Positions 1-64,000 of a stretch of 64,000 nucleotides of DNA are shown here, piece by piece. Position 1 is the first letter of the stretch. Each line of letters starts with the position of its first letter. This DNA is from Methanomassiliicoccales archaeon (lineage in GTDB: Archaea; Thermoplasmatota; Thermoplasmata; Methanomassiliicoccales; UBA472). The stretch is from contig JAPKYJ010000022.1 in NCBI GenBank assembly GCA_026394375.1, positions 61,777 to 125,776 of the forward strand, given 5' to 3'. The position numbers and the translations under genes were made by a program. The notes under the pieces are model-generated. The model was not told where the DNA came from. It searched no databases and saw nothing but the letters and a program-made list of their open reading frames with translations.

Positions 1-124
1 AACCGGTCACTATGGCCTTCTCAGCGTTCACCACGACCACGTCCTCGCCCTGGAGTATCTTCTTGGCCACGGTGGTGCACAGCCTTCCCAGGATATTGCC
101 ATCGGCATCGATAACGGTGACCAT
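1..124 (-). CDS. rpl13: 50S ribosomal protein L13 (uL13), N-terminal part, cut by window edge
   Basis: Only the first 41 codons lie in the window; the reading frame is open to the left edge. The translation opens [15 protein letters not shown], and the [14 protein letters not shown] and VVVNAEKA stretches are typical of the archaeal uL13 N terminus. The gene starts five bases after the L18e stop, and a GGTGAG Shine-Dalgarno sits directly before the ATG. L18e-L13 is a standard archaeal ribosomal operon order, which supports the call. uL13 is an early-assembling 23S rRNA-binding protein of the large subunit. Confidence 0.93.
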
Positions 125-128
125 CTTC

Positions 129-491
129 TCACCCCATGATGCGCACGTCCCGGCCGCTGGGCGCCTCGCGCACCAGTTCCGGGATGGTAAGCTGCCTGCC
201 GCCGGCCGCCTCGATCTTCTTCGCCGCCGAGCCGGAGAATCTGTATGCTGCCACGGTCAGCTTCTTGCTGATGCTTCCCGCCCCCAGCACCTTTCCCGGT
301 ACGACGATGATGTCTCCTTCCTGGGCGTAGCGCTCCAACCGGCTAAGGTTGACCTCGGCCCAGCTGCGGCTCGGCTTCTCGAACCTAAGCGCAATGTCTC
401 GCCAGATATCGGCACCCTTCTCCCGCGATTGCTCCTTCAGGTTGCTGATGAGGAGCATCAGGTTCGGGTCCGTCTTCTTACTGTCCTTCAT
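129..491 (-). CDS. rpl18e: 50S ribosomal protein L18e (eL18)
   Basis: A 120-residue large-subunit protein shared by archaea and eukaryotes. The sequence has the family pattern: an N-terminal SKKTDPNL segment, [22 protein letters not shown] in the middle, and a C-terminal [17 protein letters not shown], where eL18 folds like uL15. Length is normal for archaea. It is the first gene of the L18e-L13 operon in this window. An AT-rich TATA-like box at 539-548 lies about 50 bases upstream of the ATG, giving a short leader. Confidence 0.95.
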
Positions 492-538
492 GGTTCTGAC
501 TCTCCCGACATTGGGTAGGAGGCTCTAATAGAGAGGTC

Positions 539-548
539 TTTAATAAAG
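539..548 (-). promoter_or_regulatory. TATA-like promoter element of the L18e-L13 operon
   Basis: On the minus strand the box reads CCTTTATTAA. Its centre lies about 52 bases before the L18e ATG, which predicts a start site near 516 and a leader of about 25 bases. The opposite-strand box at 660-667 serves the divergent gene, so 492-702 is a divergent promoter region. Confidence 0.5.
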
Positions 549-659
549 GTTTGCAGGAAGGGAACGCCTGCTGGACGAGACCAGGAACGGCAGCTGGCTC
601 GGTGGCAGCACGTCGCAGGGAAGACGACAACCGCGCATCCCCTGAGAATCAAAGAGCCC

Positions 660-667
660 TTATATAG
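660..667 (+). promoter_or_regulatory. TATA box upstream of the endonuclease IV-like gene
   Basis: TTATATAG lies with its centre about 40 bases before the ATG at 703. The predicted start site near 690 leaves a leader of roughly 13 bases that contains a weak AGGTG ribosome-binding site. Confidence 0.6.
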
Positions 668-702
668 ACCGTCCTTGATAACGGAATACCTCAGGTGTAC
701 CC

Positions 703-1851
703 ATGATCCGCTTTGGCCCCGCTGGCATTCCTCTTTCTTGCAAGGGAAGGACGCTGAAGGACGGCATCGAGGACGTGCACAACCTCGGCCTCAACGCCAT
801 GGAGGTGCAGATGGTCCGCGTCAATGTGGTGGAGCGCTTCCCGGACGAGGGGGAAGTGGGGATGAAGCCGCTGGAGATCGAGAGCGACCTCATCGTGGAG
901 ATCGTGCGCCGTAAGGGCAAGAAAGAGGTGCACATCACCAACCTAGAAGAGAAGATCAAAGAGGAGGACAGCCTCATCACCCTCTCCTCTGGCTTGGTCC
1001 AGAACTACCGAGAGCTGCAGGCGCTGGGGAAGATGGGCAAGGAGTTGGACGTTGAGCTCTCCATGCACACCCCCTACTACATGGACCTGATCAGCAACAG
1101 CGAGCTGACCAAGAAGTCCATGAACTCCATCCGCTGGGCGGGCATCATGACCGATCAGATGGGAGGGGCCATGGTGACCACCCATATCGGCCTCTACGGA
1201 CATTTGAGCAAGAAGAAGGCCACCGAGAGCATCAAGGAGAACCTCGGCACCATAGCCGATTGGTGGAAGCAGAACAAGATCCGGCCCAAGCTGGGCCTGG
1301 AACTCTCCGGAAGGCTGGAGGTATGGGGCTCGCTGAACGAGATCCTGAACCTCTGCGATGACGTCGATGGACCGGTGCCGGTCATCAATTTCGCCCACTA
1401 TCACGCTCGTGAGAACGGGAAGCTGAGGGAACCGTCCGATTTCGCGGAGCTGTTCGATAAGACGAAGAAGCACGTGGGCAAGCTCTACTACACCCACTTC
1501 TCCGGCGTGGAGCACGAGGGTGGGAATGAGAAACGGGTCACGCCGATAAAGAAGGGCGATCTGAGGTTCGAGCCGCTGGCCGAGTACCTGGTAGAAGCGA
1601 ACCCCAACTGCACTATCATCTCTTCATCACCTTTGCTAGAGCACGACGCCATGTACATGAAGGTCATCTTCGAGCGCATCCTCACTAAGAAAGTGGTCAA
1701 GGACGTCAAGACGAAGAAAGAGGACAAGTCCGAGAAGCCGGAGAAAGAGGAGAAGGAGAAGAAGGAGAAGAAGGGCAAGAAGCCCTCCAAGCCGGCCAAG
1801 CGCTCTCACCGGGGCAACTATGAAGAAGAAGAGGAAGATGACGAGGAATGA
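703..1851 (+). CDS. Endonuclease IV-like TIM-barrel protein (AP endonuclease family 2) with charged tail
   Basis: A 382-residue protein whose first ~325 residues resemble the xylose-isomerase-like TIM barrel of endonuclease IV (Nfo). It opens with IRFGPAGIPLSCKGRTLKDGI, carries the SMHTPYYMDL and THIGLYG strands expected to supply metal-binding histidines, then GLELSGRLEVWGS and NFAHYHAR. These predict a zinc-dependent AP endonuclease acting in base excision repair. The last ~60 residues are an unusual lysine- and glutamate-rich tail ending in an acidic run, likely disordered. The gene overlaps the next one by four bases (ATGA), implying translational coupling. A sugar-phosphate isomerase role within the same fold cannot be excluded, given the sugar isomerase next door. 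Confidence 0.8.
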   Translation: MIRFGPAGIPLSCKGRTLKDGIEDVHNLGLNAMEVQMVRVNVVERFPDEGEVGMKPLEIESDLIVEIVRRKGKKEVHITNLEEKIKEEDSLITLSSGLVQNYRELQALGKMGKELDVELSMHTPYYMDLISNSELTKKSMNSIRWAGIMTDQMGGAMVTTHIGLYGHLSKKKATESIKENLGTIADWWKQNKIRPKLGLELSGRLEVWGSLNEILNLCDDVDGPVPVINFAHYHARENGKLREPSDFAELFDKTKKHVGKLYYTHFSGVEHEGGNEKRVTPIKKGDLRFEPLAEYLVEANPNCTIISSSPLLEHDAMYMKVIFERILTKKVVKDVKTKKEDKSEKPEKEEKEKKEKKGKKPSKPAKRSHRGNYEEEEEDDEE

Positions 1852-2387
1852 GAGAAGCCGCCAAGTACATCATCAACGAGGCACAGCGGGCACTGGACCG
1901 GGTGGATGACAAGTCACTAGATCAATTCGTAGACTCGATAATCGCCGCCAAGAAGGTGTTCGTCTACGGTGTGGGGAGATCTGGCCTGGTCGCTCGGGCA
2001 TTCTCCGTGCGTCTGGTGCAGATGGGCCTGGACGTGCATTTCATCGGGGAAACGACAACGCCGATCGTGGAATCGGGTGATCTGGTCATCATCATCTCCA
2101 ACACCGGTGAGACCATGTCCGCGGTGCAGACGGCGAACATCGTCGGCAGGATCGGGGCCAAGGTGGCGCTGGTCACCAGCTCGGGCCATTCCAAGCTCGG
2201 TAGTGCTTCCAACATCGTCGTGGAATTGCCGATCCACACGGACGAGAACAGGCCTCGTCTGGCGCCCCTGGGCACGCTGTTCGAGGCTGCATCATATCTA
2301 CTGCTCGATTCCCTGGTGCCGGTGCTCATGGAGAGGCTGAAGCAGACCGAGAGCTCCATGCGCAGGCGGCACGCCATCTGGGTCTAG
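1848..2387 (+). CDS. hxlB: 6-phospho-3-hexuloisomerase, SIS domain
   Basis: A 179-residue single SIS-domain protein. It has the hallmark VYGVGRSGLVARAFSVRLVQMG segment, the GETTTP motif and the phosphosugar-binding serine loop in IISNTGETMSA, plus the C-terminal FEAASYLLLD helix. The size matches archaeal PHI, which interconverts 3-hexulose-6-phosphate and fructose-6-phosphate and in archaea supplies ribulose-5-phosphate for nucleotide synthesis. No hexulose-phosphate synthase is next to it. It is translationally coupled to the upstream endonuclease IV-like gene. Its stop overlaps the convergent JAMM gene by four bases. Confidence 0.85.
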   Translation: MREAAKYIINEAQRALDRVDDKSLDQFVDSIIAAKKVFVYGVGRSGLVARAFSVRLVQMGLDVHFIGETTTPIVESGDLVIIISNTGETMSAVQTANIVGRIGAKVALVTSSGHSKLGSASNIVVELPIHTDENRPRLAPLGTLFEAASYLLLDSLVPVLMERLKQTESSMRRRHAIWV

Positions 2388-3055
2388 GGCCCAGTCGACT
2401 CATTCTCAGGTGGCGAAGAGCCCTCCGTCTTCAACCTCCGCCTCTTCACCGTTTCCCCGAAGTAAGGGTTCTGGTACTGGTCCCAGTAGACGGCGAACGG
2501 TCTGCGGACCGCTCTTCCCTTTTCAATGCAGAAGGCCTCAATCTCCTTGTGGATGGGGTCGATCACCAGAGCGGAATGATATCTCTCGCTGAACATGGCG
2601 GTCTGGGTATCCACATCCGTGGGCGAGAGGAAGCATCTGTGCCCTGGGTGGGAGTGATACCAGCCTAACAGGATGTAGCTGAAACCGCAGTCATCGATGG
2701 AGGCAAAGAGCCTTTCCATGCCTTCCCGCTGGAACCGCACTCTGACCGACGAAGCCTCCAGGTCCGTGGTGGCCACGTCCCGCACCAGGGAATACATCAC
2801 GTCTCCATTCCGGTAGACGTTGCCCAGGAGGAAGCCCATGACCTCCAGCCGGTCCTGGGCGGCGCTCATGGCATGGTTCCGTATCTTCTCTTCCGATAAC
2901 TTGGAGACATACAGCTCCAATCTGTCGTTCTTCCGTTCGTATTCCTGCTTAGAGCGTTCGCCCAGCCATTTGTGAGAGGTCCTGCGCTCCCCGGGCGGAG
3001 GGGGGCGCTCCTCGATCTTGGCCTCGCTAGCTGCCACGACGCTCGGAGGTTTCAA
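2384..3055 (-). CDS. JAMM/MPN+ isopeptidase of a ubiquitin-like system
   Basis: A 223-residue protein with the full JAMM zinc-protease signature: Glu71 in LEVMGFLLG, then His134-Ser-His136, seven residues, Ser144, and Asp147 (HSHP..S..D). Active JAMM proteins cleave isopeptide bonds or trim ubiquitin-like C termini, as Rpn11 and archaeal HvJAMM1 do. The first ~60 residues are a charged, proline-containing extension. The start is taken as TTG at 3055, which overlaps the stop of the E2 gene (TTGA) and has GGTGG upstream. A longer open frame reaching 3259 lies wholly on top of the E2 gene and is rejected. It is the last gene of the E1-Ubl-E2-JAMM cassette, so a role in removing the Ubl encoded at 3562-3801 is inferred. 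Confidence 0.88.
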   Translation of the reverse strand: MKPPSVVAASEAKIEERPPPPGERRTSHKWLGERSKQEYERKNDRLELYVSKLSEEKIRNHAMSAAQDRLEVMGFLLGNVYRNGDVMYSLVRDVATTDLEASSVRVRFQREGMERLFASIDDCGFSYILLGWYHSHPGHRCFLSPTDVDTQTAMFSERYHSALVIDPIHKEIEAFCIEKGRAVRRPFAVYWDQYQNPYFGETVKRRRLKTEGSSPPENESTGP

Positions 3056-3561
3056 TGGGCGCGCACCACCTTGGGCTGGGGGAGAGTGGCCAGTGGCGGT
3101 TGCGGCACCTTTCGGGTGTTGAAGTACTGCGCGGCCTCTGTGCAGGAAGGGGTGCCGAATGGGCTTCCTGGATTGGGATTGAGCAGCAAGTACTCGATGC
3201 CTTTGATGAACATCAACAGGGTGGAATTGAAACTCCAGCCATCCAGCTGCTTGCTGCATAGCAATCCTCCATCCTCAGGCAGCATCACGTTGGGATGGAA
3301 GATGGGGGTGCACCATACCACTTGGGGCTTGACGAATGGGTAATCCTCGGAGATGGTCATGCGGAAGCGATGATGGAAGCGGCGTCTGATCTCTCCGTTG
3401 ACCTTCTCGCAGGCGGGGATCTGCACCAGGCTGACCTCGATGTCCAGCGGCATCTCATTCAGCCCCTCAGCATGTATTTCGATAGGATGCCTCAGGCATC
3501 TCTGGCAGATGTTGAGCTCGTTACGGATGCGTGCCAACAGCACATCCCTGGGCAACGGCAT
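3052..3561 (-). CDS. E2-like ubiquitin-conjugating enzyme (UBC fold)
   Basis: A 169-residue protein with the whole linear pattern of a classical E2: YPF at 74-76, the HPN tripeptide at 89-91, the predicted catalytic Cys102 in GLLCSKQLDGWS, Trp109, and the NPNPGSPF segment that follows the active site in eukaryotic E2s. A C-terminal tail of about 20 residues is proline-rich. E2 enzymes take Ubl as a thioester from E1 and pass it to lysines. The ATG follows the Ubl stop with no gap, and the stop overlaps the JAMM start. E2-like genes are rare in archaea outside Asgard and Caldiarchaeum lineages; a diverged RWD or inactive E2 is unlikely because Cys and HPN are both kept. Confidence 0.9.
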   Translation of the reverse strand: MPLPRDVLLARIRNELNICQRCLRHPIEIHAEGLNEMPLDIEVSLVQIPACEKVNGEIRRRFHHRFRMTISEDYPFVKPQVVWCTPIFHPNVMLPEDGGLLCSKQLDGWSFNSTLLMFIKGIEYLLLNPNPGSPFGTPSCTEAAQYFNTRKVPQPPLATLPQPKVVRAH

Positions 3562-3801
3562 CTAGCCGCCCTCGGGGTCCGGCAGCAGCTCCAGCTCATC
3601 AGCTTCCGCGATGCCAGATTCCAGGACGGTGTGCTGGCCTTTGAGCAGCCGCTTGCCCCTTCTGATGACATAGGCTCCCGGGTCCTTCTCCCAATAGCCG
3701 GCCGCCCCCTCGATGATCTCGTGGACCGTGTTCTCGCCCTCCAGTTCCATGTCCACCGTGGAGCCGGTCTCGGCGTTCCTCACGCGTATGTGCACAGACA
3801 T
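3562..3801 (-). CDS. Ubiquitin-like modifier with C-terminal Gly-Gly
   Basis: A 79-residue beta-grasp protein that ends exactly at Pro-Glu-Gly-Gly followed by the stop codon, so the di-glycine is exposed without processing. The stretch RRGKRLLKGQHTVLESGI aligns by eye with the ubiquitin segment around AGKQLEDGRTLSDY, closer to ubiquitin than to MoaD or ThiS-type SAMPs. The ATG at 3801 is chosen because GTGATC, matching the archaeal anti-Shine-Dalgarno, sits at 3804-3809. An upstream in-frame ATG at 3885 adds 28 residues without family character. It lies between the E1 and E2 genes. Predicted role: the modifier that is adenylated, charged and conjugated. Confidence 0.9.
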   Translation of the reverse strand: MSVHIRVRNAETGSTVDMELEGENTVHEIIEGAAGYWEKDPGAYVIRRGKRLLKGQHTVLESGIAEADELELLPDPEGG

Positions 3802-3833
3802 CCGATCACGAGCCCTTTGACCGGCAGGGTGTT

Positions 3834-3843
3834 CATTAATCTT
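3834..3843 (-). promoter_or_regulatory. Candidate promoter for the Ubl-E2-JAMM genes
   Basis: The 100-base gap between the E1 stop and the Ubl start is AT-rich. AAGATTAATG on the minus strand is centred about 37 bases before the Ubl ATG. It could give an internal transcript with a leader of about 10 bases holding the GTGATC ribosome-binding site. The genes may also be read through from E1. Confidence 0.35.
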
Positions 3844-3901
3844 ATCTATCACAGTTAGCCTAGCTGATAATACGAATAACGGCAAGCCAGAGCTCGATAT
3901 C

Positions 3902-4690
3902 TCAGCGCGGATGAACGGGGCAATCCTCGTCCAGGGGGACCTCGAAGACCTCGCTCGTGTTCTTCAGCCCGTTGTAGAACATTATGTGCTTCAAGCATTC
4001 GTTCCTCAGGCCGCTCACGATCTTCAGACCCTCCCTCACCTGGATGGCAGCTATGACGCTCGTGGTGGTGATCTCCGCCGCCAGTTTTGGCTTGAAATAG
4101 GAGACCTCTGAACCAGAGCAGCTGTATCGCTTCTCCAGCACCCTAGAATGCGTACGATTGGTAGCGCATTGCAGGCAAGGTGTGTCGGGAGGCAGCACCA
4201 CCTGCACTTTTCCGCTGGAGGACGAGGTCCCGCCGTCGATGTACGGAACGCCACAGAGATAAGAATGGGCGTTCAGGTGCATCCGCGCCGCGATGTTGTC
4301 CAGGCAGCCGAAGACCAGATCGTGCGCCCGGAACTCGCCTTCCGCCAGGTCTTCGATACGAGCTTCTATTGCCAAGATTTCGACCTCTGGATATAGTTCC
4401 TTCGCGCGCTCTGCCACCGTGGATGCTTTCGACGCTCCCCCTGCGACATCGCTCTCTCGGAAGAAGAGGCAACGGTTCAAGTTCGAGCGAACCACGTGGT
4501 CCATGTCCACTACTGTGATCCTGCGAAAGCCGGAGAGCACCAGGTCCTTGACGACCTCGTTGCCTAAGGCACCTGCTCCCACAACCAGGCACTTCTTCCT
4601 CTGCACCGCCTCCATGTCGATCCAGCTCACGCGGCGGGAGCGCTCGAAGCGGTCCGCATCCTGAGCGCCGACCAAGAGGGAGGTTGGCAT
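3902..4690 (-). CDS. E1-like Ubl-activating enzyme (ThiF/MoeB/UBA superfamily)
   Basis: A 262-residue single-domain adenylating enzyme. It shows the nucleotide-binding GAGALGNEV at 38-46, the acidic DMD at 62-64, the NLNR motif at 70-73 and CLDN at 129-132. CxxC at 172-175 and CPVH at 257-260 look like zinc ligands. Cys191 in RYSCSG precedes the KLAAEITTTSVIAAIQ helix, which is where E1 enzymes place the thioester cysteine. It should adenylate the Gly-Gly terminus of the neighbouring Ubl. ATG at 4690 is chosen because a TATA-like TTTTCTAA at 4712-4719 sits about 26 bases upstream; a GTG three codons earlier is possible. MoeB or UbaA-type sulfur carrier activation is the main alternative, but linkage to E2 and JAMM argues for conjugation. 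Confidence 0.88.
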   Translation of the reverse strand: MPTSLLVGAQDADRFERSRRVSWIDMEAVQRKKCLVVGAGALGNEVVKDLVLSGFRRITVVDMDHVVRSNLNRCLFFRESDVAGGASKASTVAERAKELYPEVEILAIEARIEDLAEGEFRAHDLVFGCLDNIAARMHLNAHSYLCGVPYIDGGTSSSSGKVQVVLPPDTPCLQCATNRTHSRVLEKRYSCSGSEVSYFKPKLAAEITTTSVIAAIQVREGLKIVSGLRNECLKHIMFYNGLKNTSEVFEVPLDEDCPVHPR

Positions 4691-4763
4691 CGTCTGCACG
4701 ATGCCGAGGCATTAGAAAATGCATTCGGCCAAAGGTAGCGTGCGTGATAACACGCCCGACCGA

Positions 4764-5873
4764 CTAGATCTTGAAGAGCACCAGGGCCATGAATAGCACG
4801 TACAACAGCCCGCCCATCATCAGGCCGGACATGTGCAGTTCGCGATGGCTCGATCGCCAGTAGAGCATTGAGCCAGACAGGAGGGCGATACCGATGGCGC
4901 TGGCCTGCAGGAATTGGACCGGGTTATCCAAGGATATGTGCCAGTCCGTCAGCAATATACCGATGGTCACCGGGATGCAGCTCTGGAAGACCATTGCGCC
5001 CGTGATATTGCCTATGGCATAGGTGTCCTTGCCCTCTCGTATCCAAAGCAGGGAGTTGAACTTCTCCGGCAGCTCCGTCGCGATGGGCGCAATGATCAGC
5101 GCCAGAATGAGCGGATTGAGGCTGATTGCCTCCGCCACGGCGTTGATCTGCTGCACGAAGATGCTTGCGCCTAGGATGATTGCCAGCAGGCCCATGATCA
5201 ACTGCGCGAAGATGAGGTAGGTGGGAGGCTCGGTCCTATAAACTGCCTTCCGGAACGCCTCGCTCACATCGTCCGCCAACATCTCCTTTTCGTCAACGGA
5301 GCCGTTCGTGCGACCGCTTCTGACCCGGTCGACATACTTCTGGAAATGGAGGCATTTCAGGTCGCCTTCCTCGCACGCTCCGTCCTTGCATTTGACGGTG
5401 ACGTACATGTAGTAGATGTAAAGTGGGATCAAGGAAACGCCCACGATCCAGCGGAGGATGGACAGCTCTGGCGGCACGAACGCAGCCAGGACCGCCAGAA
5501 GATACGCCAGGAGGAAGAACCTCAGGTCTCGGCGGATGAGCTTGCCATTGATATGCAAAGTGCGCGTCCTCCGGCGCTTGGCGAATATCAGCAGCGCCAA
5601 CCCGCAAACGAACATGGCCAGGGTGGCGAGCATGAACGGCGCTCCTAGTATCGCCCCCACTCCGATATCCTGTCCCGAGTCCCCGCCCACGAAGAGGATG
5701 GCTATGAGAGGGATGAGCGTCTCCGGCATGGCCGTTCCCACGGCGGCGAGCACGCTACCTACCGCTCCCTCGGAGAGCTTGAAGCGCCTGCCCACCCATT
5801 CCACGCTGTTGGTGAAGTATTCGCAGCCCACCAGGATGATGGCAAAGCTGACCAGGAACAGGAGGACGTCCAT
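4764..5873 (-). CDS. Sodium/calcium exchanger family membrane antiporter
   Basis: A 369-residue polytopic membrane protein with about ten hydrophobic segments. It carries the two inverted alpha-repeat signatures of the CaCA superfamily: GTAMPETLIPLIA near residues 47-59 in the first half, and IAPIATELPEKFNSL in the second half, whose acidic residues bind the cation. A hydrophilic loop with four closely spaced cysteines or acidic groups (KCKDGACEEGDLKC) separates the halves. It resembles YrbG/CaxA-type exchangers that extrude Ca2+ in exchange for Na+ or H+. It lies on the same strand as the Ubl cassette, 73 bases upstream of the E1 start, and could be co-transcribed, but no functional link is evident. 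Confidence 0.85.
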   Translation of the reverse strand: MDVLLFLVSFAIILVGCEYFTNSVEWVGRRFKLSEGAVGSVLAAVGTAMPETLIPLIAILFVGGDSGQDIGVGAILGAPFMLATLAMFVCGLALLIFAKRRRTRTLHINGKLIRRDLRFFLLAYLLAVLAAFVPPELSILRWIVGVSLIPLYIYYMYVTVKCKDGACEEGDLKCLHFQKYVDRVRSGRTNGSVDEKEMLADDVSEAFRKAVYRTEPPTYLIFAQLIMGLLAIILGASIFVQQINAVAEAISLNPLILALIIAPIATELPEKFNSLLWIREGKDTYAIGNITGAMVFQSCIPVTIGILLTDWHISLDNPVQFLQASAIGIALLSGSMLYWRSSHRELHMSGLMMGGLLYVLFMALVLFKI

Positions 5874-6024
5874 CGTCTGCCGACCATGCCTCGTGAATAT
5901 TAAAGGCTTTCATCATTCTCCGTCGCAAGGCTATTGACTCGATTCCCGTAACATTACGGAAGATAGGATTATCACCTAGGATGGCCTCATTCACACGGCC
6001 CCTAGGCCAGGTGGGTGTGCCGAT

Positions 6025-9000
6025 ATGCCGCGGCATGTTTCTTCGAAGTCCAGTTCCCCAGGCAGAGGAGCGGGTGCGACCGCTCTCCCGATGCTCGTGA
6101 TCTTGATCGCGGCTCTGATGATCGTCCCCTCCCTCATGGTCTCCTTGGACCTGAGGGCTCCAGAGGTCGGTCTGGACGCTCCTGTTCCGGCGACCAGTGA
6201 GGCCTCCTACCAGGCGAGATCCGGCGTGATACTCGCTTCGCATTCGGTCATCACAATCAACAACAACGCGCAGTTCGCCGCCAAGGCCTCCGCCGAAGGC
6301 TGGTCCGGATCTGGAACGGAAATGTGGCCATACATCATCCAAGGCTACCTGATCGACGGACAACGAGGGGGCAACTGCATCTACGTCGGCAACACGACCA
6401 TCTACTTCATAGTCCGCGATTGCGAGCTAACGAACGCCCGATCCGTGGCGAGCCCCTATAGAGAGGGGTCGGGGATATGTCTTTACAATGTGACCCATGC
6501 CACCGTCCAAAATAATTTCCTTTGGAACAGCGACAAAGGGGTGATGCTCGACGGCAAGGCGAACAACAATACCATCGAGGACAACTCAGCTAAGTACAAC
6601 TCCTATGGCCTCTACGGCGTCAACTGCAAGGATAACCTCATCCTCCACAACAATTTCTCCCATAACGACAACTACGGCATCCGCCTGAACACGGCCATGC
6701 GCAACAACCTGACCTCCAACGACTGCAGCTACTCTTCATATGGAATCTACCTGAGCAGCAGCCCGATCGGCAACACCGCCACCGATAACCTTTGCCAGCG
6801 GTGCAGCAGCTACGGCATCTATGTGAATGGTGGGGAGAAGAACCACCTGATCGGGAATGAGTGCTCTTGGGCGGGCAGCGCGGGCATCTACCTGTCATCC
6901 ACTCAATACAGCGACCTCGCCTACAACTCCATGTGGAAGGGCTCCATCTACATCACAGGTTACGTACTCTCCTACTACCTAACCCTGACCATCGATGCCT
7001 CCAACACCGTGAACGGAAAGCCGGTCCGGTTCTACAAGGACGCGAACGCGGCCAATGCCACCGTGCCCCTCAACACAGGCCAGGTCATCCTGGTCAAGAT
7101 GTCTTGGATAGGTGTGGTCGGGCTGGACCTGAGCGGTACGACCTATCCGGTATTGGTCTACTATTGCCAAGATGTTCAACTAACGGACAATGATCTCAGC
7201 GGAGCGTCATATGGAATATATGCCTTCTATTCAGAGAGACTGATCGTTCAGAACAATAGGATGACCTCATGCAGCACCGGCGTGATGGCAGAGTCGTGTC
7301 CTGGCCTCATTATCCAGGGCAACAATGCTTCCTCATCATCCACCGGTCTATACATCTACAGTTGCAGCGGAGCCAAGCTGATCGGCAACCAGCTCTACCA
7401 AAGCTCAATTGGCATCTACATCCAGTACAGCTATAGCTGCGAGCTCTACAGCAATGTGCTCACCAAGGGATCCATCGCTTTTTCGGAGGATGAACTCACA
7501 TTCTCCACCCAGATCATTCCCGCCAACAACACGGTAAACGGCAAGGAGATACTGTACCTGGCAAACGCCAACTACGGGAATGCTACCTTCGCGCCGGTGG
7601 TGGGGCAGCTCATCCTGGGCAACGTGAGCTGGGTCACCATCAGCGGGCTGGCCATGGATAACTCCACCTACGGCGTGCTCATGGGCTACTGCGACAACGT
7701 GACGGTCAGATCATCGATGTTCTCGGCCGTCACCTATGCCATCTACATACAATACTCCACCACCATCACCGTCGACGATGTCTCTACTTACGACGGCAGC
7801 TTCGGCGTCTATCTTACCGGCAGTACCAATTGCCTGATCAGCAATTCGTACATCACCCGGGCGTACTACTGCCTCTACCTGCAATACTCGAACTCGAATA
7901 CCATCTTCAAGGTCAACGCCACCTACTCCAATTGGGGCTATGGCGAAGGCGTCTACCTATACGAATCCCACGGAAACCTGATCAAGCAGTGTTCCCTGGG
8001 TCGGCACTACGATGCCATCTACGTGTATTACTCTGACTACAACACGGTCGAGGGCTGCACGTTCTATAGTGAATATCGATATGCGGTGTATTGGTACTAT
8101 AGCAATTACCTCACGCTCAATAGTAATCAGTTGTCTGGGTGTTCGTTCCTCGCTGAAGGGCCGTTTGAGGACTTCAGCACTACTTCCATGGCCGGCAACA
8201 CGGTGGACGGCAAGCCAATCTACTTCCTTGCGAACGCAGACCTGGGAGGATCGAGCATCCCGGTCGGAGACTACGGGCAAATATTCCTAGGAAACGTGTC
8301 CAATGCCCGGGTCACAGGGCAGAGCATTTCCAATATCAAGGTCGCCATGGTGCTTGGCTACTGTAATGCCATCCAGGTGGACGCGAACGACATCCACGAC
8401 TGCTATTACGGCATTTTCATCAAGGGCACGAGCAATAGCCAGATCCATGACAACACCTTCATGCACAATTCTTACTCCGTCTATGCATACTCCTCCAATA
8501 GTAATACCATCCAAGGAAACCAGTTCACCGGCGACTACAGCGATGGCATATACCTCAGCTACTCCCAGACGAACCAGGTGTTGGGCAACACCTTCACGGA
8601 CTGCTATTATGGAGTGGAAATCTACTCGTGTGGGGGAAACGTCCTCAGCTCCAACGCCTTCGTCAAGTGCTCTTTAATGATGAAAGGCACCAAGGACCAG
8701 ATGTCCTCTACCTCAGTGGAGACAAGCAACACGGTAAACGGTGGAAGCCTCCTCTATGTGAAGAACGCCGATCTCAATAACGCCACGATATCCACCACTG
8801 GCATAGGGCAGCTCATCCTATGCAACGTGCGCAATGCGCGAGTCACCGGCCTATCGTTGGCGAACAATTCTGTGGCGGTATTGATGGTGTACTCCTCAGG
8901 AATCACCTTGGACCATTCGAGCTTCTCCAACAACAAGTACTCCGTCTACACCTACTTCAGTGATCACTGCACGATAGCGAATTCCAGATCATCTAGCAGC

Positions 9001-11109
9001 CCATACGGATTCTATCTGTATGAGTCGGACTACAACCTTATCACTGGCTGCAACGTGACGGCTGCGAACAATTACGGAATTTGGATGCAATACGCGGACG
9101 GGAACGTGGTCACGAATTGCAGCACGGATACCAGCTACTACTCCATAGGTCAGCAATACTCTTTGGGCAACACCATCACGAACAATATGATCGCCCATGG
9201 CTCCTACCAGCTATATGCCTACAATTGCAGGTATGGAAGCATACGAGATAACACCTGTGAGCGGGGGTATTGTGCCATGTACGTATATGGAACCTGCTAC
9301 GATCTGACAGTGACCGGGAACCGGTTGTTCAACTCCTCGTGGTACGGGATCTATACCTCCGGGTGCAATGGCAACTTCTTCTTCGGCAACAAGCTCGTAG
9401 GCAACAGAGGTGCCGGCCAGGTCTACTCCTCCAGTCATGTGCAGGCCTACGACAGCGCGGACGGCCTGAACTTCTGGGACAACATCGCGGGCGTCGGCAA
9501 CTACTGGGGTGATTGGACCTATCCCGACGCGAACCACGATGGCATAGTGGATTATCCGTACGTTCTCACTGGAAGTGTCAAGAACAAGGACCGCTACCCG
9601 GTAAGTGACACCACTCCTCCCGAGCTGACGATCACCACCCCGACAGAAGGGCAGAGCGTGATGACCAGCGATATCGATGCCACCTGGAGCGGATCGGATA
9701 AACAATCGGGCATCTCGCACTACGAGGCGCAGGTCGACGATGGATCGTGGGTGAACCTTTCCGAGCAGACACACTATGCCCTAAGCCTCAGCGGAGGGCA
9801 GCATACTCTCGGCGTGAGGGCGTACGATCGAGCTTTGAACGTGAGGGAGAACCATGTAACGTTCGTCATCGTGAGCGTCCCGGATGCGCCGACGAACACG
9901 ATCGCGGTCGCCGGAGCATCGCAGGTAGTGGTCTCCTGGCATCCCGGTTATGATGGTGGCTCTGCCATCATAGAGTACCGCATACTCCGCTCGCTGGTCT
10001 CGGGCGACTACTCTGCGGCGGTGACGGCGGCCGTGGCACCAACGGCCACCACCTACGCGGATAGCGGCGTAACGGCCGGCACGACCTATTACTACGTCGT
10101 CAAGGCCAGGAACGCCAAGGGAGATAGCCTGGCATCGAACGAAGCCATAGTGGTCTTCGGCTCCGGTACTTTGCCTCCAGACTCGCCCACGTTGAGCCTA
10201 TCCGCATCACCCGTAGGCGCAGACTATGTCTGCCTTTCGTGGATCGCGCCGGGCAACACTGGCTCATCGCCCATAACCGCCTACAAGGTATATCGTGGCA
10301 CGCAGCCAGGTGGCACTTCCAGCTTGATTGCGACCATCACGGGAGCGGAAACGACCTACTATCTGGACTCAGGGCTTGCCGTGGGCATCTACTACTATCG
10401 GGTCAGCGCGGTCAACACCATCGAAGGGCCGAGATCCAATGAAGTGGTGGCGACCGCCGGTGCGGTCACAGGAGCGCCTGAAAAGGTGACCTCGATCAGC
10501 ACCAGCGGTCACGACAACCGCATCGACCTGAGCTGGAGCGCTCCGTCACAGGGAGCATCTGCCATCACTCAGTACCGCGTCTACCGCAGCACCGTGCCGG
10601 GGAACCTGGTGCTCATCGGCCTCCCCACCGGCACATCCTACACCGATGGCACGGTGACCAAGGGTCAGACCTACTACTACTGGATAGTGGCTGTGAATGC
10701 TCAAGGCCAGGGCCCGCTCTCTGGCCAGACGAAGGTCACGGCAACGGAGCCGCCGGCGAGCGACATGCTGCTGCCCATAATGCTCATCATCGTGGTAATC
10801 GCGGTGGTGGTGGTCTTCCTGTTGCTGATGAAGAGGAGGGGCAAGACCACTCCAATCCCCCCGAACCAACGAGGTCGAGCACGTGCAACAGGCCGTTTGT
10901 CAGGGGGAGAACGTGACCAAGAGCTGGAAAGGGATAAGGGGTTCACTCAGCCAGCGAGCCCGCCGCCACCGGGGACCCCGCCACCACCAACACCAGAGCC
11001 CAGGCCGGTGCCCACGCCCACAGTCCTCTGCCCCATCTGCGGCAGATCCTCCTTTTTCGTGCAGGGCATGGAGTTCTGTCCCGAGTGCGGGGCCAATCTG
11101 TTCAAATGA
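6025..11109 (+). CDS. Giant surface protein: NosD-like beta-helix, FnIII domains, TM segment and zinc ribbon
   Basis: A 1,694-residue predicted membrane-anchored exoprotein. Residues ~20-45 form a hydrophobic signal or anchor. Residues ~85-1190 are built from short N/S/Y/G-rich units such as NNTIEDNSAKYNSYGLYG, typical of right-handed parallel beta-helix (NosD/pectate-lyase-like) folds. An Ig-like module follows (~1200-1285), then three fibronectin-III-like domains starting near 1287, 1382 and 1482. A transmembrane helix spans ~1577-1602, then a proline-rich linker, and the last 26 residues form a CPIC..CPEC zinc ribbon predicted to be cytoplasmic. Within the helix a longer block beginning NTVNG or NTVDG recurs four times. 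GGTGGG precedes the ATG. Probable cell-surface adhesion or carbohydrate interaction; the ligand is unknown. Confidence 0.85.
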   Translation: MPRHVSSKSSSPGRGAGATALPMLVILIAALMIVPSLMVSLDLRAPEVGLDAPVPATSEASYQARSGVILASHSVITINNNAQFAAKASAEGWSGSGTEMWPYIIQGYLIDGQRGGNCIYVGNTTIYFIVRDCELTNARSVASPYREGSGICLYNVTHATVQNNFLWNSDKGVMLDGKANNNTIEDNSAKYNSYGLYGVNCKDNLILHNNFSHNDNYGIRLNTAMRNNLTSNDCSYSSYGIYLSSSPIGNTATDNLCQRCSSYGIYVNGGEKNHLIGNECSWAGSAGIYLSSTQYSDLAYNSMWKGSIYITGYVLSYYLTLTIDASNTVNGKPVRFYKDANAANATVPLNTGQVILVKMSWIGVVGLDLSGTTYPVLVYYCQDVQLTDNDLSGASYGIYAFYSERLIVQNNRMTSCSTGVMAESCPGLIIQGNNASSSSTGLYIYSCSGAKLIGNQLYQSSIGIYIQYSYSCELYSNVLTKGSIAFSEDELTFSTQIIPANNTVNGKEILYLANANYGNATFAPVVGQLILGNVSWVTISGLAMDNSTYGVLMGYCDNVTVRSSMFSAVTYAIYIQYSTTITVDDVSTYDGSFGVYLTGSTNCLISNSYITRAYYCLYLQYSNSNTIFKVNATYSNWGYGEGVYLYESHGNLIKQCSLGRHYDAIYVYYSDYNTVEGCTFYSEYRYAVYWYYSNYLTLNSNQLSGCSFLAEGPFEDFSTTSMAGNTVDGKPIYFLANADLGGSSIPVGDYGQIFLGNVSNARVTGQSISNIKVAMVLGYCNAIQVDANDIHDCYYGIFIKGTSNSQIHDNTFMHNSYSVYAYSSNSNTIQGNQFTGDYSDGIYLSYSQTNQVLGNTFTDCYYGVEIYSCGGNVLSSNAFVKCSLMMKGTKDQMSSTSVETSNTVNGGSLLYVKNADLNNATISTTGIGQLILCNVRNARVTGLSLANNSVAVLMVYSSGITLDHSSFSNNKYSVYTYFSDHCTIANSRSSSSPYGFYLYESDYNLITGCNVTAANNYGIWMQYADGNVVTNCSTDTSYYSIGQQYSLGNTITNNMIAHGSYQLYAYNCRYGSIRDNTCERGYCAMYVYGTCYDLTVTGNRLFNSSWYGIYTSGCNGNFFFGNKLVGNRGAGQVYSSSHVQAYDSADGLNFWDNIAGVGNYWGDWTYPDANHDGIVDYPYVLTGSVKNKDRYPVSDTTPPELTITTPTEGQSVMTSDIDATWSGSDKQSGISHYEAQVDDGSWVNLSEQTHYALSLSGGQHTLGVRAYDRALNVRENHVTFVIVSVPDAPTNTIAVAGASQVVVSWHPGYDGGSAIIEYRILRSLVSGDYSAAVTAAVAPTATTYADSGVTAGTTYYYVVKARNAKGDSLASNEAIVVFGSGTLPPDSPTLSLSASPVGADYVCLSWIAPGNTGSSPITAYKVYRGTQPGGTSSLIATITGAETTYYLDSGLAVGIYYYRVSAVNTIEGPRSNEVVATAGAVTGAPEKVTSISTSGHDNRIDLSWSAPSQGASAITQYRVYRSTVPGNLVLIGLPTGTSYTDGTVTKGQTYYYWIVAVNAQGQGPLSGQTKVTATEPPASDMLLPIMLIIVVIAVVVVFLLLMKRRGKTTPIPPNQRGRARATGRLSGGERDQELERDKGFTQPASPPPPGTPPPPTPEPRPVPTPTVLCPICGRSSFFVQGMEFCPECGANLFK

Positions 11110-11215
11110 GGCTTCGCACCAAGCCTCCTCCTTTTCATTCTTTGATGCTCCAGTGGAAGCCAGCAATGGAAAAGATTGATTAGCCTCAAAGCGATAGCGC
11201 GCCATCGGTGCTTCG

Positions 11216-12331
11216 ATGGAAGGAGACTTCACCGTCACCCCGTGGGAGGTCACGGGCCAGATCGACTACGACCTCCTGATTCAGAAGTTCGGGACCAAGC
11301 GGATAGACGAGCAGATGCTAGTGCGCTTGGCTGGCTACGCTCCGTTGCACCTGATGCTCCGCCGCGGCATTATGTACTCCCAGAGGGACCTCGATTGGAT
11401 ACTGGATAAGTACGACCAGGGAGAGAAGTTCGTCCTATACACCGGCAGGGGACCGTCGGGGCACACCCACCTTGGCCACCTGATGCCTTGGATATTCACC
11501 AAGTGGCTGCAGGACACCTTTGACGCCGAGCTCTACTTCCAGATGACGGACGACGAGAAGTACCTTTTCAATGAGAACTTGAGCCTCGAGGACACGTTGC
11601 GCATGTCCTACGAGAACGCATTGGACGTCATCGCCTTGGGATTCGATGCCAGCAAGACGAAGATCCTGGTCGACACCGAGCTCATCAAGACCCTCTATCC
11701 GTTGGCGCTTAAGGTGGCGAAGAAGGTTACCTTTTCCACGACCAAAGCGGTCTTCGGCTTCGACAACTCCACCAACATCGGCAGCATCTTCTACACCAGC
11801 ATGCAGTCCGCACCGGCATTGTTGCCTTCGGACCTGAAAGGCAGGAACGTGCCGGTGCTCATTCCCTGCGGCATAGATCAGGATGCCCATTTCCGCGTCA
11901 CTAGGGATGTGGCGGAAGCCCTCGGCTACTACAAGCCCGCCCTCGTCCACGGCAAGATGTTCCCCGGGCTCACGGGCAGCGACAAGATGTCGTCCTCTCA
12001 GCCAGAGACCACCATCTTCACCACCGACCCGCCGAAGGTGGTCAAGAAGAAAATCGCCAACGCATTCACGGGCGGAGCGGTGTCGGCGGAAGAGCAGCGC
12101 AAGACCGGAGGAAAGCCCGAGGTGTGCTCCGTCTACAAGTACCAGTACTTCATCTTTGAGGAGGACGACCGACAGGTGGAAGCCTTGGCGGAAAGATGTC
12201 GCAAAGGCGAGATCCTGTGCGGGGAATGCAAGAAGCTCTTGAGCGAGCGCTTGGTGCACTTCCTGGAAGAGCATCAAAGGCGCCGGGAAGAGGCCAAGGG
12301 GAAGCTGGACGATTTCCTGATGAAAGCATGA
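11216..12331 (+). CDS. trpS: Tryptophanyl-tRNA synthetase
   Basis: A 371-residue class I synthetase that charges tRNA-Trp. The HIGH-type signature appears as GHTHLGHL near residue 82 and the KMSKS loop as DKMSSSQ near residue 257. The N-terminal VTPWEVTGQIDYD extension and overall length match archaeal and eukaryotic TrpRS rather than the shorter bacterial form. The gene overlaps trmO by four bases (ATGA) and leads a run of translation genes. The tRNA-Trp gene itself lies at 57063-57232. Confidence 0.96.
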   Translation: MEGDFTVTPWEVTGQIDYDLLIQKFGTKRIDEQMLVRLAGYAPLHLMLRRGIMYSQRDLDWILDKYDQGEKFVLYTGRGPSGHTHLGHLMPWIFTKWLQDTFDAELYFQMTDDEKYLFNENLSLEDTLRMSYENALDVIALGFDASKTKILVDTELIKTLYPLALKVAKKVTFSTTKAVFGFDNSTNIGSIFYTSMQSAPALLPSDLKGRNVPVLIPCGIDQDAHFRVTRDVAEALGYYKPALVHGKMFPGLTGSDKMSSSQPETTIFTTDPPKVVKKKIANAFTGGAVSAEEQRKTGGKPEVCSVYKYQYFIFEEDDRQVEALAERCRKGEILCGECKKLLSERLVHFLEEHQRRREEAKGKLDDFLMKA

Positions 12332-12726
12332 CCGAGCTCCTGCTTATCGGATACGTGCGCAACTCCGCCGAAACGCCGGCGGACCTCTCCGATATCGTCT
12401 CCAGGATCGAGGTCCTGCCGGAGTTCGTCCAGGGCCTAGAGGGTATCGAGGACGGTGAAGAGATCATCGTATTCTTCCTTTTCCACCGTTCCCTCGGCTA
12501 CGACCTGATGGTGCATCCGAAAGGAGATGAAAGAAACCCTCTCATCGGCGTCTTCGCTTCCCGCAGCCCCAGGCGTCCGAACTCCATCGGCATGACCCAA
12601 GTCAACGTGGTCCGGCGGGAAGGCAGCTCGCTTTTCGTCGAAGGCCTAGACGCGCTCAACGGCTCGCCGGTCATCGATATCAAGCCAGCGGTACGTCGGG
12701 ACCAACGAGACATAAATTGCAAATAG
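12328..12726 (+). CDS. trmO: TrmO/TsaA-type tRNA methyltransferase (t6A N6-methylation)
   Basis: A 132-residue protein with the compact UPF0066/TsaA beta-barrel features: an IGYVRN start, EEIIVFFLFHRS, the motif RSPRRPNSIGMTQVNVV that binds S-adenosylmethionine in the family, and LDALNGSPVIDIKP near the end. Characterised TrmO adds a methyl group to t6A37 in ACY-decoding tRNAs. The gene starts inside the trpS stop (ATGA) and is followed by pheS, so the context is translational. The C terminus is slightly short but keeps the final conserved DIKP. Confidence 0.85.
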   Translation: MTELLLIGYVRNSAETPADLSDIVSRIEVLPEFVQGLEGIEDGEEIIVFFLFHRSLGYDLMVHPKGDERNPLIGVFASRSPRRPNSIGMTQVNVVRREGSSLFVEGLDALNGSPVIDIKPAVRRDQRDINCK

Positions 12727-12748
12727 GCCGGCGCTTTTCTATGTCAGC

Positions 12749-14266
12749 ATGAACGCCTCGGAGATCCGAGAAGGACTGAGCTATCAAGAGCGGAAGGTGC
12801 TCCTCATGCTGCAAAAACTGGGGAGCGGCGTGAGTCCGGAGCAGGTCTTCGAGGCGGGCGGTTTCTCGCATCAAGCTGAGGTCATGAACGGCGCTTCATG
12901 GCTGCAGTCCAAAGGGCTCATCCTCATCAAGGAGAGCCCGCAGAAATGGTTCTCGCTGCGCAACAGAGATATCATATTGAAGGGCCTGCCGGAGAGGAGG
13001 GCGCTGATGGCTATCGAGAAGAACGGCGGTTCGTTGAATATGGGGGAGCTGGAATCCACCGTCGGCAAGGCGGATGTCCCGGTGGCCATTGGCTGGCTGC
13101 GTAGGAAGAACCTGGTGAAGATGGAGAAAGGCGCGGAGACGATCATCACCCTCACGGAACAAGGAAAGGCGGCGTTGCAAGCGGAAATGGAGGACGAGAA
13201 GGTCCTGAAGGCGATGGCGCAAAAGGACCTGAGCGAGAACGAGGTTGCCGCCGAAATGGTCGCTCAGCTCAAGGGACGCCAGGACCTGATTGCGGAGAAG
13301 CTCTTGGTCTCTCGCAAATTGGAGCCGACCGACCTCGGACGCGAGGTGCTCGCAATGGGCATCGAACTCAAAGAGGAAGTGGCGCAGCTCACTCCTGAAC
13401 TACTCCAATCGAGCAAATGGAAGGACGCATCCTTCCGGAAGTATGACATCAACACGTTCGCTCCCGTCGAGTCCTCGGTCAAAAAGCATCCCCTGACCAG
13501 GATCGCGGACGAAGTGCGCAAGATCTTCCTCCAGATGGGGTTCACGGAGATTGACGATGAGTATGTGCAGCCAGCGTTCTGGAACATGGACGTCCTGTTC
13601 ACGCCCCAGGACCATCCAGCTCGTGATCTGCAGGACACCTTCTACTTGAAGAACCCGGCCCAGATCGAGCTGGATGACGAGCCGCTGGTCCAGGTGGTAA
13701 AGGCCATCCACGAGAACGGAGGGAGTTCCGGGTCGCTGGGATGGAGATATCCCTGGAGCCGGGAGGAAGCGCAGAAAGCTCTCTTGCGCACGCACACCAC
13801 CGTGAACACCATCCGCTATCTGGCCAAGCATCCCGATCCTCCGGTGAAGGTATTCTCATTGAGTCGGGTGTTCAGGAAGGAGGCCATCGATTCCACCCAC
13901 CTTCCAGAGTTCGTGCAGATCGAAGGCATCCTCATGGAGGAGCACGCCAGCTTCGATATGCTGGTAGGCGTGCTCAAGGAGTTCTACAGCAAGATGGGCT
14001 TCGATCAGATACGGGTGCGTCCGGGCTACTTCCCCTATACTGAACCTTCGCTGGAGGTAGAGGTGTTCTTCAACGGCAACTGGATGGAGCTGGGGGGAGC
14101 GGGCATCTTCCGACCTGAGGTCACCGCTCCTTACGGCATCAAGTACCCGGTGCTGGCATGGGGGCAGGGCTTCGAGAGGCTGGCCATGCTGCGCTGGAAC
14201 CTCAAGGACATACGCGAGCTATACGCCACCGACATGGACATCCTCAGGCAGAGCCGCATCTTCTGA
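12749..14266 (+). CDS. pheS: Phenylalanyl-tRNA synthetase alpha subunit
   Basis: A 505-residue class II synthetase subunit of the archaeal/eukaryotic type, with an N-terminal region of winged-helix-like modules (residues ~1-200) that bind tRNA and a C-terminal catalytic core. Class II motifs are visible as DDEYVQPAFWNMDVLF, FRKEAIDSTHLPEFVQIEG (motif 2) and GAGIFRPEV..WGQGFERLAM (motif 3). The beta subunit (pheT) is not in the window. A TATA-like CATAAATT at 12711-12718, inside the end of trmO, could drive it separately. Confidence 0.95.
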   Translation: MNASEIREGLSYQERKVLLMLQKLGSGVSPEQVFEAGGFSHQAEVMNGASWLQSKGLILIKESPQKWFSLRNRDIILKGLPERRALMAIEKNGGSLNMGELESTVGKADVPVAIGWLRRKNLVKMEKGAETIITLTEQGKAALQAEMEDEKVLKAMAQKDLSENEVAAEMVAQLKGRQDLIAEKLLVSRKLEPTDLGREVLAMGIELKEEVAQLTPELLQSSKWKDASFRKYDINTFAPVESSVKKHPLTRIADEVRKIFLQMGFTEIDDEYVQPAFWNMDVLFTPQDHPARDLQDTFYLKNPAQIELDDEPLVQVVKAIHENGGSSGSLGWRYPWSREEAQKALLRTHTTVNTIRYLAKHPDPPVKVFSLSRVFRKEAIDSTHLPEFVQIEGILMEEHASFDMLVGVLKEFYSKMGFDQIRVRPGYFPYTEPSLEVEVFFNGNWMELGGAGIFRPEVTAPYGIKYPVLAWGQGFERLAMLRWNLKDIRELYATDMDILRQSRIF

Positions 14267-14284
14267 TCCCGAGGCCGCGGTAGG

Positions 14285-15559
14285 TCAGCTCTCCCCCCAC
14301 TTCTTAGGTGGATTCGCTTTGTCGGCGAACTCCCTAGCCTTCTCCACCATTCCAGAGATCGCATACGCTTCGGACAAGGCGGAATACCAGGGTCGTCTGT
14401 CCTTGGCCTTGGTTATGGCAAGGCCCTTGCTCAAATATCGCAGGGCATCCTCTGCCTCCTTCGACTTCAAGTGCGCCATGCCGGCCAGGAAATATAAGCG
14501 GTCCAGCGACTCCGGGTCCGATCCGGCGGTCCGCAGTGCCCGGGAGAGAATGTCCCAAGCCTCCTTCTGCCGATCGAGAAGGATGAGCGTCTCCGCCCTC
14601 TCCAGTTCCAGATGAACGGGGATGTTACCTGACATCGTCCCGGCCTGTTCGAAAGCCTCCAGCGCTTTCTCCGCCTGCCCGAGGTCGCGCAGCATCTTTC
14701 CCTGTATCTCCAGGCCAGCCGCTCGTTCCTCGGGATCGGAGGAGGCCTGCATCTCCGCGCAGACGCTTGAGCAGTACCCGCAGTCCTTCAGAATGCGAGC
14801 CAGCTCCCCTTGCAGCGAGCGCACTCTGAGGGCATAGCGCTCCGAGGGCGATTCTATCATCGCCACCGACTGCAGCAATCTCTCATCCGGATCTTTGAGG
14901 AGCAGGTGCGACTTGCTGGCCACGAGCATCTCAGCCTCCTTGGTCCTTCCGGACATGATCAGGTGGTATAGCCTCTCCCGATAGTCGCCCTCGGCCAGCC
15001 AGTAGTCGGCAGCGCGGCTGTGGTATCTTTTCCTCTCGTCCTTGCTCAGCAGCCCCTCGATCTCTCTCCTCAACTCCGGAGGAAGGTCCACCATCCCCCG
15101 ACGGTCGACGGGCAGGATCATGGCGCTGCTCTCAGGGAGCGCTTCCCTTCTGAAGGGCTTGCGGAATACGCATGCTCCCGCAATAATGATCTTGTGTTCG
15201 TCAGAAAGGGAGGCGTAGAGCTCTGGCCCTCGGCTCCGCCGTATGTCCAGCAACGGACCGAGGTCCAACCCCTCGCGCTCCGCGTACTCCCTGATCGTCT
15301 GCTCCCTGGTTTCGCCAGCGGGGCTTAAGAAGTATACTTTACGTTTGTTCTTCCCTTTCTTGATGTGCGCCAGCTTCTCTTCCACCACGCCAGACTCACG
15401 CAGCTTCTTCAGTTCGATGGCCGCGTGCGCCCGGGAGATGCCCAGGCTGCCCGCGATGCCGTCTTGGCTGACGTCAAAAGGCACGTCGAAATTGTCCTTG
15501 AGCATCTGGAATCGACCGACATAGAGGATGATCCGCTCGCCTACCGTCAATCCGGGCAT
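14285..15559 (-). CDS. HTH transcriptional regulator with C-terminal TPR-like repeats
   Basis: A 424-residue protein. Residues ~1-90 form a winged helix, with DVSQDGIAGSLGISRAHAAIELKKLRESGVVEEK as the recognition part. The middle holds polar regions and the C-terminal half consists of TPR-like helix pairs, for example AEDALRYLSKGLAITKAKDRRPWYSALSEAYAISG seen in sections. No P-loop ATPase is visible, unlike MalT-type regulators. ATG at 15559 is chosen because TATATA at 15583-15588 is centred 27 bases upstream, predicting a leaderless mRNA. A longer frame starting at 15832 adds 91 residues covering that promoter and the start of dtdA and is rejected. The ligand and targets are unknown. Confidence 0.75.
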   Translation of the reverse strand: MPGLTVGERIILYVGRFQMLKDNFDVPFDVSQDGIAGSLGISRAHAAIELKKLRESGVVEEKLAHIKKGKNKRKVYFLSPAGETREQTIREYAEREGLDLGPLLDIRRSRGPELYASLSDEHKIIIAGACVFRKPFRREALPESSAMILPVDRRGMVDLPPELRREIEGLLSKDERKRYHSRAADYWLAEGDYRERLYHLIMSGRTKEAEMLVASKSHLLLKDPDERLLQSVAMIESPSERYALRVRSLQGELARILKDCGYCSSVCAEMQASSDPEERAAGLEIQGKMLRDLGQAEKALEAFEQAGTMSGNIPVHLELERAETLILLDRQKEAWDILSRALRTAGSDPESLDRLYFLAGMAHLKSKEAEDALRYLSKGLAITKAKDRRPWYSALSEAYAISGMVEKAREFADKANPPKKWGES

Positions 15560-15582
15560 TGCCATCGCATCCTGAGACGGCC

Positions 15583-15588
15583 TATATA
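15583..15588 (-). promoter_or_regulatory. TATA box of the TPR regulator gene
   Basis: TATATA is centred 27 bases before the ATG at 15559. This fixes the start codon and indicates a leaderless transcript. Confidence 0.65.
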
Positions 15589-15795
15589 ACGCCAAGTAGG
15601 TGACTACTACATGTGATATTACCATTAAAGGAGCGGCGGGGGCATCCAGATGTGCGGAGGGTTCGTCGAGGTGCTTGACCTGTCCGATTTCTAGAGTAGT
15701 CTCTGGGCTCTTCCACCGGTATTCGACCGCGTTCTCAGGGCACAGATGCGCTTCCCGGCAAAGAATTATGCGCTGAATCGAGATTAGCAGGAGAG

Positions 15796-16629
15796 ATGCG
15801 CCTTCTCGTTTGCAGTCTGGACGATATCGCAAGCGTCAACATCCGAGACCGTCTGCTGGAAATGTACCAGTGGACGGAGAAGGGCTTGTTCCAGGGACGC
15901 CCGATCCTTGAGCGCGGCGAGGACCGGATGATCGCTATCGAGGGACTGCACCTCTTCGCCGATGGTCTGGATATTGAAATGGAGGAGGCGACCGGAATAA
16001 AGCCCTCGAGCGTCGTCTTCCTTTCCCGCCACAAGGCCGCCTCCGGCATTCCCACTCTGACCGTGCATCCTATCGGCAATCATGGAAAGGCGGATTTTGG
16101 CGGAAGGGAGGGTACCCTGGTCCCCTCCTCACCCGATCTCATGACCAGCACGCTCCGGGCGCTGCGCGCCAACGCCAGCGGACTTGGTTTTCAGATATCG
16201 TTCGAGGTGACGCATCATGGACCCTACCTGCTCGCTCCGACCATGTTCATCGAGATCGGCAGCTCGGAAGAGAACTGGGGAGACCGACCGGCAGCGGAAG
16301 CACTCGCGAGAGCGCTCATGGAGACGAAGGTGCTTGAGGCACCGAAGGCCATCGGTGTGGGGGGAGGACACTACGCCCCCCGCTTCAGTGAGGTCATCGA
16401 TTCCAAGCGCATCTCCTTCGGTCACATGATCCCCAACTACTTCTGCGATCACGCCTCCGATGAGATGCTTCTGGAAGCGATGCGCCAGGCCATGGCCAGC
16501 ACTCAGGATGCGAGAGCGGTCTACATCCACAAGAAGTCCATGAGCCGCTCCCGCGCCACGCATATCAAGGAGCTGGTTCGCTCCATCGGCGGAGAAGCGG
16601 TCGACAGCGGCGACCTGCAGGACCTCTGA
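15796..16629 (+). CDS. dtdA: D-aminoacyl-tRNA deacylase, archaeal type
   Basis: A 277-residue protein of the DtdA/GEK1 family found in archaea and plants. Diagnostic stretches are SRHKAASGIPTLTVHPIGN, FEVTHHGPYL and IGVGGGHYAPRF, rich in the histidines that hold zinc. The enzyme hydrolyses D-amino acids mischarged onto tRNA and so protects translation. It diverges from the TPR regulator. An AATTATG box at 15764-15770 lies about 27 bases before a predicted start at 15794, so the message is nearly leaderless. Confidence 0.93.
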   Translation: MRLLVCSLDDIASVNIRDRLLEMYQWTEKGLFQGRPILERGEDRMIAIEGLHLFADGLDIEMEEATGIKPSSVVFLSRHKAASGIPTLTVHPIGNHGKADFGGREGTLVPSSPDLMTSTLRALRANASGLGFQISFEVTHHGPYLLAPTMFIEIGSSEENWGDRPAAEALARALMETKVLEAPKAIGVGGGHYAPRFSEVIDSKRISFGHMIPNYFCDHASDEMLLEAMRQAMASTQDARAVYIHKKSMSRSRATHIKELVRSIGGEAVDSGDLQDL

Positions 16630-16635
16630 CCCGCC

Positions 16636-17439
16636 TCACTTCAGCTCGGTCCCGCAGATCGGGCAGAGCTTCCAGTTCGATTGTACCGGGGAGTTGCAGG
16701 CTGGACAGCATTCGCCGCTTTCCTCGCGTGCCTCCTTGGCATCTCTCGACTCCTTGGAAGCGAGGATCTCGTTCCTCAGCTCCTTGTCCTCTGCTTCCTT
16801 CTCCCAGGTCATGCGGCCGTAGCGCTTGGTGGGCTTGAGGGCGGCCTTCAGGTCCTTGCCTCCAGAGGTGGCGCGGAAGCCGCTGCCGGAGCCCATCCGG
16901 TGGCGGTAGTCGATGGACATGACCAGGCCGCCTGCGACCGCCAGCACAGAGCCGAAGACGGACAGGAAAACGGCCGAGCCATAGGCAGAGCGCTCCATAC
17001 TGTTGCTGAAGACGTCCGCGTTGAGGAAGTAGATGACCAGGACCGTACATGCAGCGGCGACGATGGCGGAAGCGAGCGCTCCCGGCGGCGAGATGCGCCT
17101 GAACCGTTCCACGCTCCTCTCGCCCAATAGCTCAAGGGCGGCCAGTATCGCGCATACCACCCCCGCCAAAGCTATCACGTAGGCCACCAGGAACTTGTAG
17201 TTCGGGCCGTTGAGCGTGGCCAGATAATTGTACAGGTCATGGATGTAGAAGGTGCGGCTGATCTCGTGGCTTATGGGGTCGGTGTACTGCGCCCAAGGCA
17301 GGACGAAGGAGGCAGCCAGCATGGCGCCCCCGACCACGCAGAACAAGGTGCCGATGAGCACCCCCGTGTGCGTCTTTGGCTTGATGGTGCCTTCCCAGGA
17401 CGTGCCCTTCCTCTTCGATTTGCGCTGCGATTCTTCCAA
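16636..17439 (-). CDS. Four-helix membrane protein with C-terminal zinc ribbon
   Basis: A 267-residue protein of no recognised family. A basic N terminus is followed by four hydrophobic segments at roughly 28-50, 83-107, 122-140 and 153-172. A long charged cytoplasmic stretch then ends in a CPAC..CPIC zinc ribbon. The start is TTG at 17439, preceded by GTGAGGGATC. It is convergent with dtdA, six bases from its stop. C-terminal zinc ribbons after membrane segments also occur in the 6025-11109 protein, so this may be a lineage habit. Function unknown. Confidence 0.75.
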   Translation of the reverse strand: MEESQRKSKRKGTSWEGTIKPKTHTGVLIGTLFCVVGGAMLAASFVLPWAQYTDPISHEISRTFYIHDLYNYLATLNGPNYKFLVAYVIALAGVVCAILAALELLGERSVERFRRISPPGALASAIVAAACTVLVIYFLNADVFSNSMERSAYGSAVFLSVFGSVLAVAGGLVMSIDYRHRMGSGSGFRATSGGKDLKAALKPTKRYGRMTWEKEAEDKELRNEILASKESRDAKEAREESGECCPACNSPVQSNWKLCPICGTELK

Positions 17440-17480
17440 TCCGATCCCTCACTCCCCCCGCGCATCCCAGCGGGGACGAA

Positions 17481-18164
17481 TCAGTTACGCACCACCGTGC
17501 CTTTGACCTTTTCGCCCCTGACCGCATGGATAAGGTCATCGAGGTCCCGGCCGTGCACTATGTACAGCGGGATATTCGTCCGCATGGCGATGTACGCTCC
17601 CTTCTTGTCAAAGACATCGGAGGGCCCGGCGGAATGAAGGCCCCTGTTCACCAGATCGAAGAGCTGCTTGTGCGAGATCTCCCTCAGGCGTTTGGCGTCA
17701 GAGTACTTCTTCGGATCCGCCGTATAAGCCGCCTGCACTGAGGTCGCATTCACTATCCTTATGGCCTTCACGGCCTCAGCGACCATGGCGGTGACAGCGT
17801 CAGTGGTATGCCCCGGCGTCGTTCCGCCCATGACCACGATTCTTCCCTTGGCAAGCTCCTGCGTCGCTCTTTTGACCGTGGTCGGGATGGTTGGCGAGGA
17901 GGCATCGCCGAGCGCCAATTGCACCAGGCGGGCGTTCAGGCGGGTGATTTCGATGCCCAAGCGGTCCTGCCGGTCCCGGCTCGCCCCTAGCTTCCTGCAA
18001 TTGGAGATATAGTACCTGGCCACCCTCCCGCCCCCGCAGACCAGGACCAATCCGAACTCCCCCGACAGCGAGCGCAGGCGAGCGGCGAGCTCCTGTAGGT
18101 ATGCCAGGTCGCCGTCGCCGGGGACCAGGACGGACCCTCCCAGAGAAACCACGACGCAATCCAT
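17481..18164 (-). CDS. pyrH: UMP kinase (amino acid kinase family)
   Basis: A 227-residue kinase converting UMP to UDP. It begins VVVSLGGSVLVP, has the VCGGGRVAR nucleotide loop, the MGGTTPGHTTDAV segment, ATSVQAAYTADPKK, and the C-terminal IPLYIVHGRD. These match archaeal PyrH rather than aspartate or acetylglutamate kinases. ATG at 18164 is preceded by a TTATAAA box about 20 bases away. It is divergent from prf1 with a shared promoter region. Confidence 0.93.
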   Translation of the reverse strand: MDCVVVSLGGSVLVPGDGDLAYLQELAARLRSLSGEFGLVLVCGGGRVARYYISNCRKLGASRDRQDRLGIEITRLNARLVQLALGDASSPTIPTTVKRATQELAKGRIVVMGGTTPGHTTDAVTAMVAEAVKAIRIVNATSVQAAYTADPKKYSDAKRLREISHKQLFDLVNRGLHSAGPSDVFDKKGAYIAMRTNIPLYIVHGRDLDDLIHAVRGEKVKGTVVRN

Positions 18165-18179
18165 GTCTACACCAACAGA

Positions 18180-18186
18180 TTTATAA
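18180..18186. promoter_or_regulatory. Shared TATA-like element between pyrH and prf1
   Basis: TTTATAA on the plus strand and TTATAAA on the minus strand are the same seven bases. It lies 19 bases (centre) before the pyrH ATG and 49 bases before the prf1 ATG, so it could serve either direction. TTGATAAAAAACC near 18203 is a second plus-strand candidate. Confidence 0.45.
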
Positions 18187-18231
18187 CGCCAATCCATTTG
18201 GGTTGATAAAAAACCATAGGTCGAACTGACG

Positions 18232-19473
18232 ATGGGCAAGATTGGTGAAACGCTAACCGAGAGGCAGAAGTACGACTTCAAGCGGTCGTTGGAAGAGGTG
18301 CGCAACCTCAAAGGGCGAGGGACAGAGCTGATATCGCTCTACGTCCCCCCAGAGAAGCAGATCTACGACGCGGCCGCCTACTTGCGGGGAGAGTACTCGC
18401 AATCCTCCAACATCAAATCCCAGGGCACGCGCAAGGCCGTGCAAGGTGCCATCCAGTCCATTCTGGCCCGGCTCAAGTACTTCAAGGTGCCACCCGCGAA
18501 CGGCGTGGTTTTCTTCGTGGGCGAAGTGTCATCGGTGGGTGACCAGACCCGCATGGTGCAGTACGTTCTCGAGCCTCCTGAGCCATTTTCCACCTTCCTC
18601 TACCGCTGCGATTCGGAGTTCTTCCTGGAGCCGCTGTCGAGCATGCTCCTGGAGAAGAAGGTCTACGGTCTGATCGTCATAGATCGGAGCGAGGCCACCC
18701 TAGGCCTGCTGGGCGGCAAGAGGGTGAACGTCATCCGCAACATCCAATCCCAGGTACCAAGCAAGCACCGTATGGGCGGGCAGTCCGCCCAGCGTTTCGA
18801 ACGTTCCATCGAGATCGCCGCCCACGAGTTCTACAAGAAGATCGCTGACACGGCCACGGACGCTTTCCTGAACCGGGCCGACCTGCAGGGCATTCTGGTC
18901 GGAGGGCCGGGGGCGACCAAGAACTTCTTCGTGGGCCAAGGGTACCTGCATCACGAACTGCAGAAGAAGGTGCTGGACACCTTCGATACCGGCTATACCG
19001 ACGAATACGGCCTGAAGGAGCTGGTGGAACGGGCCAAGGAGAAGTTGATGGACCTGGACCTGATGCGCGAGAAACGTCTCATCACCCGCCTTCTGGAAGA
19101 GATCCGCAAGCCTGACGACGGCCTCGCCACGTATGGAGAGAGCCAAGTGCGGGAAGCGCTGAGGATGGGCGCGGTGGACACCCTCCTGCTTTCCGAGGGG
19201 TTGCGCAGGAAACGCTATCCCATCGAATGCGCTAATTGCGGTTGGAAGGACGTGGTGACGGCGGACAGAGCGCCGGAACCGGTCCGCTGCCCCGCCTGTG
19301 GGGGCGCCACGCTGGTGGGCGAGGGCAAGGACCTGGTGGACGACTTCTACGATGAGACGGAGAAGACGGGCACCAGGATCGAGCTCATTTCCGCTGATTC
19401 GGAGGAGGGGGAGATGCTGCTGAAGGCGTTCGGGGGCATCGCCGCCATGCTCCGCTACAGGAAGGGGGCATAG
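18232..19473 (+). CDS. prf1: Peptide chain release factor aRF1
   Basis: A 413-residue archaeal/eukaryotic class I release factor that reads all three stop codons. The NIKS stop-decoding motif is at residues 60-63 and the peptidyl-hydrolysis GGQ motif at 182-184 (MGGQSAQRFER). The C-terminal domain carries a zinc-binding CANCGWKD..CPACGG mini-domain. The argS gene starts two bases after its stop (TAG at 19471-19473), so the two are co-translated. Confidence 0.97.
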   Translation: MGKIGETLTERQKYDFKRSLEEVRNLKGRGTELISLYVPPEKQIYDAAAYLRGEYSQSSNIKSQGTRKAVQGAIQSILARLKYFKVPPANGVVFFVGEVSSVGDQTRMVQYVLEPPEPFSTFLYRCDSEFFLEPLSSMLLEKKVYGLIVIDRSEATLGLLGGKRVNVIRNIQSQVPSKHRMGGQSAQRFERSIEIAAHEFYKKIADTATDAFLNRADLQGILVGGPGATKNFFVGQGYLHHELQKKVLDTFDTGYTDEYGLKELVERAKEKLMDLDLMREKRLITRLLEEIRKPDDGLATYGESQVREALRMGAVDTLLLSEGLRRKRYPIECANCGWKDVVTADRAPEPVRCPACGGATLVGEGKDLVDDFYDETEKTGTRIELISADSEEGEMLLKAFGGIAAMLRYRKGA

Positions 19474-19474
19474 G

Positions 19475-21196
19475 ATGGATCCATACGAACCGTTCGCTCA
19501 GGAGGTTCGCAGACTGCTGCAGGAGACCTTGTCCCAGATAGGTGTCCAGGCACAACTGGAGATGGAGCTTCCAGATCCGCAGATCGGTGCCGATTTCGCC
19601 TTTCCCTGTTTCCCATTGGCCAAACAGATGCGCAAGGCACCTGCGGATATCGCCGAAGAGCTGGCATCAAAGATACCCCCCTCTCCGTTGGTGGAGAAGG
19701 TCTTCGCTGAGAGAGGCTATCTCAATTTCCGCATCGACCAAGCGCTCCTTGCCAAAAACACTCTGGAAGCCATCCTGGAACAGAAAGGTGCCTACGGACA
19801 AGGAGAGCCCAAAGGGAACAGGGTGCTCCTGGAGCATACTTCCGTGAACCCGACTGGACCGATACACGTCGGTCGGGCACGCAACCCGCTTATCGGAGAT
19901 ACGTTGGGCAGATGCTTGCGCGTCTGCGGATACCAGGTCACGACCGAGTACCTGGTCAACGACGTCGGCAGGCAGGTGGTGCTGCTCACCTGGGCCTTAG
20001 AGAACATCCCCCCTTCGGAAGTAAGCCCTGCCTCGGACCGACAAAAGGGCGATCACCAGCTAGTGGGCTACTATCAGAAGGCGAACGAGCTTCTCGAATC
20101 GGATCCCCGCGTCGACCAAGAGATAGCGGAGATGTTGCGCCGGTTCGAGGTTGGCGACGCTGACGTCATCAATCGCGTCCGCAAGACCACAGAGCGCATG
20201 TTGGACGGGATCAAGTCCTCGCTCCAGGACATGGATGTGAGCTTGGACCGCTACATATGGGAATCGCAGTTCATCATTAGCGGCGAGGCGAAGCAGGTTG
20301 TGGACCGTCTCAAAGCCTCCCCCTATTGCCATGAGGAAGGAGGGGCGTTCTACCTGGACCTGTCGGAGTTCGGCATCCACGGTCGGGATACCAAGTTCTT
20401 CTTCACCCGCAGCGACGGCACGACCCTCTACACCACCAGGGATATGGCATATCACCTGGACAAGTTCAAGCGCGCGGACACGCTCATCAACGTGCTCGGC
20501 GAGGACCAGAAGCTCGGCCAGGCGCATCTCGCGGCGGCGCTCAAGATACTGGGCGAGGAGAGGGCGCCGGAGAACGTCTTCTATGCCTTCGTCTCACTGC
20601 CTGAGGGTCGGATGTCCACCCGAAAGGGACTGGTGGTCTATCTGGACGATCTCATCGATGAAGCAGAGGAACGCGCCTACGAAGAGGTCAAGAAGCGCCG
20701 CACCGACCTCACCGAAGAAAGAATGAGGGCCATCGCCCGGGACATCGGTCGAGGAGCGCTGCGCTTCAATATCGTCCGGGTGCAGGCCGAGAAGGCATTG
20801 GTCTTCAAGTGGGAGGAGGCGCTCAATTTCGACGGCAACTCCGCTCCCTTCCTGCAATACTCACATGCACGCTGCTGCAGCATCCTGCGCAAGGCCGGGG
20901 AATACAAGCACATAGCCGCCCCGGAGAAGCTTCTGGACGAGTGCGAGCGAAAGCTTATCCGAGTGCTCGCCCAATACCCCGGCGTTGTCCGAGAGTCCGG
21001 GGAGAAAAGGAGGGTCCACCTGATGCCCGCCTACGGCCACGAAGTGGCGTCGGCCTTCAACCAGTTCTACGCCTACGTGCCTGTGCTGCGATCGGGAGAT
21101 CTGCAGGACGCGAGGCTCTCTCTGGTCGAGGCCACGATGTGGACGCTCCGCGGCGTACTCGATTCCCTGGGCATTGCCGCTCCGGAGGAAATGTGA
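19475..21196 (+). CDS. argS: Arginyl-tRNA synthetase
   Basis: A 573-residue class I synthetase. It contains an N-terminal tRNA-binding Add-1-like domain, the HIGH equivalent HVGRARNPLIGD near residue 131, an EGRMSTRKGL KMSK-like loop, and a DALR anticodon-binding domain beginning around the LQYSHARCCSILRK segment. ATG lies two bases after the prf1 stop. The downstream GNAT gene begins on the last base of its stop codon (TGATG). The intron-bearing tRNA-Arg at 56757-56878 would be one of its substrates. Confidence 0.96.
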   Translation: MDPYEPFAQEVRRLLQETLSQIGVQAQLEMELPDPQIGADFAFPCFPLAKQMRKAPADIAEELASKIPPSPLVEKVFAERGYLNFRIDQALLAKNTLEAILEQKGAYGQGEPKGNRVLLEHTSVNPTGPIHVGRARNPLIGDTLGRCLRVCGYQVTTEYLVNDVGRQVVLLTWALENIPPSEVSPASDRQKGDHQLVGYYQKANELLESDPRVDQEIAEMLRRFEVGDADVINRVRKTTERMLDGIKSSLQDMDVSLDRYIWESQFIISGEAKQVVDRLKASPYCHEEGGAFYLDLSEFGIHGRDTKFFFTRSDGTTLYTTRDMAYHLDKFKRADTLINVLGEDQKLGQAHLAAALKILGEERAPENVFYAFVSLPEGRMSTRKGLVVYLDDLIDEAEERAYEEVKKRRTDLTEERMRAIARDIGRGALRFNIVRVQAEKALVFKWEEALNFDGNSAPFLQYSHARCCSILRKAGEYKHIAAPEKLLDECERKLIRVLAQYPGVVRESGEKRRVHLMPAYGHEVASAFNQFYAYVPVLRSGDLQDARLSLVEATMWTLRGVLDSLGIAAPEEM

Positions 21197-21687
21197 TGGT
21201 GCAGATCAGCAAGCTCAAGGAACAGGACAAGGGGCACGTGCGAGCGTTGGAGCTCTTCATCATGAAGGAGTACTTCGAAGCTACCCTGCACCGCAAGTGG
21301 GAGGATCTGAGCCAGGAGTTCATCGACCAGCTCGGTGCCTCCTCTAAGGGTTCGTTCGAGCATTACTTTGAACAGGGGCTGAGTTTCATCGCGAAGGAGA
21401 ATGGGCAGATCGTTGGCTTCGTCTTCGCTCAGGTGGTCGAGCATATGAGCAACCTGCCCAAGGCGGTCTGGGTGGAGAACATCGGCGTGCATCCTAGCTA
21501 TCGTCGCCGGGGCATAGGCTACCAGCTTCTGCGCAAGGTGGCCCAAGAAAGCAAGAAGAAGGGGGCGAAGGCGCTGCAGAGCGCCATCATGCCGGACAAC
21601 CCCAAGTCCATCATGTTGCACAAGAAGGCGGGCTTCTTCATGGACGCGCGCAAGATCGCGTTCCTGGACCTGGAAGCGCTCAAGTGA
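21196..21687 (+). CDS. GNAT family N-acetyltransferase
   Basis: A 163-residue acetyltransferase with the acetyl-CoA-binding motif A visible as VHPSYRRRGIGYQLLRKVA and the preceding strand AVWVENIGV. The motif B region reads NPKSIMLHKKAGF. The substrate, a protein N terminus, lysine or small molecule, cannot be told. ATG at 21196 overlaps the argS stop by one base, so translation is coupled to argS. An upstream extension of the frame overlaps argS and is rejected. The stop abuts the convergent lipoate ligase gene. Confidence 0.88.
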   Translation: MVQISKLKEQDKGHVRALELFIMKEYFEATLHRKWEDLSQEFIDQLGASSKGSFEHYFEQGLSFIAKENGQIVGFVFAQVVEHMSNLPKAVWVENIGVHPSYRRRGIGYQLLRKVAQESKKKGAKALQSAIMPDNPKSIMLHKKAGFFMDARKIAFLDLEALK

Positions 21688-22422
21688 TCAGCGCCCCATC
21701 GTGAACTTTTCCTGGCCGTATTTCTCTTCGATCAGCGACTCGATGGTCTTCGTTTCGTAATGGCTGAGCACGCCCTTCACGATTTCCACGTTGAACGTGC
21801 TGGCGAAGCCCGCGATCAAGGCGCGCTTCACCTTGTCCATGGACGGCACCTCGCCCAGCTCTTTGGCCAGAGAGGTGACGGTATCCTTGGAACGTCCTTT
21901 CTTGCGCATCTTGAGCACGTCGAACATGATCTCGAAGTTGGTGTCCACCATGAGCGTGCCGTGCTGCAGGACCACGTCCCACTTGCGCGTCTGGGCACTG
22001 CCGGAGATCTTGCGCTTGTTGACTAGGACGTCGTTCACCTGTTTGAACTCGCCCTTGAGGCCGAGGATGTCCAAGGCCTTGATCACGCCTGCGCACACGG
22101 AGGCGAACGTTTCCTCCGGGGTGGCGGGTACGACCTCATTGTCCAAGGCTAGAGCATAGATGATCTGTCCTGGATCGGTGTAGATGGCGCTACCTCCGCT
22201 CACTCGGCGGACCAGCTTCACTCCGTGCCTCTCGACCGCTTCCAGGTCCACCGCCTCCTCTACATGCTCGAAATAACCGAGGGAAACGGTCGGCCTATCG
22301 CGAACGTACAAGTGCAGGGTGTTGGGAACGATGCGGACGTGTCTGGCCATGAGCATAGCCTCGTCGCAGGCCACCGTGTACACGGGTTCCGCCATCCCGC
22401 TGTCGATCATCCTCCAGAGCAT
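21688..22422 (-). CDS. lplA: Lipoate-protein ligase A, catalytic domain (bipartite type)
   Basis: A 244-residue protein of the biotin/lipoate ligase fold. RRVSGGSAIYTDPGQIIYALAL is the conserved RRxSGGG-type nucleotide and lipoate loop. VNDVLVNKRKISGSAQTRKWDVVLQHGTLMV gives the catalytic lysine region. It lacks the long C-terminal accessory domain, as in Thermoplasma acidophilum LplA, which needs a separate LplB; none is seen nearby. ATG at 22422 is chosen because TTTTTATTC at 22443-22451 is centred about 25 bases upstream. An upstream ATG at 22455 lies before that promoter and is rejected. Confidence 0.85.
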   Translation of the reverse strand: MLWRMIDSGMAEPVYTVACDEAMLMARHVRIVPNTLHLYVRDRPTVSLGYFEHVEEAVDLEAVERHGVKLVRRVSGGSAIYTDPGQIIYALALDNEVVPATPEETFASVCAGVIKALDILGLKGEFKQVNDVLVNKRKISGSAQTRKWDVVLQHGTLMVDTNFEIMFDVLKMRKKGRSKDTVTSLAKELGEVPSMDKVKRALIAGFASTFNVEIVKGVLSHYETKTIESLIEEKYGQEKFTMGR

Positions 22423-22517
22423 CGTCAAGAGAGCTAGTGGCGAGAATAAAAACATTTCTTGTTCGGGAATGAAAAATGAAGAAAGTGAAAGGGATTTAGG
22501 AAAAGGGTTTGACTGGC

Positions 22518-25475
22518 CTACTTCCTTCTATCCGACGGAGAGGACTTCTTCTCTTTCTCTTCGACCTTGCTCTTTTTGCCGAGCTTGGGGAACTTGGGCA
22601 GGCGCTTGCGCATGTAGAAGAGAACGATGACCACGATGATCACCGCGAAGATTCCGCCATACAGAGCGACGGCTTTCCAGGCGGCCTCGTTCACCGTCAC
22701 CGATATGGTGTCAGTGTTGTCGGCTTTGTTGATCTCCCGGTCCACCACGGCGTTGGCGAAGATGGTGTAGTTGCCCTTGGCCTCTGGCGTCCACTTGAAG
22801 GTGATCAGGCCATACTGACCCGCCTTCAGCTCGCTCGTTGCACTGCCGTTGATGGTCAGGTCCGAACTCTCTCCGATGGAGTCCTTCTTGCCGTCCGCGC
22901 GCATGATGTAGAACAGCACCTTCGGCGCCCCAGCCTTGTCGTTGCCGACATTGGTGAGATTCACCCTTATGGTGCCCTGCTCGCCCTCCGTCATCACGTT
23001 CGGAACGAAGACCATGGAAACGATCCTCAGGTCCGGTCGAGGCGAGGTGGTGATGGTCAGCGTCTTGGTCAGGTTCGCAGTGATGCCGGCCGAGTTGTTC
23101 ACCGTCAGTTTCACGCTGAAGGCCTGGATCTTCTGGTAGTAGTGCTCAACGTAGTTGCCGTACTTCTTCGTACCATCGCCCATGTCCCAGGTGAAGTTCA
23201 GGTTGCTGAACGGGTCATAGGGGTCATAGGTGGCATTGGCGCTGAAGCCAAGAGTCTCGTTCTCCTGCGCGGTGACGATCTCCACACTGGAGTTCTTCTT
23301 GGTGATCTTATAGCTCGGCACTGATGGGGTCTTGTCCTTCACCTGCACGGTGATAGACTTGACATTGTAATGGCCTGCCACATCGGTGGTGTTCAAGTTC
23401 ATGTAGAAGGTGCCCGGCTGGGCGTAGGTCTTGCTGACGTTCTGGCTCTCACCGATCCCCACGGTGGTCGTGTTGCCGTCGCCCCAGGTGTACTTCCAGG
23501 TCTTGATCAGACCCACGTCCGTTGGGCTGGCGATGTGATCCACCGAGCTGGCGCCGTTGAAGACCAAGGCCTCGTTCTGATCGACGTTAAGCACGCCCGC
23601 GGCTATGGTCTTGTCACGAACCGTGAAGTCCGCCGCTGGATTGAGTCCATCCGTCTTGATGAAGAAGGTGGCCGTGTTGGTCAGACCAGCGACATCCGTC
23701 ACGGTCAGCACTACGCTGATATTGAAGGAGGCCGCGTTGATGCGGTAGGTCGTCCAGGGGCTGGCAAACGGTCCGATCGTTCCCTGACCGACGAAGTTCC
23801 AGCTGTATTTGAGCGGGTTACCGTTGGGGTCCGAGGATCCGTTGGCGGTGTAGGCTATATCACGGGCGGTGGACACGATGTAGTGAAGGATATTCCCACC
23901 GGTTCCAGTGACCGCGTATGCGTAGGCAGACGGGACACTCGCTCCGCCCACAGCGACCGGGGCCACGGACTTCTGAATGCCAATCGTGACCTGCTCGAAC
24001 GTGCCCGTGTAAACGGTCGTGTCGATGGTCACGTTGAGGTAGCCTGACACCTTGACGTTCGTCGTCTGGGTGGCGTTGCTGGTCATCTCGTAGCCATTAG
24101 GCCACTTCAGTGTCACCTTGTAGTCCAGGGACGGGGTGTCGTACTTGGCGTAACCGAGAACGTTGTAGGAATTCTCTCCGTTCGCGATGCTCGCTGTCGA
24201 CTGATACAGGGTGCGCATGACCCCGGTGTACGGGCTCGTAGAGGTCACCGAGGTGTTGCCTAGTCCAGTGAATGATAGTAGCGAGAAGTCGGTCGAGACT
24301 AGGTACTTGGTGGCGCTTACCTTGACCAGATATTCGCTGGTGACGTTCAACGGACCGAAGGCCTTCATGCGGTTGTAGAAGGCGCCGTACTCCGGACCGG
24401 AGACCTGACCGTTGCCATCGCCGAAGGCAAAGTCGATCTGCATCCGGATATTGGGGATGTTGCTGTAGTCAATGTTCGCCACGGCCGCATCGAAGTTCAT
24501 GTTGGTGATGCGGGTCAGGTTGAACGTGTTCCAGTTGTTGTTGTAGAAGGAGACGTGCGACACGTCGCTCTGGCCGGTGTTGGTCACTAGGTTCACGGTC
24601 AGCGACTGGGGTGTATTGGGTAGAACGTTCAAGGTGGTCATGTTTGCCAGCGAATCCGTGGCATCGACCATCAGAGAGAAAGTGCCCGGGTAAGCATCGA
24701 ACACGAAGTAGTTCGATCCCTGCACCTTCGCTTGGATGATCCTCTTCTCCGCATACTTGGTGATGTCATTGGACACCAGGACCGCGTTCATGCCCACAGG
24801 CGGCACTCCCGCCTTGTATACGAAACCGTTCACGAGAACGGAGTTGTTCAGGATCACGCTGACGGTCGTCGTCACGCCGTTCTGGATGTCCACCCGACGC
24901 ACTTCCGTTTCGAAGCCAACCGAGCTGATGACCAGTCGGTAGGTCGAGACGTAGGGTATCTGGGTGGTCGATCCGGTGAATGACGGGTAGGTCTTCTCCA
25001 TCTTCGGGCTGGCCAGGATATCGACGGTCTTCAAGACCACGTTCTGTGCTGGCAATCCGTCCGAGGCCCGAGTGACCGTGAGTGAAAGGGTCCCGGTCTG
25101 AGTCGGCAGCGCGTGGATCTGGATAGCTCCCAGAGACTTGGAGCTGACTCCGTCGAACTTTACGATGGTCGAGTACTCCTGGGTGAAGTAACCCGTCTTG
25201 GTTATTCTTAGTATATAGTAACCAGGAAGCGGGGAGAACGTTGCCAGACCGCCGGCGTCCGAGGTGCTCGTGTATGTCTTTGAGGTGTGGGTTTCAGTCA
25301 ACGTGACGGTCGCTCCCTGAACCGGAACGTTCAGAGCATCCACCACGTTGAGCGATATCATCGCACTGGTGTCGGCTGCCTGAACTGTCGTGCTTGGCAA
25401 TAGGGCCAAAGATGACAGCAGCAGGACTGCCACCAGCATGCCTGTTGCTAATTTCCTCGCTTTCATTTCTTTCAT
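22518..25475 (-). CDS. Secreted, membrane-anchored PKD/CARDB surface protein
   Basis: A 985-residue protein with a clear signal peptide (residues ~8-34, basic then ATGMLVAVLLLSSLALLP and an AxA-like site). Carboxypeptidase-regulatory-like beta-sandwich repeats follow (for example NVPVQGATVTLTETHTSKTY). PKD-like repeats are seen in the second half (KYSWNFVGQG, KYTWGDGNTT, NFTWDMGDGTKKYG). A CARDB-like domain starts near DLRIVSMVFVPNVMTEGEQG. A C-terminal transmembrane helix near 935-957 and a lysine-rich tail end the protein. This architecture suits an S-layer-associated or adhesive exoprotein. No catalytic motif is visible. Confidence 0.85.
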   Translation of the reverse strand: MKEMKARKLATGMLVAVLLLSSLALLPSTTVQAADTSAMISLNVVDALNVPVQGATVTLTETHTSKTYTSTSDAGGLATFSPLPGYYILRITKTGYFTQEYSTIVKFDGVSSKSLGAIQIHALPTQTGTLSLTVTRASDGLPAQNVVLKTVDILASPKMEKTYPSFTGSTTQIPYVSTYRLVISSVGFETEVRRVDIQNGVTTTVSVILNNSVLVNGFVYKAGVPPVGMNAVLVSNDITKYAEKRIIQAKVQGSNYFVFDAYPGTFSLMVDATDSLANMTTLNVLPNTPQSLTVNLVTNTGQSDVSHVSFYNNNWNTFNLTRITNMNFDAAVANIDYSNIPNIRMQIDFAFGDGNGQVSGPEYGAFYNRMKAFGPLNVTSEYLVKVSATKYLVSTDFSLLSFTGLGNTSVTSTSPYTGVMRTLYQSTASIANGENSYNVLGYAKYDTPSLDYKVTLKWPNGYEMTSNATQTTNVKVSGYLNVTIDTTVYTGTFEQVTIGIQKSVAPVAVGGASVPSAYAYAVTGTGGNILHYIVSTARDIAYTANGSSDPNGNPLKYSWNFVGQGTIGPFASPWTTYRINAASFNISVVLTVTDVAGLTNTATFFIKTDGLNPAADFTVRDKTIAAGVLNVDQNEALVFNGASSVDHIASPTDVGLIKTWKYTWGDGNTTTVGIGESQNVSKTYAQPGTFYMNLNTTDVAGHYNVKSITVQVKDKTPSVPSYKITKKNSSVEIVTAQENETLGFSANATYDPYDPFSNLNFTWDMGDGTKKYGNYVEHYYQKIQAFSVKLTVNNSAGITANLTKTLTITTSPRPDLRIVSMVFVPNVMTEGEQGTIRVNLTNVGNDKAGAPKVLFYIMRADGKKDSIGESSDLTINGSATSELKAGQYGLITFKWTPEAKGNYTIFANAVVDREINKADNTDTISVTVNEAAWKAVALYGGIFAVIIVVIVLFYMRKRLPKFPKLGKKSKVEEKEKKSSPSDRRK

Positions 25476-25660
25476 CAGCTCCCTCCCTCATGGACAAAGT
25501 GCTTGACGTCTTCCCCTGAGTAAGGATTGTAGTGCCGAATACGTTAATGCTAGATAAAGGTTGCTTAGACGTTTGGATATGCTGGCTCGCTCTCGAAAGG
25601 CAGAGCACAGCGCATCGATAGGATGGGTAGAACCCACTTTGACATGTATCCTAGTACGTC

Positions 25661-26818
25661 CTAGGTGACGATGTCTTCGAGCCGCTCCTCGGCAATGGCG
25701 ATGCGGACCTCTTTGGCAAGGCGACGCCCAGTGCTCATCTCTCGACGCCAGAGCGCGTTGCCGTAGGAATGACCCACGTTCATGTGCACGTTCGTCCCCC
25801 CTCCGATGCGCGGCGCGACGTCGTAGATGAAGAAGTTGAGGTCCTTGTCCACGCAGGTCTGCAGGCAGAATGGCCCGATGATGCCCGGAGCGTATTGTTC
25901 CTGTGTGACCTTCACGAACCTCTCCGCCAGCTCGAAGGCGTTCTCCAGCAACGATTCCCTCAGGGTGGCCGAGTTGTGCCCGCAGACCGTGTATTCGGGC
26001 ACCATCTGCTTCTCGTTGAGCGCGAGCTGTTGCGCCGCTGGCAGTCTGACATGGCCGTCAAGCGAGCTCTCGAAGCGCCAATCGATGCCCAGCAGCTCGA
26101 TCTTGCTGCAGTGGTCCTCGAGCGGCGAATAGAAGAAGTCCAGATTGAACACCGGTCCGATGATGTACTCCTCCATCCTTGCCTGCGAGAGCGTCTCCTG
26201 ATCGATGACCCCTTGGTCGATGAGCTGCTTGGACTTCTGCTCGTACTCATCGAACGAGGAAGCGGTGAAGAAGCCCCTCTCCAACTTCTTCTTGGCGTGA
26301 TGAAGCTTGATTATGGTGAGACGGTCGATATCTTCTGGCCGAGCGACCTTCTTGGGATAGGGAAGGCCAGCCTGTTCTAGCAGCCAGTAATAGTCGCGCT
26401 CGAACCCCCGGTCCTCCGAGCGCAGCAGGTTCCTGCTGCCTATGAGAGGCACTTCAAAATCGTTCTCCACCGCATCCATGCCGCAATAGGAGGTGAATGA
26501 ACGATTGGGCACGAAGAGGACATGGTCTCGCACCATCTGTCGCTGCACATCTGGATTCATGATGTCCTTGAACCTCTTGAGAACGATGACATCGTCCACC
26601 ATCCCCCGAACCAGCTCCCCGCCGATGTCCCGGTGCGCTCGGAAATACACGGAATAGGTCTTCTCCCTTCCTTCCTGACAGACCGCCAGGCTGCGAAATC
26701 CCTCGTCCACCGCGCCATCACAAACGTCCAAGGCAGAATGGGAGCCAAGCACTCCGATCTTGATCTTGTCTGGCCTGTATCTGCGTAGGTTGTCGAGCAC
26801 CTTGTCCCGGTCGATCAC
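25661..26818 (-). CDS. purP: Formate-dependent AICAR formyltransferase (PurP family)
   Basis: A 385-residue ATP-grasp enzyme that ligates formate to AICAR in archaeal IMP synthesis. It begins with the KIGVLGSHSALDVCDGA nucleotide loop, has VPNRSFTSYCG, EEYIIGPVFNLDFFYSPL and the C-terminal DVAPRIGGGTNVHMNVGHSYGNAL. These are hallmarks of the DUF1246/DUF1297 family. GTG at 26818 is chosen over TTG at 26842, because CTATAAAG near 26854-26862 would place transcription between the two and GAGGGGAGAGGG precedes the GTG. PurO-like or other PurP paralogues in the family differ in substrate. Confidence 0.88.
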   Translation of the reverse strand: MIDRDKVLDNLRRYRPDKIKIGVLGSHSALDVCDGAVDEGFRSLAVCQEGREKTYSVYFRAHRDIGGELVRGMVDDVIVLKRFKDIMNPDVQRQMVRDHVLFVPNRSFTSYCGMDAVENDFEVPLIGSRNLLRSEDRGFERDYYWLLEQAGLPYPKKVARPEDIDRLTIIKLHHAKKKLERGFFTASSFDEYEQKSKQLIDQGVIDQETLSQARMEEYIIGPVFNLDFFYSPLEDHCSKIELLGIDWRFESSLDGHVRLPAAQQLALNEKQMVPEYTVCGHNSATLRESLLENAFELAERFVKVTQEQYAPGIIGPFCLQTCVDKDLNFFIYDVAPRIGGGTNVHMNVGHSYGNALWRREMSTGRRLAKEVRIAIAEERLEDIVT

Positions 26819-26920
26819 GCACTTCCCTCTCCCCTCAGACAAACTCAGAACGCTTTATAGATTGTTGCCGCGCATCATTGGAATGATAGCTGCCCTTCAG
26901 CAGCCTTGGGGGAAGAGAAG

Positions 26921-26996
26921 TGGTAGCCCCGGGCAGATTCGAACTGCCGTCGCAGGATCCAGAGTCCCGCATGATTGACCGCTACACTACGGGGCT
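26921..26996 (-). tRNA. tRNA-Gln (CTG)
   Basis: The minus strand folds into a full cloverleaf without an intron. The acceptor stem pairs AGCCCCG with CGGGGCT. The anticodon stem CGGGA/TCCTG encloses loop CTCTGGA, giving anticodon CTG. The T arm is GGCAG/CTGCC around TTCGAAT. The 3' CCA is encoded at 26921-26923, unlike the other tRNAs here. Confidence 0.96.
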
Positions 26997-27022
26997 GCGC
27001 TTGCTCGCTAAAATATTACTGC

Positions 27023-27029
27023 TAATTAA
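27023..27029 (-). promoter_or_regulatory. TATA-like box of tRNA-Gln
   Basis: TTAATTA on the minus strand is centred about 30 bases before the tRNA-Gln 5' end, the spacing expected for an archaeal tRNA promoter. Confidence 0.5.
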
Positions 27030-27079
27030 CTTTTTGCTTAAGGGCGGTCCAGCAACCGAGCGACGCTGGGAAAGCGTCC

Positions 27080-27712
27080 TCACTTCCCCTTGACCGCCTT
27101 CGCCAGGCGGACATACACTTCCGCGATGTCACCCTCTGCGTCCACGGTCTTGAGAACGTTCTTTCTCTTGTAGTACTCGACCAGGGGAAGGGTGGACTCT
27201 TTGTACACCTTCAGCCTCTCACGCACCGTCTTCTCCGTATCGTCTGTGCGCTGGTAGAGCTCTCCTCCGCACTTGTCGCACCTGCCTGCGACCTTGGGCG
27301 GATTGAACTCCAAGTGGAAGACGGCAGCGCAGTTCTTGCATGTCCGCCTCATGGTCAACCTCTTCACAAGATTCTCCTCATTCACCTGCAGGTCGATGGC
27401 CAGGTCCACCTTCGTGATCTTGTCCAGCATCTGCGCCTGTTCTAGGTTACGAGGGAAACCGTCCAGGACGACCCCTCCCTTCACCGTTTTCATCTTCTCC
27501 TTGATGAGGTCGATGACGAGCTCGTTCGGCACCAGTTTTCCCGCGTCCATGAAGCCCTTTGCCTTGAGGCCCAGAGGCGAGCCCTGGCGGACCGCCTCTC
27601 TCAACAGGTCCCCGGTGGAGATCTTGGTGAAAACGAGCTCTGCGCATAGCCGCTCGGTCTGCGTGCCCTTGCCAGAGCCGGGCGGCCCCATGAGAACGAT
27701 CTTCTGGTCCAT
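27080..27712 (-). CDS. adk: Adenylate kinase, zinc-finger LID type
   Basis: A 210-residue kinase that equilibrates ATP, AMP and ADP. The P-loop is GPPGSGKGTQ near residues 9-18, followed by STGDLLREAVRQG, and the AMP site DGFPRNLEQAQ. The LID carries CKNC..CDKC, a structural zinc site as in Gram-positive bacterial enzymes rather than the short archaeal trimeric AdkA. ATG at 27712 is chosen because TTTATTA at 27736-27742 is centred 27 bases upstream. The bacterial-like form suggests ancient transfer. Confidence 0.95.
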   Translation of the reverse strand: MDQKIVLMGPPGSGKGTQTERLCAELVFTKISTGDLLREAVRQGSPLGLKAKGFMDAGKLVPNELVIDLIKEKMKTVKGGVVLDGFPRNLEQAQMLDKITKVDLAIDLQVNEENLVKRLTMRRTCKNCAAVFHLEFNPPKVAGRCDKCGGELYQRTDDTEKTVRERLKVYKESTLPLVEYYKRKNVLKTVDAEGDIAEVYVRLAKAVKGK

Positions 27713-27735
27713 GTGCCGGTCAAACATCCTTCACG

Positions 27736-27742
27736 TTTATTA
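27736..27742 (-). promoter_or_regulatory. TATA box of adk
   Basis: On the minus strand it reads TAATAAA, centred 27 bases before ATG 27712. It predicts a leaderless transcript and rules out the earlier ATG at 27727. Confidence 0.6.
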
Positions 27743-27859
27743 CCTTTTACGGGGAACGAGCGCGGTCTGCCAGAGGCGCTCTCGGTCTCTTAGGGCGATC
27801 TCAGTTCCATCGATGCGTCCCGGAGGTGCTAGGACAAGGTGTTCTTCCAGCGAGAACGC

Positions 27860-27865
27860 TTATTA
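27860..27865 (+). promoter_or_regulatory. TATA box of the tandem GNAT genes
   Basis: TTATTA is centred 27 bases before ATG 27889, predicting a leaderless message for the two-gene acetyltransferase operon. Confidence 0.55.
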
Positions 27866-27888
27866 CCGATCCCGAATATTGAAGCCCG

Positions 27889-28440
27889 ATGCTCAAGGGT
27901 GAGAATGTAGGGTTGAGGCCACTGGAGACAGAGGATGCCTGGCTCCTCTACCGCTGGTTCAACGACCAGCGGGTACTGGAGGACCTGGGCGCAGAACACC
28001 TGTACTTCGCGGTCTCCATGGAGGAGGAGCGTCGCATCGTGGAGCACATGGTGAACGATCAGGATGCCCTCTGGTTCATCGTTCAGAGGCTGAAGGGAGA
28101 CGAGGCGATTGGCATCACAGGCCTGGCGAACCTCGACGCCCGCACCGCTTCGGCCGAGCTACGCATAGTCATCGGAGAGCCGGGGCAGTGGGGCAAGGGA
28201 CATGGAGCGGAGGCCATCCAGATGCTGCTCGACCACGCCTTCAACGTCAAGAACCTGCACCGCGTCTATTTGCGAGTGGTGGAATACAATCAGCGGGCGA
28301 TATCCTGCTACAAGAAATGCGGCTTCATGCTGGAGGGGAGGACGAGGCACGACCACTTCCATAAAGGAAGATGGAGGGATGCGCTGCGCATGAGCATCTT
28401 GGAGGACGAGTTCAGGGGGCGGAAGGATGCTTCAGGGTAA
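27889..28440 (+). CDS. GNAT acetyltransferase, RimJ/RimL-like (first of tandem pair)
   Basis: A 183-residue acetyltransferase. It starts LKGENVGLRPLETEDAWLLYRWFND, typical of the RimJ/RimL branch, with the acetyl-CoA motif as IVIGEPGQWGKGHGAEAIQMLLDHAF and the C-terminal NQRAISCYKKCGFMLEGRTR. It overlaps the next gene by 14 bases and shares the same architecture with it, so the two are tandem duplicates that have diverged. RimJ/RimL-type enzymes acetylate protein N termini or small amines. The neighbouring convergent ATP-grasp/RLAN pair suggests a shared peptide- or metabolite-modifying pathway, which is inference. Confidence 0.88.
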   Translation: MLKGENVGLRPLETEDAWLLYRWFNDQRVLEDLGAEHLYFAVSMEEERRIVEHMVNDQDALWFIVQRLKGDEAIGITGLANLDARTASAELRIVIGEPGQWGKGHGAEAIQMLLDHAFNVKNLHRVYLRVVEYNQRAISCYKKCGFMLEGRTRHDHFHKGRWRDALRMSILEDEFRGRKDASG

Positions 28441-28963
28441 GCTCACCCGACTGAGGGCTCCGGAACGAGGGGACCTGCCTTCTTTCGTCAAATGGTTCAA
28501 CGACCCCGAGGTGACGCAGTTCCTGCTGCGCAGCCCGCCCATGGGCATGGAGGAAGAGGAACGCTGGTTCTCTTCCCTGCTGACCGCTGAGGGGAAGGTA
28601 TTCAGCATCGAGACCTTGGAGGGCAAGCTGATCGGCAACCTGGGCATCATCCACATCGACCATACGAATCGCAAGGCCGACATCGGCATCGTCATCGGCG
28701 AGAAGGACTACTGGAGCAAGGGGTATGGCACCGACGCCCTCGTCGTCATCCTTGGTTACATGTTCGACGAACTGAACACGGAGAGGATCTGGCTCTACGC
28801 CGATGGGGACAACGAGCGAGCGCAGAAGTGCTACCGCAAGTGTGGCTTCCGCAAGGAAGGGGTGCTCCGCCACAACCGCTTCAAGGACGGCAGGTTCACC
28901 GACGACGTCGTGATGTCGATCCTCAGGAACGAATGGCGGAAGATGCATCCCCTGCAGGATTGA
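28427..28963 (+). CDS. GNAT acetyltransferase, RimJ/RimL-like (second of tandem pair)
   Basis: A 178-residue paralogue of the preceding protein: it opens LQGKLTRLRAPERGDLPSFVKWFND, has IVIGEKDYWSKGYGTDALVVILGYMF as the acetyl-CoA loop, and ends with ERAQKCYRKCGFRKEGVLRHNRF. The start lies 14 bases inside the upstream gene, so the two are translated together. Its stop abuts the convergent ATP-grasp gene. The substrate is unknown. Confidence 0.88.
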   Translation: MLQGKLTRLRAPERGDLPSFVKWFNDPEVTQFLLRSPPMGMEEEERWFSSLLTAEGKVFSIETLEGKLIGNLGIIHIDHTNRKADIGIVIGEKDYWSKGYGTDALVVILGYMFDELNTERIWLYADGDNERAQKCYRKCGFRKEGVLRHNRFKDGRFTDDVVMSILRNEWRKMHPLQD

Positions 28964-29839
28964 TCAGTTCGATTCCAGAAGCTTGCGCACGATGCGGTGA
29001 TAGATGCCCGGGTAATGGTCATCCTCTCCGTCATCCAGGGAAGGATTGTCGTTGACCTCTATCACGTACACCTTTCCCTGGGACTCCTTGAGGTCGACTC
29101 CGTACAGGCCGCCGCCGATGGACCGGGCCGCCTTCAGCCCTGTCTCTAGCACGGACGAGGGGATATGGTCCATCGGCACGCTCTCCGTGCGGCAGTAGAC
29201 GATGTGGCCGTTCACCGAGGCCTGGATCTTGAACGTCTCCGGCGGGATGTGATACTTGCAGGCATAGAGCAGCTGTCCGTCCAGCACCCCGATGCGCCAG
29301 TCGTAGCTGGAGCGAATGAACTCCTGGGCCACGATGATGTCCGAGAGGCGGGAGAAGCGCTTCCCGAGGCGAACGAACTCATCGGCGTCATTGGCCTTCT
29401 CCACCCGGGCGGAGAAGCTCGTGCCCGGCTCCTTGAGCACCAGGGGGGTGCCCCAGCGATCGAAGAGCTCGGTGGCCCTCTGAGGGCAGACGTCCTTGCG
29501 CCCGATGAACTCGGTGCGCGGGATCGGCACTCCGTTCTTCATCAGATGGTAGTACATGTTGATCTTGTCCGCGCAGATCTGGATCGAGCTCGGATCGTCG
29601 ATGACCGGGATGTTGTGCAGACTAGCCATTTTCGCCGCCACGAAGGCCATGTTCAGAGGGTCGGTATTGTGACGAATGAAGAGACCATCGGTCTTGAGGA
29701 CCTTCTTTATCTCCGTAGGGAAGATGAAATCGGCATTGTGCCCGAGGTCCTCGGCGGCGTCGCGGCATTTGATGAGGGAGTGCAGCTGATTTCCTGAAGC
29801 CACGGTCTGTCGGTTCACGAATATTCCCAGACTAGCCAC
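28964..29839 (-). CDS. RimK-like ATP-grasp ligase
   Basis: A ~291-residue ATP-grasp protein. FIRHNTDPLN and DDPSSIQICADKINMYYHLMKNGVPIPRTEF form the pre-ATP region, GTPLVLKEPGTSFSARVEK the lysine-containing grasp loop, and LYGVDLKESQGKVYVIEVNDNPSLDDG the magnesium-binding end (E and N). RimK relatives join amino acids such as glutamate to peptides or small molecules. GTG at 29839, overlapping the RLAN gene stop, is taken as the start; a longer frame to 29890 covers that gene. Iyer and colleagues described RimK-like ligases linked to RLAN domains and acetyltransferases as candidate peptide or metabolite synthases, and this locus fits that pattern. Confidence 0.85.
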   Translation of the reverse strand: MASLGIFVNRQTVASGNQLHSLIKCRDAAEDLGHNADFIFPTEIKKVLKTDGLFIRHNTDPLNMAFVAAKMASLHNIPVIDDPSSIQICADKINMYYHLMKNGVPIPRTEFIGRKDVCPQRATELFDRWGTPLVLKEPGTSFSARVEKANDADEFVRLGKRFSRLSDIIVAQEFIRSSYDWRIGVLDGQLLYACKYHIPPETFKIQASVNGHIVYCRTESVPMDHIPSSVLETGLKAARSIGGGLYGVDLKESQGKVYVIEVNDNPSLDDGEDDHYPGIYHRIVRKLLESN

Positions 29840-30506
29840 TCTCACCCTCTCCTTGGAAGGGTTGCCACTTGGCCTGCAGATATTGACCAAGGACCTCTCG
29901 CTCCCGTCGTCCGAGCTTGGAGTATTTGACCGGGCCCATAGACGAAAGCAAGGGTTTGCCCTCCCGGTTCACGTACACGATGCTCACCAAAGGGATGCGG
30001 AAGACCTCGTAGGTTCTCCTTGCCAAGGCGGCAAGTTGCTCATCTCCTTCCGTGGCCAGTCTACCGAAGACCGCCGCGATCTTGAGAGGTTCCTCTCCCG
30101 GCAACAGCGGCTGGTAGCAGAATGGATAACGGCCGCTGTTGGTGGTATGCTTGACCGCCCTTCGGACCTGTTCAGGGTCATGGGCCACCATGTACTCATC
30201 CGGTGTGGAGAAGTAGTTCATGCCGTAAACGATGCACGGAGCGGGTGCATAGGAATAGGAGATCTCCCAGTCGCAGACGTCCATACCCTCCAGCTTCGCC
30301 TTCTCCAGGCATATCGGCACCACGTAGGCATCGATCACGTCGCTGCTGCGAGGCAAGGTGTTCACTCCATTGACCTCGTTCTTGACCAGGGCGTAGTAGC
30401 CCTCGCTCTTGTAGAAATGGTTCTCGCTCACGATGTGCGTGCACTCGTCCATTGGCAGAGAGACGATCTCGTCCTCCTTGAGGAAACGCTCGGCCTTTCG
30501 CTTCAT
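29832..30506 (-). CDS. RLAN-type domain protein (RimK-like ATP-grasp N-terminal partner)
   Basis: A 224-residue protein that I match to the RLAN domain usually fused in front of RimK-like ligases in bacteria. Visible features are SENHFYKSEGYYALVKNEVNG, a central YGMNYFSTPDEY, and the C-terminal IPLVSIVYVNREGKPLLSSMGPVKYSKLGRRE in sections. It is a separate gene here, sharing eight bases with the ATP-grasp gene, which suggests the two products form one enzyme. The assignment to RLAN rests on pattern and context and is less sure than that of its partner. Confidence 0.68.
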   Translation of the reverse strand: MKRKAERFLKEDEIVSLPMDECTHIVSENHFYKSEGYYALVKNEVNGVNTLPRSSDVIDAYVVPICLEKAKLEGMDVCDWEISYSYAPAPCIVYGMNYFSTPDEYMVAHDPEQVRRAVKHTTNSGRYPFCYQPLLPGEEPLKIAAVFGRLATEGDEQLAALARRTYEVFRIPLVSIVYVNREGKPLLSSMGPVKYSKLGRREREVLGQYLQAKWQPFQGEGESG

Positions 30507-30823
30507 AGGCCGGTCGCCAGTCCCTCGCAGGAAGTAGCTCCACCAGGCAGTGCGTCGTGCGAGAACTCATCCCTGAACCGAATCACGCATGCATGAGAAC
30601 CAGTGGCCCGCGTGACGGGCCGTCGTTTACTACTATCACCATCTTCGGATTCGGAACTGCTTTCTTCCATTTGATATCACGGCCGGATTGAGCGGACCGC
30701 TATTCAGCACGTCTAGTTAAAAAGCTTTCTAGTCCAGTCCTCCTGCGCATACATCGCGACGCGATGCACTACCCGCTGCCCAGGATTTAATAGAGCGAAG
30801 TGGATTCGCCAAAAGGTGAATCA
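30507..30823. other. Divergent intergenic region with a hairpin
   Basis: No gene is seen in these 317 bases. They separate the RLAN gene from the FAD oxidase. A short perfect hairpin, GGCCCG-CGTGA-CGGGCC, lies at 30603-30619. ATTTAATA at 30785-30792 is a plausible TATA box for the oxidase. Confidence 0.5.
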
Positions 30824-32257
30824 TTGGAGCCGCGGGTTCTCGGGCGGATAGCGGAGATCGTGGGTGAAAGCAATTGCTCCACCAGATCGGCGGACCTGTA
30901 CACCTACGGTTTCGACTCTTCCATCCATCACAGATCGCCCGAGGTGGTGGTGCGACCGGACTCCACGCAACAGGTATCCCAGCTTCTGCATCTCGCCAAT
31001 GATGAGCGCGTGCCAGTCGTCCCCCGGGGAGCGGGGACAGGGCTCTGCGGCAGCGCGGTGCCATTGGAAGGCGGCATGGTCTTGGACATGACGAGGATGG
31101 ACCGCATCCTCGAGGTTAGGGTCGAGGATCTGCTATGCGTTTGCGAGGCCGGGGTAATCTATGACCGTTTGATGGAAGCTCTGGCCCCACACAAGTTCTC
31201 CATTCCCACGGCACCAGGCAGTGGGGAGGCCTGCACCATGGGGGGCATGGTGGCCACGAACGCCTCGGGCATGAGGGCCATCAAGTACGGCGCCATCCGG
31301 GACTACGTTCTTGGATTGGAGGTGGTGCTGGCGGACGGCGAGGTCATCCAAGTTGGTGGCAGGACGCTCAAGAACGCCTCCGGTTATCAGCTGGAACGAT
31401 TATTCGTGGGAAGCGAAGGAACGCTGGGCGTCATCACCAAGGCCACACTGCGCATCGTTCCCAAACCGAAGAAAGCGGCCATGATCGTGGCGGCCTTCGA
31501 GACCCTCGAGCTCGCTGGTAGATGCGTCTCCAGCATAATCGCCAAGCCTATCATTCCCTCGGCCATCGAGCTCATGGACTCCACCTGCATCAAGGCGGTG
31601 AACAAGACCGTCAAGGCGGGCTTCCCGGACGTGGAAGCGCTGTGCATGATCGAGGTGGACGGGGAACCGGAGATGGTGGAGAAGGAATCGACGATGGTGC
31701 AGCAGCTATGCTGGGAGGTAGGGGCCAAGAGCGTGGAGCTCTCCGCCGACCCCAAGCAGATGGCCAAGTGGACCTATGGCCGCAAGAGCATCATGTCCTC
31801 GCTCAGCCGCTACGGGACCGGCCTCGTCTCGGTCTCGTTGGCGGACGACATGGCGGTGCCGATCTCTCGCATCCCGGAGGCGGTGGTGGCGTTCCAGGGG
31901 ATAGCCAAGGAGAACGGGGTCATCATCGGCACTTACGGTCACGCCGCCGATGGCAATCTACATACGAAAATGCTCCTCGATCCGACATCGGCGGACGACT
32001 GGCAGAGGGGAGAGAAAGCGGTGGGACAGGTGTTCGACGCGGTCATTTCGCTAGGCGGCACGGTGACGGGAGAGCATGGCGTGGGCATATCCAAGGCACC
32101 GTACATGCAGAAGGAGCGGGCATCCACCCTGCAGACGATGCTGGCGATCAAGCACGCTCTGGACCCCAACAACATCCTGAACCCGGGCAAGATTATGCAG
32201 TGGCAGGGGAGCATTCTCACCAAGTTGCGCTATCCCTGCGAACGATACCAGGCCTAG
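30824..32257 (+). CDS. FAD-binding oxidoreductase, GlcD / D-lactate dehydrogenase family
   Basis: A 477-residue flavoprotein of the PCMH (FAD_binding_4) and FAD-oxidase C family. The FAD site shows as VVPRGAGTGLCGSAVP and PGSGEACTMGGMVATNASGMRAIKYG. GSEGTLGVITKATLRIVP and the C-terminal YGHAADGNLHTKML and TGEHGVGISKAPYM are typical of GlcD and archaeal D-lactate dehydrogenase. It likely oxidises a 2-hydroxyacid such as glycolate or D-lactate. No GlcF-type iron-sulfur subunit is adjacent; the CCG protein HdrB is 12 kb away. TTG at 30824 with GGTGAA upstream is preferred over GTG at 30800. Confidence 0.88.
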   Translation: MEPRVLGRIAEIVGESNCSTRSADLYTYGFDSSIHHRSPEVVVRPDSTQQVSQLLHLANDERVPVVPRGAGTGLCGSAVPLEGGMVLDMTRMDRILEVRVEDLLCVCEAGVIYDRLMEALAPHKFSIPTAPGSGEACTMGGMVATNASGMRAIKYGAIRDYVLGLEVVLADGEVIQVGGRTLKNASGYQLERLFVGSEGTLGVITKATLRIVPKPKKAAMIVAAFETLELAGRCVSSIIAKPIIPSAIELMDSTCIKAVNKTVKAGFPDVEALCMIEVDGEPEMVEKESTMVQQLCWEVGAKSVELSADPKQMAKWTYGRKSIMSSLSRYGTGLVSVSLADDMAVPISRIPEAVVAFQGIAKENGVIIGTYGHAADGNLHTKMLLDPTSADDWQRGEKAVGQVFDAVISLGGTVTGEHGVGISKAPYMQKERASTLQTMLAIKHALDPNNILNPGKIMQWQGSILTKLRYPCERYQA

Positions 32258-32261
32258 GCCA

Positions 32262-32906
32262 TCAGATCAATCGGAAGGACACTGCGAACATGACTGCCGA
32301 CGCCGCCAGGGCGGCGATGTAGATGGGGATGTTCCAGCTGAGCACCTTCGAGCCGTCGAGGGGTGGTATTGGCAGCAGGTTGAAAAGCGCTAGAATGGCG
32401 TTCACCGATCCAACGAAATAGAGCACAAAGGAAACGATCCCCGACTCTGGAAGCAGGTACCAGGCCGCCAGCGCACTCCCTCCGATGATCAAGTTGGTTC
32501 CAGGACCAGCTAGGCTGATCAGACCGTTCTGCCTGCGGGTGAGCCTCCCTTGGATGTAGACCGCTCCAGGCGCAGCGAACACGAAACCGAGGAAAGAGAA
32601 GACGATGGCCATCAGCAGACCGAAGGGGAAGATGCGAAACTCCGCCCAGGCGCCGTATCGTTGCGCCACGAACTTGTGCATCAGCTCGTGCAGAAGGAAA
32701 CCAGTAACCACAGCGATGCCCGAGACCGCGAATAGCTCCACAATCGCCGGGAGAGAACCCCAGAGCCCATAGCCTTGAAGATACACCACGGTGAATGCCA
32801 GGGTGAGAGCTAGCACCGCGATGACCATGTGCCTGATCTCCACTCGCCCGAACCTGATCTTGCTTTTGCCCGATGATACACGCAGAGCGCCGTATTCGTC
32901 GTACAT
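32262..32906 (-). CDS. Site-2-protease-like M50 metalloprotease
   Basis: A 214-residue integral membrane protease. The zinc-binding HELMH sits in the second transmembrane helix (GFLLHELMHKFVAQRYGAWAEF). The third zinc ligand lies in NLLPIPPLDGSK, the conserved LDG motif of the S2P family. SLAGPGTNLIIG is another M50 hallmark. There are about six hydrophobic segments and no PDZ or CBS domain. ATG at 32906 is chosen since GGCTAAATAG near 32949-32958 would place transcription after the upstream ATG. Probable role: cleavage of membrane-bound regulators or remnant peptides. Confidence 0.87.
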   Translation of the reverse strand: MYDEYGALRVSSGKSKIRFGRVEIRHMVIAVLALTLAFTVVYLQGYGLWGSLPAIVELFAVSGIAVVTGFLLHELMHKFVAQRYGAWAEFRIFPFGLLMAIVFSFLGFVFAAPGAVYIQGRLTRRQNGLISLAGPGTNLIIGGSALAAWYLLPESGIVSFVLYFVGSVNAILALFNLLPIPPLDGSKVLSWNIPIYIAALAASAVMFAVSFRLI

Positions 32907-33040
32907 CTTTCCGCTTACCTTTTTCGCCTGATGGCGGGCCTCGCTATTTAGCCCTATGCTCCTTCGTATCGGCAATGCCAGGTCATCACTATGCGAATCT
33001 GCATAGCTTGAAGTAGGGGCATGCCTAATCGGAAAATATC

Positions 33041-34930
33041 ATGGCACACAGCGACCCCAGGCACGGCAAGGTCACCTACCGTTGGTGCGATCACTGCAAC
33101 ACCCTATTGCTCGGGCAAAAATGTTCCATCTGCTCATCGTCTGGGCGTGAGTTCAGTGTCTCCAGGCCCGGGGACATCCGACCGGCGCTCACGGGAAGCG
33201 CGGATCAACTCCGAAGGCTGGTGGAGAAGCATTTCCGCTGCGGCGAGAGGTTGAACGGCGTGGCAATTTTCCTGAACAAGGTCGCCGGTGAGGACCGGGT
33301 GGACGAGGTCATCGTTCAGGGGCGGACCATCGCCGTGCTGCGCTTCGACGTTCAACGACAAGAGCTCCTTCTCGATCTGAAAGAGGACGGGGCGCTGCTG
33401 CTGTTCAAGCATGCCAAGAAAGGCATCGTCAAGCTCAAGCCCCTGGGAGGACACTTACAAGGGAAGAATCTAGCCGGTGACCAAGTGCTGGAGGCGAACG
33501 GCGACTTCTCCGCCGGAGACCCCCTTATCGCGCTCACTGGCAATCTCGTATGCGCGGCGAGCGCCCGCGTCTCTTCCTCGCAGCTGAGGACGGCAGAGAA
33601 GACGGTGCACATCGCCGGCGCCGCCAACGCCGAGGGTGCTTGGGAAGCAGGCAAGAGCAAGGCGCGGGCCTTCGTCGAAGCGAACATCGAACATCTGAAG
33701 GTCATGGAATCCAAAGGCGTCAGTGACATCAAGTCCTTCGTCAGCCAGCAGAAGCTGCCCGTGACCCTTTCCTTCAGCGGGGGCAAGGATTCACTGGCCT
33801 GCTACGGGCTGGCCAAGAAAGCGGTCAAGGACCTGACCCTCGTCTTCGTCAACACCGGGCTGGAGTTCCCGGAGACCATCCGATACGTGCACGAGTTCGC
33901 CTTGGCTCACGGCGACAAGTTGCTGGAAGCCAACGCAGGATCGATCTTCTGGGAGCAGGTGGAGGCATTCGGACCTCCGGCGAAGGACTTCCGCTGGTGC
34001 TGCAAGGTGTGCAAGCTTGCGCCCCTCACCGATATCATCGAGCGGACCTATGCGGAAGGCACGATCACGATAGAGGGGAACCGCGCCCTCGAGTCCTTCG
34101 CCCGCTCAGGCATGGAGTTCGTGGAGCGGAACCCCTTCGTCCCTAACCAGGTGGTGCTCAATCCCATTCGAGGCTGGATAGCGGCGGACGTCTGGGCCTA
34201 CATCTGGTGGAAGGGATTGGAGTACAACCCCCTCTACGAGCAGGATTTCGAACGCATCGGCTGCTACCTCTGCCCCTCATGCCTTGCGAGCGAGTGGCGC
34301 ACGACCAAGGACATCCATCCCGATCTGCATAGGCAGTGGACCGAGCACCTGCGGGCCTGGGCGAAGGAGAGCGGGGGTTCGGATGATTTCGTCAGGTACG
34401 GCTTTTGGCGCTGGAAGGTGCTCCCGGCGAAGATGCGACTGCTGGCAGAGAACCTCAAGCTACAGGTGCCGAAGCAGCGGGCGGACCGCCTCAAGCTGAC
34501 CATGGTCAAGGGGATCAGTCCTTGCATCACTGGTGGCTACTCGATAGAAGGGGTCATAGCCGTGCCTCGAAGGCGGCCTTTCCTTCGGGTGGCTGAGGTG
34601 CTTAAGACGGTGGGCAAGACCAGATGCTCGGAGGAGTACGAGATCGCCCTGACCAAAGGGAACGAGGCCACGATCAAGGCGTTCGGAGGAGGACAGGTCG
34701 TGGCCACAGGGGCGACGCCGGAGAAGGCGGCGAATGCCTTCGAAGCGGGAGTGAAGGCCTTCTTGCGGGCGGAGCTATGCACCATGTGCGGCATCTGTGT
34801 CAAGAACTGCAAACGAAGGGCCATCACCTTGAAGGATGGTCCATTGGTGGATGAGGAGCTCTGCTCGCAGTGCGGCAAGTGCACCGAGGCCTGTGTCGTC
34901 GCCCACTATTACGACAAGCTGGTCACCTGA
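33041..34930 (+). CDS. PAPS reductase-like protein with zinc ribbon, PUA-like domain and 2[4Fe-4S] ferredoxin
   Basis: A 629-residue multidomain protein. Residues ~15-35 form a zinc ribbon (CDHCN..CSICS). A PUA-like region follows (around 95-140). The adenine nucleotide alpha-hydrolase core starts near 245 with TLSFSGGKDSLACYGLA (SGGKDS PP-loop) and includes FVNTGLEFPET and RWCCKVCKLAPL; CYLCPSC is seen later. The C-terminal ~60 residues are a ferredoxin with CTMCGICVKNC and CSQCGKCTEAC. Similar proteins are widespread in methanogens and other archaea lacking sulfate assimilation and are thought to act in thiolation or sulfur transfer, perhaps on RNA given the PUA. The exact substrate is unknown. 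Confidence 0.85.
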   Translation: MAHSDPRHGKVTYRWCDHCNTLLLGQKCSICSSSGREFSVSRPGDIRPALTGSADQLRRLVEKHFRCGERLNGVAIFLNKVAGEDRVDEVIVQGRTIAVLRFDVQRQELLLDLKEDGALLLFKHAKKGIVKLKPLGGHLQGKNLAGDQVLEANGDFSAGDPLIALTGNLVCAASARVSSSQLRTAEKTVHIAGAANAEGAWEAGKSKARAFVEANIEHLKVMESKGVSDIKSFVSQQKLPVTLSFSGGKDSLACYGLAKKAVKDLTLVFVNTGLEFPETIRYVHEFALAHGDKLLEANAGSIFWEQVEAFGPPAKDFRWCCKVCKLAPLTDIIERTYAEGTITIEGNRALESFARSGMEFVERNPFVPNQVVLNPIRGWIAADVWAYIWWKGLEYNPLYEQDFERIGCYLCPSCLASEWRTTKDIHPDLHRQWTEHLRAWAKESGGSDDFVRYGFWRWKVLPAKMRLLAENLKLQVPKQRADRLKLTMVKGISPCITGGYSIEGVIAVPRRRPFLRVAEVLKTVGKTRCSEEYEIALTKGNEATIKAFGGGQVVATGATPEKAANAFEAGVKAFLRAELCTMCGICVKNCKRRAITLKDGPLVDEELCSQCGKCTEACVVAHYYDKLVT

Positions 34931-34992
34931 TCCAAGGGGCATCGCGCAAAAGAGCAGGATTAAGTAGGGAAACGCGCTGAGAGGGGCGAGAA

Positions 34993-35703
34993 ATGAACTT
35001 CGACATGCTCATCGCCGGGGCCATCGGCCTGGGGCCGGCACTGGCGCTTATGTATTGGACCCTCAAGGACTACACCTATCCGGCGGTGGAGAAGCCGTTC
35101 TTCGATGACCGCCGGGTCTTCTTCATCCTGGCGGTAGGGCTGGTGCTAGGTGCCGTGCTCTTCTTCGTGGAGATGATGTTCGACCTCTCCTTCGTGCTGG
35201 TCGCTTTGCTCTTCGCAGTCATCGAAGAGCTCGTCAAGCTGGTCATCTTGAACTACAAGTCATTCCAGAAAAAACTGGACACGCAGTTCTACGGCCTCAC
35301 CCTAGGGCTCGGAATGGGAGGCACGTTGGCTTTTGGGAACGTATTCTTCGTCTTGAGCAACCAAGTGGGCAAGCTCAATGCGTTGGACTATCTCATCCTC
35401 ATCCTCATAGCGGTGCAATTCTCCCTGCTGCACGGTTCGACCGGGGCCACCATCGGTGCCGGGGTGGCCCGAGGTCTGCCCTTCGGCTACTTCTCTCAGG
35501 CTACCATGGTCCACATCGCTTTCAACCTGGTCATGATCGGGTACTTCTGGATAGGCACAGGCCTCAACTACCTCTTCCTCGCCGCTGCCACGGGTATCGT
35601 TGCCTACTACTACTGGTACGTGCACGATCGGCTCATCCCGGACATGGTGGCGAACGAAGTGGCGCGATATCAGAAGAAAGCAAGAAAGCTGAACAAGGCC
35701 TAG
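34993..35703 (+). CDS. PrsW-like intramembrane protease
   Basis: A 236-residue membrane protein with seven or eight hydrophobic helices. The expected catalytic pattern is present: AVIEELVKLVIL (EExxK) in one helix, FSLLHGSTGATIGAG in another, and MVHIAFNLVMIG in a third. PrsW and related CPBP proteases use paired glutamates and histidines in the membrane. The gene is followed closely by a secreted transglutaminase-like gene, 22 bases from stop to its ATG, so the two likely form an operon. GAGGGG precedes the ATG. Confidence 0.72.
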   Translation: MNFDMLIAGAIGLGPALALMYWTLKDYTYPAVEKPFFDDRRVFFILAVGLVLGAVLFFVEMMFDLSFVLVALLFAVIEELVKLVILNYKSFQKKLDTQFYGLTLGLGMGGTLAFGNVFFVLSNQVGKLNALDYLILILIAVQFSLLHGSTGATIGAGVARGLPFGYFSQATMVHIAFNLVMIGYFWIGTGLNYLFLAAATGIVAYYYWYVHDRLIPDMVANEVARYQKKARKLNKA

Positions 35704-35725
35704 CTTGGCCAGTGTTGGCGGTCAG

Positions 35726-36823
35726 ATGAACAAACGGGGGAAGATCGCGATCGTGGCGGCGGTGGCCATCCTGGTCGTAGTGGCCATCTTGCTGATCCCT
35801 GTGATGCAGAACCTGCTGGCAATGTTCTTCCAGAAACGCATTCCCACCTACAGTGAGTACCGGGTGCAGAGGGACCTGATCGTGGATGCGAATGGAGGTA
35901 CGGTGAACAACTTCACCATCGACGTGCCGGTCCTGTCCGATGTCAACCGGACCGGGCAAGTGCAGTTCGTTTCGAATGTGGTCTATGATCCCGCTCCCAC
36001 CTTCTTGTCAAAGGCAGGAATGGAATGGGCCGTTTGGGAGCATGACGTCCTTCAAGGCTCGCAGAGATCCACCGTCAGGGTCACCTTCGATCTTCGGGTG
36101 GAGGCCAAGGTCTGGTCATGTGCCAGCACGGAATCGCTCAACATCTCTGACATACCTGCCCCGCTGGTGTCTAGGTACTCGGGAGACGAATGGATGATCG
36201 TGGTGAACGATCCAGGCATCCAGACCCAGGCACAGGACCTAGTCCAGGGGGAGCAGAACGTGCACCACGCCCTGGAATCGATCTATCGATGGGTCATAGG
36301 CAACATCCGCTACCCGCAAGGCTCGGCGGACCGCGATTCCCAGAGCAGCGTCGACACCCTGGCGAGCAAGGTGGGCGATTGCGACGACCAGGCCATGCTT
36401 TTCTGCGCCCTTGCCAGGGCATCCGGAATCCCGGCCTGGGTGCAGCTGGGGGCTCTATACAGCAGTTCCGGCAACAAATGGGGCGGGCATGGCTGGGTCC
36501 AGACATACATCCCGCTCAAAGGCGGCAGCGGGGAATATGTCACCATCGACACCGTGAACAGGGAGTTCTTGATATGGTCCCCCAATCGGTACGTGGACTA
36601 CACGGACGACGGTAACGGGGAGCACCTGCGCGACTACTATTTCTCCTTCTACTGTTCATACGAGCCGGGCACCTATTCTATCGGTGATGGGCCGATCTAC
36701 AGCGAGAGCTACGTGAGCCTGATGCACCACGACTCCTCGGAGTTCATACGGCTCGTCGACCTGAACCCGTTCCAGAATATGGCCATGGCCGAGATCAGGC
36801 GGTCCGATACCGTTCCGGCCTAG
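35726..36823 (+). CDS. Membrane-anchored transglutaminase-like protein
   Basis: A 365-residue protein with an N-terminal transmembrane anchor (residues ~7-32) and an extracellular beta-rich region. A transglutaminase-like cysteine-protease core begins near residue 190. The catalytic triad is readable: Cys in VGDCDDQAMLFCALARASGIPAW, His in GGHGWVQTYIP, Asp in TIDTVNREFL. It may cross-link or cleave surface proteins. It lies directly after the PrsW-like gene. ATG at 35726 with GCGGTC upstream is preferred to TTG at 35705. Its 3' end overlaps the convergent next gene by 29 bases. Confidence 0.85.
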   Translation: MNKRGKIAIVAAVAILVVVAILLIPVMQNLLAMFFQKRIPTYSEYRVQRDLIVDANGGTVNNFTIDVPVLSDVNRTGQVQFVSNVVYDPAPTFLSKAGMEWAVWEHDVLQGSQRSTVRVTFDLRVEAKVWSCASTESLNISDIPAPLVSRYSGDEWMIVVNDPGIQTQAQDLVQGEQNVHHALESIYRWVIGNIRYPQGSADRDSQSSVDTLASKVGDCDDQAMLFCALARASGIPAWVQLGALYSSSGNKWGGHGWVQTYIPLKGGSGEYVTIDTVNREFLIWSPNRYVDYTDDGNGEHLRDYYFSFYCSYEPGTYSIGDGPIYSESYVSLMHHDSSEFIRLVDLNPFQNMAMAEIRRSDTVPA

Positions 36824-37235
36824 GTTCCAGGATCACTCCTTCGGAGAGCATCGTCTCCAGGAGGTCCTGCGCGTCCTCCGCGCTCTTCAGACCGACGCGC
36901 CTCATGAACTGTTCCGGTGTGAAGAGGCCTTGCTTCTCGGTCAGCTCCTGAGCGATGGCCCTCAGCTCCTCCTCGACCAAATGCACCCTATCCTCCTTCG
37001 GAGGGGGGGAGCGGCGCCTCTTCTTCTCCGTCTGCATGCCTTCCACGCCTTGGGCGAGCTTCTCCATCATCTTCTTGACCGCGGCGGCCAGCTCCTGCTC
37101 GGAGTCCGTGCGGTAGAAAACCCTCGCCTTGGAGAGGTCGATGGAATGACCACAGTGCACGCACTTCGCTCGGGCCGAACCCAGTCTCACGCCCCGAGCC
37201 CGCTGGCACTTGGGGCAGACCACCACGCCGAACAT
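36795..37235 (-). CDS. Archaeal zinc-ribbon / winged-helix protein
   Basis: A 146-residue protein starting with a rubredoxin-like zinc ribbon (CPKC..CVHC near residues 7-30). A KARVFYRTDSEQELAAAVKKMME segment, a basic linker, and a C-terminal winged-helix-like region (EQFMRRVGLKSAEDAQDLLETMLSEGVILEP) follow. It resembles an archaea-specific family of predicted nucleic-acid-binding proteins (DUF5817-like). It starts on the last base of the pdaD stop (TGATG), so they are co-translated. The longer frame to 37367 overlaps pdaD and is rejected. Confidence 0.75.
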   Translation of the reverse strand: MFGVVVCPKCQRARGVRLGSARAKCVHCGHSIDLSKARVFYRTDSEQELAAAVKKMMEKLAQGVEGMQTEKKRRRSPPPKEDRVHLVEEELRAIAQELTEKQGLFTPEQFMRRVGLKSAEDAQDLLETMLSEGVILEPRPERYRTA

Positions 37236-37705
37236 CAATACTCGACGAAGACGCAGGCGCCTATGCAAGCACCGTAATGGTCCATGGGGACGGACAATTC
37301 CTCGATGGCATAGTGGATGGTGCGCAGCTCGATGCCGCGCAGCTTGGCCATCTCGCTCATCTTCCACTCCAGGACTTCCTTGAGGGCTTTCTTCGTGCCG
37401 TGCATATGTCCTTCCGCGACGTATCCTCCTTTGCCGTCCTTGCAGAAGGCGTAGGCGATGCCGGCGGAGATCATCTCACCTTCGCCCCCTCGCATCTGGG
37501 CCAGTACACAGAAGGTGACCGTGCCCATGGGCATTTCCCGGGCCGGTACCTGCTTGGCACCGATGGGCAGCACGGATGAAACCGAGACCAGGTTCTGCTC
37601 TCCGATCCTTGCGCACTTCAAAGCCTCATCGAACGCGTTGAGGTCAGAGATCTTGCTCACGGCGCAACCAGAAGTGATGAAGAACTTCTTGGGGACTAGG
37701 TTCAT
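37235..37705 (-). CDS. pdaD: Pyruvoyl-dependent arginine decarboxylase
   Basis: A 156-residue proenzyme that self-cleaves between two serines in NLVSVSSVLP to make a pyruvoyl group, then decarboxylates arginine to agmatine for polyamine synthesis and, in archaea, for agmatidine in tRNA-Ile2. Other family features are FFITSGCAVSK, PIGAKQVPAREMPMG and the acidic EGEMISAGIAYAF. ATG at 37705 is 27 bases from the centre of an AAATTT-rich TATA box. TTG three codons earlier is less likely. Confidence 0.94.
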   Translation of the reverse strand: MNLVPKKFFITSGCAVSKISDLNAFDEALKCARIGEQNLVSVSSVLPIGAKQVPAREMPMGTVTFCVLAQMRGGEGEMISAGIAYAFCKDGKGGYVAEGHMHGTKKALKEVLEWKMSEMAKLRGIELRTIHYAIEELSVPMDHYGACIGACVFVEY

Positions 37706-37727
37706 AGTGGCCAAGTAAATCCATTGC

Positions 37728-37736
37728 GAAATTTAA
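37728..37736 (-). promoter_or_regulatory. TATA-like box of pdaD
   Basis: CTTAAATTT on the minus strand is centred 27 bases before ATG 37705, pointing to a leaderless mRNA. Confidence 0.5.
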
Positions 37737-37754
37737 GTCTATCCCTAGGGTGGA

Positions 37755-38708
37755 CTATTTTTCGCCGTCCGACCGGAAGATGCGCATCTCCCGTTCTAGC
37801 ATCTTGACCTCGTGTGTGTTCAACGCCTGGGGACTGAGGGGCAATAGCAGCACCGCATCCTTAACGGCCACATTCTCGTTCAGTAGCTGCAGGAATTTGA
37901 GCACCTTGATGAACGTGTTCTGGCTGACGAGGTACTCCAGTCCGGAGATCAGGACCACACCCCCCTCCGCCTCATCGAGGAAGCTCTTCACCTCCGAGTA
38001 GATGAGCGGGACGTTCGTCGGCTCCCGGGCGTACTTGATGTCGCGTTCGTAGGACAGCCAGATGTAGGGGGGGCCGAGGTCGAAGCGCTTCTTGAGCTTC
38101 TCTGGATATTCGCGCACGATGCTCATTCCCGTGGCTCCGTGAGAGACCAGGTCCACAAAGACATCGAAGCCGGCGTAGGGGTCCTCGGACTCGATCAGAT
38201 AGGAATACCCTCGCTCCAGTTCGAACTTCGAAGGGGTTCGCACAGGCTTCTCGGCCGCTTGCGTCCCCTCCTCCACCGGAAGCAGGACATGCACACATCT
38301 CTCCTTTCCTTGGGCGATGCATTCGCTCTCGGTGGAAGAGAATCTTCTCCTGAGCAGCGTGGATACCACTCCGGACAGATAGCCGCGGGTGAAATCGCAC
38401 TTCCTTCCCTTCGTCGCCTCTATCGATTCCTCGAAGGCGATCCTGATCTCGTCCTCCGAGGCGCTCTCCACCCTCATCCTGCTCAACCCGGTCTCCGACC
38501 ATATTTGGGGGAGCATGTCCTTGAGCTCATCCGTGGACCTCGTCTCCACGCCCAAGGCCTTGATCAGCCCCACTCCCGCCCGGTAGCCATAGCGGGCCAG
38601 GGTCTGGGCGGCCTCCTTGTCCTCGATGAGCTCCAGTTCCTCCCTCAGGTCCAGCAACGCTGACCCGGGCATGACGAAGAACGGGTTGTACGTCGGCACC
38701 TCAGGCAC
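37755..38708 (-). CDS. V4R and DUF835 domain sensor-like protein
   Basis: A 317-residue protein. Residues ~10-150 match the V4R (4-vinyl reductase) small-molecule-binding domain, with GYRAGVGLIKAL and a cysteine pair region CDFTRGYLSGVVSTLL..ECIAQGKERCVH. Residues ~165-317 match DUF835: ERGYSYLIES, GATGMSIVREYPEKLKKRF, and GGVVLISGLEYLVSQNTF. DUF835 domains are common in Thermoplasmata and Thermococci as output or sensor modules. It overlaps the Ras-like GTPase gene by eight bases, suggesting that it acts with it as regulator or effector. Confidence 0.82.
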   Translation of the reverse strand: MPEVPTYNPFFVMPGSALLDLREELELIEDKEAAQTLARYGYRAGVGLIKALGVETRSTDELKDMLPQIWSETGLSRMRVESASEDEIRIAFEESIEATKGRKCDFTRGYLSGVVSTLLRRRFSSTESECIAQGKERCVHVLLPVEEGTQAAEKPVRTPSKFELERGYSYLIESEDPYAGFDVFVDLVSHGATGMSIVREYPEKLKKRFDLGPPYIWLSYERDIKYAREPTNVPLIYSEVKSFLDEAEGGVVLISGLEYLVSQNTFIKVLKFLQLLNENVAVKDAVLLLPLSPQALNTHEVKMLEREMRIFRSDGEK

Positions 38709-39210
38709 CTCCCATGAGCTTCCTTCCCAATCTATCGAAAGTCTCCTGCACGCCCTCGCCCGTCAAAGCGCTGGTGCGGACCAGGTCCGCTCCCAGTTCC
38801 TGTGCCAGAGAACCCAGTTCATCCTCGGTCAGTCTGGCCTCCAGGTCGGCCTTGTTGCCGGCCAAGACCAGTCGGGCGTCCTTCTCCACTTTGAGGAAAT
38901 CGTCCCTCCATCCCTTTAGATGCTCCATCGTCTCTGGTCGGGTCATGTCCCCCACCAGCAGGGCGCCGTTCGCTCCTTTGTAGTAGGCGGCGTGCAGCGA
39001 GTCATCTCCCTTCTGGCCGAGCACGTCCCAGATCATCAGGGTCAGTTCGACGTCCTCGAAAACCAGCACCTTCTTCGACACCTTGGTGCCGAAGGAGACG
39101 ATGTATTTGTCGTTGAAGACGTCCTCCACGAACCTATGCACCAGGCTGGTCTTTCCCACTCCGCCGTCCCCGAGCAGGCAGACCTTCCTGATGTAACGCT
39201 TCCGCTCCAT
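38701..39210 (-). CDS. Ras-superfamily small GTPase (Rab/Arf-like)
   Basis: A 169-residue single-domain GTPase. G1 is GDGGVGKTSLVHRF, a switch I threonine lies in SFGTKV, G3 is WDVLGQKG (DxxGQ), G4 is NKAD and G5 is TSAL. The order and size match eukaryotic Ras/Rab proteins; there is no C-terminal prenylation cysteine. The upstream gene position and eight-base overlap with the V4R-DUF835 protein suggest a GTPase switch with a dedicated sensor. Ras-like GTPases are scattered in archaea and bacteria (MglA, Rup families), so this need not be of eukaryotic origin. Confidence 0.9.
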   Translation of the reverse strand: MERKRYIRKVCLLGDGGVGKTSLVHRFVEDVFNDKYIVSFGTKVSKKVLVFEDVELTLMIWDVLGQKGDDSLHAAYYKGANGALLVGDMTRPETMEHLKGWRDDFLKVEKDARLVLAGNKADLEARLTEDELGSLAQELGADLVRTSALTGEGVQETFDRLGRKLMGGA

Positions 39211-39270
39211 GCTGGTTCGAAGTATCCCTGTGTGCGCTATTTAACGCTTGGCTGGTGTTCCATATGGCAC

Positions 39271-40032
39271 TTAGCCATAGAGCACCGATTCGTCCGGCCG
39301 ACGGGCCTGCTGCCGCATGCTCTCCATGGCCGCCTTCATCTCCTTCTCGATGCCTTCTGCCTCCTTGAACAACGGCTCCGGATCGAGCTTCAGCTCGGGC
39401 AACATCTTCGCCACGTGCTCGATCAGCCGAGCTGCGCCGCGAGCATCCGGATAGTCCAATCGGGCCGGCCCGAGCAAGCAGATGACGTCCATGCCGGCCC
39501 TCTCCCCTTCGTAAAGCAGGACGCCGGACAGACCGCTCACCATTCCCTCTTTGAATTCTTTCAGCCCATAGGTTTCCAGCATCTTGCGGCATTTCTCTCC
39601 TGTGGCCACGGCCGCGATCTCATGCTTCTCCGGAGCGTCCCCCACGTTCCTGCCTTCCAAGACCACGATGGTGTTCGCCTCATTGCTCTTGCACCAGTCC
39701 AGTATGGTCCCGACCAGGGGCAGGATGAGGTTGGGCGCAGGCATGAACTCCGAGGTGACGACGATGAGCTCCTCGCATTCCTCCCCCCGGTCGTCACATT
39801 GTCTCTGCCCGGCATAGATGCGTACCGGGGGCAAAGCCACGCCCTCGTGCACTATGGCATAGGGTGGGAAATCCGGTGAGAGGATGGTGGCGATCCTCTC
39901 CAACTTCATGCTCCTCACCACGAAGTTCGCGGCTATGGAGCTCACCAGCCCCACGCTCGGGAATCCCACGATGACCATCGGCCTCCGAAAGCTGATCTTC
40001 TTGTACTCATGCAGCAGCATTCCGTTCTCCAT
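39271..40032 (-). CDS. PAC2 family protein (proteasome assembly chaperone-like)
   Basis: A 253-residue protein of the PAC2/archaeal PbaB-like family. It has RPMVIVGFPSVGLVSSIAANFVV at the start, PDFPPYAIVHEGVALPPVRIY, and later TGEKCRKMLETYGLKEFKEGMVSGLSGVLL in pieces. ATG at 40032 is preferred because GGAGG lies eight bases upstream; the ATG at 40053 has no such site. PAC2 proteins in archaea are proposed proteasome or ATPase chaperones, and a ubiquitin-like system lies elsewhere in the window, but no direct link is shown. Confidence 0.85.
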   Translation of the reverse strand: MENGMLLHEYKKISFRRPMVIVGFPSVGLVSSIAANFVVRSMKLERIATILSPDFPPYAIVHEGVALPPVRIYAGQRQCDDRGEECEELIVVTSEFMPAPNLILPLVGTILDWCKSNEANTIVVLEGRNVGDAPEKHEIAAVATGEKCRKMLETYGLKEFKEGMVSGLSGVLLYEGERAGMDVICLLGPARLDYPDARGAARLIEHVAKMLPELKLDPEPLFKEAEGIEKEMKAAMESMRQQARRPDESVLYG

Positions 40033-40195
40033 ACTCTCGCCTCCGTGGACCATTGAGCGTCAGAGATACAAATACCCTTCCCGGAGCCTCCTGGATGGGT
40101 TCTTCTTCAGCCTGGGCAGGCAAACCCATAGCTTCAAATCGCGCACCTTGTGTAACTACGCCCGAGGAAGGGACACGACGAAGAGGGTGGAGGAG

Positions 40196-41461
40196 ATGCG
40201 GGTGGAGACGACCCCTGGAGGGATCCCGGTCCTGGTGGATGTGCTCCCCTGGTCCAAGGCGTCGGCGGTGGCCGTGGACGTGGCCGTGGGATCGAGGGAC
40301 GAGCCGGAGAGGCAGCACGGCATAGCCCACCTTCTCGAGCATCTCCTTTTCAAGGGCACGGCTAAGCGATCTTCAAGGCAGATGTCGCAAGAGATCGAGG
40401 CGGCGGGGGGTGAGATGAACGGCTACACCACCAAGGAGATCACCTCCTACTACGTCTCCACCCTGGAAGAGACCTTCCCCGTGGCTCAGGAGATGTTGGC
40501 TGAGATCATCTGCGAGCCGTCAATCGATGCCAAGGATATTGAGACGGAGAAAAAGGTGGTGACGCAGGAGATCCGGATGTCCGAGGACGATCCGGACACC
40601 TACAGCCACGATCTATTGATGAAGGCGGTCTGGAAAGGCAATCCCATGGCCGACCCGGAGGCTGGCTACGTCAAATGTGTCAACACGTTGGACCGGGCCA
40701 AGGTCAAGGTCTTCTTCGAGGGCAACTATCGTCCTCCGAACATGGTGGTGGTGGCGACCGGTCAGGTGGAGGTGGAGCAGGTGGTGGAATGGACTACCCA
40801 GCGTTTCGACGAGCTTCCGAGAGCCAGACCGAGGAAAGAACGCATCACGCCTGTCTTCCGCCCAGGCATCGAGCTCTTTCCGCGCGAAGGGGACCAGGTG
40901 TACGTGGCCATGGCCTTTCCCGGGGTCAACGCCTCGCACGCGGACCGCTACGTCAACAGCCTGGTCGGCGGGGTGCTGGGGGCCGGCACCTCCTCCAGAC
41001 TCTACCAGAAAGTGCGAGAGGAGAACGGCCTCGTCTATTCCATATACTCGATGACCTACGCCCACACCGACGTGGGCGCGACCGGTTTCTTCTTCTCCAC
41101 CTCTTCTGAGAACACAGAGAAGGTCATGCGGGTCATCGCCTCCGAGCTGAGGGCTCTCAAGGAAGATGGACTGGAGAAAGGTGAACTGGAGCGGGCCAAG
41201 CGCTGGACCAAGGGCATGATCGTGCGGCGCTTGGAGTCCTCCCCCGAGCACCGCATGTTCTTCCTAGGGGAGGCCTACCTGCAGGTGGGCAAGCCGCTTA
41301 CGGTGGAGCAGGTGCTCAAGCGGGTCGAAGCGGTGAAGGAAGAGGACCTAGCCAGGTCCGCCGGGGAATTGCTGCAGCGGAAGAACATGGGACTGGTCCT
41401 GCACGGCAACGGGAAAGAAGGGAAAGGCATCGTGGAGCGCTTGCAGACGCTTGACTTCTAA
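40196..41461 (+). CDS. M16 family zinc peptidase (pitrilysin / processing-peptidase-like)
   Basis: A 421-residue protein of the M16 family. The inverted zinc motif HLLEH is at residues 46-50 within GIAHLLEHLLFKGT, and the distal glutamate is in EKKVVTQEIRMSEDDP. The second half has the typical RLYQKVREENGLVYSIYS segment. This is the size of the single-chain bacterial-type peptidase that acts as a dimer. ATG at 40196 has GGTGGAGG directly upstream; the open frame to 39884 covers the PAC2 gene and is rejected. Substrates are probably small unfolded peptides. Confidence 0.92.
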   Translation: MRVETTPGGIPVLVDVLPWSKASAVAVDVAVGSRDEPERQHGIAHLLEHLLFKGTAKRSSRQMSQEIEAAGGEMNGYTTKEITSYYVSTLEETFPVAQEMLAEIICEPSIDAKDIETEKKVVTQEIRMSEDDPDTYSHDLLMKAVWKGNPMADPEAGYVKCVNTLDRAKVKVFFEGNYRPPNMVVVATGQVEVEQVVEWTTQRFDELPRARPRKERITPVFRPGIELFPREGDQVYVAMAFPGVNASHADRYVNSLVGGVLGAGTSSRLYQKVREENGLVYSIYSMTYAHTDVGATGFFFSTSSENTEKVMRVIASELRALKEDGLEKGELERAKRWTKGMIVRRLESSPEHRMFFLGEAYLQVGKPLTVEQVLKRVEAVKEEDLARSAGELLQRKNMGLVLHGNGKEGKGIVERLQTLDF

Positions 41462-41465
41462 GCCA

Positions 41466-41930
41466 TCACTCCAGGAGTTCCAGGACCTTCTTGACCGCCA
41501 CGGGAAGGGCCGCCTTGACGGGCGGCGTCATCTCCTCGCTGATGTCGTAGGTGTTCAGCGCCTCGATGGCCACGAAGAAGATCTCCTTGGGGAAGCGCTG
41601 CGGTTCGAGCGTTCTTCCTAGCTCCAGGGCGGTGGCGATATTGGTTTCGTGGGGGTTGACCCCGTGGACCGTCGAAGAGATGTCATCGGGAGTGAGAACC
41701 ATCACCGTACCAGGCTCGTTCTCCCTGGTGACTATAGCATCCACAACCACCACGCGCTTGTAGTCGAGCATGACCTCGATCAGGTCCAAGCCGCTGATGC
41801 TCGCCTCTTCCACGTCGACGTTGGGCAGGTTCATCGACATTATCGCCTCGGCCACGCGGATGCCGATGGCGTCGTCGCTGATGACCGGGCTGCCGATACC
41901 GATGACCAGGTGGTCGCGCTTCTCTGTCAT
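41466..41930 (-). CDS. Hydrogenase maturation protease (HycI/HyaD family)
   Basis: A 154-residue endopeptidase that trims the C terminus of a [NiFe]-hydrogenase large subunit after nickel insertion. IGIGSPVISDDAIGIRVAEAI holds the first metal ligand (Asp), ASISGLDLIEVMLDYKRVVVVDAIV the second, and VNPHETNIATALELG the histidine. Its presence 1.5 kb from hdrCB suggests a hydrogenase-linked electron-bifurcating pathway in this organism, though no hydrogenase gene is in the window. It is convergent with the M16 gene, five bases away. Confidence 0.88.
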   Translation of the reverse strand: MTEKRDHLVIGIGSPVISDDAIGIRVAEAIMSMNLPNVDVEEASISGLDLIEVMLDYKRVVVVDAIVTRENEPGTVMVLTPDDISSTVHGVNPHETNIATALELGRTLEPQRFPKEIFFVAIEALNTYDISEEMTPPVKAALPVAVKKVLELLE

Positions 41931-42136
41931 ATCGGCAGGAGGAAGAAGGCAGGGAATAAAAGCCTTTTGAGGCGATGGACCGTAAGGGACGATTCTGGAT
42001 GAGGGTCATTCTTCTCAAATCCCATCGTTTCAGGAAGCGGAAGAACTTCAAACGCCTTGTCTTGGGAGCCTACGATGCAATAAATGGGGGGTCAAGGTAT
42101 CCATGAAATACTGGAACGTCCAAAGTACACCCTTGA

Positions 42137-42567
42137 ATGTCACGCAAGACCAGGACGATCAGGCAGAAAGTGATCATCAACGCAACCCGGGGGAGGTGTA
42201 CGATGCTCTCATGGACCCGAAGAAGCATGCCGCGTTCACTGGGGACGAGGCGAGCGGAAGCTCCGAGGTGGGCGGCGAGTTCATCGCCTGAGGCGGGTAC
42301 ATCACCGCCAAGAACATTGAATTGGAGCGGGGGAAGAGGATTGTGCAGGAATGGTCCACCTCCGAGTGGCCCGAGGGCTATCCGTCTTCCAGGCTGGAGA
42401 TAGGCCTCAAAGCCAACCCGGAAGGCACGGAACTGGTGATGATGCATTCGCAGGTGCCGGAAGAGCAAGCGGATGATTACGACCAGGGCTGGCACGAGCA
42501 CTACTGGAATCGGTTGAACCGCTACTTCGGATCGGAGAAGAGGAAAGGCTTCAAGAAGCATGCATAA
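42137..42567 (+). pseudogene. Broken SRPBCC / AHSA1-like gene (frameshift plus in-frame stop)
   Basis: The parts together encode a START-like ligand-binding protein of the AHSA1 type. TIRQKVIINAT in one frame continues as PGEVYDALMDPKKHAAFTGDEAS in the next, then VGGEFIA, a TGA at 42289-42291, then GGYITAKNIELERGKRIVQEW and GWHEHYWNRLNRYF to the end at 42567. The frame break falls in CCCGGGGG at 42186-42193, where one extra C would restore NATPGEVYDAL. The TGA replaces a residue expected between Ala and Gly. Either a recent pseudogene or two sequence errors in one gene. Confidence 0.82.
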
Positions 42568-42570
42568 AAT
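42563..42570 (+). promoter_or_regulatory. TATA box of the LysR/ModE-like regulator
   Basis: CATAAAAT lies at the end of the broken SRPBCC gene and is centred 27 bases before GTG 42594. The regulator mRNA should therefore be leaderless, starting at the GTG. Confidence 0.6.
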
Positions 42571-42593
42571 AGGACAAGAACAGATTCGTCTCC

Positions 42594-43400
42594 GTGGATG
42601 TGGAACCGGTTGTATCATTAAGGGTAAATGGGGTTGCCCTGACCCCTCATCAGCTTGAGGTGCTCTTCGCCGTTTACAAGGAGGGCAGCCAGCGCAAGGC
42701 GGCGGAGAGACTCCATCTGGCGGTTCCGGTGGTTCATCGCTACCTGGCGCAGATCGAGGCCAAGTGCCGCACCAAGCTGCTGACCACTTCGTCCTCGGGC
42801 ACGAAGCTGAATCAGGACGGCCTGCTGCTGGCGCGTGAATATTCGGCCCTTCTGGAACGCATGAGAACGGGCGGGTCGGTGGTCGTGGGCGGAACGATGG
42901 TCACGGAGGAACTGCTGTTGAACGTCCTCTCCCGCCTTGACAACGAGGCGAACTATGATCTCATTATCTCCGACGACGGGCGCAACCTTAAGGACTATAG
43001 GGCAGGAATGATGGATGTCGTCCTTCTCGACGACCCATTGGCCGCCTACGAGATGGAGGATGTGCAGTTCGAGGAGGTGGCCGAGGACCGCTTGCTGCAC
43101 GTGGACCGCGGCCCCGCCTTCGTCCGTTTCAGATATGGTGCCCAGCGGATCGGATTCCGGCATCTTGACTCCATTGGTTTCAAATACTCCGTGGAGGGAA
43201 CAGCACGCTCGATCGGCTCCCTCATGCGCGGGAACCGGAGCTTCTTCATCAACGAGAGCTTGGCCCTGAGAAAGGGGCTCAAGCTCACCAGCGCCACCGA
43301 TCCGGTGCTCCTCAAGCACAGGATACTGGCGTTGTTCGGGAGAACATCCCCCGAGGTCGAATGGCTCCTTCGAGAGCTGAGAAAAGAGCGGCTGGGATGA
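42594..43400 (+). CDS. LysR/ModE-like transcriptional regulator with periplasmic-binding-type sensor
   Basis: A 268-residue regulator. Residues ~15-70 are a winged helix-turn-helix of the LysR/ModE kind (TPHQLEVLFAVYKEGSQRKAAERLHLAVPVVHRYLAQIE). The rest resembles a substrate-binding domain split over EELLLNVLSRL and YDLIISDDGRNLKDYRAGMMDVVLLDD. Archaea have few LysR-like proteins. GTG at 42594 is placed 27 bases after a TATA centre. It sits immediately before a perfect inverted repeat and the hdrCB genes, making it a candidate regulator of them. The ligand is unknown; molybdate or tungstate, as for ModE, is one possibility. Confidence 0.78.
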   Translation: MDVEPVVSLRVNGVALTPHQLEVLFAVYKEGSQRKAAERLHLAVPVVHRYLAQIEAKCRTKLLTTSSSGTKLNQDGLLLAREYSALLERMRTGGSVVVGGTMVTEELLLNVLSRLDNEANYDLIISDDGRNLKDYRAGMMDVVLLDDPLAAYEMEDVQFEEVAEDRLLHVDRGPAFVRFRYGAQRIGFRHLDSIGFKYSVEGTARSIGSLMRGNRSFFINESLALRKGLKLTSATDPVLLKHRILALFGRTSPEVEWLLRELRKERLG

Positions 43401-43426
43401 TAGTATTACTATTTTAGGTAATACTA
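43401..43426. promoter_or_regulatory. Perfect 9-bp inverted repeat, candidate operator for hdrCB
   Basis: TAGTATTAC, eight bases, GTAATACTA: both arms match perfectly. It begins at the base after the regulator stop codon and ends 20 bases before the hdrC TATA-like box. The size and spacing fit a dimeric LysR/ModE-type DNA-binding site. It could also fold as a terminator-like hairpin for the regulator gene, though no T run follows. Confidence 0.65.
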
Positions 43427-43445
43427 CGGTGGTCTCGTGTTACAC

Positions 43446-43455
43446 ATTTAAATAA
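43446..43455 (+). promoter_or_regulatory. TATA box of hdrCB
   Basis: ATTTAAATAA is centred about 39 bases before the hdrC ATG, predicting a start near 43477 and a 12-base leader containing AGGTG. Confidence 0.6.
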
Positions 43456-43488
43456 CGCCCCTGCCTTTCAAGGCTCAGGTGTAGACCT

Positions 43489-44010
43489 ATGGCCAAGATC
43501 GTGGAGCCCAATCCCGAGTTCGCGAAGATGATTCAGAAAGGTTGGCCTGGTGGCGAGACCTTGATGGCCTGCTACCAGTGCGGGACCTGTACTGCTTCCT
43601 GCCCGTCCGGAAGGCTGACGGCGTTCAGGACCAGGCAGTTGATCAGGAGGGCCCAGCTGGGCCTGAAGGATGAGATACTGCCCACTGAGGAGCTGTGGAT
43701 GTGCACCACCTGCTACCAGTGCGTGGAGCGCTGTCCGCGTGAGGTGGAGATCACCGACCTCATGTTCATTTTGAGGAACATAGCCGTGCGCGAGGGATTC
43801 ATGTCCGAGCAGCACAAGAAGATCGGCGAGACCATGATGAAGATCGGCTCCACCGTGCCTTTCCCGGACGACATGAAGAAGATGAGGGTGAAGATGGGAT
43901 TGCCAGCCGAGCCCCCGACCACCGTGGCGGACAAGAAGGCCATGGAGGAGTTCCGCAAGGTGATGGAGACCACTGGCTTTGACAAGATCATGAAGGGAGG
44001 GAAGAAGTGA
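43489..44010 (+). CDS. hdrC: CoB-CoM heterodisulfide reductase-like subunit C
   Basis: A 173-residue iron-sulfur protein. Two [4Fe-4S] motifs are present: CYQCGTCTASCPSG near residue 26 and CTTCYQCVERCPRE near residue 71. HdrC passes electrons between the flavin subunit HdrA and the catalytic HdrB. Its stop overlaps the hdrB start. In non-methanogens HdrBC-like pairs act in other disulfide or quinone reactions, so true CoM-S-S-CoB activity is not proven from this window. Confidence 0.9.
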   Translation: MAKIVEPNPEFAKMIQKGWPGGETLMACYQCGTCTASCPSGRLTAFRTRQLIRRAQLGLKDEILPTEELWMCTTCYQCVERCPREVEITDLMFILRNIAVREGFMSEQHKKIGETMMKIGSTVPFPDDMKKMRVKMGLPAEPPTTVADKKAMEEFRKVMETTGFDKIMKGGKK

Positions 44011-44861
44011 TGTCCGCCAAATTCGCGTTGTTCCTGGGGTGCGTCGCACCGTATAGGTACCCGGGCATCGAGAAGGCCACCCGCGACGTCTTCAAGGCTC
44101 TGGACGTCGAGCTGGTGGAACTAGACGGCGCAGGCTGCTGCCCCGCTCCAGGCGTCATTCGCTCATTCGACCAGGCGACCTGGTTGGCGCTCGCGGCAAG
44201 AAACCTCGTCCTGGCCGAGAAGAAGGGCGCGGACATCATGACCATCTGCAACGGCTGCTACGGATCGCTCTTCGAGGCGAACTACGTGGTGCAGCACCAC
44301 CCGGAGAAGCTCAAGGAGGTCAACGAGATCCTGGCCAAGGTGGGCATGAAGTACAACGGCACCGCGAAGGTCCGGCACTTCGCCGAGGTCTTATACAAGG
44401 ACATCGGCATTGAGAAGATCAAAGCCCAGGTGAAGAACCCCTTGAACTATAACGTGGCCGTCCACTACGGCTGCCACTTCATCAAACCCTCGAGGGTCAA
44501 GCACCTGGATGACTCAGAGAGGCCACACATCTTGGATGACCTCGTCGAGGCCACGGGCGCCAAGAGCATCAACTACAAGGACAAGATCATGTGCTGCGGC
44601 GCTGGAGGCGGCGTGCGCTCCCGCAACTCCGCCACCGCGCTCAAGATGACCGAAGAGAAACTGGAGAATATCAAGAAGGTCGGCGGCCAGATGATCATCG
44701 ATGTGTGCCCGTTCTGCCACTTGCAGTACGATAGATCACAGAAAGACCTGCCCGGCTTCGACATTCCGGTCATCCACCTGTCCCAGCTCTATGGCATGGC
44801 CTTCGGGATGCCGAGGGAATCGCTGGGCCTGGAAGCGCACGAGGTCAAGTTCAACCTCTGA
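44007..44861 (+). CDS. hdrB: CoB-CoM heterodisulfide reductase-like subunit B
   Basis: A 284-residue protein with two CCG (cysteine-rich) domains. It starts KFALFLGCVAPYRYPG, has GAGCCPAPGVIRSFDQ and CNGCYGSLFEAN, then VHYGCHFIKPSRV, MCCGAGGGVRSRNS and VCPFCHLQYD. The CX(n)CCG..CxxC pattern binds the unusual [4Fe-4S] clusters that reduce the heterodisulfide. It is translated with hdrC (ATGA overlap). No hdrA is present in the window. Confidence 0.92.
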   Translation: MMSAKFALFLGCVAPYRYPGIEKATRDVFKALDVELVELDGAGCCPAPGVIRSFDQATWLALAARNLVLAEKKGADIMTICNGCYGSLFEANYVVQHHPEKLKEVNEILAKVGMKYNGTAKVRHFAEVLYKDIGIEKIKAQVKNPLNYNVAVHYGCHFIKPSRVKHLDDSERPHILDDLVEATGAKSINYKDKIMCCGAGGGVRSRNSATALKMTEEKLENIKKVGGQMIIDVCPFCHLQYDRSQKDLPGFDIPVIHLSQLYGMAFGMPRESLGLEAHEVKFNL

Positions 44862-44870
44862 GGACTGGAC

Positions 44871-45152
44871 TTGTACAAAGCGCAGCTCGTCGGCGTGTAC
44901 GCGGTAGCGGAGACACCGGAGGAGCTGCGCCCTTTTCTCAATATCCAGGCGAAACACGAGCGGAGGGAGCTGAAGCTCAACGACCGGTTCGCCGCGCTGC
45001 AGGTCGAAGGCACATCCTCCTATGTCGTCGCATTCCTTGAATCCCTGCGATCGGTGGAGGAGTTGGAGGAGCGCCTGAAGCAGCAGGAGTGCGAACTGAA
45101 TCCAGTATCCCGTCGGTCCTTGGAAAGGGTGCTGAAAGGACACAGGAAGTAG
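44871..45152 (+). CDS. Small uncharacterised protein following hdrB
   Basis: A 93-residue soluble protein, not recognised. It is charged, with a predicted beta strand start (KAQLVGVYAV), a central KHERRELKLNDRFAALQVEGTSSYVVAFLES and an acidic helix SVEELEERLKQQE. The start is TTG at 44871, with GAGGA about seven bases upstream that overlaps the hdrB stop. The nine-base gap to hdrB suggests an operon with the heterodisulfide reductase genes, so it could be an accessory or regulatory factor. Coding potential rests on codon pattern and context only. Confidence 0.55.
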   Translation: MYKAQLVGVYAVAETPEELRPFLNIQAKHERRELKLNDRFAALQVEGTSSYVVAFLESLRSVEELEERLKQQECELNPVSRRSLERVLKGHRK

Positions 45153-45223
45153 CCCACTGTCTCTTTCCCCCTCGCCAATTCTGCTTCGACCCAATCTCAT
45201 TTCGCGTTGTTTCCTTTACTTGA

Positions 45224-45239
45224 CCGATGATATCATCGG
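45224..45239. repeat. Perfect 16-bp palindrome
   Basis: CCGATGATATCATCGG is fully self-complementary with no spacer. It is isolated between the hdrCB operon and S3Ae, about 70 bases after the upstream stop. It may be a regulator-binding site or part of a small structured RNA; it has no T run as a terminator would. Confidence 0.55.
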
Positions 45240-45458
45240 GCATTGGGCGTCAAGCAGATGCAGCGCTTCACTTGGTCCTGACCACATGCTCGGTCCGCAG
45301 AGCCAGGGTAGCCTGGAACATCATGGTTCTCGCACATACCTTCTAGTATCTCAGAATCATCATCGGTCGTCAAGAGGCGGGAATCATCGACGCGAGCGCC
45401 TGGGAATCTGGCAAGTGGGGAATTGCAGGAACAATGGCCCGGGCCTGCTCAGATAAAG

Positions 45459-45466
45459 CTTTAATA
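45459..45466 (+). promoter_or_regulatory. TATA box of the S3Ae gene
   Basis: CTTTAATA is centred 49 bases before TTG 45512. The predicted 22-base leader contains GGAGG at 45499-45503, which decides the TTG start. Confidence 0.6.
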
Positions 45467-45511
45467 GGTAGATGAGTTTCCGAATGTGCCTGAGACACGG
45501 AGGCAATTCAT

Positions 45512-46300
45512 TTGGCTGAGAAGAAGAAGGCGGCGCCCAAGACCACGGCGCGCAAGGTCAAGGACAGGTGGAAGGCAAAAGAGTGGTACAAGATCCACGC
45601 CCCGATGATGTTCAACCAGGCCCTCCTGGGAGAGACACCTAGCGCGGATGCCGCCAGCCTCATCGGAAGGATGACCGAGGTCACGGTCCACGACCTGACG
45701 GGCGATTTCTCCAAGATGCACGTCAAGCTGAAGTTCAAGGTCGATGACGTTCGCGGGTTCGAGGCCCACACCATCTTCGTCGGCCAGGACCTCACCAGCG
45801 ACTACATCCGCCGCCTCACCAGGCGCAAGAAGACCAAGACCGACCATGTCATCGACGTCGTCACCAAGGACGGCTACAAGGTCCGGATCAAACCCATGAG
45901 CATCACGGACAAGCGCATCCAGGCGTCGCAGGAGACGGCCGTGCGCAACCTCATGACCAACGAGATGCAGAAGATCGGAGCGGACATGACCATCTCCGAA
46001 CTCGTGAAGGCCGTCATCTCCGGAGATCTGGCCAAGAGGCTGTCCACCGTGTCCAAGGTCATCGTCCCCATCAAGCGCGTGGAGATCCGCAAGACCGAGG
46101 TGCTGGAGATGGGCAGCCGGTCGGCGCAGGACCAGAGCATCATCGAGGTTCCGGCCGAGGAGCCCAAACCCATCGAGGGCGAGGGAGCCGTGCCGAAGGT
46201 CCCGCAGCCAGAGGAGACCGAGGAGATCGCCAAGACCGAGGAAGAGGTCTCCGAGGAAGAAGAACTGGAAGAGGAGAAAGAGGAAACCGGCGAGCAGTGA
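45512..46300 (+). CDS. rps3ae: 30S ribosomal protein S3Ae (eS1)
   Basis: A 262-residue small-subunit protein shared by archaea and eukaryotes. A basic N terminus (KKKAAPKTTARKVKDRWKAK) is followed by WYKIHAPMMFNQALLGETPS, LTRRKKTKTDHVIDVVTKDGYKVRIKP and KRVEIRKTEVLE in sections. The last ~45 residues form a very acidic glutamate-rich tail that is longer than in many relatives. The start is TTG at 45512, supported by GGAGG eight bases upstream. A tRNA-Met gene follows only ten bases after the stop, so it may share the transcript. Confidence 0.95.
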   Translation: MAEKKKAAPKTTARKVKDRWKAKEWYKIHAPMMFNQALLGETPSADAASLIGRMTEVTVHDLTGDFSKMHVKLKFKVDDVRGFEAHTIFVGQDLTSDYIRRLTRRKKTKTDHVIDVVTKDGYKVRIKPMSITDKRIQASQETAVRNLMTNEMQKIGADMTISELVKAVISGDLAKRLSTVSKVIVPIKRVEIRKTEVLEMGSRSAQDQSIIEVPAEEPKPIEGEGAVPKVPQPEETEEIAKTEEEVSEEEELEEEKEETGEQ

Positions 46301-46310
46301 GACTCACGGC

Positions 46311-46415
46311 GCCGGGGTGGCTCAGCCTGGTGGAGCGTCGGACTCATAGGGATTCGTCGACCAGACCCCATCCAGGGAAATCCGAAGGTCACGGGTTCGA
46401 ACCCCGTCCCCGGCA
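46311..46415 (+). tRNA. Elongator tRNA-Met (CAT) with a 31-base intron
   Basis: Acceptor stem GCCGGGG pairs with CCCCGGC. The anticodon stem TCGGA/TCCGA encloses CTCATA plus A38 once bases 46349-46379 are removed, the canonical 37/38 position. The anticodon CAT is at 46345-46347. The GCCGGGGTGGCTCAGCCTGG 5' half is typical of archaeal elongator tRNA-Met rather than tRNA-Ile2. CCA is not encoded. It lies just downstream of S3Ae. Confidence 0.93.
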
Positions 46416-46533
46416 CCTACCCTCTTCGTTTCTCAGCCACTAGCTTGATGATCGGTTCTGAACGGGCTCGAACTCAACCCGCATCCTATTTGTAGGGGCT
46501 CGCCCGTCATCACGGGTTGGTGCTATCATCCGC

Positions 46534-47772
46534 GTGATCATCTACACTGGTAAGGGCGGAGTGGGAAAGACCTCTGTTGCCGCTGCCACCGCTCTCCGGG
46601 CCGCCGAGCTCGGCTATCGTACCATCGCCATCAGCACGGACCAGGCTCACTCGCTGGCAGACTCCCTGGAGATCGCCCTGACCGGTCAACCGAAGAACAT
46701 CGCGCCCAACCTGGATGCGCTCGAGGTCGATGTCTTGTACGAAATGGAGCACCGATGGAAGGAGATCGACAAGTACCTAGCCGATTTCCTTTCCTCCCAG
46801 GGCATAGAAGGCGTTACAGCCAAAGAGATGGCGGTCTGGCCGGGCATGGAACTGCTCTCCGCCCTGTTCTACATATGGGAGTATCACCAGACGAAGCAGT
46901 ACGACGTGGTCATCCTCGACACGGCCCCGACGGGCGAGACGCTGCGCCTGCTGTCCTTCCCGGACATATCCGACTGGTACTTCGACAAGATGTACCGAGT
47001 GCTCAAGAACACAATCAAGCTGGCCCGGGCCACGGTGGGCAGGGTGATGAGCGCCCCCTTGCCCTCCGATGACCTTTTCAATGACATCGATGAGATACGC
47101 CAGCGACTGAAGATGGTGAAGAACATCCTCGATGATCCGAAGATCACCAGCGTGCGTCTAGTGGTGAATCCAGAGCGCATGGTAATCAACGAGACCAAGC
47201 GTGCGTTCACTTACCTTAGCCTCTACAATCTGACCGTGGAGGCGTTGATCATCAATCGATTGCTTCCAGAGGAAGATACGGGGGGCTATTTCAAAGAGAA
47301 GCTGGAGGAGCAGAAGTTCTACATGAAGGTCATCGAGGAGAGCTTCAGCCCCTTGAAGATGCTGAAGGCCACCCAGTTCAACACGGAGCTGGTGGGACGG
47401 GCGAGCCTGGAGAAGCTGGCGGACATGCTGTTCGGGGACACTGACCCGACGGTCGTGTACTCCACCGAAAAGGCCATGGCGATCTACGAGGACGACGGCG
47501 TGGACACGCTGTCCATCAAACTACCATTCAGCCAAAAGGAGCAGGTAGAATTATATAAGACGAACGATACATTAATAGTGCAGGTAGGCTGGTACAAGCG
47601 CTCGGTGACCTTGCCATATACCCTGGGCAAGAAAGAGGCCACCAAAGCGGAGTTCAAGGATGGTCGCCTGCTGATCAGGTTCGAAGGGGGCGAGAATCAT
47701 GGCGGCAAAGAGAAAGTCCGGAGAAAGAAAAAAGCCAGAGGAGGACTCCCCGATGGGGAGGAGGAGAACTAG
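46534..47772 (+). CDS. ArsA/Get3-like ATPase with C-terminal HSP20-like domain
   Basis: A 412-residue P-loop ATPase. The deviant Walker A GKGGVGKTS is at residues 6-14, switch I is STDQAHSLAD, and switch II is DTAPTGETLRLLSFP, the Get3/ArsA signature. The C-terminal ~90 residues (from VDTLSIKLPFSQKEQ to RLLIRFEGG) resemble the alpha-crystallin-like domain found fused to some ArsA proteins. There is no CxxC for zinc dimerisation in the middle. It may target tail-anchored membrane proteins or act as an anion pump ATPase. The start is GTG at 46534. A small gene follows two bases after the stop. Confidence 0.88.
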   Translation: MIIYTGKGGVGKTSVAAATALRAAELGYRTIAISTDQAHSLADSLEIALTGQPKNIAPNLDALEVDVLYEMEHRWKEIDKYLADFLSSQGIEGVTAKEMAVWPGMELLSALFYIWEYHQTKQYDVVILDTAPTGETLRLLSFPDISDWYFDKMYRVLKNTIKLARATVGRVMSAPLPSDDLFNDIDEIRQRLKMVKNILDDPKITSVRLVVNPERMVINETKRAFTYLSLYNLTVEALIINRLLPEEDTGGYFKEKLEEQKFYMKVIEESFSPLKMLKATQFNTELVGRASLEKLADMLFGDTDPTVVYSTEKAMAIYEDDGVDTLSIKLPFSQKEQVELYKTNDTLIVQVGWYKRSVTLPYTLGKKEATKAEFKDGRLLIRFEGGENHGGKEKVRRKKKARGGLPDGEEEN

Positions 47773-47773
47773 C

Positions 47774-48028
47774 ATGGGCTCGATGGACCATATGCTCTCC
47801 AAGGATACGCAAATGCACCTGTTCAAGGCGGGCACCGAACTGGCCATAGCCCTTGACACCCTGATCCCCAAGAGCAAGATGCCTGAGGAGGCCAAGGAGC
47901 ACGCCATAGCGGCCAAGAAGGAGATACTGCTCATGGTGCGCGCTCTCATAGACGCCAAGCTAGAGGGTTATGAGGAAGGAGGGTCCAAGGGCTCTTCGGG
48001 CGGTCTGAAGAAGATCAAAGTTGAGTGA
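47774..48028 (+). CDS. Small conserved-looking protein coupled to the ArsA-like gene
   Basis: An 84-residue hydrophilic, mostly helical protein (MGSMDHMLSKDTQMHLFKAG start) ending in GGLKKIKVE. ATG at 47774 is chosen because GGAGGAG lies about eight bases upstream and it starts two bases after the ArsA stop. A frame from ATG 47699 would add 25 basic residues inside the ArsA gene. No family is recognised. Its tight coupling suggests that it works with the ATPase. Confidence 0.62.
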   Translation: MGSMDHMLSKDTQMHLFKAGTELAIALDTLIPKSKMPEEAKEHAIAAKKEILLMVRALIDAKLEGYEEGGSKGSSGGLKKIKVE

Positions 48029-48080
48029 TTTCCATAGCTCTTACTAGTGGCTATTTGAAGCCTTAGCTATCTTCCACCGC

Positions 48081-48635
48081 TCACCTCTGCTCACGACAGT
48101 CGCGGCAGAGCATCTCGCCGTCCTGGAGCATGAGCTCTTCCGAGTAGGCACCGCAGTTTTCGCAATATCCTGGTTTGAAGGAGGGCGCGCCCCCGATCGG
48201 ACCGCAGGCTCCCAGGCGGGCGTATTCCCGGGTGAGCTCGATGAGCGCGGGAGAGAGTCTTAGAATATCGTTCTCCGTGAGAATGCCGATCAGCCGCCCT
48301 CGCTCCACCACCGGCAGACGACGCAGTTTCATGCTGGACATCTTCTTAGCGGCGGCGGCCACGCTCTCCTTCGGTCCGACGGTGACCACAGGGCTGGACA
48401 TCACGTTCTGCACCTTGACCTTGGCTGGGCCCTTGCCCTCGGCCACGATCTTCTCCATGAGGTCCTTCTCCGTCAGGATGCCGACGGCGGAGCCGTCCTC
48501 GATGATAACCAGGCTGCCCACCTTCTCCTCCCGCATCAGCTTGGCGGCGGCCTGAGCGCTCATCTCCGGCCTCCCGGTCTTGGGGGCCTTGGTCATGACC
48601 TCCTCAACGTAGATGTCCTTGGCCTTCTCTCTCAT
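48081..48635 (-). CDS. Tandem CBS-domain protein with C-terminal zinc ribbon
   Basis: A 184-residue protein with two CBS domains: residues ~10-65 (VEEVMTK..VGSLVIIEDGSAVGILTEKDL) and ~75-130 (VQNVMSSPVVTVGPKESV..LRRLPVVERGRLIGILTENDI). It ends with a CENC..CRDC zinc ribbon. Such proteins sense adenosine nucleotides or bind nucleic acids. ATG at 48635 is placed 26 bases after a TTAAG-type TATA centre near 48661; the GTG three codons upstream is less likely. Confidence 0.88.
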   Translation of the reverse strand: MREKAKDIYVEEVMTKAPKTGRPEMSAQAAAKLMREEKVGSLVIIEDGSAVGILTEKDLMEKIVAEGKGPAKVKVQNVMSSPVVTVGPKESVAAAAKKMSSMKLRRLPVVERGRLIGILTENDILRLSPALIELTREYARLGACGPIGGAPSFKPGYCENCGAYSEELMLQDGEMLCRDCREQR

Positions 48636-48997
48636 GGTTGTCACTAGCGACGCCCTGGCTTAAGTCTTTTCTGTCTTAACGGGATACTGGCATCATTGTC
48701 CAAAGAGAGATATGGGGCATCAGAACCGAAAACCGCATCCGAGGGGCAAAGGATAAATTACAGTACCGGGGAATATTCTACCATTACACAGCTCTTGAGG
48801 GCGATTCAGTTGCGAAGGGGCTCCCGGGGATTGCTAGAGCACCCAAGATGCACAAGGTGAAGCACGGCCTGGGGCTGGCGCACGTTCTATCCGAACCTTT
48901 AAAACTGTCCTCCCCGAATCTACTTCACTGCGTCGATGGCGGCCTAGCTCGTCCGGCGGGCCGCAATCTGGTCTATAGCTGGACGAAGTTGGTCCCA
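48636..48997. other. Divergent intergenic region
   Basis: About 360 bases between the CBS and AMMECR1 genes. They hold the CBS promoter near 48661 and AT-rich candidates for the plus strand (GGATAAATTACAG near 48750 and CCTTTAAAACTG near 48896). The open frame continues upstream of 48998 but without family character. Confidence 0.45.
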
Positions 48998-49591
48998 ATG
49001 AACGATAGCGAGGGCGAGACGGCGGTCGGGATCGCGCGGAAGACGATCGAAGCGGAGGCGAGCGATGAGGAACCTGGGCGGTTGGATGCCCCGGATAGTT
49101 TCCGCCAGAAGCGGGGGGTGTTCGTCACTATCCACACCCATCCTCAGATGGACCTTCGCGGCTGTATTGGATATCCTGAACCCGTGTTCTCGCTCGGGAA
49201 GGCATTGATCAAGGCGGCCCAAGGTGCTTGCCACGATCCCCGTTTCCCTTACCTGAGGAGAGAGGAGCTCGAGCATATCATAGTAGAGGTGAGCATCCTT
49301 ACCGTACCGGAGGAGATAAAGGTGGAGAGCAGGAAGGAGCTTCCGTCGAAGGTGCAGGTGGGACGGGACGGGCTCATCGTGGAGATGGGCTACTTCCGTG
49401 GCCTGCTCCTGCCTCAGGTGGCCTCGGAATGGGGCTGGGACGCAGAGACCTTCCTGGCCCAGACCTGCGTCAAGGCCGGCCTGACCCCGGACTGTTGGCT
49501 GGACAAGCGCTCCAAGGTCTATGGTTTCCAGGCGGAGATATTCACTGAGGAAGTCCCTCGGGGCAAGACAATGCGCAAGGAGCTCAAGTGA
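48998..49591 (+). CDS. AMMECR1 family protein
   Basis: A 197-residue protein of the AMMECR1 family, universal in archaea and eukaryotes. Typical stretches are KRGVFVTIHTHPQMDLRGCIGYPEPVF with the LRGCIG motif, HDPRFPYLRREELEHIIVEVSILT and GLLLPQVASEWGWDAETFLAQTCVKAGL. The biochemical function is unknown; in archaea it often neighbours MEMO or radical SAM genes, not seen here. ATG at 48998 matches the family length; an upstream ATG at 48848 adds 50 unrelated residues. It is followed by pyrC four bases later. Confidence 0.9.
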   Translation: MNDSEGETAVGIARKTIEAEASDEEPGRLDAPDSFRQKRGVFVTIHTHPQMDLRGCIGYPEPVFSLGKALIKAAQGACHDPRFPYLRREELEHIIVEVSILTVPEEIKVESRKELPSKVQVGRDGLIVEMGYFRGLLLPQVASEWGWDAETFLAQTCVKAGLTPDCWLDKRSKVYGFQAEIFTEEVPRGKTMRKELK

Positions 49592-49595
49592 TACG

Positions 49596-50873
49596 ATGGA
49601 CCTGGTCATTGAGGGCCGAGCATACTACAAGGGCAAGCTGGAACCATTGAGCATCGGCATCGACGATGGCAAGATCGTCAAGGTGAAGAAGTTCATTCGG
49701 GGCGGGGACAAGCGCATCGACTACAACGACATGATCATCCTTCCAGGAGCGATCGATGTGCACACGCATATGCGCGATCCGGGCCTGACCAAGAAGGAGG
49801 ACTTCTCCACCGGTACCGCGTCCGCCGCTTGCGGAGGGGTGACCTGCATTTTCGACATGCCGAACACCTCGCCGCCCACGGTTCAAAGGGAGGACCTGCT
49901 GGAAAAGAAATCGATCGCCAGGCACAAGGCTTGGGTGGACTACGGCCTGTTCGGAGGATGCACCGGATCCTCCAACCTGCTCCGCATAGGGTTGGAGGTG
50001 GTGGGGTTCAAGGTATTCATGTCCTCTACCACTGGGGATATCCTGCTGGCGGAGGACCGGGACATCGCTCGCGTGCTGGAAACGGCCATGAAGCTAGGCA
50101 AGGTCGTGAGCGTGCACGCCGAGGACCAGCACCTCATCGAGAAGAAGGAGGAGAGGAGCCTCAAGGACCACGATGAGCGCCGGCCGATCCAAGCGGAGGT
50201 GTCGGCCATCGAGCGCCTTTCCAAACTGGCCAAGGGCGCCAAGGTGAACATATGTCATGTGACATCGAAGGCCGGTCTGGATGCGGCCAAGGCAGCGGGG
50301 TTCACCTGCGAGGTCACCACCCATCACATGCTCCTGGACACCTCCAGTGGCCGGAACGCCTATCTGAAGGTCAATCCGCCCCTGCGGGCGAAGCAGGAGA
50401 AGAAAGCCCTTCTGGCGGCCTTCGCTCAAGGACAGGTGGACATGCTGGCCTCCGACCATGCACCGCACACCATCGAGGACAAGGAGCAGGAGTTCGACAT
50501 CGCCCCTTCCGGGGTGCCAGGGGTGGAGACCTCATTGCCATTGATGATGTTGTCCGTGAAAAGGGACACTCTGCCATTGAGCGCTCTCGTCCGCGCGGCC
50601 TGCGAGCGGCCGGCTGAAGTATTTGGGCTGAACAAGGGGAGGATCGAGGAGGGCCGCGACGCCGACCTGGTGGTGTTCGATCCCCGAAACGTATGTCAGA
50701 TCAGCAAGCGCAGGCTGCACAGCAAGTGCGCCTGGACCCCCTACGAAGGGATGGAGGCGATATTCCCCAAGGCAACCTTTTTGAGGGGCATGCTGCTCAC
50801 CGAGGACTGCTCCATAGTGGGCGAGCGTACAGGCAGGGATGTGGTTGTTGCAAGACCGCGAGCTACCCCTTGA
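49596..50873 (+). CDS. pyrC: Dihydroorotase
   Basis: A 425-residue amidohydrolase of the type I dihydroorotase/allantoinase group. Metal ligands are visible in IDVHTHMRDPG (HxH), SVHAED, NICHVTSK and LASDHAPHTIEDK. It closes carbamoyl-aspartate to dihydroorotate in pyrimidine synthesis. ATG at 49596 starts MDLVIEGRAYYKG, four bases after AMMECR1. The earlier in-frame ATG lies within that gene and is rejected. The downstream cysteine-cluster gene overlaps its 3' end by 35 bases. Confidence 0.92.
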   Translation: MDLVIEGRAYYKGKLEPLSIGIDDGKIVKVKKFIRGGDKRIDYNDMIILPGAIDVHTHMRDPGLTKKEDFSTGTASAACGGVTCIFDMPNTSPPTVQREDLLEKKSIARHKAWVDYGLFGGCTGSSNLLRIGLEVVGFKVFMSSTTGDILLAEDRDIARVLETAMKLGKVVSVHAEDQHLIEKKEERSLKDHDERRPIQAEVSAIERLSKLAKGAKVNICHVTSKAGLDAAKAAGFTCEVTTHHMLLDTSSGRNAYLKVNPPLRAKQEKKALLAAFAQGQVDMLASDHAPHTIEDKEQEFDIAPSGVPGVETSLPLMMLSVKRDTLPLSALVRAACERPAEVFGLNKGRIEEGRDADLVVFDPRNVCQISKRRLHSKCAWTPYEGMEAIFPKATFLRGMLLTEDCSIVGERTGRDVVVARPRATP

Positions 50874-51969
50874 CCTTTCCGAACTGCAGGGAAGGAAGTT
50901 CGTTTGTGTCGATCAGTGCCAGCTATGTTGCCTATGCCAACCTGAACTGCTCTCGTCAGAAGTCCCCTTCTTCAAGAACCACTTCCCTGAGAGATTGGTG
51001 GTCCGGCGGACCCCGCACAAGCACACCGCCCTGGCACTGAAGAAAGGGGGAGGTCCATGCACTTTCTTGGAGGGAGGGAGATGCTCGGTCTATCCCAACC
51101 GCCCACACTACTGTCGGCAGTTCCCGTTCCACGTCTACCTGGGGGAGAGGGTACAGGTCGAACTGGACCTCTCTTGCCGGGGGGTCTGGATGGAGCGAGG
51201 GGAGGATGCCACCCTTTTAGGCCTGCGGCTGGTGGAGGAGAACCGCTCGACCGTCGCTCGCGGCCTGCAGGATTCCAGTGAGATCTACGAACAGTTCCGG
51301 AATAATTGCCAGGATGCCGAACTGGAGCTAGAGCCGCAGCGACTGAGGGCCGATCTGGAGGCGAAGATGGAGCATTTGGCCGATCCGTTCTATCTGGGTC
51401 GGATGCTGGAGATGTCCGTGGAGGATGAGGAGATGGCCCTTCCGGCTGCGTTCCAGGGGGATGAGAATAGCTGGGAAGAATTGCGACAGGCGGCCATGGA
51501 GACCTCGCTGGAATCGCTCAACTCCAAAGACCCCTTCTCCTCGCCGGTATACTGCGATCCCCAAGGGGGATGGAACATCTTCATGAGCCAGGATGGGGAG
51601 CTCGACCTGTACGTGATGGGGGAGGAAGGCGATCTGCAGAGAGCGCAAGGGATCGATCCCCTCAAAGTGCCTCTTCTCAGGCCGGAGGGAGAGGGAAAGA
51701 AGTTCTTCCTGGACTACCTGCGCATACTGAATCGCAGGGACAGTATGCTCGGCCACGCCTACTACCTCCTCGACGACCTAGGGTACGAGGACCACCTGCC
51801 CAACGTCTACTACGGCTCGATCGCCACCGCCGCGGTCGACCTGCTTTGGAGGAGCTCGCTCCTCGCTCATGTCGCAGGAGAAGTGCTGAGATACGATGGC
51901 GTGCGTGAGGGCATCATCTACTACGACATGGACCGCCTGGATGCACCGACGATCGGCGCATTCATTTGA
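50839..51969 (+). CDS. YkgJ-type cysteine-cluster protein
   Basis: A 376-residue protein whose N-terminal ~115 residues carry a zinc- or iron-binding cysteine cluster: [35 protein letters not shown] and the later CRGVW. This is the CxxxCxxCC and RCxVYxxRPxxCRxFP pattern of the YkgJ/UPF0153 family. The remaining ~260 residues are acidic and unrecognised. YkgJ-like proteins are linked to methylation or metal handling, without firm function. ATG at 50839 overlaps pyrC by 35 bases; later starts would remove part of the cluster region. Confidence 0.8.
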
Positions 51970-52040
51970 TGTCAGGCGCATCCAGAGAACAAAAGCCTTT
52001 AATACTGAGGCATTTATCCCGCAGATTGGTGATTCAGGAC

Positions 52041-52256
52041 ATGCTAAAGCCTCTCGCGGTACTGAACCAGGCGATCAATAGCCAGGTCATCGTGGAGCTC
52101 AAGGGCAACCGGGAGTACCGAGGAGTGCTAGACGGGTACGACCCGCATATGAACGTCGTCCTCAAGAATGCTGAAGAACTCATCAACAACGAGGTCGTGA
52201 GGAAGCTCCCGGTCACCATCGTCCGCGGGGACAACGTCATCTACATTTCACCATAA
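52041..52256 (+). CDS. LSm (Sm-like) RNA-binding protein
   Basis: A 71-residue archaeal Sm protein. Sm1 reads [26 protein letters not shown] with the conserved D/NxMN and Sm2 reads [13 protein letters not shown] (RGxNV). It forms a heptameric ring that binds U-rich RNA. ATG at 52041 is preceded by GGTGATT at 52027-52033, an ideal ribosome-binding site. It is the first gene of the LSm-eL37-purF run; LSm next to eL37 is a common archaeal pair. Confidence 0.95.
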
Positions 52257-52268
52257 GGGGTTGGATTC

Positions 52269-52436
52269 ATGGGAAAGGGCACACCCGCGATGGGTAAGAT
52301 GGGCAGCAAGAAGACTCACATCCCTTGCCGCCGCTGTGGCAAGCACGCATACAACGTCAGGAAGGGCGCCTGCGCCTCCTGCGGCTACGGGAAGACGGCC
52401 AAGTGGAGATCGTACAACTGGGCCAAGACGCATTGA
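52269..52436 (+). CDS. rpl37e: 50S ribosomal protein L37e (eL37)
   Basis: A 55-residue zinc-binding ribosomal protein. It reads [17 protein letters not shown], then [22 protein letters not shown], giving the CxxC..CxxC zinc site, and ends [11 protein letters not shown]. The sequence and length match archaeal eL37. It begins 12 bases after LSm with AAGGGG upstream. Confidence 0.96.
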
Positions 52437-52452
52437 GGCATGAGGGAAGGCC

Positions 52453-53853
52453 GTGACCGACAAGCCCAAACATTTCTGCGGCGTTGCCGGTATGGCGCTG
52501 ACCACTAACGTAGTCCCGCTTCTCAGGAAATCGCTGCGCGTCCTCCAGCACCGCGGGCAGGAGAGCGCCGGCATCGCCGTCTTCGACGTACGGATTCGAT
52601 CGTTGAAGGGCATGGGCCTGGTGCGCGAGGTCCTCACTCCCGCCTCATTGAGCAATATGAAAGGGAACAGCGGCATCGGTCATGTGCGCTATTCTACCAC
52701 CGGTTCTTCCTGTGCCGAGAACTGCGCCCCCATCGTCGTCACCACTCTACAAGGGGAAGTGGCCTTGGCGCACAACGGCGACATTGTGAATGCCGACAAG
52801 GTGCGCGCCAAGCTGCAGGCCGAGGGCTGGGCGTTCCTGACCACCACCGACTCGGAGATCATCGTGCGCCTGATGGCGAACGAGCTGAGCCAGAATCCAG
52901 ATCCCATCCGGGCGATCAAGAACACCATGCGCATCATCGACGGCGCCTACTCGATCACGGCCATGTTCGGCGGGCGGGTCTTCGGTATGCGCGACCCATT
53001 GGGCTTCAGGCCCCTCTGCATCGGCAGGCTGCGCGACGGCTATGGTCTGGCCTCCGAGAGCGCGGTCTTTGACGTGCTCCAGGGAGAGTTCATCAGGGAC
53101 GTGGCGCCGGGCGAGATCGTGGAGATCACTCCGCAAGGCTTCCAATCGCATTCCATCCCGGCCATGCCGCACCGGGCTCACTGCATGTTCGAGTGGGTGT
53201 ACTTCGCCCGCCCGGACTCGATCATCGACGGGCTCGAGGTGTACACTTCGAGGAAGCGGCTAGGTCAGATACTGGCCGAGGAGCATCCATGCGACGCCGA
53301 TGTGGTGGTGCCCGTGCCGGACTCTGGTCGCGCCCATGCTCTGGGCTACGCAGAGGTCGCCGGCCTCCCCTACGAAGAGGGGTTCATGAAGAACCGCTAC
53401 GTGGAGAGGACGTTCATCATGCCGGAACAGACCGCGCGAGATGAGAGCGTCCTGCTCAAGCTCAATCCCATCCGATCCACCATCCGAGGCAAGCGCGTGG
53501 TCATCGTGGACGACTCCATCGTCCGGGGCACGACCATGAGGCGCATCGTGCAGATGACCAGGCGGGCCGGTGCAAAGGAAGTGCACGTGCGCATCGGTTG
53601 CCCTCCGGTCCGGGCTCCATGCTACTATGGCATAGACATGAAGACCCGGGAGCAGTTCGCGGCCACCAATCGAACCCCGGAGGAGATCGCCCGTCTCATC
53701 ACCGCGGACAGCGTCGGCTATACATCCGTCCAGGGCCTGGTGCGAGCTCTCGGATTGCCGGAAGGCGACCTCTGCATGGCCTGTTTGACCGGCGAGTACC
53801 CATCCAATGTTCCGGGCGAGAAGATGCGCTTCCAGAGGAAGCTGGACGTCTGA
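52453..53853 (+). CDS. purF: Amidophosphoribosyltransferase
   Basis: A 466-residue enzyme of the first committed step of purine synthesis. The N-terminal Ntn glutaminase domain starts at Cys9 after a short propeptide (HFCGVAGMAL), so processing is needed. The PRPP-binding loop is VVIVDDSIVRGTTMRRIV. Near the C terminus come GCPPVRAPCYYGIDM and LCMACLTGEYP, with cysteines that may hold an iron-sulfur cluster as in Bacillus PurF. The start is GTG at 52453. It is probably in one operon with LSm and eL37. PurP (25661-26818) acts later in the same pathway. Confidence 0.96.
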   Translation: MTDKPKHFCGVAGMALTTNVVPLLRKSLRVLQHRGQESAGIAVFDVRIRSLKGMGLVREVLTPASLSNMKGNSGIGHVRYSTTGSSCAENCAPIVVTTLQGEVALAHNGDIVNADKVRAKLQAEGWAFLTTTDSEIIVRLMANELSQNPDPIRAIKNTMRIIDGAYSITAMFGGRVFGMRDPLGFRPLCIGRLRDGYGLASESAVFDVLQGEFIRDVAPGEIVEITPQGFQSHSIPAMPHRAHCMFEWVYFARPDSIIDGLEVYTSRKRLGQILAEEHPCDADVVVPVPDSGRAHALGYAEVAGLPYEEGFMKNRYVERTFIMPEQTARDESVLLKLNPIRSTIRGKRVVIVDDSIVRGTTMRRIVQMTRRAGAKEVHVRIGCPPVRAPCYYGIDMKTREQFAATNRTPEEIARLITADSVGYTSVQGLVRALGLPEGDLCMACLTGEYPSNVPGEKMRFQRKLDV

Positions 53854-53876
53854 GGCCGCTGCTCAAGTCAGAAAGG

Positions 53877-53884
53877 TTTAATTA
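53877..53884 (+). promoter_or_regulatory. TATA box of tRNA-Ala
   Basis: TTTAATTA is centred about 31 bases before the tRNA 5' end at 53912. Confidence 0.6.
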
Positions 53885-53911
53885 GGCCATCGGCTTTTGC
53901 GATACCCACAC

Positions 53912-53984
53912 GGGCCGGTAGATCAGCCGGAAGATCGCTATCTTGGCATGGTAGAGGCCGCGAGTTCAAATCTCGCCCGGTCCA
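53912..53984 (+). tRNA. tRNA-Ala (GGC)
   Basis: A complete intronless cloverleaf. Acceptor GGGCCGG pairs with CCGGTCC (one G-U). The anticodon stem CTATC/GGTAG encloses TTGGCAT, so the anticodon is GGC. The T arm is GCGAG/CTCGC around TTCAAAT. CCA is not encoded (CCT follows the discriminator A). Confidence 0.95.
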
Positions 53985-54016
53985 CCTCTTCTCACTTCTC
54001 GGTCGGCGACGTCGCC

Positions 54017-54340
54017 TCAAATCATGTTGACGAAAATCTCATCGCCTTCCACGTTGACCACGTAGGTTCTCAGGTCCAAGGCTTTCCCAAACGGGACCCA
54101 CGGACCTTTGATCACCTTGCCCGTGCGCACGTCGAACTCCGATCCGTGCTTGGGGCACTTGACCGTGGTGCCAACAAGCTTCCCTTCCCACAGATGACCG
54201 GCGGCATGCGTGCACAGTCCGTCCATGGCGTAGAGCCCACCGTCAATATTCGCGACCAGTATCTTTCGGTCCCGCACATCCACGGCTATCATGCGGTTGG
54301 GCGGTATGTCGCTCATCTTGCCGGTCTTCACCTTGGTCAC
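54017..54340 (-). CDS. Rieske [2Fe-2S] ferredoxin-like protein
   Basis: A 107-residue single-domain Rieske protein. The cluster ligands are CTHAAG (CxH) and CPKHGSEFDVRTG (CxxH), with GHLWEGKLVGTTVKCPKHG typical of the NirD/ferredoxin-type soluble Rieske proteins. It probably carries electrons to an oxygenase or reductase not seen here. The start is GTG at 54340. It stands alone, convergent with tRNA-Ala and divergent from the amidohydrolase. Confidence 0.9.
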   Translation of the reverse strand: MTKVKTGKMSDIPPNRMIAVDVRDRKILVANIDGGLYAMDGLCTHAAGHLWEGKLVGTTVKCPKHGSEFDVRTGKVIKGPWVPFGKALDLRTYVVNVEGDEIFVNMI

Positions 54341-54448
54341 GGTCAGACACTCACATCAAGCGTTGCGAGCAGGCCCTATTCCTTACCTTCGTAGAGGCGC
54401 CATGGCAAGAAGTATATAGGGCGGCGACAAGATTCTCGGCCGGTCAGC

Positions 54449-55342
54449 ATGATCATCGATGGCCATGTGCACGTCTGGCAGCGGAAGATGCTTCCGAACT
54501 CACTATTGCGAGCCTATCTGGAACCATTGCTGGCATTGGACGGTGTGGTGCTGGACATGAAGCTGGATCGGGAGGAGGATTGGCCCATGTCCCAGGTCGA
54601 CGCCACCACTTTGATCGAATGCATGGACGACGCTGGGGTCGACCGGTCGGTGGTACTGCCCTTGGACTTCGGCATGGTGGAAGAGCCGGAAGTGGGCGTG
54701 GAGGCGTACAACGATTGGGTCTTCCAGTGCTGTCGCGACGCCTGCGATCGGTTGGTCCCTTTCATCGGCATCGATCCGGCCAGAGGAAAACGGGCGGAGG
54801 AACTGGTGAACAAGTACGTCAAGCACTGCGATGCCAAAGGGGTCAAGATATACCCTGCCACTGGCTACCTTCCGAGCGAGGAACGGATCGAATATTTTTG
54901 GAGACTGGTGGAGGAGAACGATCTGATCGTGGTGACGCACGGAGGGGCGAGCTGGGGCCCGCTGGATGACAAGTACACCCACCCCATCCTGTTCAAGGAC
55001 GTCCTGGAGCGGCATCCGGAGCTGCGACTGGTGATCGCGCACCTGGGGGGCAAGTTCCGGGCAGAAACGTACGAGTTGGCGAAGCTCTTTCCCAACGTCT
55101 ACGCGGACTGCTCCGCCCTGCAGGGATGGCTGCCGAGCGAGCCAGACATGTGCAAATCTCGGCTAAAAGAGGCCATAGCGAGCATGCCCGGCCGGGTCAT
55201 CTTCGGGTCCGACTGGCCTCTCTTCGATATGGCCTATCCCTACACCTACTGGGTGCGTTTCGTGAGGGAGGAGAAGTGGTCGTCTGCGGAAGAGATAGAA
55301 AGGGTGATGGGCGGTACCATGGCCCGTCTGCTTCGTTTGTGA
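54449..55342 (+). CDS. Amidohydrolase-2 family TIM-barrel hydrolase
   Basis: A 297-residue metal-dependent hydrolase of the ACMSD/amidohydrolase-2 group. It opens IIDGHVHVW (HxH metal motif), has GVKIYPATGYLPSEERI, VTHGGASWGPL, LVIAHLGGKFRAETYELAKLFPNVYADCSAL, and ends with VIFGSDWPLFDMAYP (SDWP aspartate). Members are decarboxylases or hydrolases of many carboxylates. The substrate is not evident. ATG at 54449 is 12-15 bases after the end of an AGTATATAGGG promoter near 54410. Confidence 0.88.
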   Translation: MIIDGHVHVWQRKMLPNSLLRAYLEPLLALDGVVLDMKLDREEDWPMSQVDATTLIECMDDAGVDRSVVLPLDFGMVEEPEVGVEAYNDWVFQCCRDACDRLVPFIGIDPARGKRAEELVNKYVKHCDAKGVKIYPATGYLPSEERIEYFWRLVEENDLIVVTHGGASWGPLDDKYTHPILFKDVLERHPELRLVIAHLGGKFRAETYELAKLFPNVYADCSALQGWLPSEPDMCKSRLKEAIASMPGRVIFGSDWPLFDMAYPYTYWVRFVREEKWSSAEEIERVMGGTMARLLRL

Positions 55343-55348
55343 ATTGCC

Positions 55349-55918
55349 CTATCCTTCGAACGGAACGCCCCACTTCCCTTCGAAGAAGTTGTCCCCTACT
55401 GGCTTCCTTTCCGGTCGAACGAGCTCCTGGGCCTTCTGCTTGTCCGAGAGCAGGGATCGGTCCGTTCCTGGATAGCCGATGATGATGGTGGTGATGACCA
55501 CGTGATCATCGGGAATGCCCAGCTCCTTCTTGTGTATCAGTGGGTCATAGCCAGCGATGGGGTGGGCGATCAATCCTAGCTCAGTCGCCCTAAGCAACAT
55601 CTCTCCCACGGCCAGACCGCAGCCGAAAAGGAAGTAATCACGGTGGTCGGAGAGGTGGCAGTCCTCTTCCAGCTTCGCGGCGAGGACGAAGATGACGGGA
55701 GCGGGTGTCCCCCAGACGTTGCCTTTCGACAAAGCCGTCTTCGCCTTGCCGAGCGCTTCCTGGTCCCGGCACACGACCACTCTCCAAGGTTGGCTGTTGA
55801 TGCATGAAGGTGCCAATCGCATCGCCTCCACCAGGCTTGCGACCTTCTCTTCCTCCACCGGTCTCGAATCTATGGTGCGCGTGGCCCTACGAGCATGAAT
55901 TGCGTCGATGACTTCCAT
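55349..55918 (-). CDS. Nitroreductase family flavoprotein
   Basis: A 189-residue FMN-dependent nitroreductase-like protein. RRATRTIDSRPVEEEKVASLVEAMRLAPSCINSQPWRVVV is the typical N-terminal FMN-binding segment, and LFGCGLAVGEMLLRATELGLIAHPIAGYD gives the second conserved region. Physiological substrates of this family vary widely. It is convergent with the amidohydrolase, six bases away. No partner is evident. Confidence 0.9.
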   Translation of the reverse strand: MEVIDAIHARRATRTIDSRPVEEEKVASLVEAMRLAPSCINSQPWRVVVCRDQEALGKAKTALSKGNVWGTPAPVIFVLAAKLEEDCHLSDHRDYFLFGCGLAVGEMLLRATELGLIAHPIAGYDPLIHKKELGIPDDHVVITTIIIGYPGTDRSLLSDKQKAQELVRPERKPVGDNFFEGKWGVPFEG

Positions 55919-56005
55919 TTGCGTCCCTGCTTGAGAATGGAACCCTCCGGGGCATAACCCTTGCGATGTCCACGCATGCCTCTGAGGTCCATCTTCCGGC
56001 CAATG

Positions 56006-56012
56006 TTATTAT
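56006..56012 (+). promoter_or_regulatory. TATA box of the six-helix membrane protein gene
   Basis: TTATTAT is centred 28-29 bases before ATG 56038, predicting a leaderless transcript and excluding the upstream frame. Confidence 0.5.
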
Positions 56013-56037
56013 TAGTCGGAAAGGGTTACTCGTCCAC

Positions 56038-56586
56038 ATGGCATTCGACCTTACCATCTCTCCCATGCCAGAGATGTTGCTCCTGCTTGGAGGGTTGATC
56101 GCTCTGGTCATAGCTATCGTAGGGAAGAATCCCAAGACCAAGATCGACAATATCGCTGTCATCCTCGGCTTCTTTGTGGGCGCCGTGATGATCGTTGAGG
56201 CTCTGCTCCTGGTAGCTGCTGGAGGCAGGCCAGGCTCCACCATATTGATAATGGGGCTGCTGGGCTTCGGGCTCTTCATGCGCGTCTTCCGCAAGGTGAA
56301 GGTCGCATTGATCATAGCACTGGTCGGGGCACTGCTGACGGGCGTGGGCCTGTACCTGCTGGAGAAGTCGCTACATACCGGCCTGTTGTCACCGTTGGTG
56401 ATCCTCATCATCGCCCTGGTGGTGATGGCGATCATCTATGGTTTGCTGGGAGTGGCCGAGTTCTTCGCGGACGTGGCCGGCGCGCTGCTGAGCTGGAGAC
56501 CGGTGCTCTTCGTCATCGGACTGCTGGCCCTCGTCGAGGCGGTCCTGCTCTTCACCAGCAGTTCGCTGTCTGCGGTTGTCGGATAG
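56038..56586 (+). CDS. Multi-pass membrane protein of unknown function
   Basis: A 182-residue, very hydrophobic protein with about six transmembrane helices and short loops, for example MLLLLGGLIALVIAIVG and KVALIIALVGALLTGVGL. There is no recognised motif. The length resembles small archaeal DUF membrane proteins. ATG at 56038 follows a TATA box by the leaderless spacing; the ATG at 55966 lies upstream of that promoter. Confidence 0.7.
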   Translation: MAFDLTISPMPEMLLLLGGLIALVIAIVGKNPKTKIDNIAVILGFFVGAVMIVEALLLVAAGGRPGSTILIMGLLGFGLFMRVFRKVKVALIIALVGALLTGVGLYLLEKSLHTGLLSPLVILIIALVVMAIIYGLLGVAEFFADVAGALLSWRPVLFVIGLLALVEAVLLFTSSSLSAVVG

Positions 56587-56723
56587 GCCTGGGGCGATAG
56601 ACACTCCAGACTGTCTGGCTCTCGACAGAAACCTCTTGAACTCCCTTATTCTGTTTTCTTATTCGCGATTCCAGGCGGTCCATGGTCCTGAGGTCCTCTG
56701 GCGCGGACGGTCAACCTGTAACC

Positions 56724-56730
56724 TATAAAT
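56724..56730 (+). promoter_or_regulatory. TATA box of tRNA-Arg
   Basis: TATAAAT is centred 30 bases before the tRNA-Arg 5' end. Confidence 0.65.
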
Positions 56731-56756
56731 GAGGGTACACGCATCGAGGGACGAGC

Positions 56757-56878
56757 GGGCTCGTGGCTTAGCCTGGATATAGCGCTGGCCTTCTAACCTG
56801 TCCTTCGGGACGGGGCAGTGAGCCAGATGTCTCGGGTTCGAATCCTTTGGCAAAAAGGCGGATATCCCGACGGGCCCG
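56757..56878 (+). tRNA. tRNA-Arg (TCT) with two introns, one in the T loop
   Basis: The acceptor GGGCTCG pairs with CGGGCCC. The anticodon stem CTGGC/GCCAG encloses CTTCTA plus A38 once the canonical 37/38 intron 56796-56820 (25 bases) is removed; the anticodon TCT is at 56792-56794. The T stem TCGGG (56832-56836) and CCCGA (56866-56870) are separated by TTCGAAT plus 22 extra bases at 56844-56865. Removing them restores the standard TTCGAATCCCGA. The insertion is flanked by ATCC repeats, so the exact joint is ambiguous. The mature length would be 75. CCA is not encoded. Confidence 0.88.
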
Positions 56879-56943
56879 CTTCCCGAGGCAAAGTTACTTA
56901 AGTGCTGACAGAATCTCGGCACAAATACGTAGGAGTCAGCATA

Positions 56944-57051
56944 ATGAAGCGAAGCTCACGCGCATGGAAGAAACGAGGCAAGCAGCGCTGGAAGTGGCGC
57001 AAGAAAAAGATGCGTCGCCGGAAGCGTGCCCAGAAGATGCGCAAGCGCTAA
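56944..57051 (+). CDS. rpl41e: 50S ribosomal protein L41e (eL41)
   Basis: A 35-residue, extremely basic peptide. Its C-terminal half reads KWRKKKMRRRKRAQKMRKR, matching the WRKKRMRRLKRKRRKMR core of eL41, with a ten-residue N-terminal extension. AGGAG lies about ten bases before the ATG, and a TTACTTAAG element near 56896 may be its promoter. The tRNA-Trp gene begins 11 bases after the stop, so both may be on one transcript. Confidence 0.85.
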   Translation: MKRSSRAWKKRGKQRWKWRKKKMRRRKRAQKMRKR

Positions 57052-57062
57052 CTCTGAATCAC

Positions 57063-57232
57063 GGGGGTATGGGGTAATTCGGTATCCTCGCGGGCTCCAG
57101 TTAATTGGGTGTGATCGCAACGGGTTTGCTGACCGGTGATGACTAACTGGAGCGGTGACCCGTTAATTCGCGTGGGGTAGCTCCCCACGTGGTGGAAACC
57201 CGCTGATCTGGGTTCAAATCCCAGTGCCCCCA
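57063..57232 (+). tRNA. tRNA-Trp (CCA) with a 97-base intron
   Basis: The acceptor GGGGGTA pairs with TGCCCCC. The anticodon stem GCGGG/CCCGC encloses CTCCAG plus A38 after removal of 57101-57197 at the canonical 37/38 site. The anticodon CCA is at 57097-57099. The T arm is CTGGG/CCCAG with TTCAAAT. CCA is not encoded. The long intron carries a box C/D guide RNA, listed separately. An integrase remnant starts at the tRNA 3' end. Confidence 0.93.
57101..57197 (+). ncRNA. Box C/D guide RNA within the tRNA-Trp intron
   Basis: Within the intron lie C box GTGATCG (57111-57117), D' CTGA (57129-57132), C' GTGATGA (57136-57142) and a D-like GTGA (57155-57158). The guide before D' (CGGGTTT, 57121-57127) pairs with AAACCCG at 57196-57202; the base five before D' (57124) faces C39. 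The guide before D (TAACTGGAG, 57144-57152) pairs with 57095-57103; the base five before D (57150) faces C34. This mirrors the known Haloferax tRNA-Trp intron that directs 2'-O-methylation of positions 34 and 39. C and D are non-consensus. Confidence 0.85.
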
Positions 57233-57489
57233 CATTCCTTTACTGGCTCAGGTCGAATTTGTACCTCCTCGGGTATAAATGCACCTTTTTGATACCTGGC
57301 ATATTGCTCCATCGCGAGGCGCATATCGTCGTGGTCCAAGCCCAAGTAGCGGAGGGTCGTCCGCGTGTCGGAGTGCCCGAATATCTTGGCGATCACTTCC
57401 AAGGGCATCTTGGCGTGGTACATCATCCTTCCGCAGGTCCGGCGCAGGTCGTGGTTCGATACCCTCTCAATGCTGGCTCGCTTCCCCAC
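57214..57489 (-). pseudogene. Tyrosine-recombinase (phage-type integrase) C-terminal remnant at tRNA-Trp
   Basis: A 91-residue fragment of a lambda-type integrase catalytic domain: HDLRRTCGRMMYHAKMPLEVI (HxxR), IFGHSDTRTTLRYLGLD with the second His and the catalytic Tyr in TLRYLG, then the C-terminal YARYQKG. The N-terminal domain and the first catalytic Arg are missing; homology stops near 57489. The frame reads toward and into the 3' end of tRNA-Trp, a classic integration target. This marks a decayed integrative element. I see no second copy of the tRNA 3' end downstream. Confidence 0.82.
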
Positions 57490-57606
57490 GGCACAGATAA
57501 TGTTGTCTGCCTATGCAACTGACAACTAGGCAATTCCAGGATTATCCACTGCTTCGACGGGCTTATCTGCAGTGACGCGCCTGCATACCTCAAACGAGGA
57601 TTTGAC

Positions 57607-58122
57607 GTGCAGAGTGCCAGGGAAGGGTTATGGCAAGCGCGGTCGAGGGAGCTCTGGATCCCGATTACGTTAATCGTCATCGGGGCCGCGCTTGAGCTGC
57701 TCCAGTTCTTTTTCCTGTTGTACACCTATCTCTCCCACTGGACCCACGTTTCCTTTCCGAGCCTTTCTCTGGAGGCGGGTTATCTATTCCTGGCGCTCGG
57801 CCCCCTAGGGTTGCCATTGTTGGCTTTGGGTGCGGCCTTATTCTTGTTCATGAACCTCAAGGCTCAGTCCGGCGTAGCTACCTGGTCGAGAAGGCTCTTG
57901 GTTGCTGGAGCCCTGTTAATGGTTGTGGGCGGAGGCGTGCTTTCGGCGTACTACGTGGCGACGTACCAGTACCTCGCAAGCCATCATGTTTTCTCATCCG
58001 AAATGTATCAATGGGGGGCCCTGGGAGGAATGCTAAACGTTCTCGGAATCGTTTCGACCATGGTCGCTTCGGTGCTTCTCATTCGGTGCTTCAGGAGAGG
58101 GGTCCTCTCAATCGCGAAGTGA
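57607..58122 (+). CDS. Four-helix membrane protein in the relic region
   Basis: A 171-residue protein with four predicted transmembrane helices (around 17-38, 53-77, 91-112 and 136-160) and no recognised family. The start is GTG at 57607. Its base composition appears lower in GC than most neighbours, and it sits between the integrase remnant and non-coding sequence, so it may be cargo of the former element. Function unknown. Confidence 0.6.
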   Translation: MQSAREGLWQARSRELWIPITLIVIGAALELLQFFFLLYTYLSHWTHVSFPSLSLEAGYLFLALGPLGLPLLALGAALFLFMNLKAQSGVATWSRRLLVAGALLMVVGGGVLSAYYVATYQYLASHHVFSSEMYQWGALGGMLNVLGIVSTMVASVLLIRCFRRGVLSIAK

Positions 58123-58538
58123 AGCAATTTGAATGGATCACAGGTCGCTCTCCGATTCTCTCAGTGCGTCGTCCTCGCTCGCTTCGCCAAGAACGACTGC
58201 TCGGTGGAATTGCTCAACTGCTTGGAAGCAGTCAATAGCATGCCATTCAGATATCGCAGGCAATCTTATGGGATCGCCTAGTCAAGACGTGTCTGTCGGA
58301 TTATGATATGCTGGACAACAACGTTCATTCCAGAAGGAATCGGCAGATTCCGATTGACGCACTATTAACGGGCGTCAAAGCAAAACCTTTTATTAACCGG
58401 TGAATCATAGGCAAATGGGGAGTCCCCGTGGACCTTCTCCAACTTCCCCACCATTTACAAGTTTTGCGGGGGCTCCTCACTGTTGATTCTTCTAGCGCAC
58501 GAACCCGGATTAGAGAATGTGCTGGATGTATTTCGACA
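58123..58538. other. Non-coding, relatively AT-rich stretch in the relic region
   Basis: About 415 bases with no convincing gene or RNA. CTTTTATTAACC near 58387 resembles a TATA box, and GGGGAGTCCCC near 58416 is a short palindrome. A small plus-strand frame at 58428-58622 overlaps the convergent PIN gene and is not called. Probably degraded element DNA. Confidence 0.45.
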
Positions 58539-59654
58539 TCATTTGAGCGAACTCAGATCGAATTCGCGGCTCAATCGATCCAGCACCCGATGTTCTCGTG
58601 CCAGCGTTTCCCCCAGGGATGAGGACTCCTCGAAAGCCAGCTTGACCTTCTCCTGATGGTAGTCGTCCGCGGTCTTCCCCGCCCAATCGCCATGGATACG
58701 AATGCCAAGAGGACGAAGGGAGATGATCCCGAAGACGATAGCCAGGTCATAGAGCAGTTCCACGAAGAGCCAGGGATCGTATGGAATGGAACGGGGAAGT
58801 TCGTGCGGATAGCGCAGAACGAAGCTTCCGACCTTGACCGCCTGGGCAGTGGCCGAGGCTTTGTCGTCGGCGGTGAGGAAGAGCAGCTCTACGCGCTCTT
58901 CTTGCGCATGATGCGCCAGCGAACGCAGTATCTCTCCGTCGCGCTTCTCCTTGTCCTCGTTCCATGAACCTCCCGCCACCTCCCAGATCGCGTACCGTCC
59001 TTTCATCGCCAGGATCTCGGTCTGCGCGTTCATGGCCTTGCGCCCATCCTTGAGCAGGCAGTTCGCCAGCGTCCCTGCCAGCTTGGGGTTCTTGAACGCC
59101 TTCTTCAGGACCTCCAGATCCGTATCGCGATACTTGCGGTTGACGCGGTCGGCAATCTCCAGCTCCACCAGGTTCTCCAGGATGATCTGGACCTTGGACG
59201 GATCATAGTCCGGGACACCGCAGGCATCGCTGGACAGCAGCAATCGACTGAACAATCGGTGGTAGGCCAGGTTCGTGTCGATGGCCACCAGCGTCTGTTT
59301 GGGGTTGAGGGAGCTTCCCCGCCTCCTCTTCTCGATGTCTCGGATCTCGTTCATCATCTGCCCCAGATTCTCGGGAGGCACGAGCAGCGAGCTTTGCAAG
59401 GCGTCCTTGAGGTCGGGGTAGCTGGGAATCTCCTTGATCAGCATCGGTTCCCCCAACCGAGCCTGCACCTCCGAGTACGCCCGGTCGAATCGATCCCGCT
59501 CCACGACCCATTCGATGGAGGAGGTCTTCAAGTTAACCCCCATCAGATCCAGATCAAGGAAGGCCGAGGAGACTGCGAGGTTCGACCGTCCGCTTCCGAG
59601 CGCCTCGTTCAATACCGCCATGAGAAACGGCTTGGAGACCGTCATCTCGCTCAT
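58539..59654 (-). CDS. PIN-like domain nuclease paired with a CARF-like protein
   Basis: A 371-residue protein. An N-terminal ~115-residue region is unrecognised. A PIN-like core follows: VAIDTNLAYHRLF with Asp125, an acidic helix region LVELEIADRV, RDGEILRSL (Asp239) and LFLTADDKASATAQAVKVGSF (Asp263/264) in the order expected for PIN catalytic acids. The C-terminal ~80 residues include a hydrophobic DPWLFVELLYDLAIVFGII stretch. PIN domains are RNases. It overlaps the CARF-like gene by four bases (ATGA), so they should be made together. A ligand-activated RNase is inferred. No CRISPR array or cas gene is in the window. Confidence 0.72.
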   Translation of the reverse strand: MSEMTVSKPFLMAVLNEALGSGRSNLAVSSAFLDLDLMGVNLKTSSIEWVVERDRFDRAYSEVQARLGEPMLIKEIPSYPDLKDALQSSLLVPPENLGQMMNEIRDIEKRRRGSSLNPKQTLVAIDTNLAYHRLFSRLLLSSDACGVPDYDPSKVQIILENLVELEIADRVNRKYRDTDLEVLKKAFKNPKLAGTLANCLLKDGRKAMNAQTEILAMKGRYAIWEVAGGSWNEDKEKRDGEILRSLAHHAQEERVELLFLTADDKASATAQAVKVGSFVLRYPHELPRSIPYDPWLFVELLYDLAIVFGIISLRPLGIRIHGDWAGKTADDYHQEKVKLAFEESSSLGETLAREHRVLDRLSREFDLSSLK

Positions 59655-60151
59655 CCCTGCCCCTCCTTCTCCCCTTTGGTCGTTTCCAGCATGATGTCGT
59701 GCGAGTGCTGCAGGGACCGGGGGATCTCCACGTAGGCACGGTTGGCGTTCTTGAGCGAACCGATGTGCAGATAGAAGATGTGGTCGAAGAGCTGCCGCGG
59801 AGGTCCGGCGAAGACCGAGCCTAGCACCAGGACTTTCTTGCCAGGGGTGACATCCAACGCTACCTTATTGCCTAGGCGCTTCTCCTCACCGGCAATCCTG
59901 CCCACGAGCTCGGCCACCAGACGCACGTCCTCATCGTCCACCGTATGCTCGAGCACCTCTGCCTTTGATCCATACTCCTGGAGCAGTATCTGGACCATCC
60001 TGCTGGCGATGTGAGCACTGCTCGCTTCGCAGCCGGCGGTGAGGATGTGCACCCGGTCCGGAAGGAACTTGTGCTCTTTGATAGAACTCCATACTGAATT
60101 GAACAGCCCCCAGGTGCTCCTGCCATACAGGGTGATCAGGACGTTGGCCAA
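59651..60151 (-). CDS. CARF-like ligand-binding domain protein
   Basis: A 166-residue Rossmann-like protein. It begins ANVLITLYGRSTWGLFNSVWSSIKEH, followed by DRVHILTAG, and carries KVALDVTPGKKVLVLGSVFAG and FDHIFYLHIGSL. The D-T/V-TPGKK motif followed by a strand like HIFYLHI is the pattern of CARF domains of CRISPR-associated Csm6/Csx1-type proteins, which bind cyclic oligoadenylates. The start is TTG at 60151 with GGTGGAAG upstream; an AATCTATTTTACC promoter lies near 60190. It lacks an attached effector domain; the next gene supplies a PIN-like one. The CARF call rests on motif reading. Confidence 0.68.
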   Translation of the reverse strand: MANVLITLYGRSTWGLFNSVWSSIKEHKFLPDRVHILTAGCEASSAHIASRMVQILLQEYGSKAEVLEHTVDDEDVRLVAELVGRIAGEEKRLGNKVALDVTPGKKVLVLGSVFAGPPRQLFDHIFYLHIGSLKNANRAYVEIPRSLQHSHDIMLETTKGEKEGQG

Positions 60152-60209
60152 TGCTCTTCCACCTTGGCCAGCACTATCGACTCCTGCGGTAAAATAGATT
60201 GCCGCCTTC

Positions 60210-61151
60210 TCATCTGGTCTGAAGGATGAGGCAGATCTCTTCTTGGACCCGTTCGGGCGGAGCCCAGGTGTTCACCAGGTGAATGTCCACATTCTTCAAC
60301 AGGTTCTCGAAGAAGCGCACTCTCAGTGCATGCTTGCGTCCGTCCCTCACCAGCTGATGGGGGTTGCAGAAATCGTGGCGTTCAAGATACTCCAGAGCAT
60401 CGTTCGGGGCCAGGCTCCTGGTCATCGTCTTCTCTATCTCATCTCTGTGCAGGAGGATGACGGTGTGAAGAGAGGTCATGGGCAGGACGCCAGTGTTGCC
60501 GATGATCCATCTCACGTTCATTACGCCCCGCTCCTGGCCATCCAGCTTCGCCTGGTCCACCAGGGGTCTGAACTCTGGCCATGTTCCGGCTATGCTGCCT
60601 TCCACATAGCAGTTCTTCTCCGATCCGAAGACCAGGTGCCTCTTGTCCGAGAGTCGGACGAAGAACCAGTCATCGGTGATGAGCCTGGCCTCCGGAAGGC
60701 GAAGCAGACCCCAGGAGTGGGTGGTCTTGCCGGTCTTGGAGGGAGCGATGATGGCGATGCCCCTTCCCTCCAGGTCGATGGCGGCCCCGTGCACCGAGTA
60801 GATCGAATGCTCATCCTCCAGGATGTCCCCGGCGATGGCCAGGGCCACGCTCTTGATCCAGCCGTAGTAGTCGAGGTTGAAGGCGAAGGCGGTGCGAGTG
60901 AGCGGTTCGTAGAGCACTTCCGTACCCCTCGTAGGATCGTGCGCCGCCACCAGCCGGCCATGAGAGCGGATGTTCTCCGACATGACGTAGAAGTTGTCCT
61001 CCCAAATACGCTTCAGCCCTTCGTCGTCAGTGAGCAGCTTGATGCAACAGCCGTAGATGTCGGACTTGCGGGTATGGAGCAATCTGCTTTCCAATTGTTG
61101 CCAAAGATCATCCTTCTCCTCGGGAGAGATGAGGCGCATTGAGTAGGGCAT
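60210..61151 (-). CDS. HPr kinase / PEPCK-like P-loop protein
   Basis: A 313-residue protein with the P-loop IAPSKTGKTTHSWGLLR near residues 143-157, preceded by YSVHGAAIDLEGRGI and followed by RLITDDWFFVRL. This is the GKT-TT and DD arrangement of HprK-like ATPases. The C-terminal half has LPMTSLHTVILLHRDE and an HDFCNPHQLV segment. Such proteins occur in peptide-modification clusters and as serine kinases, but the role here is unknown. ATG at 61151 follows an AATTATG box near 61187; the frame upstream overlaps cimA and is rejected. Confidence 0.75.
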   Translation of the reverse strand: MPYSMRLISPEEKDDLWQQLESRLLHTRKSDIYGCCIKLLTDDEGLKRIWEDNFYVMSENIRSHGRLVAAHDPTRGTEVLYEPLTRTAFAFNLDYYGWIKSVALAIAGDILEDEHSIYSVHGAAIDLEGRGIAIIAPSKTGKTTHSWGLLRLPEARLITDDWFFVRLSDKRHLVFGSEKNCYVEGSIAGTWPEFRPLVDQAKLDGQERGVMNVRWIIGNTGVLPMTSLHTVILLHRDEIEKTMTRSLAPNDALEYLERHDFCNPHQLVRDGRKHALRVRFFENLLKNVDIHLVNTWAPPERVQEEICLILQTR

Positions 61152-61213
61152 GCTACGACCTTGCTTGATATCGCAGCCCCGAGCATAATTGCCTTGCCCT
61201 TGGATGGGGGGCA

Positions 61214-62791
61214 TCATCTGTTGCCGTTGGAGCTGTTCCCGGACTTGAGGAGCTTGTACTCCAGGGAATCGATGAGCGCCAACAGGCTCGCCTCGATGAT
61301 GTTGCTTGAGACGCCCACCGTGGTCCAGGTCATAGCCCCATCGGTAGAGCGGATGAGCACCCGCACCGTCGCCTCCGTAGCTGCGCTAGCGTCTATGACT
61401 CGCACTTTGTAGTCGATGAGCCGGATCTCCCTTATCACCGGGTAGAATCGCTCCAATGCCTTGCGCAGCGCCTTGTCCAGCGCGTTCACGGGACCGTTGC
61501 CGTCGGAGGCGGTGTGCTCTATGACCCCGTTCGGGTCCACCACCCTCACGCTCGCCTCGGAGCGCATTGTGTCGCCCGACACATCCACGAAGATCCTGAA
61601 ACCCTCCAGTTTGAAGGGCCGGTGATCCTCTCCTATCAGCCTGCGGACCAGGAGCTCGAAGCTCGCCTCCGCCGCCTCGAACTGGTAGCCCATGGCCTCC
61701 ATGTGCTTGAGCTTCTCCAGGATGGACTTGCCCTTGTCCTTCTCTTCTTCGATTCCCAGCTCCTTGGCCTTGGCCAGGATGCTGGAGGTGCCGGAGAGCT
61801 CCGAGATCAGGATGCGCCGCTCGTTGCCCACCTTCGATGGCTCTATGTGCTCGTAGGTGCGGGGGTCCTTGAGCACTGCGCTGACGTGGACGCCTCCTTT
61901 GTGCGCGAAGGCGCTCCTGCCCACGTACGGAAGGCGGAGATCGGGAACGATGTTGGCCACCTCTCCTACGAAAATGGAGAGTGCGGTCAGTTGTGAGAGG
62001 TCCTTGACTGACGACTTCCGGCCCATCTTGATCGACACGGCAGGGATGATGGAGCAGAGATTGGCGTTGCCGCAGCGCTCCCCCAGGCCGTTGATGGTGC
62101 CCTGGACCATGACGGCGCCAGCTCCCACGGCCGCCAGGGAATTGGCCACCGCCAGTTCTCCGTCGTTGTGAGCGTGTACACCTACCGCCACATGGCACTG
62201 CTTGGACACCTCGGTCACCGCCTTTCTCACCTCATTAGGCAAGCTCCCGCCGTTGGTGTCGCAGAGGACCAGATATCGAGCCCCGGCCTTTTCCGCTACG
62301 TGGACGGCTTCCAACGCGTAGTCGTGATTGTTCTTCCATCCGTCGAAGAAATGCTCGGCGTCGAAGATGACCTTCCTTCCCTTTCCAGCGAGGTGGGAGA
62401 CCGTGTCCTCGATGATACTAAGATTCTCCTTCAACGGGACTCCCAACGCGATCTTGGCATGGAGGTCCCAGGTCTTCCCGAAGACGCACACGTACTCCGT
62501 CCCGGAGTCGATGAGCGCCTTCATGGCGATATCATGCTCCGCAGTGGAACCTACCTTCCTGGTAGAACCGAAGCTCACCAACTTGGAATTGGTCAGCTCG
62601 AGCTTCTGCGCCGCTTTGAAGAAGGCCTTGTCCTTGGGGTTGGAGCCAGGGAAGCCCCCCTCCACGAAATCTATGCCAAATGCATCTAACCTAGCCAGGA
62701 CATCCAGCTTATCCTCGTTCGAGAAAGAGACACCCTCGGTCTGCGCTCCGTCCCTCAAGGTCGTATCGTAGATCTCAACTCGATCGACCAA
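61214..62791 (-). CDS. cimA: (R)-citramalate synthase
   Basis: A 525-residue Claisen-condensing enzyme of the isopropylmalate/citramalate synthase family, with the catalytic TIM barrel opening VEIYDTTLRDGAQTEGVSFS, then VEGGFPGSNPKD, GVHAHNDGELAVANSLAAV and GTINGLGERCGNANL. A C-terminal LeuA-type allosteric domain (from ~390, with SDGNGPVNALDKALRKAL) gives feedback control. The EGVSF variant and length point to CimA, which makes citramalate from pyruvate and acetyl-CoA for isoleucine. The start is TTG at 62791 with AAGGGA upstream. It follows hom, also of the aspartate/isoleucine pathway. Confidence 0.9.
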   Translation of the reverse strand: MVDRVEIYDTTLRDGAQTEGVSFSNEDKLDVLARLDAFGIDFVEGGFPGSNPKDKAFFKAAQKLELTNSKLVSFGSTRKVGSTAEHDIAMKALIDSGTEYVCVFGKTWDLHAKIALGVPLKENLSIIEDTVSHLAGKGRKVIFDAEHFFDGWKNNHDYALEAVHVAEKAGARYLVLCDTNGGSLPNEVRKAVTEVSKQCHVAVGVHAHNDGELAVANSLAAVGAGAVMVQGTINGLGERCGNANLCSIIPAVSIKMGRKSSVKDLSQLTALSIFVGEVANIVPDLRLPYVGRSAFAHKGGVHVSAVLKDPRTYEHIEPSKVGNERRILISELSGTSSILAKAKELGIEEEKDKGKSILEKLKHMEAMGYQFEAAEASFELLVRRLIGEDHRPFKLEGFRIFVDVSGDTMRSEASVRVVDPNGVIEHTASDGNGPVNALDKALRKALERFYPVIREIRLIDYKVRVIDASAATEATVRVLIRSTDGAMTWTTVGVSSNIIEASLLALIDSLEYKLLKSGNSSNGNR

Positions 62792-62871
62792 TAAATAAAT
62801 CCCTTCTTTCAGATTTATTTGACATGGCCATACCTGCCGTGGTGTGGCACAGCATAACACACCGTTCGTAT

Positions 62872-63900
62872 TTAAAGCTCGCGACCTTTGGCCACGCAGT
62901 TCTCCTTCATCAGCGCCGCCAGATCGCTCAGCACCGCTGAGGCGGTCTCTAGACGTCCCGCCCCTTTGCCGGCAACGGTCATTTCGCCGGCCAAATCGGT
63001 CATCAGCTGGAAGATGTTGAGCGTGCCTCCGATGGCCAAGGGATGACCTATCGGCACCAGTCGGGGCGATACCTCCAATCGAGTGGGGGATACCTCCGCT
63101 ACCAGGCGGATGACCTTCTTCTCCGCCGCCGCCAGGGAGACCGCCTCCAGCGAGACTCCTCGGATCCCTACCCGCCTCACATCGTGGAAGGTGCACTCCC
63201 TTCCGAAGATGGCGTTGGCCAATATCGCCGCCTTGGCTGCGGAATCGATGCCGTCGATGTCGTAGGATGGGTCCTTCTCCGCATATCCTAACTCTTGAGC
63301 CTCGCGCAATGCCTGTTCGAACGGCAGCCCTTCCTCCTTCATGCGGTTGAGGATGAAGTTGCAGGTGCCGTTGACGATGGCGCGGATGGAATGTATCTTC
63401 TCCCCGACCAGCAGGTCTCTTGATACATTGATGATGGGCGTGGCCCCTCCTACGGAGGCCTCGAACCTCATGCGCGCACCATTCTTCTTCGCCGCTGCGG
63501 AGAGTTCCTTGAACTTGAGCGCCAGGGGGCCTTTGTTCGCCGTCACCACGTCCTTTCCGGACGTCAAGGCGGCCATCATGTGAGAGAGCCCAGGCTCCCC
63601 ATCTCGGATATTGGTAGGGGTCACCTCCACCATCACGTCGTAGTGGAAGTCGGCCAGCAGCTCAGGCACGGAACGTCCCTCGAGGCGCGGTCCGACCTTG
63701 CCCAGCTTCTCCTTGCGGACGATCATCTCCCTAGGATCTAGCCCTTTCCCGTTGAGCTCGTAGCTGGAGGAATCGAACACCCCCACCAACCGGAGCTTCT
63801 CTCCGAATGCGGAATGGAGCGCCGGGGCCTTGCGGACGATGACCTCCGCCACGCCCTGACCCACGGTCCCGAAGCCGACGATGACCACGTCCATGTTCAT
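62872..63900 (-). CDS. hom: Homoserine dehydrogenase
   Basis: A 342-residue NAD(P)-dependent oxidoreductase making homoserine from aspartate semialdehyde. The N-terminal Rossmann loop is VVIVGFGTVGQGVAEVI. VTANKGPLALKFKEL, RFEASVGGATPIINVSRDLLVGEKI and GTCNFILNRM are family signatures, then AEKDPSYDIDGIDSAAKAAILAN. There is no C-terminal ACT domain, as in archaeal forms. ATG at 63900 overlaps the upstream partial gene (ATGA). Together with cimA downstream it forms a threonine/isoleucine unit. Confidence 0.95.
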   Translation of the reverse strand: MNMDVVIVGFGTVGQGVAEVIVRKAPALHSAFGEKLRLVGVFDSSSYELNGKGLDPREMIVRKEKLGKVGPRLEGRSVPELLADFHYDVMVEVTPTNIRDGEPGLSHMMAALTSGKDVVTANKGPLALKFKELSAAAKKNGARMRFEASVGGATPIINVSRDLLVGEKIHSIRAIVNGTCNFILNRMKEEGLPFEQALREAQELGYAEKDPSYDIDGIDSAAKAAILANAIFGRECTFHDVRRVGIRGVSLEAVSLAAAEKKVIRLVAEVSPTRLEVSPRLVPIGHPLAIGGTLNIFQLMTDLAGEMTVAGKGAGRLETASAVLSDLAALMKENCVAKGREL

Positions 63901-64000
63901 TCCCCCAGCCCGCTGATGAGCAGGAAGCCGGATTGAAGCGTCCTCTGGCGCAGGAAATCGTCCACCCTAGCCAAGGCGGCCTTTTGCTTCACCTTGCCGA
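63897..64000 (-). CDS. C-terminal end of an unidentified gene coupled to hom
   Basis: Only the last 33 codons are in the window, reading DDFLRQRTLQSGFLLISGLGE at part of the end. The stop overlaps the hom ATG, so it belongs to the same operon. In many archaea an ACT-domain protein precedes hom, but too little is seen to assign that here. Confidence 0.6.
   Translation of the reverse strand, partial: GKVKQKAALARVDDFLRQRTLQSGFLLISGLGE

What the first reader, a model, noticed from the sequence alone, without database searches (positions are those of the whole stretch)
2384..4690. Complete ubiquitin-like conjugation and deconjugation cassette (E1-Ubl-E2-JAMM) in a non-Asgard archaeon
Four adjacent minus-strand genes encode every core part of a ubiquitin-type pathway. 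There is an E1 with adenylation motifs and a candidate thioester cysteine. There is a 79-residue Ubl ending in Gly-Gly. There is an E2 with HPN and a catalytic-position Cys followed by the NPNP segment, and a JAMM protease with all zinc ligands. Ubl/E2 abut and E2/JAMM overlap, so co-expression is nearly certain. Known: such clusters in Caldiarchaeum, Asgard archaea and bacterial 6A/BIL/Bub-type operons. The context here looks Thermoplasmata-like, which is where novelty may lie (inference).
Basis: partly seen in the sequence, partly recalled or inferred. Interest (0 to 1): 0.95.

Follow-up and report, generated by a model that had tools for sequence, protein, structure and literature searches.

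The report
Archaeal ubiquitin cassette with proteasome-linked RING
An archaeon from a group of methane producers outside the Asgard archaea carries four adjacent genes that resemble ubiquitin, its activating and conjugating enzymes and a ubiquitin-removing protease, and it encodes in its proteasome gene cluster a RING-finger protein that is likely the missing ligase, so it probably tags proteins much as our own cells do.

Summary

Decay series tie the parts together. Ubls beside E1/E2 keep PDP(E/Q)GG (96 of 96 readable); 20 of 20 orphan Ubls have lost it. Seven genomes have a dead JAMM; all six readable Ubls there are encoded mature.

No E3 lies in the window. A C4HC3 RING protein (profile matches eukaryotic RING E3s, 2.5e-8) heads the proteasome-exosome operon: upstream of psmA in 48 of 49 cassette genomes examined, in 0 of 29 cassette-free ones; two more genomes have it without a found cassette. 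The kinship-aware test is weak (4 supported pairs).

A ubiquitin-like cascade is strongly predicted; RING as E3 and the proteasome link are inferred; no biochemistry exists. Ub/E1/E2/JAMM operons were mapped in 2018, so this is a new variant of a known kind; the proteasome-linked RING appears new in the papers searched.

The parts
3902..4690 (-). E1-like ThiF-fold activating enzyme, 262 aa, adenylation domain only (no separate Cys domain or UFD reported)
   Evidence: Pfam ThiF 2.2e-50; best PDB match SUMO E1 UBA2 6.4e-27, ahead of MoeB 4.6e-18
4118..4120 (-). Codon of candidate E1 catalytic Cys191 in R-x-S-C-[TS]-G
   Evidence: C191 invariant in 18 rows; Cys in 86 of 87 E1 loci, the other unresolved, and in 8 of 8 further loci
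3562..3801 (-). Ubiquitin-like modifier, 79 aa
3565..3570 (-). C-terminal Gly-Gly codons, encoded mature without a tail
   Evidence: sequence; invariant in A2
3052..3561 (-). E2-like UBC-fold conjugating enzyme, 169 aa
3289..3297 (-). E2 HPN motif, residues 89-91
   Evidence: invariant
3256..3258 (-). E2 predicted catalytic Cys102
   Evidence: invariant; Cys in 89 of 89 E2 loci
2384..3055 (-). Rpn11-like JAMM protease, 223 aa, likely TTG start overlapping the E2 stop by 4 nt
   Evidence: JAB 1.1e-13; profile best match Rpn11 1.6e-22
2615..2656 (-). JAMM motif H134-S-H136 ... S144-x-x-D147 (Glu71 codon at 2843-2845)
   Evidence: invariant; intact in 79 of 86 scored JAMM loci

Best explanation
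The four genes encode a ubiquitin-like modifier with its E1-like, E2-like and Rpn11-like enzymes, which are predicted to attach the modifier to target proteins and take it off again, likely with a RING protein encoded in the proteasome operon acting as the ligase. Inferred steps: the E1 adenylates the Ubl C-terminal Gly and probably forms a thioester at Cys191. The Ubl would pass to E2 Cys102. The RING protein, often with an N-terminal membrane helix, would bind the charged E2 and direct transfer to lysines. The JAMM would trim the short tail of those Ubls that have one and reverse conjugation. Because the RING gene opens the operon of proteasome alpha, SBDS and the exosome, the tag would feed proteasomal degradation. 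Shown here: the sequences, predicted folds, gene orders and coordinated loss. Not shown: any chemistry, any RING-E2 contact, or any delivery to the proteasome.
For: Families and folds. Conserved co-directional order: 38 of 40 order loci, two cut by contig ends; 65 of 80 named loci. E2 His and Cys in 89 of 89 loci; E1 Cys in 86 of 87, one unresolved. Modifier-cascade coupling: Ubl PDP(E/Q)GG in 88 of 90 cassette loci (one Ubl is off the contig, one frameshifted) plus 8 of 8 more; 0 of 20 orphan Ubls have it. JAMM-tail coupling: the six readable Ubls in the seven dead-JAMM genomes end exactly at GG; in genus g24 13 of 13 active-JAMM genomes carry a one-residue tail and the only dead-JAMM genome (G088) has none. 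RING: its profile matches eukaryotic RING E3s at 2.5e-8. It lies upstream of FtsZ-Pop5-like-PsmA in the window's own genome. Order-wide E2+RING+ 86, E2+ only 11, RING+ only 2, neither 48 of 147. Five of those 11 do have RING upstream of psmA by a more sensitive profile, and the other six have no assembled psmA upstream. At the psmA locus RING is present in 48 of 49 cassette genomes and 0 of 29 without. The operon neighbour FtsZ stays in G031, G034 and G035 when RING goes. Outside the order 8 of 19 chosen RING stretches also show PsmA. In one of 80 cassette loci (L098, outside this order by its low similarity; no E1 there) a protein ending in the same type of RING lies directly upstream of Ubl-E2-JAMM on the same strand.
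Against: No biochemistry. The E1 lacks the separate Cys domain and UFD of canonical E1s. In the window the RING lies outside the cassette, and 79 of 80 cassette loci have no RING beside them. The RING-core profile matches 195 of 400 class genomes, many without E2, so RING as such is not specific. In the family only 1 of 22 genomes exceeds Pfam's RING cut-off. Weak RING hits exist in cassette-free G101, G104 and G106, not at psmA. G089 (68% complete) and G144 (91%) have RING without a found cassette. Co-loss is phylogenetically clustered: only 4 well-supported independent pairs (8 on the best tree), all one way if G089 and G144 are left out, sign test p 0.125; with them 4 of 6 go the same way and 2 do not differ. 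No unrelated control genes were counted on the tree. Seven of 67 RING cores, all in family f5, lack one zinc ligand, and 14 of 67 have no clear membrane helix. The tail-JAMM coupling rests on about two independent events; 28 active-JAMM loci also have no tail.
Confidence: 0.72

Rival explanations
1. A real E1-Ubl-E2-JAMM conjugation system, but E3-independent and unrelated to the proteasome; the RING/zinc-ribbon protein does something else in the exosome-proteasome operon and vanished in the same reduced lineages by coincidence.
For: RING is not in this cassette, nor beside 79 of 80 others; losses cluster in a few lineages; RING-core matches are common outside the order without E2; f5 RINGs lack one ligand.
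Against: RING is missing precisely at a locus whose neighbours PsmA and SBDS (and FtsZ in G031, G034, G035) stay; all supported independent changes go the same way once two genomes are set aside; best profile matches are RING E3s; one locus has the same RING type beside the cassette.
Confidence: 0.22
2. A sulfur-carrier system: the E1 only makes a Ubl thiocarboxylate for tRNA or cofactor sulfuration, and the E2-like protein is a non-catalytic partner.
For: The E1 is of minimal ThiF/MoeB size; such dual use is known for SAMPs and Urm1 (recalled).
Against: Predicted UBC fold with invariant HPN and Cys; a second ThiF-family gene in the genome could serve sulfur transfer; Rpn11-like JAMM; the 20 orphan Ubls that lost GG are those without E1/E2.
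Confidence: 0.05
3. An antiviral Bil/Bub/CBASS-like conjugation system.
For: Bacterial defence systems combine E1, E2, Ubl and JAB (recalled); PADLOC E1-E2 models hit the E1 (1.8e-15) and JAB models the JAMM (5.3e-7).
Against: No PADLOC or NCBIfam hit for the E2; E1 is 46.2 bits against a cut-off of 320 for the 6A-MBL model; the locus is stable, with SIS-domain and AP-endonuclease-like neighbours in 59 and 55 of 80 loci and ribosomal protein genes beyond in 34-40; 22 of 22 family genomes carry the E2.
Confidence: 0.04

Closest known systems
Caldiarchaeum subterraneum Ub-E1-E2-srfp operon with adjacent Rpn11 (Hennell James 2017: section 6 and passages read; Fuchs 2018: section 6 and passages read)
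   Same: Ubl, E1, E2, RING protein and Rpn11-like JAMM; pro-Ub tail removed by Rpn11 there, tails present in many relatives here
   Different: E1 here is an adenylation domain without separate Cys domain; RING is not in the operon but heads the proteasome-exosome operon; JAMM follows E2 on the same strand; Ubl is 21-23% identical to CsUb in structure alignments
JAMM-3 group of Fuchs 2018: prokaryotic JAMMs near Rpn11/CSN5; JAMMs closer to Rpn11 sit in operons with Ub, E1 and E2 homologs
   Same: gene content of the cassette; may include these JAMMs (taxa are not named in the text read)
   Different: that text credits E3-like RING proteins to Caldiarchaeum and Asgard; here a dispersed RING is found
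Haloferax SAMP / UbaA / HvJAMM1
   Same: archaeal Ubl, ThiF-type E1, JAMM
   Different: SAMP conjugation needs no E2 (PMC11354881, passage); E1 here scores 82 bits against a 450 cut-off for UbaA
Eukaryotic ubiquitin-proteasome system
   Same: UBC fold, Rpn11-like JAMM, RING resembling Arkadia/RNF165, genomic tie to the 20S alpha subunit
   Different: no UFD in the E1, no known chain type, no lid subunits seen (not searched); RING carries zinc ribbons and often a membrane helix

Membership tests
Archaeal E1/E2/RING ubiquitylation cascade (Caldiarchaeum/Asgard type) | beta-grasp modifier ending in or processed to Gly-Gly | tested here: met
Archaeal E1/E2/RING ubiquitylation cascade (Caldiarchaeum/Asgard type) | UBC-fold E2 with HPN and catalytic Cys | tested here: met
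   predicted fold
Archaeal E1/E2/RING ubiquitylation cascade (Caldiarchaeum/Asgard type) | E1 with separate catalytic-Cys domain | tested here: not met
   262 aa, ThiF spans residues 25-259, no other E1 domain reported; Cys191 is only a candidate
Archaeal E1/E2/RING ubiquitylation cascade (Caldiarchaeum/Asgard type) | Rpn11-like JAMM with intact zinc site | tested here: met
Archaeal E1/E2/RING ubiquitylation cascade (Caldiarchaeum/Asgard type) | RING protein inside the operon | tested here: not met
   RING-core profile finds a RING beside the cassette in 1 of 80 loci only (L098), with 20 of 20 control loci positive; in the window's genome RING is at another locus
Archaeal E1/E2/RING ubiquitylation cascade (Caldiarchaeum/Asgard type) | E2~Ubl thioester and isopeptide conjugates | not testable with these tools
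   needs biochemistry
RING-type E3 ligase (for the dispersed protein) | RING domain homologous to E3 RINGs | tested here: met
   profile matches RNF165/Arkadia 2.5e-8; 60 of 67 cores keep all eight ligands; the single-sequence Pfam RING score is below cut-off (20.5 against 27.3)
RING-type E3 ligase (for the dispersed protein) | E2 binding and ligase activity | not testable with these tools
   needs biochemistry
SAMP/UbaA sampylation | UbaA-type E1, no E2 | tested here: not met
   E2 present; UbaA model 82.2 bits against 450
Bacterial 6A/Bil/CBASS conjugation systems | hits above model cut-off to system-specific E1/E2 | tested here: inconclusive
   6A-MBL E1 model not met (46.2 against 320); E2 without hits; PADLOC gives no cut-offs, and Bil/Bub models as such were not identified in the libraries

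The most novel reading that the evidence does not exclude
A complete ubiquitin-proteasome pathway exists in Thermoplasmata. A co-transcribed E1-Ubl-E2-Rpn11 module works with a RING E3, often membrane-anchored, that is made together with the 20S proteasome alpha subunit and the RNA exosome. E3 and proteasome were thus already genetically coupled in a non-Asgard lineage, and several descendants have dismantled the whole pathway step by step.
Probability: 0.5. Interest if true: 0.92.

Novelty: new variant of a known kind. Interest (0 to 1): 0.8.

Why it matters
Ubiquitin signalling is central to eukaryotic cells, and its archaeal roots are usually traced through Asgard and Aigarchaeota. A conserved, syntenic version across Methanomassiliicoccales and other Thermoplasmata, with a cultured member (M. 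luminyensis has the E2), gives a tractable euryarchaeal system and another point for reconstructing the ancestral pathway. A RING encoded with the proteasome makes the question of when ubiquitin-like tags became proteasome signals directly testable. The decay series offers a natural genetic dissection of which parts depend on which.

Tried and rejected
Rejected: an E3 hidden between E1 and Ubl (the insert in L054, L057, L059 and L065 is an unrelated divergent gene); defence island (stable housekeeping synteny); sulfur carrier only. My first pattern for a RING beside the cassette could not have matched this RING type, so its empty answer was dropped; the profile search replaces it and found one of 80. 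RING specificity at class level did not hold: the profile hits many E2-free genomes, often in proteins of about 1500 aa. Fisher tests ignore kinship; the kinship-aware test is much weaker, so I do not lean on the Fisher values. Without result: (same pattern problem; read by eye), second half (pattern error gave zero; redone, where 2 hits had no readable core). A ThiS search in the own genome found one hit below cut-off (20.7 bits against 22.5), so whether a second sulfur-carrier Ubl exists is open. The Pop5-like gene is named by eye and has no Pfam hit. A tree placing E1, E2 and JAMM among eukaryotic, Asgard and bacterial relatives was not built, for lack of those sequences. The PAN ATPase and lid subunits were not searched. 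Fold searches list ubiquitin, SUMO, ISG15 and others at similar Z; none is excluded by them.

Literature limits: PMC open-licence papers only. Eight searches ran: Methanomassiliicoccales or Methanomassiliicoccus with ubiquitin; Thermoplasmat- with ubiquitin-conjugating; RING finger, proteasome, exosome, superoperon. In their listings, several capped, I saw no title or abstract start reporting this cassette or the RING; Fort 2015 reports the JAMM alone. Sections read: PMC4571572 section 9, PMC5654768 section 6, PMC6043591 section 6. Passages only: PMC4453063, PMC4327156, PMC12660748, PMC11354881, PMC11188069, PMC7203096 (of which only the first part is held). The supplements of Hennell James 2017 (Cluster III) could not be read and may list these operons. 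Burroughs/Iyer/Aravind RING surveys are recalled, not read.
Full report
WHAT IS THERE. The window lies in contig C22 of a 1.73 Mb genome that is 99.8% complete. Named relatives of its E2 are mostly Methanomassiliicoccales or Methanomassiliicoccaceae. Four minus-strand genes follow one another: E1 4690-3902, Ubl 3801-3562, E2 3561-3052, JAMM 3055-2384. The Ubl stop touches the E2 start, and the likely JAMM TTG start overlaps the E2 stop by 4 nt.

DISTRIBUTION. The E2 is found in 22 of 22 family genomes, 97 of 147 order genomes and 28 of 30 genera, and 120 of 400 class genomes, 55 of them outside the order. Gene order E1-Ubl-E2-JAMM holds in 38 of 40 order loci, the other two being cut by contig ends. 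Of 80 named GTDB loci 65 show all four genes in this order on one strand; in 15 a gene is missing, cut off or distant. In four loci a divergent unrelated gene sits between E1 and Ubl. The surroundings are stable: a convergent SIS-domain gene in 59 of 80 loci and an AP-endonuclease-like gene in 55 of 80, with ribosomal protein genes beyond.

A NATURAL EXPERIMENT ON THE MODIFIER. I read the active sites of 90 order loci with E1 and/or E2, and 20 orphan Ubls. Of the 90, 88 Ubls end in PDP(E/Q)GG with 0-10 further residues. The other two are a Ubl off the contig (G067) and a frameshifted one (G131). Eight further loci agree. Of the 20 orphan Ubls (G031, G055 and 18 genomes of genus g25) none keeps the Gly-Gly. 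E2 keeps His and Cys in 89 of 89. E1 keeps Cys in 86 of 87, one unresolved. Outside the order, in family f11, two E2-like proteins without cassette were read: G163 lacks the Cys, and G151 has a Cys one place off. So within the order the C-terminal Gly-Gly is kept exactly where an E1/E2 is there to use it.

A NATURAL EXPERIMENT ON THE PROTEASE. In 79 loci the JAMM motif is intact; 51 of these Ubls carry a tail after GG and 28 do not. In seven genomes (six of genus g22, plus G088 of genus g24) the JAMM-like gene remains but its zinc-site motif is gone. The six readable Ubls there end exactly at GG. In g24 all 13 active-JAMM genomes read have a one-residue tail and only G088, with the dead JAMM, has none. 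This fits the demonstrated Rpn11 processing in Caldiarchaeum (PMC5654768, section 6 read). It rests on about two independent events. The window's own Ubl needs no processing, so its JAMM is best seen as a deconjugase (inferred). G055, G061 and G065 show a later stage: relic E1 and dead JAMM side by side without E2.

THE MISSING E3. A RING search of the family found weak but consistent hits in 16 of 22 genomes, one of them over cut-off, and in 0 of 14 controls. The protein has a C4HC3-type RING core, C-x2-C-x(11-14)-C-x-C-G-x2-[FYS]-H-x2-C-x(5-6)-C-x2-C in most, followed by zinc ribbons. In 53 of 67 distinct cases it has a hydrophobic N-terminal stretch of membrane-helix type; 60 of 67 cores have all eight ligands, and 7, all in family f5, lack one. 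Its profile matches eukaryotic RING E3s best (RNF165/Arkadia 2.5e-8). Sources that name it call it hypothetical, double zinc ribbon or, once, an RPABC4/Spt4-type protein. A RING beside the cassette is rare, 1 of 80 loci, but telling: in L098, which has no E1 there, an 1831-aa protein that ends in the same type of RING lies directly upstream of Ubl-E2-JAMM on the same strand.

LINK TO THE PROTEASOME. In the window's genome the RING gene (L151 7800-7027) is followed on the same strand by FtsZ, a Pop5-like gene (named by eye), proteasome alpha, SBDS, Rrp4 and two RNase PH-type exosome genes, with gaps of 11-133 nt as far as the first of these. PsmA is in 143 of 147 genomes. At that locus RING is upstream in 48 of 49 cassette genomes examined; in G088 it lies with the Pop5-like gene about 16 kb away on the same contig. 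It is absent in 29 of 29 cassette-free genomes with at least 1.5 kb upstream; two with less were not scored, and G089 and G144 have RING but no cassette found. The cassette-bearing loci were partly chosen because RING had been found there. The unchosen order-wide count is E2+RING+ 86, E2+ only 11, RING+ only 2, neither 48 of 147. Five of the 11 have RING by the better profile; the other six (G019, G023, G062, G064, G134, G140) have no assembled psmA upstream. PsmA and SBDS, and FtsZ in G031, G034 and G035, remain where RING is gone. Outside the order I fetched 19 chosen RING stretches: 8 show PsmA near RING, and three more show FtsZ up to the contig end.

HOW STRONG IS THE CO-LOSS. On a PsmA tree of 82 genomes the cassette changes 10 times and RING 8. 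On supported branches there are 4 independent pairs, all in the same direction, when G089 and G144 are left out (8 on the best tree), p 0.125; with them 4 of 6 go the same way and 2 do not differ. This is suggestive, not proof. At class level the RING core is not specific: 195 of 400 genomes match, many without E2.

WHAT IS KNOWN. Fort 2015 (passages) noted the Rpn11-like JAMM of M. luminyensis, in the passages seen without the other genes. Grau-Bove 2015 (passages) speaks of toolkits in three archaeal lineages; [quoted passage not shown] Fuchs 2018 (section read) describes a JAMM-3 group, operons with Ub, E1 and E2, and E3-like RINGs in Caldiarchaeum and Asgard. So the cassette as a kind was seen before.

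VERDICT. Ubiquitin-like conjugation and deconjugation: strongly predicted. RING as its E3: likely. Proteasome targeting: plausible. No activity has been shown.

Noticed in passing
L136 1789-2505 (+), L137 2411-3127 (-): In family f11 divergent E2-like proteins stand without E1/Ubl/JAMM beside them; G163 lacks the catalytic Cys and G151 has a Cys one place off, like archaeal UEVs.
   Followed up: partly
L098 2-5494 (+): 1831-aa protein with a C-terminal RING directly upstream of Ubl-E2-JAMM, at a locus without E1; proteins of about 1500 aa with the same RING type occur widely in the class.
   Followed up: partly
window 3052-3081 (E2 C-terminus) and 2966-3001 (JAMM N-terminus): Two conserved short motifs of unknown role: E2 tail P-x-P-K-V-V-R and a JAMM N-terminal P-P-x4-R-x3-H-x-W stretch.
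   Followed up: no
L269, L270, L271: G061, G065 and G055 keep a relic E1 and a degenerate JAMM side by side with no E2, a late decay stage.
   Followed up: partly
L115 3470-7189: MAG VGTL01 holds a second Ubl-E2 pair with a distant E1-like gene and no JAMM match, a possible paralogous system.
   Followed up: no
window 6025-11109: 1694-aa predicted surface protein, right-handed beta-helix-like repeats plus Fn3-like domains and a C-terminal zinc ribbon (read by eye).
   Followed up: no
window 4764-5873: Na/Ca exchanger gene ends 73 nt upstream of E1 on the same strand; co-transcription possible.
   Followed up: no
L054, L057, L059, L065 between E1 and Ubl: A divergent gene of 275-293 aa interrupts the cassette in some Thermoplasmata.
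   Followed up: partly
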